DNA of 64,000 nucleotides from Fibrobacter succinogenes (GTDB lineage Bacteria; Fibrobacterota; Fibrobacteria; Fibrobacterales; Fibrobacteraceae). The stretch spans positions 1-64,000 of the forward strand of contig CACWJY010000005.1 of the NCBI GenBank assembly GCA_902761355.1, given 5' to 3'. Below the pieces are notes generated by a model that saw only the letters and a list, made by a program, of their open reading frames with translations, was not told the DNA's origin and did no database searches. The first letter of the stretch is position 1. Every line of letters starts with the position of its first letter. The position numbers and the translations under genes are program-made. Below are positions 1-64,000 of this stretch, piece by piece.

Positions 1-1
1 C

Positions 2-553
2 AAGAACGCCGTTGTCGATGGCAAGAAGATCAACGATGTGCTCCAGGACGTGCTCGTCAAGATCCAGGAAAACATCGACTTCCGCAAGTTCGCCGAAATG
101 AAGAAGACTGCAAACTCCGTGTTTGGCGTTTACAGCCACATGAAGGGCAAGATCGGTGTGATTACCGAACTCGCTTACGAAGGCTCTGCCGACGAAGCCG
201 CCCTCAAGGCTGCCGCTAAGGACATCGCTATGCAGGCCGCTGCTTTCGCTCCGGTTGCATTGAACGATGCTGCAGTTCCGGCTGAAACGATCGAAAAGGA
301 AAAGGAAATTGCCAAGGCTCAGATCGAAGCTTCCGGCAAGGCTCCGAAGCCTGAATTCCTGCAGCGCCAGATTGACGGCCGCGTCGCCAAGGTGCTCAAG
401 GAAATCGTTCTCGAAGACCAGGAATTCTTCATGTCCGAAAAGAACCCGAAGAAGCTCTCTGTCAAGGACTACCTCCAGGAAGTCGTTGCCAAGCAGCTCG
501 GTCTTTCCAGCTTGAAGGTCGTGAACTTCATCCGCTTCGAACGCGGTAACTAA
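2..553 (+). CDS. tsf: Translation elongation factor Ts, C-terminal part (5'-truncated by the window)
   Basis: EF-Ts recycles EF-Tu by displacing GDP. The reading frame is open from base 2 to a TAA at 551-553, so the N-terminal UBA-like domain lies outside the window. What remains is the core and C-terminal region: the segment with NSVFGVYSHMKGKIGVITEL, the Ala-rich dimerisation stretch with AAKDIAMQAAAFAP, and the family-typical end KVVNFIRFERG. Codon choice is strongly biased (AAG, GAA, CTC, GGC), as expected for a highly expressed translation gene. A strong hairpin terminator follows at 582-613. The upstream partner is usually rpsB, which cannot be seen here. The identification is secure; the true start is not in this sequence. 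Confidence 0.95.
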   Translation, partial: KNAVVDGKKINDVLQDVLVKIQENIDFRKFAEMKKTANSVFGVYSHMKGKIGVITELAYEGSADEAALKAAAKDIAMQAAAFAPVALNDAAVPAETIEKEKEIAKAQIEASGKAPKPEFLQRQIDGRVAKVLKEIVLEDQEFFMSEKNPKKLSVKDYLQEVVAKQLGLSSLKVVNFIRFERGN

Positions 554-581
554 GTTTACGTCATCCTAGCGAAATTAAATT

Positions 582-613
582 GGCCGTCCCATTCGGGGCG
601 GCCAGTTTTTTTT
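582..613 (+). terminator. Rho-independent terminator of tsf
   Basis: A 9-bp stem (582-590 with 595-603, one G-U pair) closes a 4-base loop and is followed by AG and a run of eight T. It sits 28 bases after the tsf stop. Its T-run overlaps the stop codon of the convergent minus-strand gene. Confidence 0.85.
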
Positions 614-1535
614 ATTTCAATCCGTTCTGTCGGTAAAAATCCACGTCCGACATCACCTGGCCCACCCAGCTCTTGGTAAGCGGAGACTTGCTCCAGTGTT
701 CGGGCTTGGCACCAATTTCAGGGTCCGGATAAAAACTGGCGATAGCATTTTCTTGGCTGATCCCTACCTGCAGCATTTTGCCCAACCGCTCGGCGCCAAT
801 ATAAACTTGTTCTAAGCCATCCCCCTGGTGTAACGCCAGCAGGCCCTTGGCGTCTTTCTGTCCACGATAATCAAAATCAAAATTCGACACATGACGAATC
901 AACGACATCAATAGCGCAGGGTCCACCTTATAATTCAGCGCCGCCTCCATGACAGGGAGAGCCATCAATTGTTCATTGTCCCAGAGATTTCCTTTATACG
1001 TAATCTGCAAAACATGTTCCGTTTCTTCGCTCATGATTTGAATCGCATAGCGGCTTCCGAGTTTTCTTTGCAGCAACTTGTTTAAGCGGATTCCTCGATT
1101 CTTAAACTGTTTGTACCCTAGCATCTTAAAATAAAGTGTATCGTCCAGCCGCGAGACTACCGGGAGAGTTGGCTTTTCTACGATGCTATTGTAGGCCCCG
1201 ACAACCATCGGGAGCACATAAGCAATTTCTGGCGAAGGGTGCGACAAGTCGCAGGCAGAATCCACCCGGAGCTTTTGCAACGAATCCAACTTAAGCACGG
1301 TCTGCGCTGCATACAATTCGAATATACGACGTGTATCGGACTGAGTCTCTTGCGTCTTGGGAATAAGCATATAGGAGACAACAATCGCAACCACAATCGC
1401 AATCGACGCCAAAGAAACTCTCCACAATTTGCGCGCTCTAAAAAACAGCGCAAGCCAGTTGCGCACCCTCGGACTTTTTCCGAGGTACACCACCAGAAAG
1501 GCGAAAATAGATACCCAGAGCACAACAAATATCAC
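612..1535 (-). CDS. Membrane-anchored lytic-transglycosylase-like protein lacking the catalytic Glu
   Basis: Two hydrophobic segments (about residues 2-18 and 40-59) place the rest in the periplasm. The C-terminal third resembles the SLT/lysozyme-like fold of lytic transglycosylases: KVDPALLMSLIRHVSNFD aligns with the family pattern VDPxLxxAxIRxESxFD, followed by a GLLALHQG stretch where active enzymes have GLMQLMP, and a late NAIASFYPDP. The catalytic Glu of the IRxES motif is Val here (codon at 888-890) and the Met-Gln signature is gone, so cleavage of peptidoglycan is unlikely. It may act as a structural or regulatory envelope protein; that is inference. The start is a GTG with no clear ribosome site but with an extended -10 box directly upstream, so the mRNA could be nearly leaderless. 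Confidence 0.6.
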   Translation of the reverse strand: MIFVVLWVSIFAFLVVYLGKSPRVRNWLALFFRARKLWRVSLASIAIVVAIVVSYMLIPKTQETQSDTRRIFELYAAQTVLKLDSLQKLRVDSACDLSHPSPEIAYVLPMVVGAYNSIVEKPTLPVVSRLDDTLYFKMLGYKQFKNRGIRLNKLLQRKLGSRYAIQIMSEETEHVLQITYKGNLWDNEQLMALPVMEAALNYKVDPALLMSLIRHVSNFDFDYRGQKDAKGLLALHQGDGLEQVYIGAERLGKMLQVGISQENAIASFYPDPEIGAKPEHWSKSPLTKSWVGQVMSDVDFYRQNGLK

Positions 1536-1578
1536 GGCTTATATTATAGCAAAGGCCACAAATTCTATCTTTGATTTT
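1536..1578. promoter_or_regulatory. Divergent promoter region with extended -10 box
   Basis: On the minus strand TGCTATAAT (1551-1543) is an ideal extended -10 box ending 7 bases before the GTG of the transglycosylase-like gene. The same AT-rich stretch offers TATATT (1540-1545) on the plus strand for the GroES-like gene. No good -35 box is visible on either side. The prediction is from sequence pattern only. Confidence 0.35.
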
Positions 1579-1971
1579 ATGCTGAATCCGTTAAAGAATA
1601 TCGTCATCATCGGGGACCGAATCCTTATCAAGCCGCTCGAATCATCGAACAAGACCGGAAGCGGTCTTTACCTGCCCCCCAGCGTCAAGGAACACGACGC
1701 CGCGCATACGGGCATTGTCGTGCGTGTCGGCCCAGGCTACCCCATTCCTGCCAATCAGGACAACGACGCCATATTCCGTGGAGAATCGCCCGACGCCGTC
1801 AAGTATATGCCCCTACAGGTCAAAGAAGGAGATGAAGCCCTTTACCTGCACGCAAACGGCTACGAGATTGAAGTCGACAACGAACGCTACGTCATCATTT
1901 CGCAGAACGCGGTGCTGCTAGTCATGCGGCCCGAAGTCCCCGACGGAATCGACGACATAGAAAAGATGTAA
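1579..1971 (+). CDS. GroES-like co-chaperonin family protein
   Basis: A 130-residue protein with the Cpn10 fold signature: an N-terminal GDRILIKPLE strand, a GSGLYLPPSV segment at the mobile-loop position, GIVVRVGPG in the core, and a C-terminal ISQNAVLLVMR strand. It is longer than canonical GroES (about 95 residues) because of an insert after the GPG turn (PGYPIPANQDNDAIFRGE and following) and an acidic tail. This variant is known from Bacteroidota and relatives as a second GroES-like protein. It is unlikely to be the main groES because no groEL follows. Its partner is not evident; it stands alone between genes of opposite orientation. The start ATG at 1579 was chosen because it begins the conserved domain; the frame stays open upstream but adds a low-complexity stretch. 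No clear Shine-Dalgarno is present. Confidence 0.8.
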   Translation: MLNPLKNIVIIGDRILIKPLESSNKTGSGLYLPPSVKEHDAAHTGIVVRVGPGYPIPANQDNDAIFRGESPDAVKYMPLQVKEGDEALYLHANGYEIEVDNERYVIISQNAVLLVMRPEVPDGIDDIEKM

Positions 1972-1998
1972 TCAGCCCTTGTGGGCCAACCTAAAATA

Positions 1999-3465
1999 CT
2001 AGTTATTAGACTTGGGGGCGCTGAACAATTCCAGCGTCTCTTTTAATTTAGTCGCGACACCGTTGACAGTATCGAACATGTCACGAAGCTCGCCCTGAAT
2101 CTTGTCGAACAGGGTCGTGTCGCAGAACAAGTCGGTTCGATAGACCTTGTTCGACTGGTAAAGGTCACGCAGCGCACGGAGCACCTTGGCCTGTTGCTCC
2201 ATCTGCTGTTGCGCCTCCTTGAGGCATTCTTCGAGCTTCACCTTTTTCTGACGAGCGACCTCGGGATCGTTTTCACGAAGGATATAGGTCGGCAGCGTTG
2301 CAAAGTCTTCGAACTTTTCAGAGGTACCCGCATTGCGGCTGCTGTTGTTACGGAGCCCCACTCCCTTAACAGCGGAATCAATCGAAATCGTGCAACTTGA
2401 TGTTCCATGGAAATTGCAGCGTACATGCTTTTCGATTCGACGCAGTTCGTTATACGGGAAAAAGTCTTCGTTCGTTTCTACGTAATACAGCGGAACATAG
2501 AGCGGAGTCGATTCCCCCGCCACGGTAATGCGGTAGCAGATGCAGGGTTCACCGTTAAATTCCTTGGTCTCGTACAGGTTATTGGTACTATTCAAAAGCG
2601 TCTTGACCCTGCTATACAGCGCATTGGCATCATAGATATTTTCTACAGCCGCAGCAAGGTCTTTCAACATGACCGTCTTTACGATGCCATTGAAATTTTC
2701 GATGACCACATTGTTCGAGGTAGAACGTCCCCAAATGGGCGTGCCCAAGAAAAGCACATCCGCAAAGGTCGTCTGATTACGGCCATTAAAGAACGCGATG
2801 GTCTTTGCCAAGTTTGCGAGCGAAAGCCACTTGCTAATCGGGACGTAAATGCTGTTCTGAACACACAAGTCTGCCAGTTTCCCAATAATCGTAAGCGTGT
2901 CAGACGAAAGTTCGACCTTCTTGATATCTTCTTGCCAAGCAGCCTTTTCTTCTGACGAAATCGCAAGTTCCGCAGGCACCTGATACCTGTCCTGAACCCC
3001 TTGATTCTGCAACAAAGAACAAAGAGCCGAAGACGAAAGGTTATCGGGCATATAGATTGTAAGCGTAATCTCGTCTGCAATTTCGGCCCTGCCCATTGCA
3101 TTTTCTGGGCGGACATCGCTACTCAAGACAAGCGTCGTATTCTTTCGATCCTGCAAAGCCGAGCGCACATTTTCTTTAGCAGCCTCATCTGCAGGATTAA
3201 AATTACTGAAAACAATCAGGTCATACGAATCCAACTTTTCGGGGATTCCCTGCTGACGATAACCCATCTGCAAGATTTTCGCATCCTTGAACGCCGACGA
3301 GAGTCGATTCATCAAAAGACTCTTGCCCGAACCGGCGCGACCATAAAGATAAAAGGTCTCATTATTGATAGCCGCCAAAAAGCCGAGTTGCAGACAACCT
3401 TCTCTTTCCGGAAAATCGCTACACAGCGTTTTCATCAATTCTTGGATTCTTTGGGAGAGCGTCAT
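1999..3465 (-). CDS. RavA/MoxR-like AAA+ ATPase with a degenerate Walker B
   Basis: RavA-type MoxR ATPases are cage-forming AAA+ proteins that remodel partners. This 488-residue protein has Walker A (GRAGSGKSLL, about residues 42-51) in the expected place and a strong RavA-like lid region: SSEEKAAWQEDIKKVELS, then VPISKWLSLANLAKTIAFFNGR and a following IWGR. The Walker B position reads YDLIVFSN rather than hhhhDE, so ATP hydrolysis may be weak or lost while binding remains possible. The C-terminal part holds a long coiled coil (about 400-440, rich in Gln/Glu). It is the third gene of a minus-strand run after aroC and lpxK, starting 2 bases after the lpxK stop, so it is co-transcribed. No ViaA-type partner is adjacent. 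Confidence 0.7.
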   Translation of the reverse strand: MTLSQRIQELMKTLCSDFPEREGCLQLGFLAAINNETFYLYGRAGSGKSLLMNRLSSAFKDAKILQMGYRQQGIPEKLDSYDLIVFSNFNPADEAAKENVRSALQDRKNTTLVLSSDVRPENAMGRAEIADEITLTIYMPDNLSSSALCSLLQNQGVQDRYQVPAELAISSEEKAAWQEDIKKVELSSDTLTIIGKLADLCVQNSIYVPISKWLSLANLAKTIAFFNGRNQTTFADVLFLGTPIWGRSTSNNVVIENFNGIVKTVMLKDLAAAVENIYDANALYSRVKTLLNSTNNLYETKEFNGEPCICYRITVAGESTPLYVPLYYVETNEDFFPYNELRRIEKHVRCNFHGTSSCTISIDSAVKGVGLRNNSSRNAGTSEKFEDFATLPTYILRENDPEVARQKKVKLEECLKEAQQQMEQQAKVLRALRDLYQSNKVYRTDLFCDTTLFDKIQGELRDMFDTVNGVATKLKETLELFSAPKSNN

Positions 3466-3467
3466 GT

Positions 3468-4361
3468 TCAGTCCTTCTTTTGCAAAAAATATAACAATTG
3501 CGACCCTGAATCCGTCACAACGACATTTTGGGTAGCCACAAATACCCTTGAATAATTTGCCGAAAAACCTGTTTTAGGGAGGCGGGCGGCATCCTTTTGC
3601 GAAATGACGAAAAGTTCATCCGGATATTTTCTCAAGGAGTCTTCCAGTTTCCGAACAAAGTTTTTATCATGGTCCCTTAAAAAGAACTTTTTGTCTACAT
3701 CAAGGCCATAGGCACAGACATCGTTGCAAAAACGTTCTGGGTCACCAAGTCCACACATGACGTTGACCCTGGCCGTTTGGGGAGCCAAAGTCATTCCGCT
3801 TTCCAAATTAAATACTTTGTTTACAACAAAGCGGACATCGGGATTATCCCCTACGCATCGCAATTCTATTTGTCGCCCCCGATGATCTTGACCAAGGCTC
3901 CGTGCCACCCCCATAGGCCACAGGTCCGTCACCCTAGTCGGAACAGGTTCCCACAAAAGTTGCACAGCAACCGCGCCCACCAGACGACTGTCTTCAAAGC
4001 CATCATCGCAAAGGATGATGTCGAATTCTTGCGAATCATCAAGGCGATGCGCTTCGCGATAACGGTTCTGGGTTGCATAAACCGTCACCAAAGGATTGTC
4101 AGCAAACTGCCGTTGCAACATTTCGATTTCGTCAAAAGCATAGCGATGACAAAGGACTGCCACCCGGTTCCCCTTGGCTGCAGCATACTGCGCTAGCCAC
4201 ATGCAAAAAGGAGTCTTTCCCGCACCGCCAGTACGATAGCCACCTACGACCACCAACTGAGAATGCCTTAGCGGCTTACCAGGTCTAAGGAAAAATAGAT
4301 GGTGCAGCTGATAAACAGCTCGGTAAAGGAACGCTGCCAGCAACCGCAGAATGAGCATCAA
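3468..4361 (-). CDS. lpxK: Tetraacyldisaccharide 4'-kinase (lipid A biosynthesis)
   Basis: LpxK phosphorylates the 4' position of the lipid A disaccharide at the inner membrane. Evidence: an N-terminal amphipathic/hydrophobic segment (residues 1-25), the P-loop GGYRTGGAGKTP (about 40-51; the family has GNxTxGGxGKTP), and DDGFEDSRL matching the family DDGFQHxxL. At 297 residues it is somewhat shorter than the enterobacterial enzyme. It lies 24 bases after aroC and 2 bases before the RavA-like gene on the same strand. Its presence shows the organism makes lipid A and has an outer membrane. The sequence is divergent but the motif order is intact. Confidence 0.87.
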   Translation of the reverse strand: MMLILRLLAAFLYRAVYQLHHLFFLRPGKPLRHSQLVVVGGYRTGGAGKTPFCMWLAQYAAAKGNRVAVLCHRYAFDEIEMLQRQFADNPLVTVYATQNRYREAHRLDDSQEFDIILCDDGFEDSRLVGAVAVQLLWEPVPTRVTDLWPMGVARSLGQDHRGRQIELRCVGDNPDVRFVVNKVFNLESGMTLAPQTARVNVMCGLGDPERFCNDVCAYGLDVDKKFFLRDHDKNFVRKLEDSLRKYPDELFVISQKDAARLPKTGFSANYSRVFVATQNVVVTDSGSQLLYFLQKKD

Positions 4362-4385
4362 GAATTTTAAAATCCTAGTTCTAAA

Positions 4386-5471
4386 TTAGTCTAGGCAGTT
4401 TCGTTTTTGCTGCAGATACAAATCTGCAAGGACAAGCGCCGCCATGCTTTCGACAATCACCGGCGCGCGCACTGCGACACAAGGGTCGTGACGACCGCGC
4501 GCTGCAAGCGTTCCGTTTTCACCACCGCGTCCAGCCGTTTTCTGTTCCTGCGAAATAGTCGCCGTAGGCTTGAACGCCATGCGGCAGTATATCGGTTCAC
4601 CGTTACTGATACCGCCGAGCGATCCACCCGCATTGTTGGTGCGAGTATGATAAGCATGGCCGTCAAAATAAAGTTCGTCGTTGTGTTCGCTCCCGTGCAA
4701 ACGCGCCGAAGCAAATCCACTTCCAATTTCAAACCCCTTACAGGCAGGAATACTGAGCATGGCCTGTGCAAGGAGAGCGTCAAGGCGGTCAAATACCGGC
4801 TCGCCTAACGCCACCGGAGGATTTTTGACGAGCAGGCAAACCGTACCGCCCACACTATCGCCATTAGAACGGGCGTCAAGAACAGCCTGTTCCATCTTGG
4901 CACTTGCCTCCGTATCGGGGCAACGCACCGGAGAGGCCTCAATCTGTTCGAGCGTAAGGCTGTTCAAGTCCAGCGGACCACAGTCGACATCGCCAATAGA
5001 ATTCACCCAGGCAATAATTTCGGTGCCGTTGACCAGCTTCAAGAACTTTTTCGCAACCGCACCCGCCGCCACGCGCCCAATTGTTTCGCGCGCAGAACTA
5101 CGTCCACCGCCACGGTAGTCCCTGAACCCGTACTTGAGGTCGTAACAGAGGTCCGCATGACCCGGACGGTACCATTTTTGGATTTCGGCATAGTCGTGGC
5201 TGCGTTGGTCTTCGTTAAAGACTGCAAACGAGATCGGAGTTCCCGTCGTTTTCCCTTCAAAAACGCCAGAAAGGATCTTTACCTGGTCCTTTTCATCGCG
5301 GGCAGTCGTCATTTTGCCCTGACCGGGGCGTCGGCGGTCCAATTCCGCCTGAATATCCTTTTCAGAAATTTCGAGACCTGCAGGGCAACCATCCAAAACA
5401 GAGCCCACAGCCGGACCATGGGATTCACCCCAGGTCGTTACAGAAAAAATTTTGCCAAAAGTGCTTGCCAT
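4386..5471 (-). CDS. aroC: Chorismate synthase
   Basis: AroC converts 5-enolpyruvylshikimate 3-phosphate to chorismate, needing reduced FMN, at the end of the shikimate pathway. The 361-residue length is typical. Visible signatures: TTWGESHGPAVG near the N-terminus, RRPGQGKMTT, the FMN-site RDYRGGGRSSARET (about 125-138), GGSLGGISNG, and the C-terminal GRHDPCVAVRAPVIVES. It is the first gene of the minus-strand run with lpxK and the RavA-like ATPase. An ATG at 5471 begins the conserved MASTFGKIFSVTT. Confidence 0.97.
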   Translation of the reverse strand: MASTFGKIFSVTTWGESHGPAVGSVLDGCPAGLEISEKDIQAELDRRRPGQGKMTTARDEKDQVKILSGVFEGKTTGTPISFAVFNEDQRSHDYAEIQKWYRPGHADLCYDLKYGFRDYRGGGRSSARETIGRVAAGAVAKKFLKLVNGTEIIAWVNSIGDVDCGPLDLNSLTLEQIEASPVRCPDTEASAKMEQAVLDARSNGDSVGGTVCLLVKNPPVALGEPVFDRLDALLAQAMLSIPACKGFEIGSGFASARLHGSEHNDELYFDGHAYHTRTNNAGGSLGGISNGEPIYCRMAFKPTATISQEQKTAGRGGENGTLAARGRHDPCVAVRAPVIVESMAALVLADLYLQQKRNCLD

Positions 5472-5578
5472 GAGCCAAAATATAGATAATCATCATTTTT
5501 TCTAAGAAAATATCCCTTAAGGACTTACCAACTTGAGAAAGTTTACTATCTTTTACAAAGATACTAGGAGAATCCTCT

Positions 5579-6160
5579 GTGAAACGCTTTGGATTTATTA
5601 TAACGATTTTGACTTTGCTGCTTTCTCTGGAAGCGGCTGCACAGCGTTATAATGACTTTGCGGGCATCCCTTTTGGCGCTTCCCGTGAAACCGTTATCGA
5701 AGAGGTGATGAAACTCGGTTACGAGCCCTATGGTGGTGAAGGCGACCGCGTTGTCATCCCCGTGTTCATGTTTGGCGAACTGCCAGTCCAGGTCGACTTC
5801 CTTTTTAACAAGAACGACAAGTTCTATTCCTTTGAAATTAGGACAGGCCGTGTAGAACGTGCACGTCTGAACAAGTCTTTTGAGGCGGTCGCCTATATGT
5901 CGGAACAGTTTACACTCAAGTACGGCAAATCCTCCGGCAACCCAGCAATCGACGAAACTTCGCTCCTCAAAGAGAACATCCTGAACCTGTATCAGCAGTG
6001 GTTCTCCGTCAAGGTTCTCAACATCTATACGGCCCTCGTCCAAAAAGACAACCGCTATTTTGCAGTCGGCTCCGTCACCCACAGAACTCTCGCTACCGAG
6101 AAGAATTCTAGCCGTAACCGCAAAACAGAAAAAACTGTTTCGAACCAGCCGGTATTCTAG
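5579..6160 (+). CDS. Secreted protein of unknown function
   Basis: A 193-residue protein with a clear signal peptide (KRFGFIITILTLLLSLEAAAQ, cleavage probably after AAA). The mature part starts YNDFAGIPFGASRETVIEEV, a pattern seen in small periplasmic proteins whose first helix follows a short strand ('GIPFGxSxxxV'). No catalytic motif is recognised. The start is GTG at 5579 with a good ribosome site (AGGAGA at 5566-5571, about 8 bases upstream). It is a single-gene unit closed by a terminator at 6188-6219. Its role is unknown. Confidence 0.75.
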   Translation: MKRFGFIITILTLLLSLEAAAQRYNDFAGIPFGASRETVIEEVMKLGYEPYGGEGDRVVIPVFMFGELPVQVDFLFNKNDKFYSFEIRTGRVERARLNKSFEAVAYMSEQFTLKYGKSSGNPAIDETSLLKENILNLYQQWFSVKVLNIYTALVQKDNRYFAVGSVTHRTLATEKNSSRNRKTEKTVSNQPVF

Positions 6161-6187
6161 ACCTCCTACCATTTTGACTAAGAGAAA

Positions 6188-6219
6188 GGCCGACAACTTT
6201 GTTGCCGGTCACTTTTTTT
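6188..6219. terminator. Bidirectional Rho-independent terminator
   Basis: A 10-bp stem (6188-6197 with 6201-6210, one G-U pair and one A-C mismatch) with a 3-base loop is followed by CACTTTTTTT-type U-rich sequence on the plus strand. On the minus strand it is followed by TTTCTCTT, so it can end both the upstream plus gene and the minus-strand TPR operon coming from the right. Confidence 0.7.
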
Positions 6220-6239
6220 AGGAATTCTTTTAAAGAGAA

Positions 6240-6411
6240 TGAGGTAACCTTGCCGTCGCGACATTCGGCTTACCAGTCATTGCGCTTCGCGCAATACCTT
6301 GCGGGCATCAAATGCAAACCATAAGTAGTCCCCTTACCAGCTTTGCGCTTCGCGCAAGACTGACGGCTCGGTCATAGAAAAAATGCAAGCATTTTTTCTG
6401 CGACACTCACC
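6240..6411 (-). repeat. Intergenic hairpin array downstream of the TPR operon
   Basis: Read on the minus strand, this 3' region carries three strong hairpins: GAAAAAATG-CTTG-CATTTTTTC (6378-6399), and two TTGCG-CGAAG-CGCAA elements (near 6345 and 6285). The second and third are each followed by a CTGGTAAG motif; the same motif ends the coding sequence of the preceding gene (GACTGGTAA, coding Asp-Trp-stop). The apex of every hairpin is CUUG or C-GAA-G in RNA, both known stable loops. Function is not known; the same loop code occurs downstream of prmA at 33067-33343. Confidence 0.6.
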
Positions 6412-7077
6412 TTACCAGTCTTTAGCCGGTCTTGCCTGGCCGCGGATGGGTTTCCAAGGTTTGCGTTCGCCGTTCTGTTCGTCAAAGTCTTTCAGGAGCT
6501 GCGCCGCCTCTTCCGGGCTCATCTCGCCCATCTGCACGGGCTGTTCCTGCGGTTCTTCACCCTGACTATCGCTAGAATTTTCCTGCGGCTGTTCGGGCTG
6601 CTGTTCAGGTTGCGCACCACCTTCGCTGTCGGAGCTTCCCGCATTAGAACTGCTGGACTGACCGCCTCCATTCTGATCCTGATTCTGATCATCGGAGCCA
6701 CTCGAAGAACTTTCTGAACCGCTCGAATTGCCCTCGCCATTCTGATCTTGATTCTGCTGGTCCTTATTCTGGTCCTGCTGATCTTTGTTTTGATCCTGGT
6801 TCTGGTCCTGATTATTGTCCTGATTCTTATCGTTCTTCTTGTTTTCGTTTTTCTGCTCGTCCTTGGCCTCGTGAATACGGTCCAGGAGCATTTGCAATTT
6901 CTGGTCGTTCGGATAATACTGCAAACCTTCGTTACAGGTAATTTCTGCCGAAGGCAAGCGATTTTCGATATACTGAAAGGCGGCATCGCTGTAATAAGCA
7001 GATGCAGACTTCGGAGCCGCCATCGCAGCGGTCGCAAAAAGAAGAATCAAACTAGATGACAACAGAGGCTTTTTCAT
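6412..7077 (-). CDS. Secreted low-complexity protein of the Bat-type TPR operon
   Basis: A 221-residue exported protein: signal peptide (SLILLFATAAMAA), a short helical TPR-like part (ASAYYSDAAFQYIENRL to LQMLLDRIHEAK), then a long disordered stretch of Asn/Gln/Asp repeats (about 80-115), a Ser/Gly-rich part, and a Glu/Gln/Pro-rich part. The end MSPEEAAQLLKDFDEQNGE followed by a basic KPWKP and a final KDW resembles C-termini of proteins encoded in Bat (aerotolerance) loci, which often end with a conserved 'LLxxFDxxE...KDW' tail. Its ATG overlaps the TGA of the upstream TPR gene (ATGA), so translation is coupled. Function is unknown; the linker repeats resemble those in its neighbour. Confidence 0.65.
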   Translation of the reverse strand: MKKPLLSSSLILLFATAAMAAPKSASAYYSDAAFQYIENRLPSAEITCNEGLQYYPNDQKLQMLLDRIHEAKDEQKNENKKNDKNQDNNQDQNQDQNKDQQDQNKDQQNQDQNGEGNSSGSESSSSGSDDQNQDQNGGGQSSSSNAGSSDSEGGAQPEQQPEQPQENSSDSQGEEPQEQPVQMGEMSPEEAAQLLKDFDEQNGERKPWKPIRGQARPAKDW

Positions 7078-7826
7078 CAGATTACCTCCAGGTCGTTGTC
7101 AGTGTTGCTCGCGTCAATTTTTGCCTTGGGCTTGCGGCCCGCTTTTATTTCGATGACGTCATCAATGCGCTGCACGTGTCCGCTGAGCTGACCGGCCGTT
7201 TCATCTTCGGCAATCAGGTTTTCAAGCATTTCCTTTGCTTCGGCGTACTTGCCGTCCTTGCAAAGTTGCAATGCGCGGGCCAAAACTTCCTTAGCCTTTT
7301 CACTTAACGGCGGTTGCTTTTGGTCGTTGTTCTGGTCCTGATTTTGATCCTGATTCTGTTTCTGCTTATCGAGCTCTTCCTTCAGCTTACGCTGCACGAT
7401 TTCCACGTTCTTCTTCGCATTTTCGAAACCGTTGTCAAGATCAATCGCTTTTTTCAGGTACGCCACCGATTCGCGCCACGCGGCAATGCGTTCGCTCCCT
7501 TCGGCGGCTTTTTCGCCCATACGAAAGTGTGTATTTGCCAAGTTGTAGGCCGCCTTCGCCGCCATCTTTTTATCCGGCATGCGCACGGCGCTTTCGAGCT
7601 CCTTCTTGGCCTCTTCATAGTTGCCGAGCCTGTACTGGCATGTACCGATGTTGTAGAACAGCAGCGGATTTCCTGGTTCTGCTTCACGGGCCTTCATGTA
7701 CTTTTCGAGCGCACCGGCATAGTCGCCGTTCTTGAACAGTTTATTGCCGTCGTTTATAGGCCGCGCCCATAACGCCACCGACAGCAAGCATAAACAAATC
7801 AACAACAATCGCATTTTAACCTTCAT
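7077..7826 (-). CDS. TPR protein resembling BatC/BatE
   Basis: A 249-residue exported protein (signal peptide LLLICLCLLSVALWA). It has tandem TPRs: GNKLFKNGDYAGALEKYMKA, FYNIGTCQYRLGNYEEAKKE, and YNLANTHFRMGEKAAEGS, then an Asn/Gln/Asp linker (about 165-185) and a further helical pair. This arrangement matches TPR proteins of Bat operons, where they work with VWA-domain proteins. Those VWA partners are not present next to it here; instead the gene follows a GT-C transferase. The function is therefore open. Its stop overlaps the start of the next gene. Confidence 0.7.
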   Translation of the reverse strand: MKVKMRLLLICLCLLSVALWARPINDGNKLFKNGDYAGALEKYMKAREAEPGNPLLFYNIGTCQYRLGNYEEAKKELESAVRMPDKKMAAKAAYNLANTHFRMGEKAAEGSERIAAWRESVAYLKKAIDLDNGFENAKKNVEIVQRKLKEELDKQKQNQDQNQDQNNDQKQPPLSEKAKEVLARALQLCKDGKYAEAKEMLENLIAEDETAGQLSGHVQRIDDVIEIKAGRKPKAKIDASNTDNDLEVI

Positions 7827-7872
7827 TATCCAGAACGAGAAATCCTAGCTGTTTAGGAACAGCTACTTTTCT

Positions 7873-9627
7873 CTACATAGCAAGAATATACAAAATCACG
7901 GTGCTCACGACAAATCCGAGTACAAACCCGTATCCAAGCACTTTCCACTTGAGCGATCCGTTTTCGACATGAATTCCGTAGCCCACAAAGGGGACAATCC
8001 CCAAAAGTGCGGGAGCAATGTACCTGAAATCATTACTGCACGAGAACGGCACCTTAATGCGCAAGAACATCAGCGCCGCAAAAAACGCCGCCGTCTGCAA
8101 CAACAAAATCCAATGCACCGCAGCAAGCTTCGTTTTCCAGAATCCACGCACCGCATACACCATCATTCCAAGGAATGTCACGCTCATCAGTGTCGCAAGC
8201 GTCCGACCCGTCTGCGTCCGAACCAGTTCAAATTCACCAAACATTGCCGACTTAAAGGAATAGTTCCAGAAGAACTCGCGGCCCCATTCCTCGTTCCACG
8301 CACTCGTATAGGGGTGAATCACAAACGACTTCAAGTCAAAGAAAATGTAGTTGAAGGCCTCGTTACCAACGCGGAGTTTTCCATTCAGGCCGCTTGCATT
8401 ACCAACCAAGTCTGCATCGCCTAGCAGTTTTTGCAACACAATGCCCACAATCAGCAACAAGAGCAAGCCCCACGCCACAACCTCAGATTTGGTCGGCCAA
8501 AAAACGCGACCGTTCTTCACGTAACCACACATCGCAAAAAGCACAAGCGTTCCAAGCGTCACGACACCGGACGTCTTGGTCCACATCGCAAGCGCCGCAG
8601 CTACAACTGCTATAATCAGAAACTTGCCGCGTCCTTCTTTCAAATAATTAGCACCACCCCACAGGCATAAAACATGCACCATATAGAACATCTGGTCGTT
8701 GCCTATTCGCGGCGAAACTAAAATCATCAAGGGCCAGAAAGCCCACAATAACGACGCAACTCCAAGCGGAGCCCCCGTCAAAAAACTCTTCAAGAACAAT
8801 ATTCCCAGGAACAAAGTCGCTACAGACAGCAACAAGCTAAACACCTGTAGTCCAGTAGGCCCCGTTACCCCCATCCATTCGCCAAGAACAAAAGAAGGCG
8901 CTGCCGAGGCATAATATACTGGAGGATGATAGCAAGTCCAGCAATCATCAACACCCGGCACAGCATGCTTTTCAAGAATATACTGTACGTAAGCCACATG
9001 GCCTTCTACGTCGTTCGAATAAGTCGTATAGGGCACATTCGCAAAGAACACCGCTCTAAGAGCCACTCCAACAAAAAAGAGGAACAAAAGACCGCCACGC
9101 AGCCTGAGGCGCCGAGCAAGCAAAAGGCAAAGCAAGGCAAAAAATACAATGGCGCCAATATTCGAGACTTTCGTCAAAAATGAAGTCTGATAAACAAAGA
9201 GATTAAGCCCTGCATCACCACCGTTATTTTTCAAGAAGAACGAAAAATGCGTCCTGTCGCCCACCCGGTTCGGCGCCAGCACACTATCTTCCAAGAGAAA
9301 GCCTTTCGAAAAATCGCACCGACCATGAATGCGATCCATCTCCAAAGCTTTCCCATTAACAACGATACTCTCGGCGCAATCGTCAGGGACGACCTTTAAA
9401 TCGTACGAAGAATGGTAGGGATTCCTTATATCCAGCTCGACCTGAAAATATTCTCCTTCCCTCATTTTTTTGGTAATGGGGAGCGAAGCTTCCTCTACAG
9501 ATTCGCCTCGTTGCAAAACAGCATTTTCGACCTTAACGCGCAACGAAAGGCCGGTTACAATACACGCAACCAGCAGCACAATGGCGTAGAATTCCGGCTG
9601 CTTAAAAATTTTCAGAAATTTTTTCAT
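7873..9627 (-). CDS. GT-C fold membrane glycosyltransferase (GT39/GT83-like)
   Basis: A polytopic protein (about 584 residues). After one N-terminal membrane segment there is a roughly 120-residue non-membrane insert, then about ten to twelve membrane segments. The first periplasmic loop has YSNDVEGHVAYVQYILE, with the acidic pair expected for a GT-C catalytic loop, and YHPPVYY, typical of PMT/ArnT-type enzymes that use polyprenyl-phosphate sugars. It is the third gene of a minus-strand operon after GtrA and the FAD oxidoreductase, which fits lipid-linked sugar transfer outside the membrane. I place the start at the ATG (9625-9627); a TTG two codons upstream is possible. The acceptor is unknown. 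Confidence 0.75.
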   Translation of the reverse strand: MKKFLKIFKQPEFYAIVLLVACIVTGLSLRVKVENAVLQRGESVEEASLPITKKMREGEYFQVELDIRNPYHSSYDLKVVPDDCAESIVVNGKALEMDRIHGRCDFSKGFLLEDSVLAPNRVGDRTHFSFFLKNNGGDAGLNLFVYQTSFLTKVSNIGAIVFFALLCLLLARRLRLRGGLLFLFFVGVALRAVFFANVPYTTYSNDVEGHVAYVQYILEKHAVPGVDDCWTCYHPPVYYASAAPSFVLGEWMGVTGPTGLQVFSLLLSVATLFLGILFLKSFLTGAPLGVASLLWAFWPLMILVSPRIGNDQMFYMVHVLCLWGGANYLKEGRGKFLIIAVVAAALAMWTKTSGVVTLGTLVLFAMCGYVKNGRVFWPTKSEVVAWGLLLLLIVGIVLQKLLGDADLVGNASGLNGKLRVGNEAFNYIFFDLKSFVIHPYTSAWNEEWGREFFWNYSFKSAMFGEFELVRTQTGRTLATLMSVTFLGMMVYAVRGFWKTKLAAVHWILLLQTAAFFAALMFLRIKVPFSCSNDFRYIAPALLGIVPFVGYGIHVENGSLKWKVLGYGFVLGFVVSTVILYILAM

Positions 9628-9640
9628 GAGCAATACCGGA

Positions 9641-11296
9641 CTAAGCCTTTTTGCCTTCGTGGTAATCTTCTTCGCTATTTACGCTCCAGAGAGCGGTCTT
9701 GTCACAAGAATTTTCGCGAATGCACTTCACGACTTCCATGGCGCTGAGCATGCTATGGTCCATATTGTTGTACTTGTGCATACCGTTGCGGCCCATGAGG
9801 AACAAGTTTTCTACCGGATCTACGTATTCACGAATCTTATTGAATTCACCATAGGTGCCAAAGTAAGCGGGGTACGCCTTCTTGATATGGAACACCACGG
9901 AGTCGCGAACCGCGTCGGGCCTTGCCACGTCAATTTTGTCTAGTTCCGCGATGGCGAACTTGATGAATTCGTCATCGGGCATGCGCCACATGTCATCACC
10001 CTCGGTCGCAAAGTACTCAAGGCCAATCCACACCTTTTCGGGATCAGCTACCAAGTAGGGGCTCCAGTTATTGAATATCTGAATACGGCCAAGCTTCACG
10101 TCAGACTCCTGCACGTAAATCCAGTTATCGGCAACAAACTTGAGTTTGCTTTCAGGAGTGCCTGGTTTTGCAGGATTCTTGATGAGCAACTTGTCGAGCA
10201 AAAGACCCACCGTGATAAAGTCACGGTAAACAAGGCCATCGGAAACGCGACGCACTTCGGCAGGAACCGGAGCCTTTTCATTATCCATCGCGGCAATAAG
10301 TTCCTTCACCGGCATGGTGCTGAGGAAATAATCGCAGGTGACCGTTTCGGTCGAAACCGCACCGTCGGCCAACCTGCTTTCTACGACCACGCTTTCAACG
10401 CGCTTGCCATCTTCGGAACGGTTTACGCCCACAACCTTTGAATTCATGCGGATTTCACCGCCCAATTCCTGCACCTTTTCGGCGACCGTTTCCCAAAGCT
10501 GTCCCGGTCCGAATTTCGGGTAAAGGAACTGGCCAATCAAACTCGTCTCAGTATCTTTCTGACGGATGTCCGCACTGTTGGCGGCACCCGCTTCAGCCTT
10601 TTTCTTGCCCGCAAAAATCTGCTTAAGGGCATGCACCACCGTCTTCGTAATCGAAAGTCCCTTGATGCGCTGACCACCCCAATCGGGGCTAATCTTGCTG
10701 CACGGCACGCCCCACACCTTCTCGGTATAATCGCGGAAGAACGTTCGGTACAGTTCTACGCCAAAGCGGTTGATCATGAAATCTTCGAGGCTTTTTTCTT
10801 TACGGGCAGGCAACAGTTGAACCTTGAGGTAGCTCATGCCAATCTTGAACATGCGCCAAAGCCCAAGGTTGCGGATTGTATCCCCGTTCAAGCTCACCGG
10901 ATAGTCGAAAAGCTTACGCAAAAAAAGGATGCGCGAAAGGCGACTGCGGCAAAGCATCACATAGTCCGTCTTTTCGGGATCGGGACCACCTTCGGTTAGC
11001 GGGACCTTACGGCCAATCGCGATGTCGTCTTTACTGGCAGCCCCCTGCAGCGGCAAGATACCCTGCCACCAGTCCATCACCGTATCGCTCTTGCTGAAGA
11101 ATCGGTGACCACCGATATCCATGCGGTTTCCGTTGTAGCGTGCCGTACGCGAAATACCGCCGATTACATCTTCGGCTTCAAAAATCACGGGCTTTACTTT
11201 CGTCGTACGTAGCAATTCCAAAGCTGCCGTAAGACCCGCAGGACCCGCACCGGCAATCACGGCGACTTTCTTTTCTGTGTTATCCAAGCTTTCCAT
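9641..11296 (-). CDS. FAD-dependent oxidoreductase related to UDP-galactopyranose mutase/protoporphyrinogen oxidase
   Basis: The N-terminus has a Rossmann FAD motif ([17 protein letters not shown], about residues 13-29) and the second conserved segment [20 protein letters not shown]. The body matches the NAD(P)-binding amine-oxidase-like group that includes glf-like proteins. Members of this subgroup occur next to GtrA and glycosyltransferase genes in polysaccharide loci, which is the arrangement here: 13 bases after GtrA and 13 before the GT-C transferase. A sugar-nucleotide or lipid-linked sugar substrate is likely but inferred. Length is 551 residues, longer than true UDP-galactopyranose mutase (about 380), so the glf symbol is not applied. 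Confidence 0.75.
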
Positions 11297-11309
11297 AGAA
11301 ACTCCTCTC

Positions 11310-11759
11310 CTAATCCACTTTCTTTTCTCGGAACAGCATCAACTTGCGTGCCCCAAAGTTCCACATCAAAACCAGAACGGCAGCAATCATTTTAGACAGC
11401 ATTTCGTTCCAGTCAAACACACCGACCATCAAAAACATCAAAAGCTGATTGATGCCTACGCCCGCAATCCCTACCAGCGCAAACAGGGTAAATTCCATCA
11501 CCTTGCGTTTTTCGAGAGTCCTTTCGCAGGCCGTAAACACCCACACAATGCTCATGGTGTAATTGAGAACCAGTCCCGCAACCAAGCCTACCAAATTGGC
11601 AAGCAGATAATGCCACTCCCAAATGTATAGACACAGCGCAAATAGACCAAAATCAACAACAAAGGCAAGACCGCCCGTCACCAGGTAGCGCAAGAACTGT
11701 CCCAGCAGGGATTTGCGAGGAAACCGATTACGTAACGCTTTTATCTTATCAGCAAACAT
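11310..11759 (-). CDS. GtrA-family membrane protein
   Basis: A 149-residue protein with four membrane segments and the GtrA pattern: [19 protein letters not shown], then [19 protein letters not shown] and a closing FGARKLMLF. GtrA proteins are thought to move polyprenyl-phosphate-linked sugars across the inner membrane. As first gene of the operon it would supply the substrate for the GT-C transferase encoded two genes downstream. The ATG at 11759 is the only start that keeps the first helix. Confidence 0.85.
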
Positions 11760-11780
11760 GCACTTGCAAATGTAACTATT

Positions 11781-13001
11781 CTAGACCAGTTGTTTGGCGT
11801 CAAACAGCGCCGACACCAAATTTATTATGCTTTCGTGGTCCTTTACAGCCGTCATTTCTCGAATACTGTGCATACTAAGCATCGGTTCGCCAATATCTAC
11901 CGTCGGGATTCCGAGCGTTGCCGAAATAGCGGGTCCCACTGTCGAACCACAGGGCATGTCATTACGCATCACAAACGTCTGATACAAAACATTACTTTGT
12001 TCACAAATTAACTTAAAACGCGCACTCGAGAAGACATCGCTCGCATAACGTTTCTGAGAATTTACTTTCAGCACAACACCTCCCCCTAAAACAGGAGCAT
12101 GGTTGGCATCGTGCTTTTGGACAAAGTTCGGATGGCAAGCATGCGCCATATCAATCGAAAGGGCGAACGAAGACGAAAGACAAGCGGCGACAGACGAAAT
12201 GTTCGCAGACTTGGCAAGTTCATCTAAAACGCTTTTCAAGAAGTTGCCTGCAGCACCTTCACGGGTTTCGGAGCCCACTTCTTCGTTATTAAAAAAGGCA
12301 GCCACCTGAAAATCATGTTCAAGCGCTTTTGCAGAAACAAAGGCCTGGGCAATCGCATGGCAACTGCTCAAGTTATCGAGACGACCTGAATAAATCCACT
12401 CGCTTTCAAACCCGCCAAACTGCGCCGGTTGAGCATCATACAGCTGAATATCGAAATCCAGCAGCTTTGTACCAGCAGGGATTTCGGCTTGCAAAGCATC
12501 GACAAAGCGCTCTTTACCGCCTACGGACGTCCAAAGAGCATCGAGATCTGTCTGCGGGTTTACCTTGAGACCCTCTTGATTTACGCCCCGATTTAGGTGG
12601 ACCGCCAGTTGCGGAATGCGAAACAGTTTATCACCGCGCACCAATTTTGTATGTAAACGACCGCCCTGCTCATAGGCTATTAAGCCAGCATAACCCAAAT
12701 CACGATCCAGCCAGCTTGTAAAAAGCGGACTTCCGTAAACTTCTGGATGCAAAGTACGCACTCCCGCCGCCGTCTTGTCCGGATTCGGGGAAATTTTCAA
12801 GGTCGGGAAATCCGTATGGGCAAGCGCAATCCTGAATTTTGTATCCAGACAAACTTCACTAGGCGGACGCACCGCAATCAGGGCGCCCCCTCGTTCGAAC
12901 AACAGAACATTTTCGTCATTTGTCTCACTAATAAGGGTCTTCAGGCTTTCGACCGTATGGTACGGCGAAACGGATTTGTTTAAAAAATCAAGGAACTTCA
13001 T
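11781..13001 (-). CDS. apeB: M18 family aminopeptidase (aspartyl aminopeptidase type)
   Basis: M18 enzymes are cytosolic, dodecameric, two-metal aminopeptidases that remove acidic N-terminal residues. Signatures: ALAHTDFPTLKI (first metal His-x-Asp), SGRLDNLSSCHA (bridging Asp), FFNNEEVGSETREGA (catalytic/metal Glu pair), DMAHACHPNF, and a C-terminal GEPMLSMHSIREM (last metal His). Length of 406 is slightly short for M18 but all metal ligands are present. It stands alone, 21 bases from GtrA but with its own strand-matched context, and is divergent from the MCE gene. Symbol follows the family; orthology was not tested. Confidence 0.88.
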   Translation of the reverse strand: MKFLDFLNKSVSPYHTVESLKTLISETNDENVLLFERGGALIAVRPPSEVCLDTKFRIALAHTDFPTLKISPNPDKTAAGVRTLHPEVYGSPLFTSWLDRDLGYAGLIAYEQGGRLHTKLVRGDKLFRIPQLAVHLNRGVNQEGLKVNPQTDLDALWTSVGGKERFVDALQAEIPAGTKLLDFDIQLYDAQPAQFGGFESEWIYSGRLDNLSSCHAIAQAFVSAKALEHDFQVAAFFNNEEVGSETREGAAGNFLKSVLDELAKSANISSVAACLSSSFALSIDMAHACHPNFVQKHDANHAPVLGGGVVLKVNSQKRYASDVFSSARFKLICEQSNVLYQTFVMRNDMPCGSTVGPAISATLGIPTVDIGEPMLSMHSIREMTAVKDHESIINLVSALFDAKQLV

Positions 13002-13086
13002 AGCATAAAGATAGGTTAATTCCTGATTTTGAGTTCAAAAAACGGATTCGAATTAGCAAAGGACAATTATTATCTATATTCTTGAC

Positions 13087-14094
13087 ATGGCTTTTAAACC
13101 ACTAAAACGAATCAACTGGATGGAAATTTCTGGCCTTTTGGTCGGAGTATTCTTTACCGTTGCCGTCATGGTTTTTGCCATCGTGCTCTACGCGAAGCTT
13201 TTTTCGACCGGAATGATTGGCGTCGAAGAATACCGCCTGCACAGCAATTTTGAAAAAGCATTCGGCCTGCGCCCCGGTACCCGCGTCCAGATTAGTGGCG
13301 TGGACGTCGGCCAGATTGGCGAAATGGAAATCGAAGGCGAAGGCGTTAAGATGGAATTCATCATACGCAAGCAGTATCAGAACCTGATTACTGACAGCGC
13401 CCAAGTGTTCGCCATGCGCGACCAGAACATGATTTCGGCCCGTATCATTAACATCGACATTCGTAAGGGCAAAGGCCGCGTCCTCGAAGATGGCGACTAT
13501 CTGCCTCCTGGACAGGCTCAAGATATCGAAACTGTTCTCGAAACGGCCAACGAGCTTTTGGGACGCGTCAACGAACTGGTTGACGCCGCAGACACCCTTA
13601 TCGGCATGGCCATGGATACAGGCACAACGATCGGTGCCTTGTTTGGCTCAAGACTTTTGTACGACAATCTTAACAGACAGCTTACCCGTATCGACGACAT
13701 TACGTTCGTAGGCAAAAAAGTCCTGATTCAGACTTCGGGTCTACTCGATACCATGCAGAACCAGGTCCCTGTTCTTTTGGGTAAGGTAGACGACATTGCC
13801 GACAACGTATCAGGCATCATGACCGAACTCAAGCCCATGCCGCAAAAGGTTGATGTCCTCATGGGTAACATAGACTCCATGATGGGCAAGGTAGACAATA
13901 CCTTTGGCAGGGTTGACGGTTTGCTGAATCAGGTCAGCCTCGTTACATCGGGACTTTCGGATTTCATGGAAACCACCGAGCAGACTTTGCAGAATGCCGA
14001 CGATCTCATGGCAGGCATTTCGAACATGTGGCTTGTAAGGCGTTCTATGCCTAGCAAGGACTCGGTTCCCTTCATGGTGGAGACCCTATGGTAA
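13087..14094 (+). CDS. MCE/MlaD-family protein
   Basis: MCE proteins are periplasmic rings that carry lipids between membranes. One N-terminal membrane segment (about 16-37) is followed by the MCE domain: VEEYRLHSNFEKAFGLRPGT, then VQISGVDVGQIGEMEI, and a strand-rich part to about residue 135. The rest is a long helical region with heptad-like repeats containing 'MGNIDSMMGKVDNTFGRVDG', expected to form a tube. No MlaE permease or MlaF ATPase gene is adjacent; partners must be elsewhere. It overlaps the next gene by 7 bases. Confidence 0.88.
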   Translation: MAFKPLKRINWMEISGLLVGVFFTVAVMVFAIVLYAKLFSTGMIGVEEYRLHSNFEKAFGLRPGTRVQISGVDVGQIGEMEIEGEGVKMEFIIRKQYQNLITDSAQVFAMRDQNMISARIINIDIRKGKGRVLEDGDYLPPGQAQDIETVLETANELLGRVNELVDAADTLIGMAMDTGTTIGALFGSRLLYDNLNRQLTRIDDITFVGKKVLIQTSGLLDTMQNQVPVLLGKVDDIADNVSGIMTELKPMPQKVDVLMGNIDSMMGKVDNTFGRVDGLLNQVSLVTSGLSDFMETTEQTLQNADDLMAGISNMWLVRRSMPSKDSVPFMVETLW

Positions 14095-14864
14095 CGCGTC
14101 GGCTTAAGTACCTTTTGACGGCGATGCTTGCCGCAAGCACCATAGCAAGTGCCTCCGAATCGGGCATTCTCTCTTATCGTGCCCAACGTTCTTTTGACAG
14201 CGGAAAATTCGCCAAAGGTTATGGTCAACTAGAAAGAGCCCTGCTTGCAAGCCGCAAAGAAGCAGACTTGCTTTCCGAAGGACGCGTCCTGATTGCCATG
14301 GCGCAAATCCGCACCATGAGCCTCGATTTGAATTTTGCAGACTCTCTGCTTTCTATCGTGCGCAGCGATGTTCTTGATCAAAACACAAGCATTCAATTAG
14401 CGAAGGCAAAAGTCGCGCTACTTAACGCACGTCAAAAATTTAAAGAAGCAGCCTCCATCTGCAATTCTTTTGACGAAAAATCCCTGAAAAAAGCAGAAGA
14501 AAATACACAGGCCGCTTTTTATGGAGAATGCGCCATTACACTAGCCGCAAACGGCGACAATACTCGCGCGCAAGAATCTTTAAAGATGGCCGGCAAGCGC
14601 TCCGACAAGAAAGGCGGTTTTTACGCCTATACCGCAGCCCGCATGGCAGACCTCAGCGGAGACCGCAGCGCCGATTCACTTTACCGCTTTGCAGAATCCA
14701 AGGCGATTCAAGCCAACAAGCCCTACAATACGGCAACAATTCTCTATTACCGCTCGCAACTAAAGAGCACCCCAAAAAAAGAAGCGGAGGATTTAAAGCT
14801 CCGCTGCAAGAATGCCTTTGAACTGATGGGACTCCCCAATAATTCTAAGCGCTGCGCGGAATAA
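14088..14864 (+). CDS. Exported helical-repeat protein, unknown function
   Basis: A 258-residue protein with a signal peptide (YLLTAMLAASTIASA). The mature part is all helical with degenerate TPR-like pairs (for example RAQRSFDSGKFAKGYGQLER and AFYGECAITLAANGDNTRAQ). It starts inside the last codons of the MCE gene (7-base overlap), so the two are translationally coupled and probably work together at the periplasmic side. No catalytic motif is seen. Confidence 0.7.
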   Translation: MVTRRLKYLLTAMLAASTIASASESGILSYRAQRSFDSGKFAKGYGQLERALLASRKEADLLSEGRVLIAMAQIRTMSLDLNFADSLLSIVRSDVLDQNTSIQLAKAKVALLNARQKFKEAASICNSFDEKSLKKAEENTQAAFYGECAITLAANGDNTRAQESLKMAGKRSDKKGGFYAYTAARMADLSGDRSADSLYRFAESKAIQANKPYNTATILYYRSQLKSTPKKEAEDLKLRCKNAFELMGLPNNSKRCAE

Positions 14865-14871
14865 TTTCAAA

Positions 14872-15774
14872 TTAATTTGCTGAACTATCCGCCGGAGCGT
14901 TGGCTGCGGCAGTCGTATCGACTGTTGCAACCGTATCGACCACGGCCGCAGCGGAATCTGCAGCGGCTTCTTTTGCCTTAAGCTCTTCTTCCGCAAGTTT
15001 TTCATCTTGCGCCTTTTTCATCGCCAAGAGTTCGCGATAGACAATTGCCGGGTGAATCTTGCCATCGGCCATTCCATCGACGAGAGTCTTGATTTTTTGA
15101 TAGGTTTCATTCTTCTCTAAATCTTCGCCGAAGAAATTAAAACCGAGCAGCTTGGTAATCTTTATGTAGAAACTCTTGCGGAACTTTTTGAAACGGGGCT
15201 GCATCACATCATTCAAGATGGTTTCAAGAGCCATTTCAGTCTGCATCGAGTCAAGTTCAAAGCTACGGTATATCGTGCGGATGTGATCCGGAATCGTCGT
15301 GTCTGGACTATCGAAATACTTGCGCATCACGTTCGCAGCTTCAGTCCTGTTCGGATAAGGCCCACGAGCAAGGCGAAGTGCATAGTAAAGCGACAGGCGC
15401 CAATTCTCGGGGTAAACGCGGCTTGCGCGACGCAATACCGAAAAGTCAGACGTATCGGGAGCATCAACAGGAGTCACGCCCCCGACAAAGTAATACGGTG
15501 TATAGAACAAAGAATCGAGACTCGTCGAAAGTTCAGCCACGTGGCCCAGGTAAGCATATTCCTTACCGGTCAAGTAGCTTTCGCCGAGTTCCGTAAGTCC
15601 CTTGATCCAAAAAAGACCTGCCACCGATGCGTCATGACCTGCGGCCACATAATGCACTGTTGATGCCTTCGGCAAGAAAGACTCGTCGAAGTTTGTACCG
15701 GGAAGCGGCTTCGCAAAATGGAAAGCCACTGCGATAACCGCGATAGCGAATATGAGAACCGCAAGGAATCGCAT
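14872..15774 (-). CDS. Membrane-anchored protein of unknown function
   Basis: A 300-residue protein: one N-terminal membrane segment (MRFLAVLIFAIAVIAVAFHF), a soluble helical part with FDESFLPKASTVHYVAAGHD and the pattern GLTELGESYLTGKEYAYLGH that looks like helical repeats, and a low-complexity Ala/Asp/Thr tail (about 260-300). It is the last gene of the ispA-dxs-SpoU-pyrF chain, starting 2 bases after the pyrF stop. I use the ATG at 15774; a TTG five codons upstream would overlap pyrF. Function is not recognised. Confidence 0.65.
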   Translation of the reverse strand: MRFLAVLIFAIAVIAVAFHFAKPLPGTNFDESFLPKASTVHYVAAGHDASVAGLFWIKGLTELGESYLTGKEYAYLGHVAELSTSLDSLFYTPYYFVGGVTPVDAPDTSDFSVLRRASRVYPENWRLSLYYALRLARGPYPNRTEAANVMRKYFDSPDTTIPDHIRTIYRSFELDSMQTEMALETILNDVMQPRFKKFRKSFYIKITKLLGFNFFGEDLEKNETYQKIKTLVDGMADGKIHPAIVYRELLAMKKAQDEKLAEEELKAKEAAADSAAAVVDTVATVDTTAAANAPADSSAN

Positions 15775-15776
15775 AC

Positions 15777-16670
15777 TTAAATCTGGCAAGCCTCAGCGAG
15801 TTTTTCGAGAGCGTCCACACAGTCGTTGGCGAAGTTCTCGGGATGTCCGCTGCGCTGGTAAGCAAAGTTGAGTCCACTGGAACTGTTGAGCACGTGGAAC
15901 TTGCGCTTGCCACCACCGTTTGCAATGGCCGTAAGCACCGTCTTGGCGTCACCACCCTGACCACCCGGCACACCTGGAATCGAAACACCCGGAATCAGGA
16001 ACGGAATTTCGTGCTTGTGGGCAACCGTGTAAGCAGTAATCTTTTCGAGTTCTTCAGGATGCGTTGCACCGACAACGGCACCGAGGTAACCGAGGTTTGC
16101 GTCCCATTCCATAATCTTGTCGGCTACGGAGTAGAAGGCTTCGGCAACATCGCGCGGATCGTCGCTACGGGACACCGGCAAATCCTGGAAGTCGTGGGCC
16201 CCCTTGTTGCTCGTGCGGAGCAATACGTAGGCACCGTTTTCAGAATTTTCGCGAATGAACGGGCCCACAGAATCGGCACCCATCCAAGGAGACACCGTCA
16301 CGGCATCGGCCTTGTACACATCGTAGGCGGCCGTTGCGTAAGCGGCACTCGACTTACCGATGTCACCACGCTTTGCATCCAAAATAACAGGAATGCCTGC
16401 GCTGCGATAGTCGTCAATCAGCTGCTGCAGCACTAACATCGCCTGAACGCTCACGCATTCGTAATAAGCGCTGTTCGGCTTCACCACGGCGGGCGTCACG
16501 TTACGCTTGAGGCAGCATTCCAAAATTTCAGAATAAAAACGCTTGATTTTGTCTTCGGCACTGCCTTCAGGGCAGCACGGATCGATCAGCTTCATGACCG
16601 GATCCATGCCGAGGCAAATCGGATTGCCACACTTGGCGATACGTTCTTCTAAACGAGCCTGAAAGTTCAT
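15777..16670 (-). CDS. pyrF: Orotidine 5'-phosphate decarboxylase, type 2
   Basis: PyrF makes UMP from OMP. The 297-residue length and the motif VILDAKRGDIGKSSAAYA (about 93-110), which contains the catalytic Lys-Asp pair, identify the long type-2 form also found in mycobacteria and Bacteroidota. Other family marks: CLGMDPVMKLID near the N-terminus, VSPWMGADSV, GAVVGATHPEEL, and PFLIPGVSIPGVPGGQGGD at the phosphate-binding end. Its ATG overlaps the TAA of the SpoU methylase (TAATG), indicating coupling. Confidence 0.95.
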   Translation of the reverse strand: MNFQARLEERIAKCGNPICLGMDPVMKLIDPCCPEGSAEDKIKRFYSEILECCLKRNVTPAVVKPNSAYYECVSVQAMLVLQQLIDDYRSAGIPVILDAKRGDIGKSSAAYATAAYDVYKADAVTVSPWMGADSVGPFIRENSENGAYVLLRTSNKGAHDFQDLPVSRSDDPRDVAEAFYSVADKIMEWDANLGYLGAVVGATHPEELEKITAYTVAHKHEIPFLIPGVSIPGVPGGQGGDAKTVLTAIANGGGKRKFHVLNSSSGLNFAYQRSGHPENFANDCVDALEKLAEACQI

Positions 16671-17920
16671 TACTTCAAATCCTCTTGAATCTGGGCGGCT
16701 TCGTAGCTAAGAATACCGTGAGCGACAGCAACGTTCAAGGATTCGAGTTCACTGCTCATCGGGATCTTCACCGTTTCATCGGCAAGTTCAATAAAGTACG
16801 GGTTGGTACCGGCACCTTCGTTACCCACGAGGAACGCCATCTTGCGAAGCTTATTCTGCGGAATTTCTTTAAGGGACTGCTTGGCATGCAAATCAGTCGC
16901 AATAATCGTGTAACCCTTGCTGCGCAAGAAGTTAATCTGGTCAATCAGATCCACATCAAATTCGAAAGGCACGCGGAGGAACGTTCCCGACGAACCGCGC
17001 ACAACCTTCGGGTTAAACGGGCTCACGGTGCCACGGCCAAGAATCATACCGTCAGAACCAAAGCCGAGGCTCGTGCGGAAAAGCGTACCAAGGTTACCCG
17101 GATCCTGCACGGCATCCACAAGCGTCAGCACGCTGCGGCTAGATTCATACACCGGCTTCTTGCTCGCAATGCGTGCAACTGCGACAATGCCCTGCGTCGT
17201 CACCGTCGAAGAAATCTTCTTCATCTGTTCGTCAGTGAGCACGTTCAGCTTGATTTCGGCTTCGTTAATCTGCTCAATCAAGGCTTCGTCATTAAAGGAT
17301 TCGGTCATGTAGACGCCCAGCACCAATTCGCGGTGGTGAGAAACCAATTCCTGCACCACATGCACGCCTTCGCCAAGGAAACGGCCTTCACGTTCACGGC
17401 CCTTTTCAGTCGTGAGGGCAAGCATGCGCTTGAACCAAGGCGGGTTGAAGTTAGAATCTTCGCTGGATTCCACTTCGGCCACGCGGGCTTCGAGTGCGGC
17501 TTCGTCCAATACTTCTTCGATTTCTTCTTTCTGTTCTTCGGGGCGCTGGCGATAAATCGGAGCACCGGCCTTAGCAAATTCGCGGCGCGGGCGACGGTCG
17601 CCAAAAGAGCGGCCCCTATCACCGAACGAACGGCGACCCTCGCGGCCTCCGAAGGAGCCACGGTCATCACCGTCGCGACGCGGACGGCGTTCACGGTCAA
17701 AGCGGCCTTCGCGGCGGTCACCACGATCGCCACGATCACCGAAAGGTTTACGGTCGCCAAACTTGCGGTCGCCCCTGCGATCGTCAAAAGAACGACCTTC
17801 ACGGCCACCGCGTTCTTCGCGGTCATCGTCACGACGCGGACGACGTTCAGGCTTTTCGCTCACTCCGAACTTACGGTCCAGAGTCATCTTTACGGTGCGG
17901 TTTTTATTTTCTTCGCTCAT
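16670..17920 (-). CDS. SpoU/TrmH-family RNA 2'-O-methyltransferase with an Arg/Asp/Gly-rich N-terminal extension
   Basis: The C-terminal part (about 140-416) is a SpoU methyltransferase: a substrate-binding N-domain (GRFLGEGVHVVQELV), then the knotted SPOUT domain with motif 1 LVDAVQDPGNLGTLFRTSLGFG, motif 2 FLVGNEGAGTNP, and motif 3 IPMSSELESLNVAVAHGILSYE. The N-terminal ~125 residues are unusual: repeats such as FGDRGDRGDRREGRF, rich in Arg, Asp, Gly, predicted disordered and likely to bind RNA. Target RNA is unknown (rRNA most likely). It overlaps dxs by 4 bases (ATGA) and pyrF by 1. Confidence 0.88.
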   Translation of the reverse strand: MSEENKNRTVKMTLDRKFGVSEKPERRPRRDDDREERGGREGRSFDDRRGDRKFGDRKPFGDRGDRGDRREGRFDRERRPRRDGDDRGSFGGREGRRSFGDRGRSFGDRRPRREFAKAGAPIYRQRPEEQKEEIEEVLDEAALEARVAEVESSEDSNFNPPWFKRMLALTTEKGREREGRFLGEGVHVVQELVSHHRELVLGVYMTESFNDEALIEQINEAEIKLNVLTDEQMKKISSTVTTQGIVAVARIASKKPVYESSRSVLTLVDAVQDPGNLGTLFRTSLGFGSDGMILGRGTVSPFNPKVVRGSSGTFLRVPFEFDVDLIDQINFLRSKGYTIIATDLHAKQSLKEIPQNKLRKMAFLVGNEGAGTNPYFIELADETVKIPMSSELESLNVAVAHGILSYEAAQIQEDLK

Positions 17921-19785
17921 ACTTTTTCCATGATTTGTTTGGCGACGGATTCCCCGTCAATTTTCAAAAGCTTGAACAAGGCGGAAATTTCTCCCTGTTC
18001 CACAAAATGATCCGGCAGGCCGAAGCGCAACAGACGCTTGTCGGTGTAGCCAAGATCCGCAATAAGTTCAGCCACGGCAGATCCGAAACCGCCCACCAGC
18101 GTGTTGTCTTCGAGAGTCACAATCGTCTTGTGCGCATCAAAGAGCTTGCGGTAAGCCTCGGTATCCAGCGGCTTGATAATACGTGCATCCACGACTGTTG
18201 CGCTCTTTCCGTTTTCACGGAGAACAGCAGCCGTCTTCTTGAGTTCGTTTGTCATGAACCCTGCACCCAAAAGCAAGATGTCCTTGCCTTCTTCCAAAAC
18301 CTTCGGGAGCTTCACGTCCACGGTCTCGGGAGCGGGCTTCAGGTGTTCTTCAAGGGCGGTGCCGCGCGGGTATCGGATCGCGACAGGGCCCTTCATGTCG
18401 ATAGCCGCGCGTACCATGTCGCGCAGTTCGTTTTCGTTGCTCGGCGCAAGAATGGTTATCCCCGGCACCGTGCGCAGGTAAGACAAGTCGAACGCGCCAT
18501 GGTGAGTCGGGCCGTCGGCTCCGACAAGCCCCGCCCGGTCAAGCACCATCACCACATGCAAGTTCTGCAAGGCGATGTCATGCATAATCTGGTCGTAAGC
18601 GCGCTGCATAAAGCTCGAGTAGATTGCGACCACCGGAACCACTCCGTCGCAGGCAAGGCCCGAGGCAAACGTAAGCGCATGCTCTTCGGCAATGCCCACG
18701 TCAATCACGCGATCCGGGAGTTCGCGAGCTACGATATCCATACCGCAACCGGTAGGCATAGCAGCCGTAATGCCGATAATGCGGTTGTCCTTCTTCGCGA
18801 GTTCCAGAAGAGTCTGTCCGAACACATGCGTAAGCGAGGGGTTCGGACTCCCCGGAGAAAGCGGCAATCCGCTTTCGGGGTCGAAAGGTCCAATGCCGTG
18901 CCACTTGGTCGGGTTCTTGACAGCCGCATCCAGGCCGCGTCCCTTTTCGGTCAAGATATGCACCAGGCACGGGCCCGGTTGTTCCTTGACGCGCTGCAAC
19001 AGCATAATGAGTTCGTTAATGTCGTGACCGTCAATCGGTCCAAAGTAACGGATACCAAGGTCTTCAAAGAAACGGCCCGGCTTTACGACCGTCTTCGCTG
19101 CATTTTCCGCCTGCAGGAACAAGTCGCGGAAACGAGACCCTAAAATACCCGGAAGACGCTTCATCAGGCGGTCGAGGTCCGAGCGCATCTTGTTGTAGAC
19201 CGGGTCCGAAATCACGCGGTTCAGGTACTTACTGAAATTACCCACGTTCGGGGCGATACTCATCTTGTTATCGTTCAAGATGATGGTCATATTCTGCTTC
19301 GAAAGCCCCGCATTGTTGATGGCTTCGTAGGCCATACCGCCCGTCATGGAACCGTCACCGATAACGGCCACCACGCTGTTCTTGCGTTTGAAGTGGTCAC
19401 GGGCCACCGCAAAGCCGAGGGCGGCGGAAATAGAGGTCGTCGCGTGTCCTGCACCGTAGCAGTCGTACTCGCTCTCGTTCCTCTTCAAGAATCCAGAAAT
19501 ACCGCCCTGCTGGCGAAGCGTTTCGAAACGGTCGAAACGACCCGTCAAAAGCTTGTGCACGTAAGCCTGGTGACCAACATCCCACACGATTTTATCGTCG
19601 GGGGCGTTGAACACGTAATGCAGAGCGAGCGTCAGTTCCACGACACCCAGGCTAGACGCCAGGTGACCGCCATGCTTAGCCACTTGACCGATGATAGTCT
19701 CGCGGATCTGCGACGCCAGGTTGTAAAGCTCCTCTACCGAGCAATGCTTTATGTCCTGGGGGGACTTGATATTCTTAAGGTCCAT
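17917..19785 (-). CDS. dxs: 1-deoxy-D-xylulose-5-phosphate synthase
   Basis: Dxs joins pyruvate and glyceraldehyde 3-phosphate using thiamine diphosphate, the first step of the MEP isoprenoid pathway. The 622-residue protein has the N-terminal HLASSLGVVELTLALHYVF, VWDVGHQAYVHKLLTGR, the thiamine-diphosphate motif from GDGSMTGGMAYEAINNAG to ILNDN (about 145-175), the transketolase-like central part with DRAGLVGADGPTHHGAFDLS, and RYPRGTA in the last third. Its ATG shares one base with the TAA of ispA (TAATG), and its stop overlaps the SpoU gene, so isoprenoid genes are coupled to an RNA methylase. Confidence 0.97.
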   Translation of the reverse strand: MDLKNIKSPQDIKHCSVEELYNLASQIRETIIGQVAKHGGHLASSLGVVELTLALHYVFNAPDDKIVWDVGHQAYVHKLLTGRFDRFETLRQQGGISGFLKRNESEYDCYGAGHATTSISAALGFAVARDHFKRKNSVVAVIGDGSMTGGMAYEAINNAGLSKQNMTIILNDNKMSIAPNVGNFSKYLNRVISDPVYNKMRSDLDRLMKRLPGILGSRFRDLFLQAENAAKTVVKPGRFFEDLGIRYFGPIDGHDINELIMLLQRVKEQPGPCLVHILTEKGRGLDAAVKNPTKWHGIGPFDPESGLPLSPGSPNPSLTHVFGQTLLELAKKDNRIIGITAAMPTGCGMDIVARELPDRVIDVGIAEEHALTFASGLACDGVVPVVAIYSSFMQRAYDQIMHDIALQNLHVVMVLDRAGLVGADGPTHHGAFDLSYLRTVPGITILAPSNENELRDMVRAAIDMKGPVAIRYPRGTALEEHLKPAPETVDVKLPKVLEEGKDILLLGAGFMTNELKKTAAVLRENGKSATVVDARIIKPLDTEAYRKLFDAHKTIVTLEDNTLVGGFGSAVAELIADLGYTDKRLLRFGLPDHFVEQGEISALFKLLKIDGESVAKQIMEKV

Positions 19786-20672
19786 TATTTAACCCTGGTA
19801 ATGATGAATGCGGCAATGGAGCGCAAGATCTTGGTATCGCACTTGAGGCCGTCCAAAGCCTTGAGCGATTCCTCGTACAATTCGTGCGCACGTTCGCGGG
19901 ACTTCTCGAGGCCCACCAGCGCCGGGTACGTCGCCTTACCCTTTTCGATGTCGGAACCGGCATCCTTGCCCAGTTCCTCGGTCGTAGAAACAATGTCCAG
20001 AATGTCGTCCACAATCTGGAACGCAAGGCCGATGGAGCGGCCGTAGTCGCGGATAGCCCCGATAGACTTGTCGTCGGCACCGGCAAGCATTGCACCCACC
20101 TGGAGAGCCGCCTCAATCAAAGCCGCCGTCTTGTGGTAATGGATATAGTCGACAATTTCCAGGTCCACCTTCTTGCCTTCGCATTCGATGTCGATCATTT
20201 CGCCGCCGATCATGCCATAGGTACCCAAGAGGTGTGCGAGGACTTCAATCGCCTTCGCGTTACCGGTCTTTCCCATCAGTTCGAAAGCGAGAATGCAAAG
20301 AGCATCGCCAGCCATCACGGCGGTCGCTTCGCCAAACTGCTTGTGAGAAGTCGGCTTTCCGCGCCTAAAGTCATCGTTGTCGATGCAAGGCAAGTCGTCG
20401 TGAATCAGCGAGAAGGTGTGGAGCATTTCGAGGGCGCTCATGGCGTAATCCACCGATTCGCCCTTTCCACCGAACATATCAAATGCAGCGCGAACAAGTG
20501 CCGGACGGAGTCTCTTTCCACCAGCGAACATCGAATAACGCATCGCCTCGTGGAGCCTTTCCGGACGGTCGGCTACGGGCGGCAAAAATTCTTCAAACTT
20601 CTTTTCCGCAACCTTAGAGATGCGGGACAGGTAATCGAGGGCAACAGCCGCTTCTTTTTCAAGGGTTTCCAT
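19785..20672 (-). CDS. ispA: Polyprenyl diphosphate synthase (geranyl/farnesyl type)
   Basis: Elongates allylic diphosphates with isopentenyl diphosphate. The first Asp-rich motif is LIHDDLPCIDNDD (DDxxxxD type) and the second is FQIVDDILD. GGKRLRPALV and RRGKPTSHKQFGEATAVMAGD are also family marks. The DDxxxxD form and 295-residue length fit short-chain (C15-type) synthases. I start at the ATG at 20672 (METLEKE), which has a G-rich stretch (TTTGGGG) upstream; the open frame extends 22 codons further without conserved sequence. It begins the chain ispA-dxs-SpoU-pyrF-unknown. Confidence 0.9.
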   Translation of the reverse strand: METLEKEAAVALDYLSRISKVAEKKFEEFLPPVADRPERLHEAMRYSMFAGGKRLRPALVRAAFDMFGGKGESVDYAMSALEMLHTFSLIHDDLPCIDNDDFRRGKPTSHKQFGEATAVMAGDALCILAFELMGKTGNAKAIEVLAHLLGTYGMIGGEMIDIECEGKKVDLEIVDYIHYHKTAALIEAALQVGAMLAGADDKSIGAIRDYGRSIGLAFQIVDDILDIVSTTEELGKDAGSDIEKGKATYPALVGLEKSRERAHELYEESLKALDGLKCDTKILRSIAAFIITRVK

Positions 20673-20745
20673 ATAACCCCAAAGATACTTAATTTCGCGA
20701 TTGTATACAAGTCTAAACAGAGCGAAACAAAGCCGCAAGACCTAG

Positions 20746-20772
20746 AAAAAGTCCCCATTAACAGGGACTTTT
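20746..20772 (-). terminator. Rho-independent terminator of the surface-protein operon
   Basis: A 9-bp stem (AAAAGTCCC with GGGACTTTT) around an 8-base loop. On the minus strand the stem is followed by T residues, so it ends the transcript of the large Ser-rich protein; the palindrome could also act on the plus strand. Confidence 0.75.
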
Positions 20773-20810
20773 CACTTTATTTCATTTCGACTTTCGAGAT
20801 TTACTTTCTT

Positions 20811-22862
20811 TTATCTTACAATCCGATTTTTACTGTAAACGGAATGATTTTCACCAAAAGCATTCCGACGATTCATCGCACGTCCAAGGGCATCGTAATT
20901 TAAATTCGATTTTACTCTCGTCTCCTGTAGTTCATCTTTACCGTCATCTACTATCACTTGATGAGCGGCCTTTTTATACAAGCCCCTGTTATTTTCTTTT
21001 TCGCAGGGAGTTTCTACCCACCACCAAGAATCTTGAGCATTATTATTAATCCATCCATACTGCGTTCCTCGTTCCGGATTTAAAGAATAGCACTTGCCAG
21101 GAGTCATATTATCCAAGCCACTAGAGAAACAGTCGCTCGGATGATAAACAGCATTTGACCCACGCTTATTACCTATACACCCAGCAGACGTTTTCTCTAC
21201 AACAGGCATACTTCCATCACATGGGACCTCTATCCACCACCAGGAATCTTGAGCATTGTTATTAATCCACCCATATTGCGAACCTCTCTCTGGATTTAAT
21301 GAGTAGCATTTTCCCTCTTCCATATTTTGAAGGCCACTATGGAATATCTGATCAGGAGAATACTTTTGGTCAGGCCCCGCAATAAAGGGTTCATCAAAAA
21401 TTTCGCTAGAACTGCTATAAACAGACACTTGTCCTGAAGATGACGACTCAACAAGTTCATCATTTGATGAATAATATTCATCAAATGAACTCGAAGATTC
21501 TAAAACTTCTGACGAAGAATATTCCTCCTCAGAGCTGGAGCTATACTGGCTGGATGACGATTGCAGTGAATTATAATATTTCAAAGTTCTTATGCATCTG
21601 TCAAAACTTTCCACAATCTTAGGTTCTTCTAGCAAACCATTAAAATCAAAATTTGCAGGAAGCTCATCAGTACGATCCAACCATCTTAAGCTTGTTAATG
21701 TAGATGTCTCTGTCACATCAAAGCCAATAAAAATCATTCCCCAATTATCATTATCCGTATTCTTCGTCACCGAGCAACCTTTTTCTATATCGACAGGAAC
21801 AGCATACGTTCTAGAATTGCCTCGGCATCCGTAAATAACTGGCACACGAGCAACATTATCTCCCCTCATTTTCAATCTTTGACAGGATTCAACATCATCA
21901 AAACAATAAGCCCTAGCATTTGTTTCCCTGATAATATAAGGTAAATTTGTCTGTATTGTTACAGTCGGATTACTTTGTCGAACATCGCATAATAACCAAA
22001 ATTCGAGTTCCCCATAATAATCTGGTCTTTTTGTAAAATACTTTATCGCATCCGTATTTGAATCATAGCATCGGTCACAATTCGAGTCTTTGCAAAATAC
22101 ATCATCTAGATTATAATAATAAGTTACATCGGTAGGGCACAATTCTAAGCCCTCTTTATACCCAAAGGGGTCCAAGTTGCAATGGTCACCCCCCTCGCCA
22201 CAGCCACCGTCACCCTCACTGCTAGAACTTTCATCTTTTTCATCATTACTAGAAGACGAATCTATATCTTCTTCTGAACTAGAAGATTCTTCACCCTCTT
22301 TAGACGAAGAACTTTCTTCCTCAGAACTAGACGACTCTTGAGATGAGCTACTCAAATCTTCCGAAGATGATGATTCTTCATTTTGAGAGGAACTAGATTC
22401 AGAACAGCCAGGGAGAGAAGGGTCTTTGTCACCACATATGTAATCGCCATAAACAGTTCCATTTTGTTTTAAATCACTACCCCATTTAAAGATATCATGA
22501 GAACACTTAACAGCATTTTCACGACACCGCGCATTACAAAGCACCCTATACATTTCAATTGTTTGTAGCATATCAGCCGCATTACATGTATTGCAATCAA
22601 ATTTCGCACCATAATAATTTTCATACACCCTCACTTCGCCAGAGTTCATTGTTATTTTACATGTTACTGGAGCAGATGGAGCTTCAACATTAAAAACCGA
22701 TCCGCCGCCGCCAAAAGTCAAACACGCCTCCCTCATAGTAGCAATAGCATCTTGCTGATCCTCTAATGTTAGATAACAGTTATCGTAAAAATCAGAAGCA
22801 AAAAGGTTCGAAATAAACAACAACAAAAGAACCAACAAACCATCATTTTTTACAAACATCAT
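20811..22862 (-). CDS. Large exported Cys-rich and Ser-rich surface protein with two Trp-triad repeats
   Basis: A 683-residue exported protein (signal peptide LLVLLLLFISNLFAS). Order of parts: a Cys-rich N-domain (about 25-150), a long Ser/Glu linker (about 155-215), a second Cys-rich domain with DVTYYYNLDDVFCKDSNCD and 'GMIFIGFDV' (about 225-420), a second Ser/Tyr/Glu linker (about 430-500), then two near-identical units of about 45 residues ending with NNNAQDSWWWxExPC, and a basic tail 'YDALGRAMNRR...KNRIVR'. The tail resembles short sorting tails of Fibrobacter secreted proteins; that is inference. The aromatic triads suggest sugar binding. It follows lipoprotein C by 4 bases and is the last gene of a four-gene operon. 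No enzyme motif is seen. Confidence 0.7.
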   Translation of the reverse strand: MMFVKNDGLLVLLLLFISNLFASDFYDNCYLTLEDQQDAIATMREACLTFGGGGSVFNVEAPSAPVTCKITMNSGEVRVYENYYGAKFDCNTCNAADMLQTIEMYRVLCNARCRENAVKCSHDIFKWGSDLKQNGTVYGDYICGDKDPSLPGCSESSSSQNEESSSSEDLSSSSQESSSSEEESSSSKEGEESSSSEEDIDSSSSNDEKDESSSSEGDGGCGEGGDHCNLDPFGYKEGLELCPTDVTYYYNLDDVFCKDSNCDRCYDSNTDAIKYFTKRPDYYGELEFWLLCDVRQSNPTVTIQTNLPYIIRETNARAYCFDDVESCQRLKMRGDNVARVPVIYGCRGNSRTYAVPVDIEKGCSVTKNTDNDNWGMIFIGFDVTETSTLTSLRWLDRTDELPANFDFNGLLEEPKIVESFDRCIRTLKYYNSLQSSSSQYSSSSEEEYSSSEVLESSSSFDEYYSSNDELVESSSSGQVSVYSSSSEIFDEPFIAGPDQKYSPDQIFHSGLQNMEEGKCYSLNPERGSQYGWINNNAQDSWWWIEVPCDGSMPVVEKTSAGCIGNKRGSNAVYHPSDCFSSGLDNMTPGKCYSLNPERGTQYGWINNNAQDSWWWVETPCEKENNRGLYKKAAHQVIVDDGKDELQETRVKSNLNYDALGRAMNRRNAFGENHSVYSKNRIVR
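21003..21352 (-). repeat. Tandem coding repeat (Trp-triad unit, two copies)
   Basis: Two copies (about 21219-21352 and 21003-21136) encode SGLxNMxxGKCYSLNPERG followed by QYGWINNNAQDSWWW and a final Cys. Copies differ at a few third positions and in the two residues after NM, so the duplication is recent or under selection. Each unit has two Cys that could pair. Confidence 0.75.
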
Positions 22863-22866
22863 CGCT

Positions 22867-23349
22867 TTACTCTAAAACGGAATCTTTCATAACTCCGTAT
22901 TTGTGCTTAACCAGCGGAACACCTTTTTTCAAAACTGCATATGCGTTTTCACATGAATCAAGAACCGCACGATAACGAACAGAATCTTTCAAGGCATCTA
23001 TGTTTTGCGACTGGATACATTTCATTAACAAATCTGCTTTTTCTTTAGCTTTAAAAAATTTATGCTCACTATCATTGCACTCAGCCTTGATGTTAGGACA
23101 ATTGTGCATAACACAACGAACTTTTTCATCACACGGCAAACCCCTACAACCTTCCAAACATAATTTACCATGTGTCGGTCTGCTCTTTGGTCCTTCCAAT
23201 CGAAGATCAATAACATTGCTACTGTCCTCCAAAACAGCTCTCTTTTTTTCACTTTGCTTATTCAAATCGCTTTGGGTATCTTTCTTCTCCGAACACCCCA
23301 CACTCAGCATTGCAAAAACTGTAGCAAATACTAAATATTTCATTTTCAT
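22867..23349 (-). CDS. Cys-rich lipoprotein, copy C of a tandem family
   Basis: 160 residues. Signal peptide with lipobox LSVGC (Cys at about residue 19). The mature part shares with copies A and B the segment VIDLRLEGPKSRPTHGKLCL then EGCRGLPCDEK, and has its own second half with CENAYAVLKKGVPL. The start ATG at 23349 is preceded by AAGGA 8 bases upstream. The frame stays open further upstream but that part is the duplicated 3' end of copy B read in another frame. It lies 4 bases before the large surface-protein gene. Function unknown; the conserved Cys pattern suggests disulfide-stabilised small domain on the cell surface or in the periplasm. Confidence 0.75.
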   Translation of the reverse strand: MKMKYLVFATVFAMLSVGCSEKKDTQSDLNKQSEKKRAVLEDSSNVIDLRLEGPKSRPTHGKLCLEGCRGLPCDEKVRCVMHNCPNIKAECNDSEHKFFKAKEKADLLMKCIQSQNIDALKDSVRYRAVLDSCENAYAVLKKGVPLVKHKYGVMKDSVLE

Positions 23350-23428
23350 ACAAATTCCTTTTTTATACAAAATATAATAAACCTTTTTCAAATCATCCAA
23401 AGACCACCTAATGGAACCGATGGAGTTT

Positions 23429-23977
23429 TCAGCGGCAATGATATTTGGTATTGCCAATAGTAACGGAACCTGAAAAGTTACTCTTTTTGCAGAAACATTC
23501 ATTATCACCTTTACAATGGTCATGACTTTTTTCCAAAACCGGAATAATCTTTTTTACACCCCTATCACTTGAAGATGAAGGAACAGCCATTTTGAGCACG
23601 AATTTGGCGTCAGGACAATTACGCAAAACGCAATCCTTATATTCAGCGGAATTTTCCGGCACATCATCACATCCCTTTTGGCATAAGATTTTTTTATGGG
23701 GTTTTACGGTAAGCACTTTTTCTTCATCTTTAAAAACTTCGTGTTCACCATCCTCATCACATGGCAAGCCCCTACAACCATCCAAACATAATTTGCCATG
23801 AGTCGGCTTACTCTTTGGTCCTTCCAGTCGAATATCAATAACATCGCTACTATTCTCCAAAATTTTTTCTTTCATTTCACTTTGTTTTTTTAACTCGTTT
23901 GGAACCTCTTTTTTATCCGAGCATCCCACACTCAACATTGCAAAAACTGTAGCAAATACTAAATATTTTAATTCCAT
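23429..23977 (-). CDS. Cys-rich lipoprotein, copy B of a tandem family
   Basis: 182 residues, lipobox LSVGC at about residue 19. It contains RLEGPKSKPTHGKLCLDG then CRGLPCDEDGEHEVF, a second Cys cluster KKILCQKGCDDVPENS, and a third (DHCKGDNECFCKKS) ending FSGSVTIGNTKYHCR. It is the most complete copy of the family. The start here is ATG with MELKYLVFATVFAML; copies A and C have MKxKYL at the same point. Spaced 79 bases from copy C and 205 from copy A on the same strand. Function unknown. Confidence 0.75.
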   Translation of the reverse strand: MELKYLVFATVFAMLSVGCSDKKEVPNELKKQSEMKEKILENSSDVIDIRLEGPKSKPTHGKLCLDGCRGLPCDEDGEHEVFKDEEKVLTVKPHKKILCQKGCDDVPENSAEYKDCVLRNCPDAKFVLKMAVPSSSSDRGVKKIIPVLEKSHDHCKGDNECFCKKSNFSGSVTIGNTKYHCR

Positions 23978-24113
23978 ATAAGTTCCTGTTTATACAAAAT
24001 ATAATAAACTTTATCCGAATCATCCGAAGACAGCCTCATCCGACCTATCCAAATTTTCATAACCATTCCAGCGAACCATCATCCCTCCCTAAATTCAGCG
24101 GCTTTTTTCATAT

Positions 24114-24190
24114 TAATGGAACCGATGGAGTTTTCAGCGGCAATGATATTTGGTGTTGACAATTGTAACGGAACCTGAAAAGTTACTCTT
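24114..24190 (-). repeat. Relic of the copy-B 3' end between copies A and B
   Basis: This stretch nearly matches 23410-23488, which encodes the end of copy B (FSGSVTIGNTKYHCR and stop) plus the bases after it. Here it lies after the stop of copy A and is out of frame with it. It shows that copy A once had the same C-terminal part and lost about 40 codons with a frame change. Confidence 0.7.
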
Positions 24191-24605
24191 GCATGAATTT
24201 AGCGCTAGGACAATTACGCTTAACGCAATTTTCATATTCAACGGAATTTTTCGGCACATCATCACATCCCTTTTGGCATAAGATTTTTTTATGGGGTTTT
24301 ACGGTAAGCACTTTTTCTTCATCTTTAAAAACTTCGTGTTCACCATCCTCAACGCTAGGACAATTACGCTTAACACAACGAACTTTTTCATCACACGGCA
24401 AACCCCTACAACCTTCCAAACATAATTTACCATGAGTCGGTCTGCTCTTTGGTCCTTCCAATCGAATATCAATAACATCGCTACTATTCTCCAAAATTTT
24501 TTCTTTCATTTCACTTTGTTTATTTAACTCATTTGGCACCTCTTTTTTATCCGAGCACCCCATATTCAGCATTGCAAAAAATGTAGCGATTATCAAATAT
24601 TTCAT
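24183..24605 (-). CDS. Cys-rich lipoprotein, copy A, C-terminally truncated
   Basis: 140 residues from the ATG at 24605; lipobox LNMGC. It shares VIDIRLEGPKSRPTHGKLCL and EGCRGLPCDEK with the other copies and has two more Cys clusters (RCVKRNCPSVEDG, and KKILCQKGCDDVPKN). It ends abruptly at KFMQE where copy B continues. The usual start codon of the family, MKMKYL, is ACG-AAA-ATG here, so I use the second Met; an ATG at 24632 is possible and would add nine residues. A TATAAT box lies upstream. First gene of the operon A-B-C-surface protein. Confidence 0.65.
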   Translation of the reverse strand: MKYLIIATFFAMLNMGCSDKKEVPNELNKQSEMKEKILENSSDVIDIRLEGPKSRPTHGKLCLEGCRGLPCDEKVRCVKRNCPSVEDGEHEVFKDEEKVLTVKPHKKILCQKGCDDVPKNSVEYENCVKRNCPSAKFMQE

Positions 24606-24663
24606 TTTCGTACAAAGTCCTTTTTCTATCAAGTTAGAAAAAAAAATGTCTTTTCTAAAATTT

Positions 24664-24669
24664 ATTATA
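24664..24669 (-). promoter_or_regulatory. Possible -10 box of the lipoprotein operon
   Basis: On the minus strand TATAAT lies about 60 bases before the ATG of copy A. No convincing -35 box is found at 16-18 bases. Only the -10 match supports it. Confidence 0.3.
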
Positions 24670-24674
24670 CTTTA

Positions 24675-24845
24675 ATGGATGAAATTCATACTCACACTCA
24701 TTATGATCCTGCTGCTAATCGGTTGCAGCAAAGAAGGAATGTGCTAATCAATTCCGAGCCTAACATTCCTCTAAAGGATATCGTTCCAATTCTACAGAAA
24801 CTAGAGGAACGCGGTTACAAATTTTCTTTTTTCAGCGGGACTTAA
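24675..24845 (+). pseudogene. Possible decayed small lipoprotein gene
   Basis: An ATG at 24679 opens a 22-residue frame (MKFILTLIMILLLIGCSKEG then MC and stop) that looks exactly like a lipoprotein signal with lipobox LIGC. The overlapping frame from 24675 stays open for 56 codons and continues past that stop with RNVLINSEPNIPLKDIVPI and LQKLEERGYKFSFFSG. A single frameshift near 24740 would join them into a short lipoprotein. Either it is a frameshifted relic or one of the two frames is chance. No ribosome site is visible. Confidence 0.3.
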
Positions 24846-24881
24846 CTAAACCTCAATACAATTCATTTTCCAAACAAAATA

Positions 24882-24901
24882 GGAATCACGTTAGTGATTC
24901 C
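24882..24901. terminator. Hairpin downstream of the CBM-like lipoprotein gene
   Basis: A perfect 8-bp stem (GGAATCAC with GTGATTCC) around GTTA, 31 bases after the stop of the minus-strand gene. On the minus strand it is followed by TATTTTGTTT, a moderately T-rich tail. Confidence 0.6.
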
Positions 24902-24932
24902 CAATCCGTGTGAAAATTTTTGTATTTGAATC

Positions 24933-26651
24933 CTAGAACAGTGCGCCGTACAGGATGACATCATCGATGTAGAATTCGGAACCATCCTGGGCAAAAATAT
25001 GGAACTGTTTTACGCCACCCATCATACTATTCCAAGAGGTGACGCAGTTTTCGTCATTGGCGCTACCAACGCAAAGGTCCGCCGGGTTCACGACAACGCG
25101 TTTCCATGACGACGAAAGCTTAATCCAGCTTGTAGAAGCCTTGATGTTCACACTCGGCGTGACCCAGTTTTCCATCGCAAGCTTCACATTTCCATTACCC
25201 TTTGCATAGAACACGACCGAATCAATCACCGCAAAGTTCATGTAGCGTTCAAACGAAGTTCCCACCAAAGCCCATGCGTAGTCGTCATTCGCAAGTTTGT
25301 ACTTGCCGTGGAACACCTTGGACTTACGGGTAGAATCATATTCAACGCCGTCCTTAGCCAATTTTGCAGGCGTAATGGTCGTACCCTTGTTAAGCGAATC
25401 GGTATTGATATACCAACCATCCGCACCATCTTCAAAATCCTGAAGCACCTTCACGGGGTTCAAGGATTCGGTACGATTAGGTTCTGCATAAGCCTTCCAT
25501 TCTGCGTAAAGGCTATTGCTAGAATCTGCCGTTACAAAGTAAATTCCAAGGGAATCCTGTGCGGGGACATCGGGGAGCACGTAGGTACCCACGTTGTTCG
25601 TCTTGACTAAAATATCAAGGCCATAAACACCGACCCATAAATATTCAGCACTAGACTGAAGCGTTACTTTGCTTGAAATCGACGCTGTTGCATCTAGGCG
25701 GAGCGTATCGAGTTCTGCAAGTTCCACAGCGTTATAGACCTTGGAGAACGCATAATCACCTTTTATCACCGTCAGGCGGTAATCTCCCGAAGTGGGCCAT
25801 TTTATTTCGAATCGTCCCTTCTTGTCGGTCTGCAAATCAGATTCGATAATCGAATTCTGTACAACATATCCGCTCGACATGGACTTAGCCTTACGGAGAG
25901 CCACCGTTGCATTGGCTGCAGGCGTGCCATCCTTCAACAAGGCCACAATCCGCGGGAGCGTATCTGTTTCGTCCGTATCGCGGGCGGCCGTGTCTTTAGA
26001 CAAAGTATCGATAGGTGGCTTTACCTCGCTGCGGTAATCCTTCATCACCGATTCACGCGGAGTCACATAGATAGACTGTTCACCCAAATTCTTGGAATAG
26101 TTTTCGGTCACAAAGTAAAGCGTCAGTGAATCGTTGGCCGGGAGCGACGGTAAGGCAAACCATCCAGCGACATTCGTCTTCACCAAGACATCGGTACCGA
26201 CAATGCCCACCCACACCGAAGTATCTCCTTCGGGGATATCGACAACGCCAGCCATCACGGCCGTCGCTGAGAGGTTAACCGTATCGGGAGCCGTAGACTT
26301 GCCCACCACGGCAAACTCGTCGCGAGTAAGTTCCTTGGAGTATGCCACGCCATCATGGAGCACCGTCAAACGGTACTTGCCTTCGGCAGGAATTTCAACC
26401 TTAAAGTTACCGTTTTCATCGGCGTAAGAATCGGCCACCACCAGCGCGTTTTCTTCGACGGCATGTTCGGCCTTAAAGTCCACCTTGCGGAGCGCCACCG
26501 TCGCATAAGACGCAGGCTTACCATCGACAAGAGCAAGGCCGTTCGTCGTAATACTACCCGGACCGCCAGCAACCTCTTCGTTGTTGGAACAGGACACCAA
26601 CCCCGCTAACGTAAGCGAGAGCAAAGGCATAAGAAAGAGCGATTTTCTCAT
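24933..26651 (-). CDS. Lipoprotein with two carboxypeptidase-regulatory-like repeats and a C-terminal CBM11-like jelly roll
   Basis: 572 residues; lipobox AGLVSC at about residue 21. Two homologous halves follow (about 30-200 and 230-400), each with ASYATVALRK or ANATVALRK, a strand DENGNFKVEIPAEGKYRLTV type, and VWVGIVGTDVLVKTN or LWVGVYGLDILVKTN: these are beta-sandwich repeats of the regulatory-like type. The last 160 residues (DFEDGADGWY to FYIDDVILYG) match the CBM11/CIA30-like galactose-binding fold. The gene overlaps the TIGR02147 regulator by 4 bases. This pairing of a TIGR02147 protein with an exported lipoprotein is known from Fibrobacter genomes. Likely a surface protein sensing or binding polysaccharide; the ligand is unknown. 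Confidence 0.75.
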   Translation of the reverse strand: MRKSLFLMPLLSLTLAGLVSCSNNEEVAGGPGSITTNGLALVDGKPASYATVALRKVDFKAEHAVEENALVVADSYADENGNFKVEIPAEGKYRLTVLHDGVAYSKELTRDEFAVVGKSTAPDTVNLSATAVMAGVVDIPEGDTSVWVGIVGTDVLVKTNVAGWFALPSLPANDSLTLYFVTENYSKNLGEQSIYVTPRESVMKDYRSEVKPPIDTLSKDTAARDTDETDTLPRIVALLKDGTPAANATVALRKAKSMSSGYVVQNSIIESDLQTDKKGRFEIKWPTSGDYRLTVIKGDYAFSKVYNAVELAELDTLRLDATASISSKVTLQSSAEYLWVGVYGLDILVKTNNVGTYVLPDVPAQDSLGIYFVTADSSNSLYAEWKAYAEPNRTESLNPVKVLQDFEDGADGWYINTDSLNKGTTITPAKLAKDGVEYDSTRKSKVFHGKYKLANDDYAWALVGTSFERYMNFAVIDSVVFYAKGNGNVKLAMENWVTPSVNIKASTSWIKLSSSWKRVVVNPADLCVGSANDENCVTSWNSMMGGVKQFHIFAQDGSEFYIDDVILYGALF

Positions 26652-27484
26652 TTTCCTTTCTCCTTTAGAGGTTTGGTGAACGCGAGCGGGAACATCTGGA
26701 TGTTCAACTGGAATACAGTATCGTCGTCCGTCCCTTCTTGAGATAAACGTAGTAAATCTTCACGGAATGCGTTAATCTTTTCTCGGAGGAGCTGGATATC
26801 GTCCATGCAAAAAGTCATGGTGACCGTGCTGATATCGCGCAGGAACGGCTGATGCCTATCCAGGGATTCATCGGCAAGGCGAATCGTTTCGTGCTGGAAG
26901 GCACGCACGGCCTGAGAGCGCCAGTTTCCGCCAGTAGATACAAAGGTGTCGTTCACCTTCCAGTATCCGTCGCGGTCGGTCGAAATCATGTTGAGGTCCG
27001 CAAGCAACTTTACGGCGTCACGGGCTTCTTTTTCGGTGATGTTCGGGGTGCAGCTCTCGGCAAGGCCCTGGTAGTCATCCTTAAACTTGCAAATGCCGAT
27101 TACCGAACGTATGGCATTGTAATACCAATGGCGGTAAAACTCGAGTTCCTTCTTTTGCAGCAGCTTGAGCGAGACGCCCTTGAGTGCTTGCATGCGTTCG
27201 TAATGCTGGAGAGCGTCGGCATCGGTTTTCGCACGGCCGAAATACACCATCTCGGCCCAGTAATCGGCCTCTTTACCTTCGAGTTCGAAGAATTCTGCAG
27301 CGGGCTTAATCAAGCTCAGGGGCAAATGGATTTTGCCCTGAGATACGCGAAGGAGGTTGCCAGGATCAGCGCCCATCTTCATGGCCATGTAACGCCAAGA
27401 AATGACAGTCTTACGCTGCTTAAAATCCTCAAAAGCATCCCTCAACCACTCGCGATAGTCCGTGTATTCAAAAATCTTCTTCAT
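26648..27484 (-). CDS. TIGR02147/DUF4423 family regulator
   Basis: 278 residues matching the Fibrobacter paralogous family TIGR02147: the opening FEYTDYREWLRDAFEDFK, then SWRYMAMKMGADPGNLLRVS (helix-turn-helix-like), FELEGKEADYWAEMVYFGRA, and the C-terminal LNIQMFPL. Members are thought to be DNA-binding, but no target is known to me. The stop overlaps the ATG of the CBM-like lipoprotein, so the two are made together. An upstream small lipoprotein and a diguanylate cyclase on the same strand may be in the same transcript. Confidence 0.85.
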   Translation of the reverse strand: MKKIFEYTDYREWLRDAFEDFKQRKTVISWRYMAMKMGADPGNLLRVSQGKIHLPLSLIKPAAEFFELEGKEADYWAEMVYFGRAKTDADALQHYERMQALKGVSLKLLQKKELEFYRHWYYNAIRSVIGICKFKDDYQGLAESCTPNITEKEARDAVKLLADLNMISTDRDGYWKVNDTFVSTGGNWRSQAVRAFQHETIRLADESLDRHQPFLRDISTVTMTFCMDDIQLLREKINAFREDLLRLSQEGTDDDTVFQLNIQMFPLAFTKPLKEKGK

Positions 27485-27530
27485 AACAATAAAGATAAAT
27501 CCTTGATACTCAAAATACTATGCAACGGCC

Positions 27531-27914
27531 CTAATCTCCGTTGTCGAACTTTACAACGATTTTAAGGTCCTTGTCGCAGGTGGCATACCAGCTGCACTCG
27601 GGGTTATCCGCAAGGGGCAAATCCCTGCAAAATCCCCTAAAATAAAGGGTTTCGGCGTTTTCGGGAGTGCGTCCGTAGATAATCTCGTAATTCAATTCCC
27701 CCGCCGCCGAGGCCTGCACCGCTGGTTCGCCCATCAGGCGCCCTGTGAGCAAAATCACACAGTTGTCCTTGAGGGGCATCTGCGAGTCGTCATCGCCCTC
27801 CGCCAAAATCCAGTGCATCTGGAGCGGCTTGAAGTCAACCTCGGGCTCCTTCTTGCTGGCACAACCGAACAGGACAAACGAGGTTAGCAGAAAAAGCGCA
27901 ATGACGTTTTTCAT
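27531..27914 (-). CDS. Small lipoprotein of unknown function
   Basis: 127 residues, signal with lipobox VLFGC (Cys at about 18). The mature part has ELNYEIIYGRTPENAE and four Cys near the end (FRGFCRDLPL, CSWYATCDKD). The start at 27914 is an ATG after AGAAAG; the frame open upstream overlaps the cyclase gene and is not used. It sits 31 bases after the diguanylate cyclase and 46 before the TIGR02147 gene. No known domain recognised. Confidence 0.65.
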   Translation of the reverse strand: MKNVIALFLLTSFVLFGCASKKEPEVDFKPLQMHWILAEGDDDSQMPLKDNCVILLTGRLMGEPAVQASAAGELNYEIIYGRTPENAETLYFRGFCRDLPLADNPECSWYATCDKDLKIVVKFDNGD

Positions 27915-27945
27915 CTTTCTAATTTGGGACTTGAACCATTCCGAA

Positions 27946-29274
27946 CTAGCGGGTGTGGCGGAACGTAGCGCTGGTGACGCGGTTACGGCCATTTTCCTTG
28001 GAGGCATAAAGGGCCTTGTCGGCGCGCTCGAACAGGCGCTTGGGGTCTTCGCCCGCGATCATCTCGGCAATACCGAAGGAGCAGGTAATCTGCTGCTGCT
28101 TGATCAGCTGGGTATTCTCGATAGCCATACGGAGCTTTTCAGCCAAGAACTGGGCATTCTGGATAGGCGTATCGCCACAAAGAATCACGAATTCTTCGCC
28201 ACCCCAACGCACCAGGGCGTCGGTATTACGGATCTTGCTCTGGATAAGCTTGGCAAGGTTCACCAGAACCTCGTCGCCCACCATGTGGCCGTAGGTATCG
28301 TTCACGTGCTTAAAGTGGTCGATATCCAGAATCACGAAAGACACGGGGCTGTCGTTCTTGCTCAAGTTTTCCTGCTCGCGCATGAGCACGCTGCTAAAGC
28401 CCGCACGGTTAAGGCAACCGGTAAGCGGATCTTCTTTACTAGACCTTTCGTATTCGCTCTTCTCGATTTCGAGGGCGCGCAAGTTCTTTTCGAGTTCCTC
28501 ACGTTTCTTCTTGTTAGCAGCGCGTTCACGGCTGTAGTCAAAGAAGCGGATCACGAGGATGACAAAGAAGGTAATGAACCAGAGGGCCACCAGCGCCGTC
28601 GCCAGTTCCTCTTTTTCAATCTTTTTGCCCTTAAAGCAAAGTCCACGGATTTCGAGCGTCCCGTAGCCCAGCGGAGCATTGGTTCCCGTCTGGATTTCGA
28701 TTAGCGGAATATTCGAAAGGTCGACCCTCGCCTTGTGAACGTTGATTTCGTTCTGGGCGACCCACCAACCGGCAACACGGAATTCCTGCGGAACAAACAC
28801 GGCCGGATAGGTTTCCTCGAGCGGGAAGAACTCGATTTCATTAAACTTGAGCGAAGTTTCATCGCCGGGGCGCGAGAAAGTGCTGTCGTAGCCGCGCATA
28901 TAAAGACGCACGGTTCCTTCGCCACGGGGCTTTACCCACACAAAAATGCTGTCGAACCTAGAAAGGTCCTTACCACGGGTCTTGCCGTCGCCCAAAAAGA
29001 TCTTGACGCCGACATAAGGGTATGCGTAGCCCTCTTTAAGTTCGTAGTCCACAATAATGGACGAATCGGTACGCGTCAGCTGCACCGCCGACGATCCACC
29101 GTCTGCAGAGTCCGTCTCGGCAATCAAATACGGATAATCATGCAAATAAAGAGGCTCAATGACATCCAGGCCATTCTGATACGCAAAAAGCGCGATGACC
29201 GTAACGGCCAACAGCACAAATATCAGGATGTTCATCCTGAACAGCACGTATATTTTTTCAAAAATCCTAGACAT
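27946..29274 (-). CDS. Diguanylate cyclase with a periplasmic jelly-roll-like sensor
   Basis: Makes cyclic di-GMP. Order: membrane segment 1 (about 12-34), a periplasmic part of about 190 residues, membrane segment 2 (about 225-245), a short coiled coil (NKKKREELEKNLRALEIEKS), and the GGDEF domain (about 280-442). The active site is WGGEEFVILCG and the inhibitory I-site RNTD lies five residues before it, so both catalysis and feedback look intact. The periplasmic part (LSRFDSIFVWVKPRGEGTV, WWVAQNEINVHKARVDLSN, GTLEIRGLCFKG) has the strand pattern of CBM11/CIA30-like beta sandwiches. The ATG at 29274 is preceded by GGAAAG. Likely couples a carbohydrate or envelope signal to c-di-GMP (inference). 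Confidence 0.85.
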   Translation of the reverse strand: MSRIFEKIYVLFRMNILIFVLLAVTVIALFAYQNGLDVIEPLYLHDYPYLIAETDSADGGSSAVQLTRTDSSIIVDYELKEGYAYPYVGVKIFLGDGKTRGKDLSRFDSIFVWVKPRGEGTVRLYMRGYDSTFSRPGDETSLKFNEIEFFPLEETYPAVFVPQEFRVAGWWVAQNEINVHKARVDLSNIPLIEIQTGTNAPLGYGTLEIRGLCFKGKKIEKEELATALVALWFITFFVILVIRFFDYSRERAANKKKREELEKNLRALEIEKSEYERSSKEDPLTGCLNRAGFSSVLMREQENLSKNDSPVSFVILDIDHFKHVNDTYGHMVGDEVLVNLAKLIQSKIRNTDALVRWGGEEFVILCGDTPIQNAQFLAEKLRMAIENTQLIKQQQITCSFGIAEMIAGEDPKRLFERADKALYASKENGRNRVTSATFRHTR

Positions 29275-29398
29275 AGGCACTTTCCAGCAAAAACCCTTTT
29301 TTAAATATATAAAAAAGACCTAAATGACAATAAGCAAAGGCGCCCTATGTGAGCGAAATAACATTTTTTAGCGACGAACTGTCGTAAAAAGGGGTATT

Positions 29399-30499
29399 TT
29401 ACCTAGAAAGCCAGCCTCCCAAGCGGCCAATTATCGGCCGGAGCACCTTAGCCATCTCTTCATGAGAATGGATATCCGGATGCCCCAACAACCCCACATT
29501 CGCCGTCTGGAGGGTCACAAATTCCACATCGCGCTTGCCATTTGCAATTTCGGAGTCATAAATTGACTTGACTGTCGGAGTCAGGTCATCATTCGGCCAG
29601 ACCTTGGTCGACACCAGCAAGAACTTGACACCGGGGTGCTTTTTACGGAAATCGGCAAGCATGCCTGCATAAACTTTCTTGAACTGCGCCTTATCGGCAT
29701 AAGGGGGATTGCCCTGAAAGTCATTGATGCCGACAAAAAGAACAATCACTTGCGGATGGAACGAATCAAAATCGTAACGCAGCGATGATTCCGAAACGCC
29801 TTTGGCGACATCGTCCTGAGCTTCTCCCGGAACCGTAAATTCATACAACCGGGGAATTGGCCATTCCGGTATGATGTTGTCATAATTACGTACTAAGCCG
29901 CGACCACTAAAAGCGTTTACCTGAAAATCCGCCTTGTAGCCATCGGCAAGCAAGAAGGCGTAACTCCTAGATGCGTTCGTCTTTTCAAAAACAAGCGATT
30001 CATCTTGACCGTTCTGGCCCTCATTGCCAAAACCCACCGTAAAGGAATCTCCAATGAATTCGATGCGACGGTTAGAATGCTTGGGGGGATTCCCGAACTT
30101 GCCCGCCTTGTCAGTAGAAACACTATAGAGGCGTATACCGCCGGGGTTACTTTCACTAATTTTAATTAGGCGATAAAGATGCGAACCTGCACCGCCGGTC
30201 GTTTTTACTTTATACACATTACGAGAAGTTGTCGTAAATACGGCCATCTGCTTGCCGTCTTCGTCTACGCGGAACCGCGCCTCGCCCTCGAGTTCAAACG
30301 ACAGTGTACTGGCAACAGCATTAAACTGTACTACAGCCGCCGGAGCACTGGTACGGCTATACTCCTTGCCATGTTCCCAACGGCCACTAAACAACAGGTT
30401 CTTAGAAAACTGTTCCACGGAGACCTCCGCTCCAAAAGAGAATGATGTCACCAAGGCACAGGCCACCAATGACGAATGAATCCAACTCAAACAATGCAT
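29399..30499 (-). CDS. CE2-type SGNH acetylesterase, secreted
   Basis: Family CE2 enzymes deacetylate xylan or manno-oligosaccharides. A signal peptide (LVACALVTSFSFGAE) precedes an N-terminal beta-sandwich (SKNLLFSGRWEHG to SNRRIEF, about 25-150) and an SGNH hydrolase domain with RIEFIGDSFTVGFGNEG (nucleophile Ser), VLFVGINDFQGNPPY (block III Asn-Asp) and LLGHPDIHSHEEMA (catalytic His). All catalytic blocks are present. It is transcribed toward the cyclase gene, 124 bases upstream of it. Substrate specificity cannot be told from the sequence. Confidence 0.85.
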   Translation of the reverse strand: MHCLSWIHSSLVACALVTSFSFGAEVSVEQFSKNLLFSGRWEHGKEYSRTSAPAAVVQFNAVASTLSFELEGEARFRVDEDGKQMAVFTTTSRNVYKVKTTGGAGSHLYRLIKISESNPGGIRLYSVSTDKAGKFGNPPKHSNRRIEFIGDSFTVGFGNEGQNGQDESLVFEKTNASRSYAFLLADGYKADFQVNAFSGRGLVRNYDNIIPEWPIPRLYEFTVPGEAQDDVAKGVSESSLRYDFDSFHPQVIVLFVGINDFQGNPPYADKAQFKKVYAGMLADFRKKHPGVKFLLVSTKVWPNDDLTPTVKSIYDSEIANGKRDVEFVTLQTANVGLLGHPDIHSHEEMAKVLRPIIGRLGGWLSR

Positions 30500-30590
30500 A
30501 GAGAAATAGTAGTAAAAGTTGGTAAAACTTAGAAGAATAATCCAAGCTCTAGGCCCTAAGTTCTAAACGCCATTTTCTACATTGCCTTAC

Positions 30591-31067
30591 ATGAGATTCG
30601 CACGTTTGGTTTCTGCGGGAGTTTTAGCGCTAGCGGCATACGGCTTGCTGCTCGGGGTTTCCGCTTTTGCCGGGACCGACAAGCCTAACGAGAACAAGCC
30701 CGCCGTGCAAAAGCCAGAACCAGGGTCACCGGGAGATACTCTCACCCGTGAGGACGCCCGCATGGCATTGCTCGTGTACAAGCTGCTAGATAAAGACGGC
30801 AAAATCAAAGGCGCCAACATCGAGCGCGGCGAACAACTCTATATGCAAAACTGCAGGCCCTGTCACGGCAACGACGGCCGACGCTTTAATTTCTCGCTAT
30901 ACTATGAAGAGCCCGCCTTTATAGGCGACCGCGCCCGCAAAGAGATGCCGACGTTCTGGTACCAGATTAATTTTGGAGACAAGGAACGCGGCATGGAAGC
31001 CTATATCGACGAGTTCCCGCTACAGGACCTCATCGATATCGCAGGCTTTGCCCAGACGCTTCCCTAG
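30591..31067 (+). CDS. Single-haem c-type cytochrome, exported
   Basis: 158 residues with an N-terminal signal or anchor (VSAGVLALAAYGLLLGVSA) and one haem site CRPCH (residues 88-92) in a class I cytochrome c fold (ERGEQLYMQNCRPCHGND). A distal Met ligand may be in KEMPTFWYQ. The C-terminal helix is FPLQDLIDIAGFAQTLP. The start is ATG at 30591; a TTG three codons upstream is open. It stands alone between a divergent esterase gene and a convergent gene. It implies that the organism has cytochrome c maturation; redox partner unknown. Confidence 0.82.
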   Translation: MRFARLVSAGVLALAAYGLLLGVSAFAGTDKPNENKPAVQKPEPGSPGDTLTREDARMALLVYKLLDKDGKIKGANIERGEQLYMQNCRPCHGNDGRRFNFSLYYEEPAFIGDRARKEMPTFWYQINFGDKERGMEAYIDEFPLQDLIDIAGFAQTLP

Positions 31068-31076
31068 CCGAGTTTT

Positions 31077-32966
31077 TTACGGCTGCTTGCCGTTGTAGAC
31101 CTTGACTTCTTGAATAAACGAAAGTTCGATTAATTCGGACTCTTCGCTACCGTAAGGCTGAATTTCGATGCACTGCGGAGACTTGGCGAACTTGAGCGCA
31201 TGCACAAAGAAATTCCTTTCGACTTCCTTGTCGCCGCGCTTGGCCGGATTCTTGAGTTTCGCTCCAATCAGGGCGCCCACCGTCTTGGCGTAGCGCAACA
31301 CCTGCACCAGATCAAAGTTGCTTAGGCGCTGGTAATTGCTACCGTACTTGGTCGAATTGAGAGCCGTCTGCAACGTCTCGGAATCAGCGACTTCCTTAAG
31401 GTCGTAATCCGGAGCCTTGGCCTCGGGCCAACCCACCACAAAGTCCTTGCGCCATTCTTCGGTCGGAGCGGCAGTGCGGTTCACGTTCTTGCGTTCCACG
31501 AACGGGCTATAGCCATAGTTCGTAAGGATTTCGAAGGCACGGGATTCCATTTCCGGTTTCAAGACAAATCCGTAGCCCGGAATAAATTCGTTCGCACATT
31601 CCATGAACTGCGGGAATCGAGAAAGTTCGTTCAGAACTTCGGCACTGTCGATCTTGAGCAGACGAACGGTCTGCACCTTGGCACCGTAGTAGGAGGAATT
31701 CCATTCGGTAAGGGTCGATTCCACATTGACGGGCGGCTTAATCCAGCCCTTGAAACTTTCAACCTCGGATTCGGCAATACCGCACTTGAGGCCGCGCATA
31801 TAGCTGTCGCGGTTCAGCGAGAAGCGCAAATAGATTTCGTCGTTTTCGACCTTGGTAAGGCATGCAAGCATCAACAGCACACGCGGAGCCGTACCCGTCG
31901 AAGCAATCAGTTCAAAGTTCGGAAGGCAGGAGATGTTTTGTTCCGGGACAGACACGACCGAGGTTTCAATCCAATCGCGGCACGACTGATCGAGCACCAC
32001 GGAAGCCACCTTACCATTCACCATCGTAAAGCGGACAAGGCCCAAAATCCAAAGTTCACGCAGCGGACGCGGTAGGTAATCCCATGCCATCAGACCGTCT
32101 TTTTCTTGCAGGCGGCAGGTGGGGTCTACGACCCAGAAAATCGACGAAGCGCACATCGCCGTTCTCGGGCGTTCGAGCATTTTAAGCAAGCGAACGCAAT
32201 GGCTGCGGTCTCCGCGGAAACGTTCCTTAAGCCACCAGGTCAACAAGTCCTGATGCAGTCTAAAGCCATTCTTGCGGATAAATTCAAGACCTCGTTCCGT
32301 AGGTACCAGACAAGAGTCTTCTTGTTCCAGCCAACCACTGCCCGTCAAGAAATTGAAAATAAGCGAGACTTCGTTTTCGGCAGTCTTCTCGGAAATACGG
32401 TGCGCCGAGGTAAATGCCTCCGCACAAATCTGGTAGCTGCGACGGTGCAACAGATTGCTGTTGTTAATCTTGAGGTCACCGGTCATGGCCAAGGCGAGCA
32501 CCTGACAAATATGCCAGTCCACTAGGTTCTGGTAATAAACGTCAGAACCCTTTACCGCCGGAGCGTCTTCGAGCGGTTCATCGAACAAACCCAAGAAATT
32601 AGAGAAGCCGTAATAGACCATCGTGTTTGCAGACGGAGAGCGCCACAGCAAGTATTCGCGGCACATGTTGAGCAAAAAGTTCTGCAATTCACGGGTACGA
32701 GCCTGACTAACCGAAACCGTCAGACGCAGTTCGTTATAAGTCAGACCTCTAGAGGCACTATTGTAAATCAGGTACATGCAGTGGCGCTGCCAAGGTTCCA
32801 TCTTCTGGCTCAGCGTCTTGACGCGTTCTATATCATTATAAAAGCTAAGCGTCTCACTTTGAATGAGAGCGTTGTTCAACAAGCCTTTGCGTCCAAAAGC
32901 CCTCGCATGTGCATTGCGGAGCAGTGGCTTGGACATCCCGTCAAAAAAAGCGTTCAAGTCAAACAT
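31077..32966 (-). CDS. Helicase-associated (XPB/Ssl2 N-terminal-like, Helicase_C_3) domain protein without helicase motor
   Basis: 629 residues from the ATG at 32966, which has AAAGG five bases upstream. The N-terminal half is helical with winged-helix-like segments (for example YNELRLTVSVSQARTRELQN and FNFLTGSGWLEQEDSCLVPT). The region SCLPNFELIASTGTAPRVLL to CANEFIPGYGFVLKP (about 365-510) matches the Helicase_C_3/XPB-associated domain, where a protein normally carries or partners a helicase. No Walker motifs are present. The C-terminal part (DLVQVLRYAKTVGALIGAKL, FFVHALKFAKSPQCIEIQPY) resembles a WYL-like ligand module. Function unknown; a DNA-transaction role is plausible. Confidence 0.65.
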   Translation of the reverse strand: MFDLNAFFDGMSKPLLRNAHARAFGRKGLLNNALIQSETLSFYNDIERVKTLSQKMEPWQRHCMYLIYNSASRGLTYNELRLTVSVSQARTRELQNFLLNMCREYLLWRSPSANTMVYYGFSNFLGLFDEPLEDAPAVKGSDVYYQNLVDWHICQVLALAMTGDLKINNSNLLHRRSYQICAEAFTSAHRISEKTAENEVSLIFNFLTGSGWLEQEDSCLVPTERGLEFIRKNGFRLHQDLLTWWLKERFRGDRSHCVRLLKMLERPRTAMCASSIFWVVDPTCRLQEKDGLMAWDYLPRPLRELWILGLVRFTMVNGKVASVVLDQSCRDWIETSVVSVPEQNISCLPNFELIASTGTAPRVLLMLACLTKVENDEIYLRFSLNRDSYMRGLKCGIAESEVESFKGWIKPPVNVESTLTEWNSSYYGAKVQTVRLLKIDSAEVLNELSRFPQFMECANEFIPGYGFVLKPEMESRAFEILTNYGYSPFVERKNVNRTAAPTEEWRKDFVVGWPEAKAPDYDLKEVADSETLQTALNSTKYGSNYQRLSNFDLVQVLRYAKTVGALIGAKLKNPAKRGDKEVERNFFVHALKFAKSPQCIEIQPYGSEESELIELSFIQEVKVYNGKQP

Positions 32967-33000
32967 CAAATACCTTTGAGTTGGGGAGGCCAAATATAGT

Positions 33001-33024
33001 AAAAAATTCCACCACAAGGCGGAA
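33001..33024 (-). terminator. Rho-independent terminator of the prmA transcript
   Basis: On the minus strand TTCCGCC-TTGT-GGTGGAA (one G-U pair) is followed by six T. It lies after the hairpin repeats, so these belong to the 3' untranslated part of the prmA mRNA. Confidence 0.7.
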
Positions 33025-33066
33025 TCTTTATCAAAGTGGTGTTCTAAAACACGCTACGAATTAACC

Positions 33067-33343
33067 GCAAGCACGCTCCACCATTGTAAAATCACTTCGT
33101 GATTTTACCAAATGCTTGGCTCAATCATGGGCAAACAAGTTTGCCCGCGATATTCGCCTTACGCATTTGTCCCCACCGTGGCTCATTCGGAGCGTGCAAG
33201 CACGCTCCACCATTGTAAAATCACTTCGTGATTTTACCAAATGCTAGGCTCAATCATGGGCAAACAAGTTTGCCCGCGATATTCGCCTTACGCATTTGTC
33301 ACCACCGTGGCTCATTCGGAGCGTGCAAGCACGCTCCACCATT
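33067..33343 (-). repeat. 129-bp tandem hairpin repeat (2.15 copies) overlapping the prmA 3' end
   Basis: Units start at 33067, 33196 and 33325 (the last one partial) with a period of exactly 129. Each full unit carries, on the minus strand, GGAGCGTG-CTTG-CACGCTCC, GGGCAAA-CTTG-TTTGCCC and GTAAAATCA-CGAAG-TGATTTTAC. The unit nearest prmA includes the last ~32 coding bases of that gene and its stop codon. Two point differences separate the full copies (for example CTTGG/CTAGG). Confidence 0.9.
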
Positions 33344-34157
33344 CGCCACTGACGCGCTCCTGCTTGACTTTGAAGCCGACTTCGTCGAACCAGCGGAGAA
33401 CGTAATCCTTTTCTGTTTCAAGCTGACCCGAAATAACAAGTTCTCCGCCCTTGGCAAGCAAGTCCTCGATGTCGTCTCGCAGGGGCCAGAGTTCGCTGCG
33501 AATCATGTTGCAAAGAATCACGTCGAACTTTGCTCCGTCCTTAAACGCATCCAAGAATCCGAGAACGCAGTCGCTTTCGTTAAAGCCATTACGTACAAAG
33601 TTTTCGGCGATGCAAGGAATGGTGAGCGGGTCAATTTCGGTACCAACCGCAAGCTTTGCGCCCAAACGACGAGCGTACATGGCCAAAATACCCGTACCCG
33701 TACCGATGTCGAGGACGGTTTTGCCCTTAAAGTCCACCGATTCCATCAAGGTCGCGCAGCTACTCGTGGTATCGTGTTCTCCGGTGCCAAAAGCCGTCTT
33801 GGCCTCGAGTTCAAGCACCACGGCATCGGGATCATCGGGAGTAAATTCTACCCAAGGTGGACGCACCCACAAATGAGGCGAAACAGACACGGGCTGCGCA
33901 CGGTCGCGCCACCACTTGTCCCAATCCTTGGCCGGTTCGTCACTGAGAGAAAAATGATATTGCGGGAATTCGCTTACGATACGGTCGCGTTCAGCCTTGT
34001 CGCCGGTATAAAAGCAGAAATCCGTGCGGCCTTCTGCCTTGGGGTCCAATTCTTCGAGGGTCGCCACGCCAGCTTCAAAAAGCAGGTAACTCGCCAATTC
34101 AAATTCTTCGGCGGGGCAATAGCCCTCGGCCTTGTACCATGTATCGATTTTTTGCAT
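33312..34157 (-). CDS. prmA: Ribosomal protein L11 methyltransferase
   Basis: PrmA trimethylates ribosomal protein L11. The N-terminal substrate-binding part contains FELASYLLFEAGVATLEEL, then the linker and the methyltransferase domain with TAFGTGEHDTTSSCATLM, motif I TVLDIGTGTGILAMYA (SAM binding), GTEIDPLTIPCIAENF and VILCNMIRSELW at the catalytic NxxxxxL position. Length 281 residues is typical. ATG at 34157 chosen over a TTG two codons upstream. The last codons (EWWSVLARSE) are part of the downstream hairpin repeat. A hairpin resembling a terminator lies about 20 bases before the start. Confidence 0.9.
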   Translation of the reverse strand: MQKIDTWYKAEGYCPAEEFELASYLLFEAGVATLEELDPKAEGRTDFCFYTGDKAERDRIVSEFPQYHFSLSDEPAKDWDKWWRDRAQPVSVSPHLWVRPPWVEFTPDDPDAVVLELEAKTAFGTGEHDTTSSCATLMESVDFKGKTVLDIGTGTGILAMYARRLGAKLAVGTEIDPLTIPCIAENFVRNGFNESDCVLGFLDAFKDGAKFDVILCNMIRSELWPLRDDIEDLLAKGGELVISGQLETEKDYVLRWFDEVGFKVKQERVSGEWWSVLARSE

Positions 34158-34170
34158 GGACAAAATTTAA

Positions 34171-34206
34171 AAAATGAAAGAGGTCCGGCACCCCTACCGG
34201 ACCTCT
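34171..34206 (-). terminator. Terminator-like hairpin in the prmA leader
   Basis: A perfect 10-bp stem (34179-34188 with 34197-34206) and 8-base loop, followed on the minus strand by CTTTCATTTTTT. No minus-strand gene ends upstream, so it is either an attenuator in the prmA leader or the end of a short RNA transcribed from the Fic-prmA gap. Confidence 0.6.
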
Positions 34207-34388
34207 AACCAAGCGAAAACACCAAAAAACGCCTGGTCCCAATACCCACCTATCCAACCTTCTTGTAAATAAACCTATACACAAATGCGTGAAATGAATC
34301 ACTTTTTTTTCAAATTCGACGTCCAAATTGGAACATTACAACTTGGAACCTCGTTTTTTCGATGTTTTCTACGTATATTTTGCGTCAA

Positions 34389-35396
34389 ATGACGATTTTC
34401 CGCCCCCTATTTATACACCAGTACCCCGATTGGACCCTTTTCCGCTACAACGCCCAGAGTGTCACGGATGCACTCGGGCAGACCCGCCTGCAAGAAGGGC
34501 GCCTGATCGGAATCGTCGATTTAGTGAGCGACACCGAAGATGAAACGAGGATGCTCGCCCAGGATATTGCGGCAAGCTACGCCCTAGACGGGTACACCCT
34601 GGACCCCGAATGGATTAGGAAAGAAATCGCCAAGAAAAACAGCGCCAGCGACGAAATTCGCAACTGGGTCGGTGCATTGCAGAACGCAAAGTTGCCACTT
34701 ACAGAAGACCGACTTTTCGCATGGCACGCCGCTATCGGCCAGAACAAAGTCAAAAAATTTAGGACAAAAGAAAACAGTGTTGGTCCATTTACCGGAGTGG
34801 GCGCCGAACGAATCACCCTCGAAATCGGACGCTTTATAGACTGGTTCGAAAACTCCGAACAGGACGGCGCCATCAAGGCGGCCATAGCCCACTTCTGGTT
34901 CTTGACAATACGCCCCTTTGAAGACGGTAACGGACGCATCGCCCGCGCGCTTACCACCATGCTCCTTGCAAGGAGCGAAAACACCACCCGTTGCCAGTAT
35001 GCGCTAAACAAGCAGATTCTGGACCAACGCGAAGAATACCTGAACCAGCTCGCCCGCGCCCAATCGGGGAACGGCGACCTGACCGAATGGATCCTGTGGT
35101 TCTTAAAAACCCTGAAAAACTCCATCAAAAGTCGCGAGAGCGAAATCGCGGGCCTACTCAAAAAGGTGACGTTCTTGCAGCGAAACCAGCAAAAGGACCT
35201 TTCTAGCCGCGAACGAAAAATTGTAGAAGCGGTCTGGAACGGGACCCTATCCGCGGTATTTTCGGTAAAAGACGTGGCGGCCTTTACAGGGACAAGCCAT
35301 GATTCAGCCCTGCGCGACGTACAGGCCCTCATTCAAAAAGGCGTGGCCCGAGCCGAAAACAAGGGCGGACGCAGCCAAAAATACAGCCTGGTTTAA
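34389..35396 (+). CDS. Fic-domain protein with DUF4172 N-domain; catalytic His replaced by Arg
   Basis: Fic proteins usually transfer AMP to proteins. The N-terminal DUF4172-like part (FIHQYPDWTLFRYNAQSV, LQEGRLIGIVDLV) is followed by an inhibitory-helix position reading SYALDG where the family has SxxxEG, and the Fic core. The Fic motif is HFWFLTIRPFEDGNGRIAR: the catalytic His of HPFxDGNGR is Arg (CGC at 34911-34913), one base from CAC. The C-terminal winged helix has DVAAFTGTSHDSALRDVQAL. It stands alone, divergent from prmA. An ATG nine codons upstream (34362) is also possible; neither start has a good ribosome site. Loss of activity is likely; a DNA-binding role could remain. Confidence 0.8.
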   Translation: MTIFRPLFIHQYPDWTLFRYNAQSVTDALGQTRLQEGRLIGIVDLVSDTEDETRMLAQDIAASYALDGYTLDPEWIRKEIAKKNSASDEIRNWVGALQNAKLPLTEDRLFAWHAAIGQNKVKKFRTKENSVGPFTGVGAERITLEIGRFIDWFENSEQDGAIKAAIAHFWFLTIRPFEDGNGRIARALTTMLLARSENTTRCQYALNKQILDQREEYLNQLARAQSGNGDLTEWILWFLKTLKNSIKSRESEIAGLLKKVTFLQRNQQKDLSSRERKIVEAVWNGTLSAVFSVKDVAAFTGTSHDSALRDVQALIQKGVARAENKGGRSQKYSLV

Positions 35397-35457
35397 TTTT
35401 AGAAGCCATAAATAGTCTTAAGTAAAGCCCACTAGGGGGTCATCCTAATTTAAGGAC

Positions 35458-35486
35458 TTGACGCTTTTTATGCATATAACTATATT
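35458..35486 (+). promoter_or_regulatory. Sigma-70-like promoter of ahcY
   Basis: TTGACG (35458-35463), a 17-base spacer, and TATATT (35481-35486), followed by an AT-rich start region. Transcription would begin near 35493 and leave a leader of about 73 bases. TATGCATA elements overlap the spacer and the region after the -10 box. Confidence 0.65.
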
Positions 35487-35501
35487 TATGCATAAATAAG
35501 A

Positions 35502-35555
35502 TCGGCGCTATTTTTGGAGCAGCGTAAAACAGCCACTAGATTCGCGCCGAAAAGG
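35502..35555 (+). promoter_or_regulatory. Structured ahcY leader, stem next to the ribosome site
   Basis: A perfect 7-bp stem (TCGGCGC at 35502-35508 with GCGCCGA at 35544-35550) closes a 35-base interior with smaller GC elements (GCAGCG, CAGCC). The closing strand ends one base before the AAGGA ribosome site (35552-35555 area), so folding could influence initiation. It does not match the SAH riboswitch consensus as I know it. Confidence 0.4.
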
Positions 35556-35565
35556 AAAATAATAT

Positions 35566-37026
35566 ATGGAATATAAAATTAAGGACATTAACCTTGCTAT
35601 TGAAGGCCGCAAGGAACTCGATTTGGCCGAAACTGAAATGCCGGGCCTGATGGCTCTCCGCAAGGAATATGCTGGCAAGAAACCGCTCGCTGGCGCCCGC
35701 ATCATGGGAAGCCTCCACATGACCGTGCAGACCGCTATCCTCATCGAAACGCTCGTGGATCTCGGCGCCGACGTGCGCTGGGTGAGCTGCAACATCTTCA
35801 GTACGCAGGACAACGCCGCCGCCGCCGTGGTGGTGGGCAAGAAGGGTACTGTGGAAAATCCGCAGGGCGTGCCTGTGTTCGCCTGGAAGGGTGAATCCTT
35901 GGAAGACTACTGGGAAAACACCGCCCGCGCCCTCGTGTGGCCCGACGGCAAGACCCCGGACCTGATCGTGGACGACGGTGGCGACGCCACCATGCTCGTG
36001 ACCTGCGGTGCCGAATTCGAAGACGCGGGCTCGGTGCCTGAATTCAACCCGGCTACCGACAGCGAAGAATGGGGCGTGTTCCTCGCCACCTGCAAAAAGA
36101 TTTTCGAAAAGGATCCGAAGCAGTGGACCCGCGCTCGCGAAGCTTTGAAGGGCGTTTCCGAAGAAACTACGACCGGCGTGCATCGCCTTTACCAGATGGC
36201 CCAGGCTGGCCGCCTGAAGTTCCCGGCCATCAACGTGAACGATTCCGTGACCAAGTCCAAGTTCGACAACCTCTACGGCTGCCGCCACTCCCTCATCGAC
36301 GGCATCAACCGCGCCACCGACGTGATGATGGCTGGTAAGATCGCAGTCGTGTGCGGCTACGGCGACGTGGGTAAGGGCTGCGCCCAGTCTCTGCGTGGTC
36401 AGGGCGCTCGCGTGATTATCACCGAAATCGACCCGATTTGCGCTCTGCAGGCTGCTATGGAAGGCTACGAAGTCAAGACCCTTGACGAAGTCGTTAGCTA
36501 CGCCGACATCTTCGTGACCACCACCGGTAACACCGGCATCATCAGCGCCGCTCAGATGGAAAAGATGAAGAACCGCGCTATCGTGGGTAACATCGGTCAC
36601 TTCGACAACGAAATCGATATGGCCGGTCTCAAAAAGATTCCGGGCATCAAGAGGAACGAAATCAAGCCGCAGTACGACGAATGGATTTTCGCCGATGGTC
36701 ACAGCATCCTTATCCTCGCTGAAGGCCGCCTGCTGAACCTCGGCTGCGCTACTGGTCACCCGAGCTTCGTGATGAGCGCAAGCTTCACGAACCAGACCAT
36801 CGCTCAGATCGACCTCTGGCTCAACGCTCAGGGCAAGCAGACCGTCGCTGGTATCAAGTACGAAAGCGGCGTCGTGTACACGCTTCCGAAGATCCTCGAC
36901 GAAAAGGTTGCTCGCCTTCACCTCGAAAAGCTCGGCGTTCACCTGACGACCCTCACCAAGGCCCAAGCCGACTACATCGGCGTGCCTGTGGAAGGCCCGT
37001 ACAAGGCTGATCACTACAGATACTAA
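35566..37026 (+). CDS. ahcY: Adenosylhomocysteinase
   Basis: Cleaves S-adenosylhomocysteine to homocysteine and adenosine, keeping methylation running. The 486-residue protein has [50 protein letters not shown], the NAD-binding [19 protein letters not shown] (about 260-278), [11 protein letters not shown], and the C-terminal [13 protein letters not shown], all expected. Codon use is strongly biased to a few codons, as in highly expressed genes. It has its own promoter, a structured leader and a terminator, so it is a single-gene unit. Confidence 0.97.
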
Positions 37027-37054
37027 TAAGTATCATCACCACTTATTAAAAAAG

Positions 37055-37078
37055 CCCCGCACTCAAATGCGGGGTTTT
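37055..37078 (+). terminator. Rho-independent terminator of ahcY
   Basis: CCCCGCA-CTCAAA-TGCGGGG (7-bp perfect stem) followed by TTTT, with A-rich sequence before it. It can end ahcY transcription. Confidence 0.8.
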
Positions 37079-37127
37079 ATGTTATAAAAATTCTTTATCA
37101 AATAACTTGATTTTCTATTTTAGACGT

Positions 37128-39143
37128 ATGAAAATCCGTGTTCTTGAATTTTTGAAGAAAGTAGCGACCGAGTTTATCCCTTTGCAGAAACTGGTCTTGA
37201 TTTCTCTTGCAGCGTGGGTAACGCACATTATTTTACGCGTACTGCTCCTTTTCCGCAACAACCCTTACGGATTCCCGTTCGTCTCAAAACCCGACTGGTT
37301 CATTTTCCACGCCATATGCATCGACTTTATGTGGATTGTGAATGCACTTGTGGTTTTCCTTATCATCGGCGCCATCACCCTGAAAATTACAGGTCTTGCT
37401 AAAAAAGACAAGGCAAAAAATATCGCCGTCAAAATTTTGACGATTCTATACGCCGTATTTCACGGAGTGATCCTTTTCTTGACCCTTCTCGATAACGAGA
37501 CCCACCGATTCCTGGGCGGACACCTGACCTTTGGACTAGTTGACACCTACAAGGACACATCGTCTATCATTGTATTCTATGACTACGTAGCAAACGACTT
37601 ATCCGTACCTTATTTGCAGTTTGTCGTTCTTGTACTGATGCTTCCGTTCACCTACGTCGTTTATCGCCTGCTTTGCAAATGGTACCGTCCGGCCAACAAC
37701 TTCTATATTAGAAAATCGGTCATCGCGATGATTGTTTTCTACATCGCTTCTTACTCGTACGTCTACATTATATGGACGGGCTACTCTCGCATGACAAAGC
37801 TCTGTCCCGTCGTTTCGCTGATTTACAACGACCTGTTTGTCACGCAGAAAATTGACGGACTTACTGAAGCAAATCTAGATGCATACCGAGTCTCTTACCA
37901 GAACTTGTGGCAAAAAGTAGAAGGCGATTCTTCATGGGAATTCTCTAGTGCCAAAGAAGGAAACGGACTTCCGCTTTACCGCATTCCCACCGCAGAACTT
38001 TTGAACAGCGAAAAACTCAAAGTCCAACGCGAAATGAAGCCGAACTTCATCTTGGTGCTGATGGAATCGCATCGCGGCTGGAACACCGGCTACATGAATC
38101 CGCAGATTCAGCCTTCCCCCACCCCCTTCATGGATTCTCTCGCTGCAAGTTCCCACGTATGGATGCGCATGCATACCAGCGGAGTTCCCACGACCGGTGG
38201 AGTACTTTCTACACATATTGGCATTCCGCACCACACCAGTCTCTCGCAAGCAACGGATTTGGCGCACATCACGCTCCCGAGCTTTGTTTCGACGCTTACC
38301 GATTCCGGCTACACCACCCACTACATGTCGGCCGCCGACCCTGCCTGGGATAACTTGGGCGTATGGATGTCAAAGTGGTACACGGCGCAGCACTACAACC
38401 GCGAACGCGAAGACGACTCCACCTTTATGGACCACGCGATTGAGTATGTGCGAGACACTCTTTCGAAAGAAGGCAAGCCATTCCTTGCAACTCTCATGAC
38501 GCGTTCCAACCACTACCCCTTCAACTTTGCAGCAGGCATGACCGACGAACAAAAGGCAATGCCCCTGCAGGAACGCATCAACGTAACGATGAACTATGCC
38601 GACAGGCAACTCGCCCGCTTTATCCGCTCCATCCAAAACGAGGAATGGTACCAGAATACCTACGTCATCGTGATGGCCGACCATGGTTTCCCTCTTGGTG
38701 AAAACGGTGTTTCTACCATGAACGGCGGAGGATATTCAAACATCAGCTGGATACCGTTCTTTATTCACGGCAAAGGCCTAGAGGCTGTTCGCGACACGAC
38801 AACTGCAGCACAAATCGACATTGCGCCCACAGTGCTTGAACTGGCCGGATTCGCCGTACCGAACATTTTTATGGGCCACAACCTGTTGCGTGGTAGTGAA
38901 GCAGGACTTTCGCTCGGAGCCTACTCCGGCTACGCCGCCCTTGGACTTGACGGTTACCGCTTTATCGCGAAATACCCCTTACAAGACGAGACACATCTCT
39001 TTGCAGACGGTGACCTCCACCAAGAAAACGATCTCACAGGCAAACTTCAAAACGAAGAAAGCCGCACCAAAGAGAAATACCTAGGTGCGACTCTCGATAC
39101 CCTGCTAAAGATTTCGGATTACAGCTTGGGACGAGGACTGTAA
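37128..39143 (+). CDS. LTA-synthase/sulfatase-family membrane phosphotransferase
   Basis: 671 residues from the ATG at 37128. Five membrane segments fill the first ~230 residues; the rest is an extracytoplasmic alkaline-phosphatase-fold domain. Family marks: FILVLMESHRGWNTGYM (metal Glu), HTSGVPTTGGVLSTHIGIP with the likely Thr nucleophile, and VIVMADHGFPLGENG (metal Asp-His). This group (LtaS, OpgB and relatives) moves phosphoglycerol or phosphoethanolamine onto envelope glycans or lipids. A start at a TTG seven codons earlier is possible but less likely. The convergent neighbour and MMPL exporter suggest an envelope glycolipid context. Exact donor and acceptor unknown. Confidence 0.82.
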   Translation: MKIRVLEFLKKVATEFIPLQKLVLISLAAWVTHIILRVLLLFRNNPYGFPFVSKPDWFIFHAICIDFMWIVNALVVFLIIGAITLKITGLAKKDKAKNIAVKILTILYAVFHGVILFLTLLDNETHRFLGGHLTFGLVDTYKDTSSIIVFYDYVANDLSVPYLQFVVLVLMLPFTYVVYRLLCKWYRPANNFYIRKSVIAMIVFYIASYSYVYIIWTGYSRMTKLCPVVSLIYNDLFVTQKIDGLTEANLDAYRVSYQNLWQKVEGDSSWEFSSAKEGNGLPLYRIPTAELLNSEKLKVQREMKPNFILVLMESHRGWNTGYMNPQIQPSPTPFMDSLAASSHVWMRMHTSGVPTTGGVLSTHIGIPHHTSLSQATDLAHITLPSFVSTLTDSGYTTHYMSAADPAWDNLGVWMSKWYTAQHYNREREDDSTFMDHAIEYVRDTLSKEGKPFLATLMTRSNHYPFNFAAGMTDEQKAMPLQERINVTMNYADRQLARFIRSIQNEEWYQNTYVIVMADHGFPLGENGVSTMNGGGYSNISWIPFFIHGKGLEAVRDTTTAAQIDIAPTVLELAGFAVPNIFMGHNLLRGSEAGLSLGAYSGYAALGLDGYRFIAKYPLQDETHLFADGDLHQENDLTGKLQNEESRTKEKYLGATLDTLLKISDYSLGRGL

Positions 39144-39147
39144 AAGC

Positions 39148-39166
39148 CCCTATAACAATTATAGGG
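39148..39166 (-). terminator. Terminator of the MMPL/beta-propeller operon
   Basis: CCCTATAA-CAA-TTATAGGG is a perfect 8-bp stem. On the minus strand it is followed by GCTTTTA and lies 4 bases after the stop of the beta-propeller gene. It may also help end the plus-strand sulfatase-family gene. Confidence 0.65.
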
Positions 39167-39169
39167 AAA

Positions 39170-40054
39170 CTATCGTTTTACGAACGGACGCCTAAAGAAG
39201 TTGATGATGCCGGCAAGAGCCCTATAACGGTACCCTCGGCAATCGACAACCATTACGCCCTTATACATATTGAACGTATGGAACGCCACTTTCATTGTGG
39301 GATGTGGAGAAGTCTTTCTCCATAGCTCCTTAAAAGTAAGGCCGTCCGGAGATTCCTCAATTTGCTGGAACGATATGGCGTGACCGTATTCGAAATTGCA
39401 TTCCTGAGCGGGGCGGTATTTCTTACCCTTGTACTCGAACCAATCGCCTGCGTTTCTTGCGATTCTTTCAGGAAAATGGTAATCCTTTACCTTGACGTAC
39501 TTTCCAGATTCGTCTATTTCGTACACGCCCAGCGTGGACTCGTTTGGATTGGAAGATTCCGTAGAATAAATCTGCTTTTTGCCAAACAATTCCGTATAGA
39601 CGGCATCCGTAAGGAGGGCGTCGCTAATCTGTTTCCCGTTTACCAGGGCGGGCTTTTCCAAATCCAGTTCGTATATTTTCTGGCCACCACCCTTGTAGTT
39701 CTCGGGATAAACGAGAATCTTGCCCTCTCTACGAATAATTGCCGGAAAACTAAGGTGCGAATCCAATTCCAGAATCGTATCCGCCTTGATAAGGCTATTG
39801 CTTGCCCTGTCAACGGTAAGCATCGCAAGACGCCCCCGCTTATGGGGATAATAGTATTCTTCTACCAAGACGTAGATTTTGTCATCCGTGACATCAAGAA
39901 TGAAGGGGTCCGCAAACCAGCGATCCTTACATTCATGATTCAGCCACCTGATTTTCAAGGATTTACCGTCAATGACCTCATCCAAGGTGTTCTCGACAAA
40001 GCCGATATTCCAAACACCCTGCATCATGCTACGGTATATCTCTATTGGCTTCAC
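39170..40054 (-). CDS. Beta-propeller protein related to the GINT1 N-domain / GH43-like group
   Basis: 294 residues without a signal peptide. The pattern CKDRWFADPFILDVTDDKIYV, LSFPAIIRREGKILVYPENY, and DAVYTELFGKKQIYSTE with repeated blade-like strands fits the five-bladed propeller seen at the N-terminus of glucosamine inositolphosphorylceramide transferases and in glycosyltransferase-linked proteins of capsule loci. It follows the MMPL exporter by 4 bases. It may recognise or trim a glycan; no activity can be assigned from sequence. Confidence 0.6.
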   Translation of the reverse strand: MKPIEIYRSMMQGVWNIGFVENTLDEVIDGKSLKIRWLNHECKDRWFADPFILDVTDDKIYVLVEEYYYPHKRGRLAMLTVDRASNSLIKADTILELDSHLSFPAIIRREGKILVYPENYKGGGQKIYELDLEKPALVNGKQISDALLTDAVYTELFGKKQIYSTESSNPNESTLGVYEIDESGKYVKVKDYHFPERIARNAGDWFEYKGKKYRPAQECNFEYGHAISFQQIEESPDGLTFKELWRKTSPHPTMKVAFHTFNMYKGVMVVDCRGYRYRALAGIINFFRRPFVKR

Positions 40055-40058
40055 GCAA

Positions 40059-42644
40059 CTACTCCTTCTTTAGGATCTTGCCGCACAGGAACATAGAGAA
40101 TACGACGCTTGCTACAAGGAATACGAATATACTCATGCAAGCAAGATCACCGATTCCCTTCAATCCTTTATGTGTCGTAAATAGGAATCCCACGAAACCT
40201 GCAATAGTTGTCAAGGAACTTGCCATCACATTTCGAGCAGTCGTATCCATCAAACGGCGAAGCGTCATTGTCTTATCGGAACACCATGCCGTCACAAGGT
40301 GAATCGTGGCGTCGATACCGATACCAAGTGTCATGGGGATAACGATAACGTTGTAAATGCTAATCTTGCCATACTCAAACGTTCCGTTGAGGAAACCTAG
40401 CAATCCCAAAGTAAGGAGAGCTCCCATGCCAAAGGGAATGCAGCCTACCAAGAAAATCTTCGGCTTTCTGAACGAGATGAGAAGCGTTCCGAAAATGACG
40501 AGAATAATCACGATGGCCAGGTTAAAGCTGTCTTCCTTTACAGAAGAAATCACGTCCGAAAGAATGAACTGCGAGGAGAAGGTACGGAGATTTTCGCCGT
40601 CAAAATTCCAGTGTCCGTAGCGGTCCTGGAAGCGCTGCAACGCCTTTGCATCCCAGCTGGGGAAATCACCATAGATAAAGCCAATCTTACCATAGGAACC
40701 GTCCTTTTCGCGGACAATATCCAAAATCCAGCTAGGAATATCCTCTGGAGTAAAGGTATGTTCGACCATGGCGAGTTTTCGCAGATTGGCGATATTGACG
40801 GAATCTTCACCTTCGGCCTTGTCAAAGACGCGGGCCTCCACCAATTCACGGATTTCTTCAATGACTTCAAGACGAGCTTCTTGAGAATCTTTAGGCGGAA
40901 TAAAACTCTTGAGCGTTATAAAGCTGCCCAGCATAGAATCCTTTTCCACGTTGAGGCGATACATCAGCGTATCGTAAAGCTTATCGAGCTGTGAAGTCTT
41001 TGAGCCCATGACCGCAGCCGGCGTAGAGGTCTTGGCCTTATAGCTAGCACGAGTCACCTTTGTAGAAATCTTGTTGTCCTGAACCGTCTTTACCGTAGAT
41101 GCACGGCGAAGGTTCTTGAGGTTATGTTCGAAATCCACCTGCGGGGCAAAATAGAGGGAAATTGCGCCAAGGATGAAACCTGCAATTGCGGCGACTTTAA
41201 AGAACTTAAGGATTTTTGCTTCGGTCCAAGCTTTAGGGAAGAAGCTGTTATCGGGAGCCTTGGGAATGCCGCCCATGCACTTGACGAAAACCGGAAGCAC
41301 CAAGATGGACGTAAGCATACTGAAGAATACGCCGGCAGACGCTACAACACCGAATTCATAGAAGCCCTTGAAATGCGCCGCAAGCAAAGTCAGGAAAGCT
41401 GCGATTGTGGTAAAGCTTGCCAAAACAAAGGGCTTTAGCATACGCCTTTGGGCTTCCTGAAGAACTTCTTCCAGAGTGGCTTTTTCGCGCAACAATTTTT
41501 GAGCAGTACCCAACATGTGGATAGAATAGTCGATACCTATTCCCAAAATGATGGAGGCCACAAAAACCGTAAACGGATTCAATTTACCATAGAAAAGCGC
41601 CGTAAAGGCAAACGTCGGGATACAGGCGTAAAGCACCGAACTTGTAACAAGAATCGGGCCCTTAACTCCCCTAAAGAAATACGAAGTCAAAAGCAGAATC
41701 AACACCAAGCTGATGCCAAAAGAGAAGATACTGTCATTGGCGACGTCGTCCACTTCCTTAAGGCCTTCGTAGGTTCCATCCACAGTAAAGCGTGTAGGTA
41801 CAGGATAGGTCTTTCCATTGAAATGTTGAAGCAGGGTGTCTGTACGAGCCAAAATATGCGTGACAAATTCATAGTCCGTAGACGGCTTAATGAGTTTTGC
41901 ATTCACCACGCCATTAAACAAAATCTTTCCTGTACTGTCGGGCCATGGGCAACCAATAAGGCGAGATTTCAGATGGGCAGGCACAGGATCTTTAGGATGC
42001 CATTCGTTGGTCTGTTGCTGGTTGGAATCTAGCTTGGTCTTTTGAATGAAAGAGGCGAAAGCACCAACGGCTTCATCTGGAAGCCCGAGTTCCTGAGGCA
42101 GGTTTTCATCAAACCAAATGCGTTCCTTTTTTTCGGAAGTTTCGGCAGGAGCTTCCCCTAGCAGGTCCACGACAAGCGGACCGTTCTTGCGGCCAATTTC
42201 CAGCTGAAGTTCTTCCAGATTGTTGCGGATGCGCTCCAAATGGAATATGGGCAAATAAAGGAGGGCGTTATCCTTAAAAAATTGGTTGTCTTCATCTTTT
42301 TGCGTTGACACGAAATCGCCTTGCCAACGGCTATGAATGTAGTTTTCAATGGAATCCTGCATTGCCGCCACAATTTCAGGGTCGTCACTCTGAATGGCGA
42401 TCGTGAAACGGTCCGTGCTACCAAAACGCTGGTACGATTCTTCCAGGGCAAGAACACTGGGGGTTCCGTCGGGAAGCAAGTGAGAAAGGTCTGCATCCAG
42501 TCGGAGACCCGGTTTAACAAAAATGGGGAATGCGCACAGTGCAGCAAGCAGGAAGTAGAAAGCCAACGCTTTAAATTGATGCTTACAAATCAGCGGAATG
42601 TACCATGCTGAAAATTTTTCTTGCAAGGATTTCTTTGTAGTCAT
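40059..42644 (-). CDS. MMPL/RND-superfamily exporter
   Basis: 861 residues with two repeated halves, each with one membrane segment, a large periplasmic loop (about 60-330 and 510-690) and five clustered membrane segments. Signatures: SIILGIGIDYSIHMLGTAQK in the first half and MTLGIGIDATIHLVTAW in the second, typical of HpnN/MMPL-type lipid exporters. Length and topology fit a lipid or glycolipid exporter using proton motive force. The ATG at 42644 was chosen over an ATG nine codons upstream. It is divergent from the GT4 gene and is followed by the beta-propeller gene. Confidence 0.85.
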   Translation of the reverse strand: MTTKKSLQEKFSAWYIPLICKHQFKALAFYFLLAALCAFPIFVKPGLRLDADLSHLLPDGTPSVLALEESYQRFGSTDRFTIAIQSDDPEIVAAMQDSIENYIHSRWQGDFVSTQKDEDNQFFKDNALLYLPIFHLERIRNNLEELQLEIGRKNGPLVVDLLGEAPAETSEKKERIWFDENLPQELGLPDEAVGAFASFIQKTKLDSNQQQTNEWHPKDPVPAHLKSRLIGCPWPDSTGKILFNGVVNAKLIKPSTDYEFVTHILARTDTLLQHFNGKTYPVPTRFTVDGTYEGLKEVDDVANDSIFSFGISLVLILLLTSYFFRGVKGPILVTSSVLYACIPTFAFTALFYGKLNPFTVFVASIILGIGIDYSIHMLGTAQKLLREKATLEEVLQEAQRRMLKPFVLASFTTIAAFLTLLAAHFKGFYEFGVVASAGVFFSMLTSILVLPVFVKCMGGIPKAPDNSFFPKAWTEAKILKFFKVAAIAGFILGAISLYFAPQVDFEHNLKNLRRASTVKTVQDNKISTKVTRASYKAKTSTPAAVMGSKTSQLDKLYDTLMYRLNVEKDSMLGSFITLKSFIPPKDSQEARLEVIEEIRELVEARVFDKAEGEDSVNIANLRKLAMVEHTFTPEDIPSWILDIVREKDGSYGKIGFIYGDFPSWDAKALQRFQDRYGHWNFDGENLRTFSSQFILSDVISSVKEDSFNLAIVIILVIFGTLLISFRKPKIFLVGCIPFGMGALLTLGLLGFLNGTFEYGKISIYNVIVIPMTLGIGIDATIHLVTAWCSDKTMTLRRLMDTTARNVMASSLTTIAGFVGFLFTTHKGLKGIGDLACMSIFVFLVASVVFSMFLCGKILKKE

Positions 42645-42700
42645 AGGCAAAATATATAAAAAAGTTAGCATAAACTCTTGTTTTTACTAGATTTACTCTC

Positions 42701-43780
42701 ATGAAAATAATGATAGTCCTTAACCGAATCGCCCGTGGTGGCGGGGAAAATGTGGCCGTTCAACTAGCCAATCAATTTTCCCGAATGGGGCACACAATTT
42801 TTTTCGTAAGCAACAAGGAACGAAACAACATCTCGGACTTTTATCCTATCGAAGAAAAAGTTCAAATTATCCCCTGTTTCCGTCATTATTTTCCCTTCAA
42901 AATTTTTAGCCTTCGCCGCGCCATCAAAAAAGAGAATCCCGACATTATCATCGGAGTCATGCCGGATTCCACATTCTACACCTACCTGGCGGCTTTGGGA
43001 CTCCACAAAAAAATCATTTCGTCGGACCACAGCTCCTTTGAAAAGAATCCTTATTCTCAAAGGCATCTTTTCCCCTACCTTCTAAAATTCTATTTCAATG
43101 CCGTTTACGACTGCGTTACCGTTTTAACAAAAACAGACCACGACATTGTCGCAAAGAAATTCAAGAAAACGGTAGTGATGCCAAACCCGCTCTCGATAGC
43201 ACCCGCAGAGACTATTCGCGCAAACAAGAAAAAACGAATCCTTGCAGCTGGCCGCCTGAACATTTGGCACTGCAAGGGATTCGACATACTCATCAAGGCA
43301 TGGGCACAGATCCAGAAAAAATATCCTGATTGGACCGTCGAAATCGCTGGCGAAGGGGACAAGGGTCGTCAGTATCTGGAAAACATTATTGCCGAAAACC
43401 ATTTGGAAAATCGAGTCATTCTTTCCGGATTCCACCTGAACATCAAGGATTTCTTCAACGACTCCGAAATTTTTGTCCTCAGCAGCCGCTATGAAGGATT
43501 CGGGATGGTGCTCATCGAGGCCATGTCTCAGGGAGCGGCCTGCATTGCCTGCGATTACAAAGGTCGTCAAAGAGAAATCATTCAAAACGACTCTCAAGGG
43601 CTATGTGTAGAAAGCGAAAACGAGGACGCCCTGGCCAATGCACTTTCAAGAATGATCGAAGACGAAGAATACCGTAGGCAAGTTCAAGAAAACGGATGGA
43701 AACGTTCTCAGGACTTCACCCCGGATAAAATCGGGAACAACTGGATCCGTCTCTTTGAAGAATTGCTGAACCAAAAGTAA
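42701..43780 (+). CDS. Family 4 glycosyltransferase
   Basis: 359 residues, GT-B fold. The N-terminal NRIARGGGENVAVQLANQFS is the typical acceptor-side glycine loop, the middle ILAAGRLNIWHCKGFDILI and VEIAGEGDKG mark the donor side, and SRYEGFGMVLIEAMSQGAAC has the EX7E motif (EGFGMVLIE). It would transfer an activated sugar in the cytoplasm to a lipid or glycan. The SGNH protein gene follows 18 bases downstream. Confidence 0.9.
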   Translation: MKIMIVLNRIARGGGENVAVQLANQFSRMGHTIFFVSNKERNNISDFYPIEEKVQIIPCFRHYFPFKIFSLRRAIKKENPDIIIGVMPDSTFYTYLAALGLHKKIISSDHSSFEKNPYSQRHLFPYLLKFYFNAVYDCVTVLTKTDHDIVAKKFKKTVVMPNPLSIAPAETIRANKKKRILAAGRLNIWHCKGFDILIKAWAQIQKKYPDWTVEIAGEGDKGRQYLENIIAENHLENRVILSGFHLNIKDFFNDSEIFVLSSRYEGFGMVLIEAMSQGAACIACDYKGRQREIIQNDSQGLCVESENEDALANALSRMIEDEEYRRQVQENGWKRSQDFTPDKIGNNWIRLFEELLNQK

Positions 43781-43798
43781 AATATCTATCTTTGAGGC

Positions 43799-44944
43799 AT
43801 GCCTGAAAAGTTTTCAAAATGGGTGGCCTGCTGGGGCAACGCCACTTCTATCACGGACCGTAAAGAAGCTACTTACGCAAAAGATTTAACTCTGCGCTAT
43901 CCGATTCGCGCCTGCTTTTCGGGAAACAAGCTACGGTTTCACTTTTCGAACCTCACCGGCACCGAACCTGTGACCATATCTGAGGCTTATGTTGCCAAGG
44001 CAACCTCCGAATATAAGCCAACCCCTATTACATTCGGAAGCAGCATCACGACAAGCATCCCCGCCGGCGAAGAAATCCTGAGCGACGAAATCGCATTCGA
44101 CGTCACTGCAGGCGACACACTCGATATTAGCATGTACTTTGGCGACTTCACTCAGATGAACGCCGGTACCGCTATTACGGGGCCACTTTCAGGCGGCAAG
44201 TACAGCTACGGCAACTTTGCAAAGAGCGCCTCCCTCCCCGACGACCTCACACGCAAAACAAACTGGATTTACTTTCTCAACACCGTCGATATTTTCACCG
44301 AAGAAAAGAACTTTGCGTTAGTCTGCTTTGGAGATTCCATCACGGCGCAGGACTGGCCCGATTACCTCACGCTCCGTTGCGAACGCGAAGGATTCAACAA
44401 TGTCTCCATTATTCGCCGTGCCGTAAGCGGCACGCGCATCCTTCGCGAATACAGCTGCATCACTTACGCAGCTTACGGACTCAAAGGTGCTACGCGATTC
44501 CCCATTGAGATGAACGTGGCCGGCGCCCATTCGGTCATTGTGCAACACGGCATCAACGACATCATCCACCCCGTCGGTGTCGAAGTCAACAAGTTCCGTC
44601 CCTGGAGCGACATGCCCACCGCTGACGACTTGATCAACGGCGTGCGCACGCTCTACATCACGCATGCGCGAAAGCTCGGCCTCAAGGTTTACAGCGGCAC
44701 ACTTCTGCCTATTTACGGTTGGCGCACCTACAACGAAAACCGCGACCTCATCCGCATGGCGTTCAACGAATGGTTACGCACTGCACCCGACTTTGATGGC
44801 TGTGTGGACTTTGACAAGGCCGTACGCGGCCATAATGACCCAAAAGCATTTGCAGCCGGTTTCGATTCGGGAGATCATCTGCACCCAAGCGCCAAGGCGT
44901 ACGAAGCCATGGCCGAATGCGTACCCGAAACGCTGCTAAAATAG
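43799..44944 (+). CDS. SGNH/GDSL-type hydrolase without signal peptide
   Basis: 381 residues. The N-terminal ~170 residues are a beta-sandwich (AKDLTLRYPIRACFSGNKLR and following). The hydrolase part has FALVCFGDSITAQDWPDYL (nucleophile Ser), IIRRAVSGTRILREY, SVIVQHGINDIIHPVG (block III), and SGDHLHPSAKAYEAMAE (Asp-His pair). All catalytic blocks are intact. No signal peptide is seen, so it should act in the cytoplasm, for example on acylated sugars made by the neighbouring GT4. It begins 18 bases after the GT4 stop. Confidence 0.83.
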   Translation: MPEKFSKWVACWGNATSITDRKEATYAKDLTLRYPIRACFSGNKLRFHFSNLTGTEPVTISEAYVAKATSEYKPTPITFGSSITTSIPAGEEILSDEIAFDVTAGDTLDISMYFGDFTQMNAGTAITGPLSGGKYSYGNFAKSASLPDDLTRKTNWIYFLNTVDIFTEEKNFALVCFGDSITAQDWPDYLTLRCEREGFNNVSIIRRAVSGTRILREYSCITYAAYGLKGATRFPIEMNVAGAHSVIVQHGINDIIHPVGVEVNKFRPWSDMPTADDLINGVRTLYITHARKLGLKVYSGTLLPIYGWRTYNENRDLIRMAFNEWLRTAPDFDGCVDFDKAVRGHNDPKAFAAGFDSGDHLHPSAKAYEAMAECVPETLLK

Positions 44945-44980
44945 GCCGCAGACGACGCCGGAATTTTATATATTCATCTT

Positions 44981-45304
44981 ATGCAGCCCTATATACATCA
45001 TTTTGCAAACTTCTTGCGCGCCCACATGGACTCCATTTCGGTGGGACTCGTGGCAACGTTGCTGATGATATACGGGGCCTACATCAATAACTACTTCAAG
45101 AAAATCACGCGAAGCATTCCATTTCTCGGACGATTCGTACTATTCGTAGTACTGTGTAGCGCAGGTTATGCGTTTATGTCGTCGCAAGCCGTACGTTTTT
45201 TGAAAATGTTCTTGCGCGAGCAGGCAGACCTTCCCCTCATTGGCATTATCGCAGGAGCATTTATTGCGCTTGCGTTCTGCGCCAAAAGCGGAAAAGACGT
45301 CTAA
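44981..45304 (+). CDS. DUF3392-like small membrane protein
   Basis: 107 residues with three membrane segments (SISVGLVATLLMIYGAYI; FVLFVVLCSAGYAFM; LIGIIAGAFIALAFC). Size and pattern resemble DUF3392. Function unknown. It may be a third gene of the GT4-SGNH unit (36 bases after the SGNH stop). Confidence 0.65.
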   Translation: MQPYIHHFANFLRAHMDSISVGLVATLLMIYGAYINNYFKKITRSIPFLGRFVLFVVLCSAGYAFMSSQAVRFLKMFLREQADLPLIGIIAGAFIALAFCAKSGKDV

Positions 45305-45333
45305 AAAAATTTTTCGAAAAACGGCTATTCCAT

Positions 45334-45364
45334 AAAAAGGGTCATCGGCATTTGCCAATGACCC
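45334..45364 (-). terminator. Terminator of the barrel-protein gene
   Basis: A 12-bp stem (GGGTCATTGGCA with TGCCGATGACCC on the minus strand, one wobble) with a short loop followed by five T. It lies about 25 bases after the minus-strand stop. Confidence 0.8.
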
Positions 45365-45388
45365 AAAGTAACATCTATTGACTAAAAA

Positions 45389-46402
45389 CTAGTAGTTGAT
45401 AGCGATGTAGAAGCTACCGGCACCAAAACGACGGTCAAAGCTATCGAAGCCATCCCACAGGGCATCCCATGCTAAACCAACTTCGAGCTGTGTAGCTGAA
45501 TTGCGGAAGAAGATGACGCCCAACTCCGCACCACCGGCAAGACCAATAGCAAAACCCTCTTTGCTATCATAGTAGTGATCATCAAACTGTACGCCAAGAC
45601 CAAAGCCTGCGCCCAAGAACGGAGTGATCACACCCGTACTCGGGAAGAAACGACCGCCCAGCAAGAAGGTTTCGTGCAATTGCCATTCGTCGCCAAAGGA
45701 CATATTCATGTTGTTCACGATGGTAATGGCTGCCTGCGGAATCACTTCAAAAATGCGGGCGTAATGGAAAACAAAAGCCTGTTCCCAAGTCTGTTCGGTA
45801 TCAAACTTTTTGTGACAGGCCTTCACCTCTTCAGGATCAGCCATGTCCTTGCAGGTCAAACCGTTTTTGCGATAGGTAAAGTCATAGTTGTGCCAGAGGG
45901 CTGCCCCCAAACCATAGCTCACATAGTTGCGGGTGGGGCGCTTATGGGCAAAATTGTCATTGGGATCTTCGTTGGAATTACGATCGGCAGGGACCAAAAC
46001 AACGACTTCGGGTTCAGAAGAACGGCTTGCCGTAGAGGCGTACGCATCGTCGTTATTCGAAGGACTGTTGAGAGCAGACTTGACAGCCATATCAATTGCA
46101 ACATCAAGGTCATCGATAGAGCTGGCCTTCTGTTTACCACTCCCCACGACGGTCCCGTTATTAATCTGCTCACAGACCACGACAATGGAACTTCCCATCG
46201 TCATTACGTTGGTACGGAGCTGTATTTCGGCAGAGCCTTCAATCGGGGTATTGCCGGTTTCGCTCACAGAAGCGCGCACAATAGACTGCACCATATTGGG
46301 AGCATCGGGAGCAAATTCTGCACCCGTGGGAGCCAAGACTTGAACATTTGCGGCAAAAGAAATGGCCGCGAAGGAAAGGATTGCTGAGAAAATCTTTTTC
46401 AT
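45389..46402 (-). CDS. Exported protein with N-terminal soluble part and C-terminal outer-membrane-barrel-like part
   Basis: 337 residues from ATG 46402 (signal peptide AILSFAAISFAANVQ). The first half (VQVLAPTGAEFAPDAPNMVQ to AVKSALNSPSNN) looks like a soluble periplasmic part with a small GSSIVVVCEQINNG core; the second half (NYVSYGLGAALWHNYDFT to FGAGSFYIAINY) has alternating aromatic strands ending in an aromatic residue, as outer-membrane barrels do. Function unknown. The longer open frame upstream overlaps murJ on the other strand and is not used. Confidence 0.7.
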   Translation of the reverse strand: MKKIFSAILSFAAISFAANVQVLAPTGAEFAPDAPNMVQSIVRASVSETGNTPIEGSAEIQLRTNVMTMGSSIVVVCEQINNGTVVGSGKQKASSIDDLDVAIDMAVKSALNSPSNNDDAYASTASRSSEPEVVVLVPADRNSNEDPNDNFAHKRPTRNYVSYGLGAALWHNYDFTYRKNGLTCKDMADPEEVKACHKKFDTEQTWEQAFVFHYARIFEVIPQAAITIVNNMNMSFGDEWQLHETFLLGGRFFPSTGVITPFLGAGFGLGVQFDDHYYDSKEGFAIGLAGGAELGVIFFRNSATQLEVGLAWDALWDGFDSFDRRFGAGSFYIAINY

Positions 46403-46468
46403 GTTTTCAAAGATAATAAAAAATGCTACATTCCCATCGAATAAAAACGAACAATTATTGACTAGTCT

Positions 46469-48061
46469 ATGAATAAAGCCGCTATTATCGTTGCCGTTTC
46501 GATGCTCCTGAGCCGCGTGCTCGGAATTTTCCGCGAGATGCTCTTGGCCCATGCCGCCGGCGTGTCGCTCGAAAAAAACGCTCTCGACCTTGCCTTCATG
46601 ATTCCCGACATTTTGAATCATGTCGTAAGCACCGGATTCTTGTCGATTATCTTTATCCCGATTTTCACCGGATACAAAGTAGCGGGAGACGAAAAGGGCG
46701 GCTGGAAATTTTTCAGCAACGTACTGAACACTTTTGGAATTGCACTTTTAATTTTAGTGGTGCCCGCATTTATTTGGATGAAGGAACTTTTGCAACTGTT
46801 GACCGTCGACGGGGCCACGCCGGAACTGATCGAGCGCGCCACTTACTACGGCCGCATTATCTTGCCGGGGCAGGTATTCATTTTTGTCGGGAGCATTTTG
46901 GTTGCCGTGCAGCATACCCGCAAGCAGTTCCTGATTCCCTCACTCACGGGTTTGATTTATAACGTGGCGATTGTGGGCGGCGGCGCTTTAGGACTCGCGC
47001 TCGGTCGTTACACCGGCACAGATTTCGGCCTCGAAGGCTTTGCCTGGGGCGTGCCGGTGGGCGCCTTCATCGGTTTCTTTGCTTTACAGATCTTCGGCGC
47101 CCGGCGTGGCGGGGTGCATTACGAACTTCTGGTACAGCCGACGCACCCCGATATCGTTCGCTACTTCAAGATGATGCTTCCAATGTCGCTTGGAGTAGGT
47201 TCCATGTTCGGTCTCGAATTCATTATCCGTAGCTTTGGCGCGAACTTTGGCACGAGTGGTATTTCTAGCCTCAACTATGCCTACCGCGTGATGTACACAC
47301 TAGTGGCGGTATTTGGATTTTCCGTTTCTGTCACGAGTTACCCCGACATGGCTCGCCTCGTGAAAGAGGGAGACTTCGGTCAGCTAAACCGCAAAATCTG
47401 GAAAAGCCTTTCTCGCATGTTCTGCATCTTGATTCCGGCGGTGGTTGCTGTATGGGCGCTGAGTTTCCCTGCAGTGCGAATCCTCTTTGAACGCGGAGCT
47501 TTCCAGCGCGAAACCACTGAGGCGATATCCGAGATTCTCCGCTGGTACCTGCCCGTAAGCCTTGGACTTTGTTTGCAAGCCGTTCTCGTCCGCAGCTTTT
47601 ACGCCTGCGAACGCATGTGGGTACCGACACTCTTGAATACCGGCATCTTTGCTGCGACAATTCCCGCCTACATTCTGCTTGGCGCCCCCGAAATGGGACT
47701 CGGCATCAAGAGCGTGCCGATTATCGGTGCAACGGGCGCCATTCTGCAAGTAGTTTCTATGATTGCCATGTGGGCTAAGAAAAACGGTACAGATGGCATG
47801 AAAGAAGCTCTATTGAACATGTTCCGTGCGTTGGTCGCTTTCGGAATCATGATTGCAGCAGCCATAGGCCTCGACCATATTTCGGGCGAATTCGTACGCG
47901 AAACCAACTTTGTCATACTTGTCGTCTACGCCTGCGCCGCAGGGATTCTGCTCTTTACACTCACGCTCATCATCCAGCGCTACCTGGGCAGTAAGGACGC
48001 AAAGGACATCCTGAACGAGCTCCTTGGAAAAGTTCTCCGCAAGTTGCACCTTGCAAGATAA
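46469..48061 (+). CDS. murJ: Lipid II flippase MurJ
   Basis: Moves lipid II across the inner membrane for peptidoglycan synthesis. 530 residues with about 14 membrane segments; family marks SMLLSRVLGIFREMLLA at the N-terminus, GQVFIFVGSILVAVQHTRKQ, and RILFERGAFQRETTEA in the second half (MurJ FERG motif). It stands alone between the divergent barrel gene and convergent cellulase genes. The ATG at 46469 directly begins the conserved first helix. Confidence 0.92.
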   Translation: MNKAAIIVAVSMLLSRVLGIFREMLLAHAAGVSLEKNALDLAFMIPDILNHVVSTGFLSIIFIPIFTGYKVAGDEKGGWKFFSNVLNTFGIALLILVVPAFIWMKELLQLLTVDGATPELIERATYYGRIILPGQVFIFVGSILVAVQHTRKQFLIPSLTGLIYNVAIVGGGALGLALGRYTGTDFGLEGFAWGVPVGAFIGFFALQIFGARRGGVHYELLVQPTHPDIVRYFKMMLPMSLGVGSMFGLEFIIRSFGANFGTSGISSLNYAYRVMYTLVAVFGFSVSVTSYPDMARLVKEGDFGQLNRKIWKSLSRMFCILIPAVVAVWALSFPAVRILFERGAFQRETTEAISEILRWYLPVSLGLCLQAVLVRSFYACERMWVPTLLNTGIFAATIPAYILLGAPEMGLGIKSVPIIGATGAILQVVSMIAMWAKKNGTDGMKEALLNMFRALVAFGIMIAAAIGLDHISGEFVRETNFVILVVYACAAGILLFTLTLIIQRYLGSKDAKDILNELLGKVLRKLHLAR

Positions 48062-48102
48062 TCAAAAAAAATATTCCTCTAAAAATTTAAATACTATACG
48101 TA

Positions 48103-48132
48103 AAAGCCCCGCGACATCTCGCGGGGTTTTTA
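48103..48132. terminator. Bidirectional terminator between murJ and the GH45 genes
   Basis: AAAAGCCCCGCGA-CATC-TCGCGGGGTTTTT: a long GC stem flanked by A and T runs, working for both convergent genes. Confidence 0.9.
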
Positions 48133-48151
48133 AAATCACGTTGTTTCCGGC

Positions 48152-49576
48152 TTATTGCACGTCGCAGCCGGCGCTCGGATTTTGCCAGCCGTTTTCCGGA
48201 GGAGCTTCGCCCGCCTTCCAGCAATGCAGCGTATCGAGCACGTCGCCTTCCTTGAAAGTGGACCAGTCCGTCACCTTCTTGAAGTTATTTTCTAGAGAGG
48301 TGTTGTATCGGCTCATGTAGTGGTCAATCAAGTACTGCGGGCATTCCACTTCTTCGATGTAGTAAGTCGGATTGTCTGCAGCCATGTACCAATCGGCAAA
48401 CCAGTGGCAACCGCGCAACAGGTTCGGGAGGCCGGCATCGCCGAAGGCCGCATCGCACATACCCTTGATACAAGTCTGGTATTCAACGAGAGTAGCGTCG
48501 TAGCCGAGCTGGTTCTGGCATTCGGTCAAGAATCCGCCAAAGCCTGCACCCCAGTTAAAGTCGCTGCCTTTTTTCACCTGAGTTGTAAGAGCGTCAAAAG
48601 CGCCCACGCCACCACCCGGAACCATCAAGTCGAACTGACCCGCCGGAAGATTAGGATTGCCGCCAGCCACATCCATACCGATGTTAGAGGCCATCACGAT
48701 CATGTGCTTGCCCTTGAGAGCCTTGTGGGTTTCCCTTGGCGGGTTGTTTTCCATCTCGTTCGCGAAGTGGCCATCGTACTGCAGGTGATAGCACTTGCCG
48801 CACTTGCTGTCGGCAGTGCCCGCAACGTATGCATAAGAAAGCGTGTCGTTCACAGCAATCGGCGCCATATCGGTGCAGGTGAATACGCCCTTTTCCTTTT
48901 CGTCGCCGCAAGCGCTTCTAGTCCCGTTGTAACCGAACCAGGCCTTACTGACGTCACCCAAGGTAAAGGTAGGGACTTCGACATCGTGGATGTTGCAGTT
49001 ACGCGCAGTGCCAAAGTCGGCAAGGAACGCCTCGTTGGAAGAAGTATCTGCACGAGTTGAATCCATAGCGCTTTCCTTAAGCCAGGAACAATGCGGCTTA
49101 CAGGCGTCCCAATAGCGGGTATTCCAACCACGTTTTGCCGTAGCGCTAATGTCCTTGGTGTATTCGGCCGAAGGAGCACCGTAAGACTCAAGAGTCGGGA
49201 ATCCGTCGGGGCCCAGTTCCGGACTCGTATTTCCGGAACTACTGCTAACCACAGGTTCAACACCCGCACTCGATGTCGGATCAAACGGATTCGTGCCGTC
49301 TGCAGACGATGTCGGATTCTGAGTATCGCCCGGGTTCGTAGGATCAGTCACGCCAGCCGCGCTCGATACCGGATTCTGCACATCGCCAGGATTCTGCGTA
49401 TTGCCCGGATTGCCTGGATCAATCATTCCGCCCGAAGAATACGGATTGTCGATTATGCCCGGGTCAACGACCGAATTCGGATCGATCACTTTGTTCGAAG
49501 TGGCTTCGTCACCGCAAGCGCAAATCATGGCGACCGCACCTGCAGCAATTACACTCTTGAATAACTTACGATTCAT
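48152..49576 (-). CDS. Family 45 endoglucanase lipoprotein (second of a tandem pair)
   Basis: Cleaves beta-1,4-glucan. 474 residues: lipobox MICAC (Cys21), a long Pro/Asn/Ser linker with repeated NPGDTQNP units (about 25-118), and the catalytic domain. Catalytic marks: TRYWDACKPHCSW (general base Asp at about 157) and GQFDLMVPGGGVGAFD (acid Asp at about 316). Cys-rich core (KCGKCYHLQYDG, RGCHWFADWYMAADNPTYY) matches GH45. Lipid anchoring puts the enzyme on the cell surface or periplasmic face of a membrane, not free in the medium. It begins 20 bases after the other GH45 gene, so they are co-transcribed. Confidence 0.92.
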   Translation of the reverse strand: MNRKLFKSVIAAGAVAMICACGDEATSNKVIDPNSVVDPGIIDNPYSSGGMIDPGNPGNTQNPGDVQNPVSSAAGVTDPTNPGDTQNPTSSADGTNPFDPTSSAGVEPVVSSSSGNTSPELGPDGFPTLESYGAPSAEYTKDISATAKRGWNTRYWDACKPHCSWLKESAMDSTRADTSSNEAFLADFGTARNCNIHDVEVPTFTLGDVSKAWFGYNGTRSACGDEKEKGVFTCTDMAPIAVNDTLSYAYVAGTADSKCGKCYHLQYDGHFANEMENNPPRETHKALKGKHMIVMASNIGMDVAGGNPNLPAGQFDLMVPGGGVGAFDALTTQVKKGSDFNWGAGFGGFLTECQNQLGYDATLVEYQTCIKGMCDAAFGDAGLPNLLRGCHWFADWYMAADNPTYYIEEVECPQYLIDHYMSRYNTSLENNFKKVTDWSTFKEGDVLDTLHCWKAGEAPPENGWQNPSAGCDVQ

Positions 49577-49596
49577 AAAACCTCTTGAGCGCAGGA

Positions 49597-51219
49597 CTAG
49601 TAAGTCTTGGCCTTGTCAGCTGCCAACTGTTCCGGATCGCAGTATTCACCCTGTGCATTGGGAGTCTTGCTGCAGGCATCCGTCGTGATAAAGTCACCGC
49701 CCTTGTATTTGGACCAGTCGGACTGGAACAGAATCTTGGTTTCAATGGAAGTGCTGATAGTCGTAGAGTACTTGTCAACCAGGTACTGCGGGCATTCGAC
49801 TTCTTCCCACTGGTAGGTCGGATTGTCGGCAGCCATAAACCAATCGGCAAACCAGTGGCAACCACGAAGCAAGTTCGGATAGTTGGAGTCGCCAAAGGCC
49901 GCGTCGCACATGTCCTTGACGCAGCTCTGGTAGCATTCCAGCGTTCCGTCATAACCGCACTTGTCGTTGTTCTGGCAATATGTCAAGAAACCACCGTAAG
50001 TGGCGCCCCATTCAATGCCGGGCTTGGTAATCTGAAGCTGCAATGCATTAAAGATACCCGGACCACCACCCGGAACCATCAAGTCGAACTGACCAGGCTT
50101 CACGTCATGGCCAATGTTGGATGCCATCACGATGATATGCTTGCCCTTAAGAGCCTTGTGTGTTGGCTTGGCGCCATTGTTCGCACTGGCATCATGGAAG
50201 GAACCATCATACTGCAAATGGAAACATTTACCGCACGAAGTTGTCGCATCGCTACCGGCAACGAAGGCGTATGCCAAAGTATCATTTACAGCCACAGGAG
50301 CCATGTCGGTACAAGTGAAGCCACCACCAGATGCGGGATCCGCTTCCTGACATGCGTTCGGAGTATTCTGGATACCTACCCAATAACGTTCCAAGCCCTT
50401 GCTGTAGGTGAAGGTAGGAATTTCAATATCGTTAATATTGCAAACGCGGGCCGTGTAGTGGCTGGCCTCGTATTCTGCCTGAGTATTAATTTTAGGCTTG
50501 CCTTCTTCGCCATCGGTACTCGTCTGGGAGCAGTGGGGCTTACAGGCATCCCAGTAGCGAGTGTTCCAGCCGCTAGTGCCATTGCCAAGAATGTTCTTTA
50601 GCGTGGGCACAGGATACTTCTTGATGTCTTCTTCGGGGTTGCCGGTCGTCTTGACAGGTTCCGCACTGCTAGAGCTAATTTCGACAGGTTCGGTCCCCGT
50701 ACTCGAAGTCGGGTCAACCACGCCAGTCGAAGATGTCGGATTGAGCGGATCAGTCGAAGAGGAACTCTGGACAATCACCTCGCCCGTACCGGGGTCCACC
50801 GTAGCGTTCGCCTTACAGGTGGTAAGAGAATTAATATCAACGCCGTTGACAATGGGAGCGCCTTCCAGCGTCATAATGACACCAGCGTCATAGAACGCAA
50901 CCAGATTTCCTGCAACATCAGTAACTGTACCATCGGCGTAAATCATCCAGTAGCCCGCACCTGTATCAAAGAGCCATGCGTCCGCAGTCGCCACAACTCC
51001 GTCACACGGAGTCGGCACAGGCGCCGTACTTGCAGACGAGCCACCCTCATTAATAGTAGCGTTAGAACTCGTTGGATTTTCACCAGGAATAACACTTGCA
51101 GACGAGCCACCCTGATTAATGATGACATTCGTCGTATTCGATGCAGTATCATCACCACAAGCACAGATCATGGAGACTGCACCGGCAGCAATCATAGTCT
51201 TAAACAGTTTACGTTTCAT
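49597..51219 (-). CDS. Family 45 endoglucanase lipoprotein with an extra N-terminal domain (first of a tandem pair)
   Basis: 540 residues from the ATG at 51219 (AGAGGATGT just upstream). Lipobox MICAC, a Ser/Thr linker, then a small extra domain of about 60 residues (ADAWLFDTGAGYWMIYADG and GVDINSLTTCKAN) that is absent from the neighbour, another Ser/Pro/Thr linker, and the GH45 domain with TRYWDACKPHCSQ and GQFDLMVPGGGPGIFN (both catalytic Asp kept). Signal and catalytic domains are clearly paralogous to the next gene, so the pair arose by duplication. The extra domain is not one I recognise; its Trp/Tyr-rich face could bind carbohydrate. Confidence 0.9.
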   Translation of the reverse strand: MKRKLFKTMIAAGAVSMICACGDDTASNTTNVIINQGGSSASVIPGENPTSSNATINEGGSSASTAPVPTPCDGVVATADAWLFDTGAGYWMIYADGTVTDVAGNLVAFYDAGVIMTLEGAPIVNGVDINSLTTCKANATVDPGTGEVIVQSSSSTDPLNPTSSTGVVDPTSSTGTEPVEISSSSAEPVKTTGNPEEDIKKYPVPTLKNILGNGTSGWNTRYWDACKPHCSQTSTDGEEGKPKINTQAEYEASHYTARVCNINDIEIPTFTYSKGLERYWVGIQNTPNACQEADPASGGGFTCTDMAPVAVNDTLAYAFVAGSDATTSCGKCFHLQYDGSFHDASANNGAKPTHKALKGKHIIVMASNIGHDVKPGQFDLMVPGGGPGIFNALQLQITKPGIEWGATYGGFLTYCQNNDKCGYDGTLECYQSCVKDMCDAAFGDSNYPNLLRGCHWFADWFMAADNPTYQWEEVECPQYLVDKYSTTISTSIETKILFQSDWSKYKGGDFITTDACSKTPNAQGEYCDPEQLAADKAKTY

Positions 51220-51267
51220 ACATCCTCTTTTTAAAAGCCAACCCAAACCTTGGCTATTTACGGTTTA

Positions 51268-51295
51268 AAAATAAATTCTCACACCCGATTTTCAA
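51268..51295 (-). promoter_or_regulatory. Possible promoter of the GH45 pair
   Basis: On the minus strand TTGAAA (51295-51290), a 16-base spacer, TATTTT (51273-51268), then a leader of about 45 bases before the ATG. The area is AT-rich, so chance matches are possible. Confidence 0.3.
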
Positions 51296-51370
51296 AGTAA
51301 AAACAGGTTACAAATTCATTAAATGTTCTCTAGATGTGCACAAAGCCCCGAAATATGAGAACTGCGTCAC

Positions 51371-51489
51371 GAAAAAATAAAAAGCAAAGTCCTTGCCTAT
51401 GCAAATTGCATCTAGCATAGCAACCAAGGACTTTGCCGGCTATTTCGAGCAGGCTGTATTCCAGCCTGCCCTCCATAGCCGCATCCTGC
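51371..51489 (-). ncRNA. Candidate structured RNA between purM and the GH45 operon
   Basis: Read on the minus strand: a 7-bp stem (51475-51481 with 51437-51443) encloses an 8-bp hairpin GCAGGCTG/CAGCCTGC (51449-51469); then a perfect 12-bp stem (51425-51436 with 51384-51395) encloses a 6-bp inner stem CTATGC/GCATAG; the end is TTTTTATTTTTTC (51383-51371). The layout resembles a small RNA ending in an intrinsic terminator, or a second transcription stop of purM, or an attenuator for the cellulase genes 150 bases further on. No family is recognised. Confidence 0.45.
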
Positions 51490-51522
51490 AAAAAAAAAGG
51501 CCGCACTTACACGTGCAAGCCT
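51490..51522 (-). terminator. Terminator of purM
   Basis: AGGC-TT-GCAC paired with GTGC-C-GCCT around a six-base loop, followed on the minus strand by eight or nine T. About 95 bases after the purM stop. A 15-base near-perfect inverted repeat (51543-51557 and 51605-51619) lies between. Confidence 0.7.
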
Positions 51523-51617
51523 TTTTATAATTCAGAATGATGAATTCAGATTTCAGAGTTACAATAATCGCGGCGTAGCCGCCAAATAAAAAATAATTCT
51601 AAAATCTGAAATCCGAA

Positions 51618-52643
51618 TTAGTCGCGGAACTTCACCTGCTTGGTGCCCTTCACGACTTCGCCGATCTGCACCCACTTTTCGCCCTTGGCTTCGAGGTGAG
51701 CGGTAACTTCGGCCTTGTCCTTCGGGTCGATGAAGATAAGCATGCCCATACCCATATTGAAGGTAGAGTACATTTCGTCCTTTTCGACAGAGCCGGCCTG
51801 CTGGATGAGCTTGAAGATCATCGGAGGATCCCACGTGGTACGGTCAATAATCACATCGACATCGTCCGGGAGGATACGCGGAATATTGCCCTGGTAGCCA
51901 GAACCGGTGATGTGAGCAAGACCCTGGATGATCTTCTTGTTGCAGAGATCAATGAGGCTCGGGTAGTAGCTGCGATGCGGCACGGCGAGAGCTTCGCCGA
52001 TGGACTTGTCCATACCGTCGACCACCGTATCAACCTTGTAGCCAGCCACGTCAAACAGCACCTTACGGGCGAGAGAGTAACCGTTGGTGTGAAGACCCGT
52101 AGACGGGAGGCCAAGAATGATAGTGCCCGGCTTGATCTTCTTGCCGTCAATGATGTTTTCGCGTTCCACGACACCCACGATGGTGCCGGAGATATCGTAG
52201 TCGCCCGGACCATAGAAGCCCGGCATTTCAGCCGTTTCGCCACCGATGAGCACGAGGTCATTTTCACGGCAGGCCTTAGCCATACCGGCAACGAGCTTGT
52301 CCATGACACCCGGTTCCAGACGGCCGGTAGCCACGTAATCCAAGAAGAACAGCGGACGTGCGCCCTGAACGAGAATGTCATCGCAGCAGTGGTTCACGAT
52401 GTCCTGACCCGGGAGTTCGTGCGTGCCCATTTCGATATCGACCTTAAGCTTGGTGCCCACGCCGTCAACGGAGCTCACGAGGACAGGGTCCTTCATGCCG
52501 AGGTGGTTAAGCGTAAAGAGGCCACCGAAGTTGCCCACGTCGCCCAAAACGCCCTGGTTGAATGTAGTACGTACGGATTTCTTGACACCGACCATTGCTT
52601 CGTCGGCACGTGCCAAGGACACTCCTGCGTCTGCGTAATTCAT
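51618..52643 (-). CDS. purM: Phosphoribosylformylglycinamidine cyclo-ligase
   Basis: Closes the imidazole ring in purine synthesis (AIR synthetase). 341 residues with VSSVDGVGTKLKVDIEMG, NHCCDDILVQGARPLFFLDY, LIGGETAEMPGFY (family motif), and LGLPSTGLHTNGYSLARKV. Family length and motifs are intact. It is the last gene of the run substrate-binding lipoprotein, cNMP-binding protein, purM; spacing to the cNMP gene is 40 bases. Confidence 0.96.
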   Translation of the reverse strand: MNYADAGVSLARADEAMVGVKKSVRTTFNQGVLGDVGNFGGLFTLNHLGMKDPVLVSSVDGVGTKLKVDIEMGTHELPGQDIVNHCCDDILVQGARPLFFLDYVATGRLEPGVMDKLVAGMAKACRENDLVLIGGETAEMPGFYGPGDYDISGTIVGVVERENIIDGKKIKPGTIILGLPSTGLHTNGYSLARKVLFDVAGYKVDTVVDGMDKSIGEALAVPHRSYYPSLIDLCNKKIIQGLAHITGSGYQGNIPRILPDDVDVIIDRTTWDPPMIFKLIQQAGSVEKDEMYSTFNMGMGMLIFIDPKDKAEVTAHLEAKGEKWVQIGEVVKGTKQVKFRD

Positions 52644-52683
52644 CTTTTTTCCTTTGCCCTAATTCAGGGCATTTGTTCGCCCA

Positions 52684-53481
52684 CTAGTGGGCATTTTGTT
52701 TTTCATCAATATTTCTAAGCGCATCCAGAATCAGGCTCGTGGTATCGGACATCTGGTTGATGTTCACGATATCGGGCATCAGGTGCGTATCAAGCTTAAA
52801 GAGCGTCTCGTCGCCCCACGACAGCATCTTTTCCAATGCGTCCGGCCCTGCCAGTTTACCGCACTTGGCACAGCAAATACGGCCGTCCTGGAACGCGATA
52901 AAGCCCTTTTCGCCGTTGCACTCGAACAAGACCGTTCCCGTGATACGGCTTTTTTCCATTGTCTGCGCAAAATCAATAAAGGGGAGCACCTTGGCAGAAG
53001 CCAACAGCGAAAGCCTTTCGAATTCGTCGAAAGCCTTGTTCTTGGCACGCAGGCGGTCGGCAACCACCTTATACAGGTACACCATGATGTTCGGATTCTT
53101 GTCGAGGAACTTCACAAATTCTTCGCGCGGAATATGAAGTACGGTTGCGCCGTCTTCGCCCGCAATCACCGTATTGCTCGTGGGCTCGTTGCAAATAATG
53201 GACATTTCGCCAAAGCAGGCGCCAGCATCGAGCAAGGCAAGCGTATTATAGTGGCCATCGGCCAGAATCTGACCGCAAATAAAGGCTCGACCACTCTGTA
53301 AAACACAGAACGAATCCCCGACCGAACCACCGTTGATAATGATTTCCCCCGGCTCGTACTCGCGGATTTGTGCATTCAAAAGCAGATAATCGGCACAGTC
53401 CCTGGGCACCTGCTGCAAAAAAGGTGTTCCAAGTTCATAGTTAGCTGCAATCCAGTCACCAATACCAGTATGAGTCTTCAT
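52684..53481 (-). CDS. Cyclic-nucleotide-binding domain plus DUF4388 protein
   Basis: 265 residues. The N-terminal half is a cNMP-binding beta-barrel (FCVLQSGRAFICGQILADGH, LLDAGACFGEMSIICNEPTS with the phosphate-binding cassette), followed by a helix linker and a C-terminal DUF4388-like part (ITGTVLFECNGEKGFIAFQD and ICCAKCGKLAGPDALEKML). It lacks a DNA-binding helix-turn-helix, so it is not a CRP-type factor; such proteins act as signal-sensing adaptors. The ligand is unknown. It starts 3 bases after the substrate-binding lipoprotein gene. Confidence 0.82.
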   Translation of the reverse strand: MKTHTGIGDWIAANYELGTPFLQQVPRDCADYLLLNAQIREYEPGEIIINGGSVGDSFCVLQSGRAFICGQILADGHYNTLALLDAGACFGEMSIICNEPTSNTVIAGEDGATVLHIPREEFVKFLDKNPNIMVYLYKVVADRLRAKNKAFDEFERLSLLASAKVLPFIDFAQTMEKSRITGTVLFECNGEKGFIAFQDGRICCAKCGKLAGPDALEKMLSWGDETLFKLDTHLMPDIVNINQMSDTTSLILDALRNIDEKQNAH

Positions 53482-53484
53482 ATT

Positions 53485-54666
53485 CTAAAAGATAAAAATA
53501 TTGTGGTACCAGTCAAATTCCTTTTGGATAGAATCAGCCCCATTTGTTGCGTTTTTTAAACATTGACGCAAATTTAACAGCATTTCTGCAGGATAAACGA
53601 CAGCAGACTCGTAAAAATCATTGCCGCCCCCCGGCCCCTTGCGACCGTCATTTTGACACACGCGTTTTTCTTTAAAAGCCTTAATATACTTGACCCGTGG
53701 TTCTGACGCAAGCAAGTCCTCCGGAGTTGCGAACATTCCCGGATTCACCCACACGTCGGCGCTGTCGGCCACGAGCATGATTTCTTCTAACGAAAACTGC
53801 AATTCGCGACTGGTATCGGAGGCCCACAGGTAACAGCCGCCCGCATCCTTGATAAGGCGCGCCGTATAGCTGTTTCCACCCGGAGCATACCATACGCCAC
53901 CATAGCTCATACCCACTAACACACGGGGACAGCTCCCACCGTCCACGGCATCCGAGGCACCACCATTGACAGCCTGCAAATACGCAATTTTACTTTGTTT
54001 AAAAATCGAATCCGCAAGCGCCTCTATGCCGAACAGGCGCCCGAACAGCTTGATCCACTCGGCCTTCGCAAGCGGTGAATCTTCCTGCCATTCTGACGTA
54101 AGCATCAGCGGGAGTCCGAGGGCGTTAATTCGTTCGTAGTCATCATGACCGCCACCCGTGGCAAAGCTCATAACCAAATCAGGCTTAAGTGCCACCACGT
54201 TCTCAAGCGAAAGGGTAGGCCCGCTCCCCACCTCGGCCACCTCTCCCGACTGGACTCGGGCATACAAGGCGCTGTCGGCAACGTACTTGCCCTCGCCCAC
54301 CGCCACAATTTTATCTTGGAATCCCAAACGCAGCATATAACCGATCTGCGCCGACGATAGCGTCACCACCCTCTTGAGCGGAACCTGCAGGACAGTCGCT
54401 CCTGTTAATTCTACGGGAAGCGCCCTAGAAAAATCAGCTGTTTGACGCAGAACAAAAGTCTTGACCAAAGTGTCACGCCCGACGACAGAGCGGATTTTGG
54501 CCACGGACTCGCCATAGCTCTCTCCCAGCCACAAGTTCTTACAAAATTCCATGCCGCGAGGTTCAACTTGCGCTGCCGGACTCCCCTTTTCGGAGCATCC
54601 CAACACAAACAACAGCAAAACGGCAACCAGACCCACAACAGAGGCCTTTTTACAAATATTCCACAT
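53485..54666 (-). CDS. Periplasmic substrate-binding lipoprotein (BtuF/FecB fold)
   Basis: 393 residues from the ATG at 54666; lipobox LFVLGC. The body has the PF01497 pattern of iron-siderophore/cobalamin-binding proteins: VVTLSSAQIGYMLRLGFQDK then IVAVGEGKY, VVALKPDLVMSFATGGGHD, and ARLIKDAGGCYLWASDTSRE. Permease and ATPase genes are not adjacent; it sits instead before a cNMP-binding protein and purM, so it may serve a transporter encoded elsewhere or act as a sensor. The ligand cannot be told. Confidence 0.82.
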   Translation of the reverse strand: MWNICKKASVVGLVAVLLLFVLGCSEKGSPAAQVEPRGMEFCKNLWLGESYGESVAKIRSVVGRDTLVKTFVLRQTADFSRALPVELTGATVLQVPLKRVVTLSSAQIGYMLRLGFQDKIVAVGEGKYVADSALYARVQSGEVAEVGSGPTLSLENVVALKPDLVMSFATGGGHDDYERINALGLPLMLTSEWQEDSPLAKAEWIKLFGRLFGIEALADSIFKQSKIAYLQAVNGGASDAVDGGSCPRVLVGMSYGGVWYAPGGNSYTARLIKDAGGCYLWASDTSRELQFSLEEIMLVADSADVWVNPGMFATPEDLLASEPRVKYIKAFKEKRVCQNDGRKGPGGGNDFYESAVVYPAEMLLNLRQCLKNATNGADSIQKEFDWYHNIFIF

Positions 54667-54784
54667 TTTTAGCCCTAAAAAAGCACGTAAATCGTTGATT
54701 TTTAACATCTTATGAAAAAATTTCTGCCAAATCCGTCAAACATAATGTATTTTATATGCTCGGATATTAGCAACGGAATCTTTT

Positions 54785-55717
54785 ATGAAAACAAAGATAG
54801 CCTCTTTTTTGAGCATCGTGGCTCTTAGCCTGCTCACACTCACCACCGGCGCTTTCGCCGATGCCGAAGAAGGTTTTTACGAAAAGGACCACGTGCGTGG
54901 GTTCATCTCGATTGGCGCGGACTACCGCGGCATGCGTAAGGCTTACGCCGACTACGTCAACACAGTCGCAAGAGGCATTTATGCTTCGCCATATGGAGTT
55001 ACCCGATACGGGCACTACATCAAGATGACCGTCCCCAACGAAGACGGCTCGGGCGTTGATACAGTAAGCCAATTCTGCTCTGGCAACTACAGCTACAACA
55101 AGTTTAACGATTACTACTTGGGCCTGCACGTGAATATCGGTGCCCAGTACAAACAGTTCATGACCTGGTTCGACCTCAACTTTATGCCGCCCCAGGTATC
55201 CGAACGCAAGGCATCCTCCTACACGGTCCAAATACCTGACGGCGCGACCCCCGTCGGACAAATCACCTTCCCCCTCTATGACGTAGAATGGTTCACCTAC
55301 GGCGCCGACTGGATGTTTGCATGGAAACTCTTCGGAGAAAGCGCCCCCATCAACCTGATTCCGGCAGTGGGCTTTGGCTTTAGCCTGATGAACATGCATT
55401 TTGGATCTAACTTCAACTACGTCGAAGTCGACAACAAAGAAAACGTAACGCAGCTGCGCGACCGCTTCTACAGCACGCTTGCAACAACGGTCAACGCAGA
55501 ACTTGAATTGCGCATCGAACTCGGCCGTTTCGCTTTGGGTGCATACGGCGGTTACCGCTTCGTCCGCTACAACGACATCCAGCGCGAAGCTTTCACGACC
55601 GACGTTACCAACTGGGAAAACACCACCGACAACGTCGGCGACACCTACTTCTTCGGTATCCGCGCTACGTGGTACTTCCTCTCCCTGTGGGAAAAGAAGC
55701 TGAACGACAAGCTTTAA
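54785..55717 (+). CDS. Putative outer-membrane beta-barrel protein
   Basis: 310 residues with signal peptide (FLSIVALSLLTLTTGAFA). Mature part shows alternating hydrophobic/aromatic strands (VRGFISIGADYRGMRKAYAD, YYLGLHVNIGAQYKQFMTWF, ALGAYGGYRFVRYND) and ends with FFGIRATWYFLSL, the usual barrel-closing strand, plus a short polar tail. No known family. Single-gene unit with GGAATC upstream of the ATG and a terminator after it. Probably a porin-like or structural outer-membrane protein. Confidence 0.7.
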   Translation: MKTKIASFLSIVALSLLTLTTGAFADAEEGFYEKDHVRGFISIGADYRGMRKAYADYVNTVARGIYASPYGVTRYGHYIKMTVPNEDGSGVDTVSQFCSGNYSYNKFNDYYLGLHVNIGAQYKQFMTWFDLNFMPPQVSERKASSYTVQIPDGATPVGQITFPLYDVEWFTYGADWMFAWKLFGESAPINLIPAVGFGFSLMNMHFGSNFNYVEVDNKENVTQLRDRFYSTLATTVNAELELRIELGRFALGAYGGYRFVRYNDIQREAFTTDVTNWENTTDNVGDTYFFGIRATWYFLSLWEKKLNDKL

Positions 55718-55744
55718 TCTTAAGCTAAAGACTTTAAGCAAAAC

Positions 55745-55776
55745 GCCCCGCCCTTTACGGACGGGGCCCCTTTTTT
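55745..55776 (+). terminator. Rho-independent terminator of the barrel gene
   Basis: GCCCCG-CC stem (55745-55753 with 55759-55767, one mismatch) with a short loop, followed by CCC and six T. Confidence 0.8.
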
Positions 55777-55794
55777 AGGGGGCGTGGTTGAGGA

Positions 55795-56448
55795 TCAATA
55801 CCATGCGGGCTTGCGGCCATAAGGATGAAACTTCTGGAAAAGCCAGCCCTTGGGACGCACCGGTTGCTTGCTATTTTCTTCGACGACCTTTTCCATAGCC
55901 ACATAGCGCGCACAAGTGGCACGCAGGCAGGTATCCGTTTTCCAGTAGACATTTCGCTTAGCCTTGGGGTAAACAAATTCCCAGCCCAACAGCATGGTGG
56001 GAACCCCCATGGCGCGCAGCCTGTCGGGGAGAGGAGCGAACTGTCCCTGAGTACTAAACAGCACGGCCGCATCCATCTTGCTATACGAAGCCAAAAGCAG
56101 GGCGTCCTCGATGAGTCCTAGATTAGGGCCGAGTACATCGCCCACGACTCCGTGATTATTGTAATGCACATGAAAACCTGCCGCCTGCAGTTCGTGTTCC
56201 AGCTTAAAGGTCCCATCCACATCACGGCCGTAAATATGCGGATTCGGAAAAGGGTGATAGTAATGCGACTCCATTTCGACCTCACGGTAACCACCCTCGA
56301 ACTGCTTGAGGGCCTCGCGCTTTACCCAAGTCTTGAGACCCCTAAAATCAAGGTGCGAACGGATATCGTGAAAATTTCGATAATAGTCGTTCACCTTTTT
56401 CAAGGTAAAACCGTCCAAGAAAAAGCCGATTCGTAAAGCAGTCGACAT
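55795..56448 (-). CDS. NYN-domain-like protein with altered active site
   Basis: 217 residues. NYN (PIN-like) RNases use acidic residues at three places. Here the first is kept (RIGFFLDGFTLKKVNDYYR) and the second likely kept (LGLIEDALLLAS), but the third, usually SGDSDF, reads FSTQGQFAPL, so two Asp are Gln. The order of parts otherwise fits NYN/DUF88 proteins, including the following RAMGVPTMLLGWEFVY strand. It may bind RNA without cutting, or use other residues. The C-terminal tail is basic (QKFHPYGRKPAWY). Alone on its strand. Confidence 0.65.
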   Translation of the reverse strand: MSTALRIGFFLDGFTLKKVNDYYRNFHDIRSHLDFRGLKTWVKREALKQFEGGYREVEMESHYYHPFPNPHIYGRDVDGTFKLEHELQAAGFHVHYNNHGVVGDVLGPNLGLIEDALLLASYSKMDAAVLFSTQGQFAPLPDRLRAMGVPTMLLGWEFVYPKAKRNVYWKTDTCLRATCARYVAMEKVVEENSKQPVRPKGWLFQKFHPYGRKPAWY

Positions 56449-56540
56449 GAGACCTCCGAAAAAAAACGTGTCTACTATAGAAACGTTTTAACGGAGGAAA
56501 AGTTCCCTTTTTTATTGTAAAAAATTTAAGAGCAACAGCC

Positions 56541-57479
56541 TTACAGCAGTTTCTTTTTCTTGAGATCGTCCATGAGCGACCCCGGCATCCACTTTTCAAG
56601 CTTCTTGTATTCGGCGTCTTTCAGTTTGTTTTTCCAGGCGAGAGCCTTATCCTTGTCGCCCTTGTCGGCATAGATGCGAACCAGGTTGAGAACCGAGCAC
56701 CAGTAACGGATGCTCCTGCCGGTACGCTTCAAATAATCGGCGGCGCTTTTCTCGTAGATGTCGGCAGCCTCGCCGTAGCGTTTGAGGCGGTAAAGCATGT
56801 CAGCCTTGATCTGCAGCATGACCGGATGATTGGGAGCGCGCTTGAGCCCGCGCTCGGCAAGCTTAAGGCCAGCCGCAAAATCTTCCTTGTCGTAATGCAT
56901 CCAAACTAGCGGCGTCAGGAACAGCGGCCAAAAGCGATCGGACTTTAGCGAGGCACTATCGAGCGTAGCCAGGTAGAGTTCGCGCTTGTCGGACTTGAAC
57001 GGGACCCAGCTAAAGCTTTTGTCGATATAGTAGGCATAAATCGCAAAAAAGGCGCGGGCCTCGAGTTCCTTGGAATCTTCAAATTTTTTTGCGGCGGAGC
57101 GCGTCGTCATGGCGCCCTTGACCGCATGCCCCGTTTCACCCTGCACGTAGCCGATTTCAAACTTGCGGAGCGCATCCCACAGGCCGTCCGTCTTGCATTT
57201 TTCTAACAAAGTACCAGCCTTCTGCAGGGCGGAGGTATCCCCCTTGTCGTCGTAGATACTGATGCGCACAATATTCTCGAGCACGCAGCCAGCACCTTCA
57301 TTTTTTTCACGGAGTTTTTTGGCCTGTTCCATGGCATCACCATACTGAAGCGCCATGGTGGACCTGGTCGCCTTTATCCACAATTCCATCTGGCCATCAG
57401 AGAGCTTTAACGACGGCGTTTCGGAGGCTGCGGCGAGCGTGACGGCCAATAAAAAAGGAATCCATTTCAAAAAAGACAT
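56541..57479 (-). CDS. Exported TPR protein
   Basis: 312 residues with a signal peptide (WIPFLLAVTLAAASE). The second half has two clear TPR motifs (DFAAGLKLAERGLKRAPNHP and KRYGEAADIYEKSAADYLKR); the first half looks like degenerate repeats. Basic Lys-rich end (KDAEYKKLEKWMPG then KKKKLL). No catalytic motif; probably a periplasmic scaffold. It stands alone between NYN-like gene and a plus-strand small gene. Confidence 0.7.
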   Translation of the reverse strand: MSFLKWIPFLLAVTLAAASETPSLKLSDGQMELWIKATRSTMALQYGDAMEQAKKLREKNEGAGCVLENIVRISIYDDKGDTSALQKAGTLLEKCKTDGLWDALRKFEIGYVQGETGHAVKGAMTTRSAAKKFEDSKELEARAFFAIYAYYIDKSFSWVPFKSDKRELYLATLDSASLKSDRFWPLFLTPLVWMHYDKEDFAAGLKLAERGLKRAPNHPVMLQIKADMLYRLKRYGEAADIYEKSAADYLKRTGRSIRYWCSVLNLVRIYADKGDKDKALAWKNKLKDAEYKKLEKWMPGSLMDDLKKKKLL

Positions 57480-57678
57480 CTTTCAAAAAATAGAAAAATA
57501 GTCCAAGTTGGAATACCCCTCAAAGCCCTCTTTTTTTCAAAAACAATGTCGGCCACTAGCTGCTAACGCATTGACAGTCAATCAATTAAAAAACAGGAGC
57601 AGCGTCAAACCGCAAAAAATGCGTAAATTCGGCGAAAATTACAAAAATCTTTTAATTTTCAAAAGCGCGTTCAGCCTC

Positions 57679-57707
57679 TTGTTTTTCGTTCGAAAAAAAT
57701 CTATAAA
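57679..57707 (+). promoter_or_regulatory. Promoter of the 72-residue small protein
   Basis: TTGTTT (57679-57684), 17-base spacer, TATAAA (57702-57707). The leader would be about 80 bases and ends with a strong ribosome site. The rest of 57480-57678 holds no recognisable gene. Confidence 0.5.
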
Positions 57708-57792
57708 TAGGATAGATACAACTTATCAACAACAAACAAACAATGCAATGCATTAAAACTTAATTCTCAAGATTCCACGTGTCGGAGGTCTT

Positions 57793-58011
57793 ATGAAGCT
57801 CTTCCATAAAACATCTGCCCTGTCATTTTACATGATCCACTCCGGTTTCAAGGCCTTCAAGGCCCGCGTCAAGGAGGAACTGGACAGCATGGGTGGCGGA
57901 AACCTAGACGACTTTATAGACGACGACAGCCTGCATGCCTACTATCGCAACGGCGATTCGCCGGACTTCGTGGCATCATCCCTGTGGAACCCAGCCCTCG
58001 AAGAAGAATAA
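57793..58011 (+). CDS. Small conserved-looking protein, unknown
   Basis: 72 residues, strong Shine-Dalgarno (GGAGG, 57783-57787 area) close before the ATG, own promoter and own terminator. The sequence MKLFHKTSALSFYMIHSGFK has a short hydrophobic-amphipathic start; the rest is acidic (FIDDDSLHAYYRNGDSPDF). It is not long enough for a domain call. Signals around it make it a real gene in my view. Function unknown. Confidence 0.65.
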   Translation: MKLFHKTSALSFYMIHSGFKAFKARVKEELDSMGGGNLDDFIDDDSLHAYYRNGDSPDFVASSLWNPALEEE

Positions 58012-58040
58012 AAAGACTCTCTCCTCCTAGAAACAAAAAA

Positions 58041-58073
58041 AATCCCGCAGCAAAACGCCGCGGGATTTTTTTA
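58041..58073. terminator. Bidirectional terminator
   Basis: AATCCCGC paired with GCGGGATT (8 bp) with an 11-base interior, flanked by A runs on the left and seven T on the right. It ends the small gene on the plus strand and can end the LpoA-like gene on the minus strand. Confidence 0.85.
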
Positions 58074-58096
58074 ATGACTTTTGAAACAGGATTCTC

Positions 58097-59890
58097 TTAC
58101 TTGGCGGGGCAGCCTTCGACCGTTTCGAATTTGCCCTTAACGACCGTCACGATTTTGGCGTTGGTGTTTGCGCCGCGCTTGAACTTGATTTCGCCATAAA
58201 CGCTCGGGAAATTGCCGGCGTTGTTGATAGCGTTCGTAAGGCTATTCGGCTTTTTCGCGAGCGAGCTAAAGACAATGTTTGCTGCGTCGTAACTGAGGCC
58301 GCTCACCTTGTCTTCGCCAGGTTCGGCACCCCAGCGTTCCTTGAAATCAGAGACAAATTTTGTCAGAACCTCGTTCTTGCCGTCCATATCCATGGCCGGA
58401 ACACTAAAGTAGGAACTGTCGACCTGGCGCTTGCCCTGAATCAGGAGTTCGCGACCGTACCAGCCGGAGGCGCCGAGCAGCACGCCCGAAATCTTGTTGA
58501 AAGCCACCTGGCCAGCCATAAGTCCAGCATCGCTCGGGTTGGTCGCCGGAATAAAGATGCCCGGGATATTGAACGTGGAATCCTGCATGTAGGCGCGACG
58601 TTCCTTGGCGTTGACCGCGTCGAGGTCGGAGGCTCCGCGTGCAATGTTCTGGCGACGGTTGAGTTGCTTAAAGCGAACATCGCGAAGGAGGCTAAATTCG
58701 GTCTTATAGTCGGGGCGGCCTTCTTCATAGTTACGGAAGGCGATAATGCTTGCGCCACGGCGTTCGACAGCCTGCGTAAAGCTCTGCGACATCGAGGCAC
58801 CGTAACCGCCCAAGGGGCTAAGGATAGCATACTCGCGGATGTTCAGGCACTTGGTCGCAAAGTCGGCGATGCTTTTGGCCAGGTTATCCATGGTGATGTT
58901 CACCTGGAAAATATTCGGGCCCATCTTGGCAATGCCGTCGTCGGTCGCCGTCGGAGTAAGCATCGGGATATTCTGGAAATTGCTACCGAGCCAGGCGGCG
59001 ACGGTCGCGGCCGGGGCGCTCATAATAGGACCAATCACGGCAACAACGCTATCCTGGTTTACAGCCTGCTGGGTACGGAGCAACGCCTGGGCCGCGTCAG
59101 CACGGGTATCGGCCACGCGCAGGTTCACCTTGCCCTTAAGGCCAGCCTTTTCGTGAGCGAGGATTACACCCTGGATGGCCGCTGCACCGAATTCAGCAAA
59201 ATCTCCCGACAAGGGAGCAAGCACGAGGACCGTGGGCATACCCGCACCGCGGTCTTCCAGGGACTCAAGACCCTTCTGGGCCGTGCTAGAAAGGTTTTCG
59301 GCGACTTCACCTGCCACCACCTTCTTGTACCAGTAACGGGCGGCGCGATAACGCTTGGAGTTCTGACATTCACGACCAATCTGCAGCTGCAGCCAGCCAA
59401 TAATGTCCTTGTCGACCGGGTACTTTTCGAGGAGAGCCTGAAGCTGTTCGGCCGTCATAAGCGAGGCGGCAATCGTCTGGATGGCCACATCCTTGGTGCG
59501 GCTCTTGGCAGCCGGATTCTTGGTATAGGCCAAAATACGGAGCATGGCTTCGACGCCTTCGTAGACGCGGCCCTTTTCGACCGTCACGATAGCGTTCGCA
59601 AGTTCCATACGTTCACGGTAAACCGTATTCACATAGTATTCCAAAAACCTAGAAGAGGTCTTGTAGGCTTCGTCGCGCTTGTGTTCGCGCAGGTAGCACT
59701 CCGTAAGCATGACCGCGGCCTTTTCACCCGAGGACTTGCGAAAGCTGGACTTGTAGACCTTCTGGAGGGGGGCGATGGCTTCGGCACACTGCCCGTTCTG
59801 GATTAGATTCTTTGCCTGGGCAATTTCGTCCTGGGCAAATGCGGAAGCAGCAAAGGAGGCTGCCAAGACAAAAGGTAAAAGACGTTTCAT
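58097..59890 (-). CDS. LpoA-like / branched-chain-type periplasmic binding protein with TPR N-domain
   Basis: 597 residues from the ATG at 59890 (signal peptide LLPFVLAASFAASAFA). The N-terminal ~190 residues are helical repeats of TPR type. From about 215 the protein is a type-1 periplasmic binding fold: PTVLVLAPLSGDFAEFGAAA (family opening), VVAVIGPIMSAPAATVAAWL, NIPMLTPTATDDGIAKMGP, and YAILSPLGGYGASMSQSFTQ. This order (helical N-domain plus binding-protein C-domain) is that of LpoA-type activators of penicillin-binding proteins and of some branched-chain amino-acid proteins. It starts one base after a nucleotidyltransferase-like gene. A role in peptidoglycan synthesis is inference. Confidence 0.78.
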   Translation of the reverse strand: MKRLLPFVLAASFAASAFAQDEIAQAKNLIQNGQCAEAIAPLQKVYKSSFRKSSGEKAAVMLTECYLREHKRDEAYKTSSRFLEYYVNTVYRERMELANAIVTVEKGRVYEGVEAMLRILAYTKNPAAKSRTKDVAIQTIAASLMTAEQLQALLEKYPVDKDIIGWLQLQIGRECQNSKRYRAARYWYKKVVAGEVAENLSSTAQKGLESLEDRGAGMPTVLVLAPLSGDFAEFGAAAIQGVILAHEKAGLKGKVNLRVADTRADAAQALLRTQQAVNQDSVVAVIGPIMSAPAATVAAWLGSNFQNIPMLTPTATDDGIAKMGPNIFQVNITMDNLAKSIADFATKCLNIREYAILSPLGGYGASMSQSFTQAVERRGASIIAFRNYEEGRPDYKTEFSLLRDVRFKQLNRRQNIARGASDLDAVNAKERRAYMQDSTFNIPGIFIPATNPSDAGLMAGQVAFNKISGVLLGASGWYGRELLIQGKRQVDSSYFSVPAMDMDGKNEVLTKFVSDFKERWGAEPGEDKVSGLSYDAANIVFSSLAKKPNSLTNAINNAGNFPSVYGEIKFKRGANTNAKIVTVVKGKFETVEGCPAK

Positions 59891-59891
59891 A

Positions 59892-60206
59892 CTAGAATTC
59901 CGCAGCGGCTTGCACCACGTCATGTTCTTTCTTGATTTGTTTCTGCAGGGACTCGGGGAGTTTCGCCCAGTCAATAATATCGACCCTAAATGGGAGGCCA
60001 CTTTCGACAAAAGCTTTTTCGACAGCAGTCATCGCCTCGAAAGAAAGAGGCCTTTCAGAAATCACCACCAGTTCCAGTTCCGTTTCGGGAGTGAGGTCCA
60101 CACCTGTTACACGGGCACCATGGGCCCAGACTTCTAACCCCTCAAAATGGAGGGCTAATATTCGCTGGACCTTTTCCAATTGATCAGTTTCTATGCATAA
60201 AGCCAT
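59892..60206 (-). CDS. Minimal nucleotidyltransferase-like protein with ExE in place of DxD
   Basis: 104 residues in the fold of small nucleotidyltransferases (MNT type): VWAHGARVTGVDL where active members have GSRARG, then TELELVVIS where they have SDIDLxV, and VDIIDWAKLP for the third acidic position. The two metal-binding Asp are therefore Glu, and the Gly-Ser is His-Gly. No HepT-type partner is next to it. It lies one base before the LpoA-like gene, so it is co-transcribed. Activity is uncertain. Confidence 0.7.
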   Translation of the reverse strand: MALCIETDQLEKVQRILALHFEGLEVWAHGARVTGVDLTPETELELVVISERPLSFEAMTAVEKAFVESGLPFRVDIIDWAKLPESLQKQIKKEHDVVQAAAEF

Positions 60207-60280
60207 ATTGACTTATAATATAGTTAAAAATTGACCTGGGCCTCGTTCGGAAAATTCATAAGGTTTTCTAGTTTTATCCC

Positions 60281-61480
60281 ATGATTTTCTTTTTGATCAT
60301 CCTACTTGCAGCACTTGCCCTAATTTACATCAATTTAAGTACATTGGCCAAGGGGAAGACCGGGAAAATAATTGCCGCAGCAATCCTTGCACTCCTGTTC
60401 TTAGGCATGGCCATGCGCAGCACGTTCCTCGGCAGCATCGCCGTTACTTTTTTTGCGGTTTGGCTTAGCAACTCGCTGCTGTTCTACATTCCATGGACGC
60501 TTTACAGAATCGGTTACTATTTTACGCAGCCCCACCACCTGAGCCGACATCTGGTCCGCCGCGTCAGCCGTTCACTCTTAGGCATCACCGTCGCCCTTTC
60601 ACTCGCGATTATCGCTTACGGGGTCCCGCACAATAAAGACTACAAAATCAACCTGTTCACAGTAAACCTGCCGTCGCAATATACCGAAAGCTTTACCGCA
60701 CTCTTTTTTAGCGATATCCATGTAGATCCGCTGTTTGACGCTGAAAAAATGAAAAGGATGATCGCCCAGGCCGATTCAATCAAGCCAGACTATATTTTAT
60801 TTGGCGGAGACCTCGCGGACGTTTCTACAGAGCAGCTGGACCGTTGGGGCTACGATAGTTTGTTTAAAAAATTAACCGCTGCGGCCAAGGTAGCGGCCAT
60901 CGGCATCAATGGAAATCACGAAGCCATGCAGGAACGCTCCGGTTCTAATCCCAACGAATGGATGCGCAAAGTGGGCTTTGTCGTGCTCGACGATTCTACG
61001 GCATGCATCGGCCCCGCCTGCTTTACCGGCCGCACCGACTTTATGGTCGCCCACAGCCGCAACACAGAACGCAAGCCGCTTACAGAACTGATCCCCGATT
61101 CCGTGAAACTCGTCGAGCACCCGCAGGATTCGCTCGAAGCAGCCGCTATCCAAGATTCACTTTCTGACTCGATCGTCGCAAGCGCCACCTATGATACCGT
61201 AATCGTTCACCAGCCCTGGATTCTTTTGGACCACCAGCCCAAAGGCATCGAAAAGACTCATTCAGGCAGACTCCCGGACATCGCCCTTTCGGGCCACACG
61301 CACGACGGACAATTTTTCCCCGTCACGTTCATTATAGACTATGTATGGAAAGTCGCCTACGGCAAGGGAGCCCTCGGAGGCGTCCTCTGGCTCGTGAGTT
61401 CCGGTTTTGACTGCTGGGGTCCTCCGGTGCGCTTCGGCAGCGACTCCGAATTCTGGGTCATTAAATTCAAGAAACGCTAG
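60281..61480 (+). CDS. Membrane-anchored metallophosphoesterase (YkuE/YaeI-like)
   Basis: 399 residues: four membrane segments in the first ~115 residues, then a calcineurin-like phosphoesterase domain. Metal-binding marks are FFSDIHVDPLF (Asp-x-His), ILFGGDLADV (Gly-Asp), INGNHEAMQ (Gly-Asn-His-Glu), VIVHQPWI (His), and LSGHTHDGQFFP (Gly-His-x-His). All metal ligands are in place. Members include UDP-diacylglucosamine- or lipid-directed phosphatases, but the substrate cannot be told. Stands alone, divergent from the nucleotidyltransferase-like gene. Confidence 0.88.
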   Translation: MIFFLIILLAALALIYINLSTLAKGKTGKIIAAAILALLFLGMAMRSTFLGSIAVTFFAVWLSNSLLFYIPWTLYRIGYYFTQPHHLSRHLVRRVSRSLLGITVALSLAIIAYGVPHNKDYKINLFTVNLPSQYTESFTALFFSDIHVDPLFDAEKMKRMIAQADSIKPDYILFGGDLADVSTEQLDRWGYDSLFKKLTAAAKVAAIGINGNHEAMQERSGSNPNEWMRKVGFVVLDDSTACIGPACFTGRTDFMVAHSRNTERKPLTELIPDSVKLVEHPQDSLEAAAIQDSLSDSIVASATYDTVIVHQPWILLDHQPKGIEKTHSGRLPDIALSGHTHDGQFFPVTFIIDYVWKVAYGKGALGGVLWLVSSGFDCWGPPVRFGSDSEFWVIKFKKR

Positions 61481-61544
61481 CAATTCTCTTTAGAATGCCA
61501 CGTCTCTTTTAAAGGCCTATTAAAATTAAACGTCTATTAAATGT

Positions 61545-62279
61545 CTATTTGTCTTTTAGACAGCGAATAGACAATGCATAACGGCGATCGTTTATGCTCA
61601 CACTTTCCGCATCGAACATATCAATCAAGCTAAAGCTGAGTGGCTGACCATCTTCGGTTTGTGACGAAGTCCAGAAATAGGCACCTTCGCGCAAGTTCCT
61701 GAAATCATCGGATGCGAGCTTGTAACCGGCAGGGAGCGCATTAAAGCCAAAATTGTCCGTACCATCCTTATGGGGCCAGCCTTCCTTCGACCTCAACCGG
61801 GTTCCCTCCGTAAAGGAGTTGCCCATATTCTTGGTCAACTGTTCAAAGTCCTCTTTACTCGGCAGGCGCCAGCCTTCGGGGCACATTTTTTTCGCGGTCT
61901 CCCACGGGTACAGCATTCCATAAAGGTCGCAATAATAAGGCTGGTTCTCGTAGCAGAACCCATATTGATTCACTTCTTTTATATTCAAGTTTTCGGCCAT
62001 CCACTCCTGAGCCGATTCACCTTTGCCAATAACGACCGTCTTATAAGTTTTGTGATTTCGCGAGTCGAGCAATTCGCCGTAAGAAATCCCTTCGCTCGAA
62101 GAAGAACTAGACGCAACCGCCTCAGACGAAGACAACGGTTCCGAAGACGAGCTTGATTCCTGCAAGGAACTGCTAGAATCTTCCGAAACAACATTCGTTT
62201 CGTACGAGACCGTTTTACTTTCTTCTCCGCATCCGGCAAGGATCAGAGACATGGCGACAAAACAGAACCCCTTTTTCAT
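61545..62279 (-). CDS. FISUMP-domain lipoprotein
   Basis: 244 residues: lipobox ILAGC (Cys at about 17), a Ser/Glu linker (about 30-65), and the Fibrobacter succinogenes major paralogous domain (TIGR02145): GELLDSRNHKTYKTVVIGKG, EWMAENLNIKE, YGMLYPWETAKKMCPEGWR, LPSKEDF and FGFNALPAGYK, ending SIRCLKDK. This family is abundant in Fibrobacter and supports the assignment of the organism. Its function is unknown. It follows the WbsX-like gene by 25 bases on the same strand. Confidence 0.9.
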   Translation of the reverse strand: MKKGFCFVAMSLILAGCGEESKTVSYETNVVSEDSSSSLQESSSSSEPLSSSEAVASSSSSSEGISYGELLDSRNHKTYKTVVIGKGESAQEWMAENLNIKEVNQYGFCYENQPYYCDLYGMLYPWETAKKMCPEGWRLPSKEDFEQLTKNMGNSFTEGTRLRSKEGWPHKDGTDNFGFNALPAGYKLASDDFRNLREGAYFWTSSQTEDGQPLSFSLIDMFDAESVSINDRRYALSIRCLKDK

Positions 62280-62304
62280 CTTTATTCTCCTTATTAGAAT
62301 TTGT

Positions 62305-63399
62305 TTATAATTTATCTACAACAGACCTTAGCGCCTCAATAAAACCGCGACCGAAAGTTTGGTCGGGTTCCATAAAGTTGCCTTCGCCCCATTCGTTCCA
62401 AGACTTGAGTATCACCAGGTTGTTCTTTTTGCTGGCAGCAAGCTTCAGGACTCGTTCGGCCTGCAACTGGAAATTTTTGGGAGAAGCATCCCTGACCAGG
62501 TCGCCCATGCGCCCGCTACGCGGCGTATGATCCCATTGCGGGAAAAGGAACGGAATCACGTCTTCCCTAGAATCATAGTCTTTTTCCAAAATCAGCTCAT
62601 TAATTTTTTTGGAGCTGTAACGCACCGGCAAATTGAACAGGGCACGAATGCGGCGTTCCACAAACTTGAGCCAGCCCTTATGCTGCATGTACCTTTTACG
62701 AAAGCGCTGCATAAACGACGGCGTCACAGCATCAAAACCTGCTTCTATCCATTTATCACGTTGAGTCTGGTCATCTAGGTTCGCAACAAAGTAAACAGAG
62801 TCGGCAATTCCTTCTTCTTTGACCCACTTATTCCACAGCGAAATAAACCGAGGCACATCCTCGAACTGATTAGGCTTGTAAACCAAGAAAAACGGTTTGC
62901 CATCTATGCGGATATAACGGGGGTCCTTAAAAAGCTCCTTGACATAATCGAAATGGGCTCGATAATCTTCTTCGCCTTCGTAACGCTGTTCCATCAGCAA
63001 CTTATCGCCAATGCCATCTTTTTGCCAAAGCTTTGCCTTCCACGATTCATTCGCCCAACCAAGGCAGAACGGCAAATCAGGCTTGCCGGACTTATGCACC
63101 TCATCGATGATATCGTTTAAAAGCTGACGACCCTTACCGCCAAACCAATAATGCCAATAGCAAAAACCTTCGATTCCAGCATCGCGGGCCATTTGTGCCT
63201 GTTTTTCACGGACTTCAGGATCACGTAAGTCGTAGTATCCCAATTCGGTCGGGACCTTCGGCTGATTATGGCCCTTATAGAGAGGCTTAGCCTTTTTTAC
63301 GTTTGTCCATTCCGTAAAATCCTTACCCCACCATTCGTCATTTTCTGGAATCGGGTGGAATTGCGGTAAATAGTAAGCGAGTATTCGAACCTTAGACAT
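62305..63399 (-). CDS. WbsX-like (GH99-related) glycan protein
   Basis: 364 residues. The opening RILAYYLPQFHPIPENDEWW, DFTEWTNVKKAKPLYKGHNQ, GIEGFCYWHYWFGGKGRQLL, LPFCLGWANESWKAKLW and the end LVILKSWNEWGEGNFMEPD match the WbsX/GH99-like family found in O-antigen and capsule loci. No signal peptide. It follows the sulfatase-family gene by 15 bases and may act on the same envelope glycan. Confidence 0.88.
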   Translation of the reverse strand: MSKVRILAYYLPQFHPIPENDEWWGKDFTEWTNVKKAKPLYKGHNQPKVPTELGYYDLRDPEVREKQAQMARDAGIEGFCYWHYWFGGKGRQLLNDIIDEVHKSGKPDLPFCLGWANESWKAKLWQKDGIGDKLLMEQRYEGEEDYRAHFDYVKELFKDPRYIRIDGKPFFLVYKPNQFEDVPRFISLWNKWVKEEGIADSVYFVANLDDQTQRDKWIEAGFDAVTPSFMQRFRKRYMQHKGWLKFVERRIRALFNLPVRYSSKKINELILEKDYDSREDVIPFLFPQWDHTPRSGRMGDLVRDASPKNFQLQAERVLKLAASKKNNLVILKSWNEWGEGNFMEPDQTFGRGFIEALRSVVDKL

Positions 63400-63414
63400 A
63401 TTTCCCCTTAAACC

Positions 63415-63999
63415 TTACGGCAGCATCGTATCGTTCCTGAGGATAGAACGCAAAATCTTAGACGCTCCTACAGCCCTGTTTTTCCAAGCAACATCTGCGG
63501 CATCCGTCGTATGCGTGTAGACGCTTTCGCCACCGGCAGCGGCGCGGTAAACATCTTCGTTTTCAAGACCACCCGTAAGCACATGGTCGCGGAAACCAAG
63601 GTAATAGGCATTCTGCGAGAAAAATACCGAAGGCTGTTCTGCAGGACGTTCTTGTACAAGCAAATCGTAACCCCAGAAATGGTTTGGTTCGCGAACCTGC
63701 GCCAGGTCAAACACTGTCGGGCCCAAGTCCAGCTGCGAGGCCACATCTTCACGTACACTCAAGCCTTTAAACAGATTTGTGTCGGCCGAGAAGATTCCGA
63801 TAAAAATCTGCGAAGCCGAAAGGCCAAGAGGTTGCGGGACCTGGTAATCTACAGAATCTACAGGAGTGTCATGATCGCCCAGAATAAAGACAACCGTATT
63901 TTCGTAATCCGGCCTTTCTGCAAGGGCATCAAAGAAACGGCCCAACTGCGAATCAGTATAGTGAACAGCGTTGCGGTAGCGCACCATGGCGTCGTCGGG
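63415..63999 (-). CDS. Sulfatase/LTA-synthase-family enzyme, C-terminal part (runs off the window)
   Basis: The frame is open to the last base of the window. Visible: AVHYTDSQLGRFFDALAE, VVFILGDHDTP (metal-binding Asp-His), GPTVFDLAQVREPNHFWGYD. These fit the C-terminal half of the phosphoglycerol-transferase/sulfatase group, as in the complete gene at 37128-39143. The N-terminal membrane part and nucleophile are outside the window, so activity cannot be judged. Confidence 0.8.
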   Translation of the reverse strand, partial: PDDAMVRYRNAVHYTDSQLGRFFDALAERPDYENTVVFILGDHDTPVDSVDYQVPQPLGLSASQIFIGIFSADTNLFKGLSVREDVASQLDLGPTVFDLAQVREPNHFWGYDLLVQERPAEQPSVFFSQNAYYLGFRDHVLTGGLENEDVYRAAAGGESVYTHTTDAADVAWKNRAVGASKILRSILRNDTMLP

Positions 64000-64000
64000 C

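Follow-up and report, generated by a model that had tools for sequence, protein, structure and literature searches.

A REP-like dispersed palindrome of Fibrobacteraceae and its probable local duplication at the prmA 3' end

The analysis presented here suggested that the tandem repeat at the end of prmA is probably a local duplication of a REP-like, Fibrobacteraceae-specific dispersed imperfect palindrome, which would fold as a single strand and would have entered the prmA 3' end with duplication of its target. The repeat was found in a 64,000-nucleotide stretch of Fibrobacter succinogenes DNA, hereafter called the window. It represents a new REP-like family, which by tag or transposase is outside the described REP superfamilies.

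TRF assigned positions 33067 to 33343 a period of 129, 2.1 copies, 98% matches, and a score of 540, which corresponded to two full 129-bp units followed by 19 bp, with the tandem copy number as read from one assembly of 71 contigs. The two full units had 2 mismatches, at 33117/33246 (T/A) and 33172/33301 (C/A), and none besides. The first-pass annotation had described a 129-bp tandem that copies the prmA end, with a first-transcribed copy that begins inside prmA and holds its last 32 bases and the stop; TRF and the unit comparison bore out this description. On the minus strand, the true unit consisted of 42 bases of prmA end, 3 bases, a 61-base core, and a 23-base adjacent hairpin (hp2). The transcript order was prmA-end copy 1, TGA, core 1, hp2, prmA-end copy 2, GGA, core 2, hp2, a 19-nt prmA-end remnant, and a terminator-like hairpin, as shown in Table 1. 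The first prmA-end copy read AATGGTGGAGCGTGCTTGCACGCTCCGAATGAGCCACGGTGG, with the stop inside.

Table 1. Features at the 3' end of prmA, in window coordinates
Feature	Position	Strand	Basis and remarks
prmA (ribosomal protein L11 methyltransferase)	33312..34163	-	ORF list; Pfam PF06325 E 8.8e-49; gene end GAATGGTGGAGCGTGCTTGCACGCTCCGAATGA within repeat
prmA-end direct repeat copy 1, 42 nt (end of coding sequence, stop codon, next 10 nt)	33302..33343	-	sequence, fold; contains coding hairpin A 33318-33337
core hairpin copy 1, 61 nt	33238..33298	-	covariance model R1 88.5 bits; source sequence of R1
hp2 copy 1, GTAAAATCAC-GAA-GTGATTTTAC	33215..33237	-	sequence; directly after core 1
prmA-end direct repeat copy 2	33173..33214	-	sequence, TRF, fold; hairpin A copy at 33189-33208
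core hairpin copy 2, 61 nt	33109..33169	-	R1 85.9 bits; single change A53 disrupts pair 11-53
hp2 copy 2	33086..33108	-	sequence, fold
third prmA-end repeat, truncated, AATGGTGGAGCGTGCTTGC	33067..33085	-	sequence, TRF, fold
terminator-like hairpin ATTCCGCC-TTGT-GGTGGAAT + T-run	33001..33025	-	sequence, fold; downstream of repeats

Three hairpins per unit had been proposed, and all of them were present on the minus strand, but the middle one (GGGCAAA-CTTG-TTTGCCC) was only the tip of the 61-nt imperfect hairpin. In the case of the first, hairpin A (GGAGCGTG-CTTG-CACGCTCC), the hairpin exists, but it is prmA coding sequence that was duplicated along with the unit. The proposed terminator after the repeat was found as a hairpin with a T-run. 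The gene downstream of this terminator (31077-32966, minus strand) encodes a conserved-looking protein of ~629 aa that had no Pfam match.

A DNA search of the window's own genome yielded four further loci with 71-76% identity; each had a core of precisely 61 nt in which the arms were constant and the inner stem around CTTG differed. We built a covariance model (R1) from six core copies, and it had matches in 61 of the 61 Fibrobacter genomes searched; thus, the copies in related genomes that the first-pass annotation had said to look for were present in every one. This search gave 4-86 matches per genome, and the best copies had the exact 61-nt length; the window's genome itself had 39 matches and G045, a near-complete relative, had 96, for an overall range of 4 to 96. 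Across the phylum, R1 had matches in 78 of 151 genomes, namely all Fibrobacter listed, ten genomes of other genera in the same family, and one weak match outside the family. When 84,980 species genomes were scanned with a degenerate pattern, at least 118 matching stretches were obtained, and all 80 matches listed were from Fibrobacterota (with Fibrobacter, Fibrobacteraceae, Fibrobacterales, or Fibrobacteria in their titles). The cores form a dispersed family that is almost confined to Fibrobacteraceae. Rfam 15 had no match in the window and only chance-level matches at the element loci. In the papers searched, we found no earlier account of such a repeat in Fibrobacter, and none is given in the main text of the article on the S85 genome. 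The family is undescribed, being outside every known repeat or RNA family that we found. One IMG/VR viral contig bears a core near its end (L219:14069-14129, 59.5 bits), which could be phage cargo or host flank.

From the outside in, the core was laid out as a 7-bp stem of variable sequence, a 4-bp stem, tandem G·A pairs, a 5-bp stem with a one-base bulge, a fixed G·U and C·A, and a 7-bp variable-sequence stem that usually carried a CUUG tip. In six core sequences, 12 of the 23 pairs had changes on both sides. The structure statistics were taken from 82 distinct 61-nt cores of identical length, which were aligned without gaps, so the alignment was not fitted to the structure. In these cores, the stems were 87% Watson-Crick paired, versus 14-29% when the partners were slid by 1-4 positions. 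Pair 20-45 was TA in 39 cores, AT in 21, and CG in 17; pair 21-44 was CG in 41, AT in 28, and TA in 8; and pair 29-36 was TA in 53, AT in 17, and CG in 10. The outer stem, which was unspecified in the scan pattern, covaried as well, with positions that the scan pattern fixes to be disregarded in this analysis. The tandem non-pairs G15·A49 and A16·G48 were found in 79 of 82 cores, the non-pairs G22·U43 and C23·A42 in 77, and the CUUG tip, mostly closed by G-C, in 71. Stem covariation around a constant CUUG loop, the second pattern that the first-pass annotation had tied to an RNA element, was therefore strong.

The fold was also specific to one strand. Mismatches within the helices of the 82 cores were G·A or A·G in 89 cases versus C·T or T·C in 10, and of the two strands the sense strand gave the better fold in 72 of 82 cores as RNA and in 73 of 82 as DNA. 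The mismatch asymmetry and the better sense fold indicated that one strand is what folds. This asymmetry was equally compatible with an RNA and with a single-stranded DNA hairpin.

An hp2-type adjacent hairpin directly followed 87% of the cores, versus 31% of control positions. Its stems came in 66 distinct versions, with loops that were mostly CTTG or GAA. On the other side, the base before the core was A in 116 of 129 cases (90%). This base bears on the right junction of displaced gene ends (see below), where we had considered a codon-phase lock as a translation effect. The lock was rejected because, at the junction, the native GAN codon lacks its G and an A stands before 90% of cores, so that a GA-type target that coincides with Glu/Asp codons explains the pattern more simply. 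We likewise rejected the idea that translation reinitiates from the element onto the displaced ends, because the prmA hp2 has an in-frame stop.

Gene context was taken from a simple hexamer gene caller for 139 elements, of which 130 were intergenic and 9 were inside predicted genes. The gaps were convergent in 51 cases, codirectional in 46 (30 sense and 16 antisense), and divergent in 14. A stop of a sense gene was found within -60 to +61 for 51 elements, and a stop of an antisense gene was found at the other side for 20. Within -20 to +9, the corresponding numbers were 33 for sense versus 8 for antisense, and 12 elements had the stop in their first nine bases. The elements sit behind stop codons in the sense orientation and avoid divergent promoters. 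Published REPs lie on the 3' side of genes, in convergent and unidirectional gaps (PMC3733652), and the placement observed here agrees with theirs and also with a 3'-UTR role.

The sense bias and the CUUG tetraloop, which is known from RNA, may just as well reflect selection for a role as RNA, and an RNA function of the core, such as 3'-end protection or a small RNA, is plausible when judged from the sequence. In its full form, this alternative holds that the core is a transcribed 3'-UTR RNA element that guards the 3' ends of mRNAs or gives rise to a small RNA, that it is selected by the host, and that its dispersal is secondary; we regard it as possible but hold it only tentatively. The sense bias beside stop codons, the terminator downstream in the window, the compensatory stem changes, and the G(CUUG)C tips and sheared-type G·A pairs that are found on the sense strand only would all suit such an element, as they would known mRNA-stabilizing hairpins or 3'-UTR-derived small RNAs, which share its position, sense strand, and stable tetraloop. 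However, copies were also found between divergent genes, in antisense orientation in codirectional gaps, and in interrupted gene copies; orthologous genes, such as prmA, often lacked the element; the copy number varied over the wide range given above; and 3'-side placement is shared by known REPs (PMC3733652). Unlike the known stabilizers and small RNAs, the Fibrobacter core has no Rfam match and is known from sequence alone. As for the prmA 3'-UTR RNA element envisaged in the first-pass annotation, its predicted copies elsewhere and covariation were found, but it is a dispersed repeat with a piece of prmA duplicated alongside rather than a prmA-specific module.

The preferred reading, a REP-like repeat that entered the prmA end, draws on signs of mobility. 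Identical cores were found at several unrelated loci within each of the genomes G048, G031, and G013; a comparison of 50 prmA loci identified element-free alleles (L108, L129, and L147); and insertions in a displaced carB copy had 8-9 bp overlaps. Together, these findings indicated mobility, and the core is apparently a mobile repeat, as far as its sequence distribution tells. An element inside a valS copy appeared to have inserted cleanly, adding ~72 nt and duplicating no more than 1 base. The target duplications varied (about 0-1, 8-9, and about 40 bp and more), and in this they fit no classical transposon, which counts against the preferred reading.

The prmA loci also suggested how the tandem could have formed. 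At L102, one element lies between two prmA-end copies, with 40 bp on each side, and L101 has a partly deleted element. A duplicated prmA end beside the element was observed at L033/L102, L039, L132, L136, and L145. At L145 and L136, the displaced downstream copy had the end type that is found in relatives lacking the element (AAGAATGC or AAGAACGC), and the coding copy was of the GTGTGCTTGCACAC type. In the proposed sequence of events, the element would have entered the prmA end, and ~40 bp of that end would have been duplicated on the far side, as still seen in L102. Recombination between both prmA-end copies would then have given tandem units of 42+3+61+23 = 129 bp. Because one prmA-end copy and the insert together add up to the 129-bp period, unequal recombination between the two copies would be the simplest origin.

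How the element spreads was addressed through a family search. The Y1 transposase (PF01797) was found in 4 of 12 genomes and was absent from the other 8, including the high-copy genomes G045, G006, and G038; no core was found within 1.5 kb of the Y1 transposase genes in the 4 genomes. Reverse transcriptase was found in 8 of 20 genomes. RAYT or reverse transcriptase as the general mobilizer was ruled out by this absence in many carriers. The family search thus revealed no mobilizing protein, which also counts against the preferred reading. The element may spread via recognition of a folded single strand, with copies behind stop codons being tolerated or favored. Since the strand-specific fold is family-wide and many carriers have neither a RAYT nor a reverse transcriptase of their own, a further mobilizing or RNA-binding partner is implied.

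Displaced gene ends were also found at other loci. A diverged copy of the upstream gene end started directly behind hp2 at prmA, valS (two sites), a radical-SAM gene, a sodium:solute symporter gene, and a probable ileS, and the gene-end copies differed mainly at third codon positions. The changes numbered 27 synonymous and 1 nonsynonymous in 37 codons of valS (L029), 12 and 1 in 18 codons of the radical-SAM gene (L032), and 6 and 1 in 9 codons of the symporter gene (L050). Both copies must therefore have been coding until recently, which points to allele replacement after duplication or to an element that arrived with a foreign gene end.

The latter possibility would make the element a marker of a gene-3'-end replacement cassette, or the right end of one, with the cassette bringing its own version of the gene end and displacing the native one, which we consider unlikely. 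It would account for the position of the diverged gene ends and for the almost solely synonymous differences, and in G055 and G024 the displaced copy is of the prmA end type of element-free relatives and the coding copy is of another type. However, most of the 159 elements tested had no gene-end copy behind hp2, and plain duplication followed by allele replacement through ordinary homologous recombination gives the same pattern. It is similarly doubtful that these loci define a new class of mobile cassette, recognized as a folded single strand and targeting gene 3' ends, often with differently coded last codons and a stop. If such a class did exist, the gene would stay functional, and its old end would be displaced beyond the element. 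The stop-codon sites beside displaced ends offer a tractable system for the gain and loss of bacterial C-terminal ends.

Displaced valS and carB pieces with cargo genes in between were found in several genomes. The valS 3' end was a hotspot at which the full valS was followed by other sequence and then by one or two displaced, diverged valS 3' fragments (L180 in G020:C31, L181 in G028:C102, L182 in G011:C16, L187 in G038:C45, L183, and L185), and across the genus it was a mosaic of several synonymous versions. At L073 (G000:C60, about 7780-8840 and 10850-11956), the 3' part of carB was intact and was accompanied by a displaced carB 3' copy beyond small unrelated genes. The displaced copy was about 87-92% identical and was interrupted by several of the hairpin elements, with what look like target overlaps of 8-9 bp. 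It also contained two copies of a second palindromic unit, GTGAGCCGTAGGCGACTCGTCTTAACGAGTCGTCG(G/A)AGGCGAGAGTGAG, which is distinct from the core element.

Like REP and BIME sequences (PMC3733652), the elements are short dispersed imperfect palindromes that form compensatory-stem subfamilies, lie downstream of genes, cluster, and have occasional intragenic copies. They have the general REP trait of a dispersed palindrome enriched downstream of genes. Unlike REPs, which are 20-40 bp (PMC3733652), they have a 61-nt core and a second hairpin, the core has conserved internal non-Watson-Crick pairs, and it was found only in Fibrobacteraceae, one weak match aside. Of 137 elements, only 21 had the unpaired tag of the GTAG superfamily no more than 12 nt from one of their ends, and most genomes had no resident RAYT, the dedicated Y1 transposase that is flanked by repeats in this superfamily. 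The CGTC superfamily is defined by a CGTC tag, an 8-9 bp stem, and a 4-5 nt loop; CGTC was present in 8 of 137 elements, and the core is a 61-nt structure with multiple stems. Like MITEs, the elements are non-coding and dispersed, and some have short direct repeats. They had no target duplication of fixed length, we found no parent IS, and the outer arms differed between copies, which leaves the elements without a conserved terminal inverted repeat. An explanation as conventional REPs that a RAYT moves, or as MITEs derived from a DDE insertion sequence, would suit their being short, palindromic, dispersed, and downstream of genes, and the 8-9 bp overlaps at some of the insertions. Given the tags, the carriers without Y1 transposase, the differing outer arms, and the variable target duplications, we judge this explanation improbable.

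Two other systems invited comparison. Rickettsia palindromic elements (RPE) are palindromic repeats that are able to enter genes, where they give codons or stops. Similarly, the 12 Fibrobacter elements noted above supply a stop in their first 9 nt, and one element was read through in frame in a valS copy; unlike RPE, the Fibrobacter elements are mostly intergenic, and they are unrelated in sequence and phylum. Integron attC sites have conserved RYYYAAC/GTTRRRY ends on the folded strand. The Fibrobacter cores lacked such ends, and their outer arms varied freely (CAAATGC, CAACCTC, AAAATTC, and others).

A chance tandem duplication or assembly artifact without wider meaning, as a two-copy tandem in an assembled genome might suggest, is scarcely credible given the same element behind prmA in other species, the genus-wide copies, and the two differences between units, and it is refuted for the element itself, the tandem copy number alone apart. 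The repeat is present in every genome examined of a major cellulose-degrading gut genus and is unlisted in Rfam, and it is a concrete test case of RNA function versus selfish DNA for palindromic repeats.

Small repeats were also found in and around the elements. A unit of ~52 bp (TATACGAAACTTGGC...ATGAGGA) was nested exactly in the hp2 loop in copies from G048, G031, and G013 (L342, L345, L348, and L352), and a longer small repeat was nested in the core tip behind prmA in G004 (L140). In the L338-L357 flanks from G048, G031, and G013, the element was embedded in degenerate AGTAGACAGTAGGA/AGGGGTTAGG runs that recurred at many loci, and elsewhere the hairpins were separated by AGACGA(G)AG spacers.
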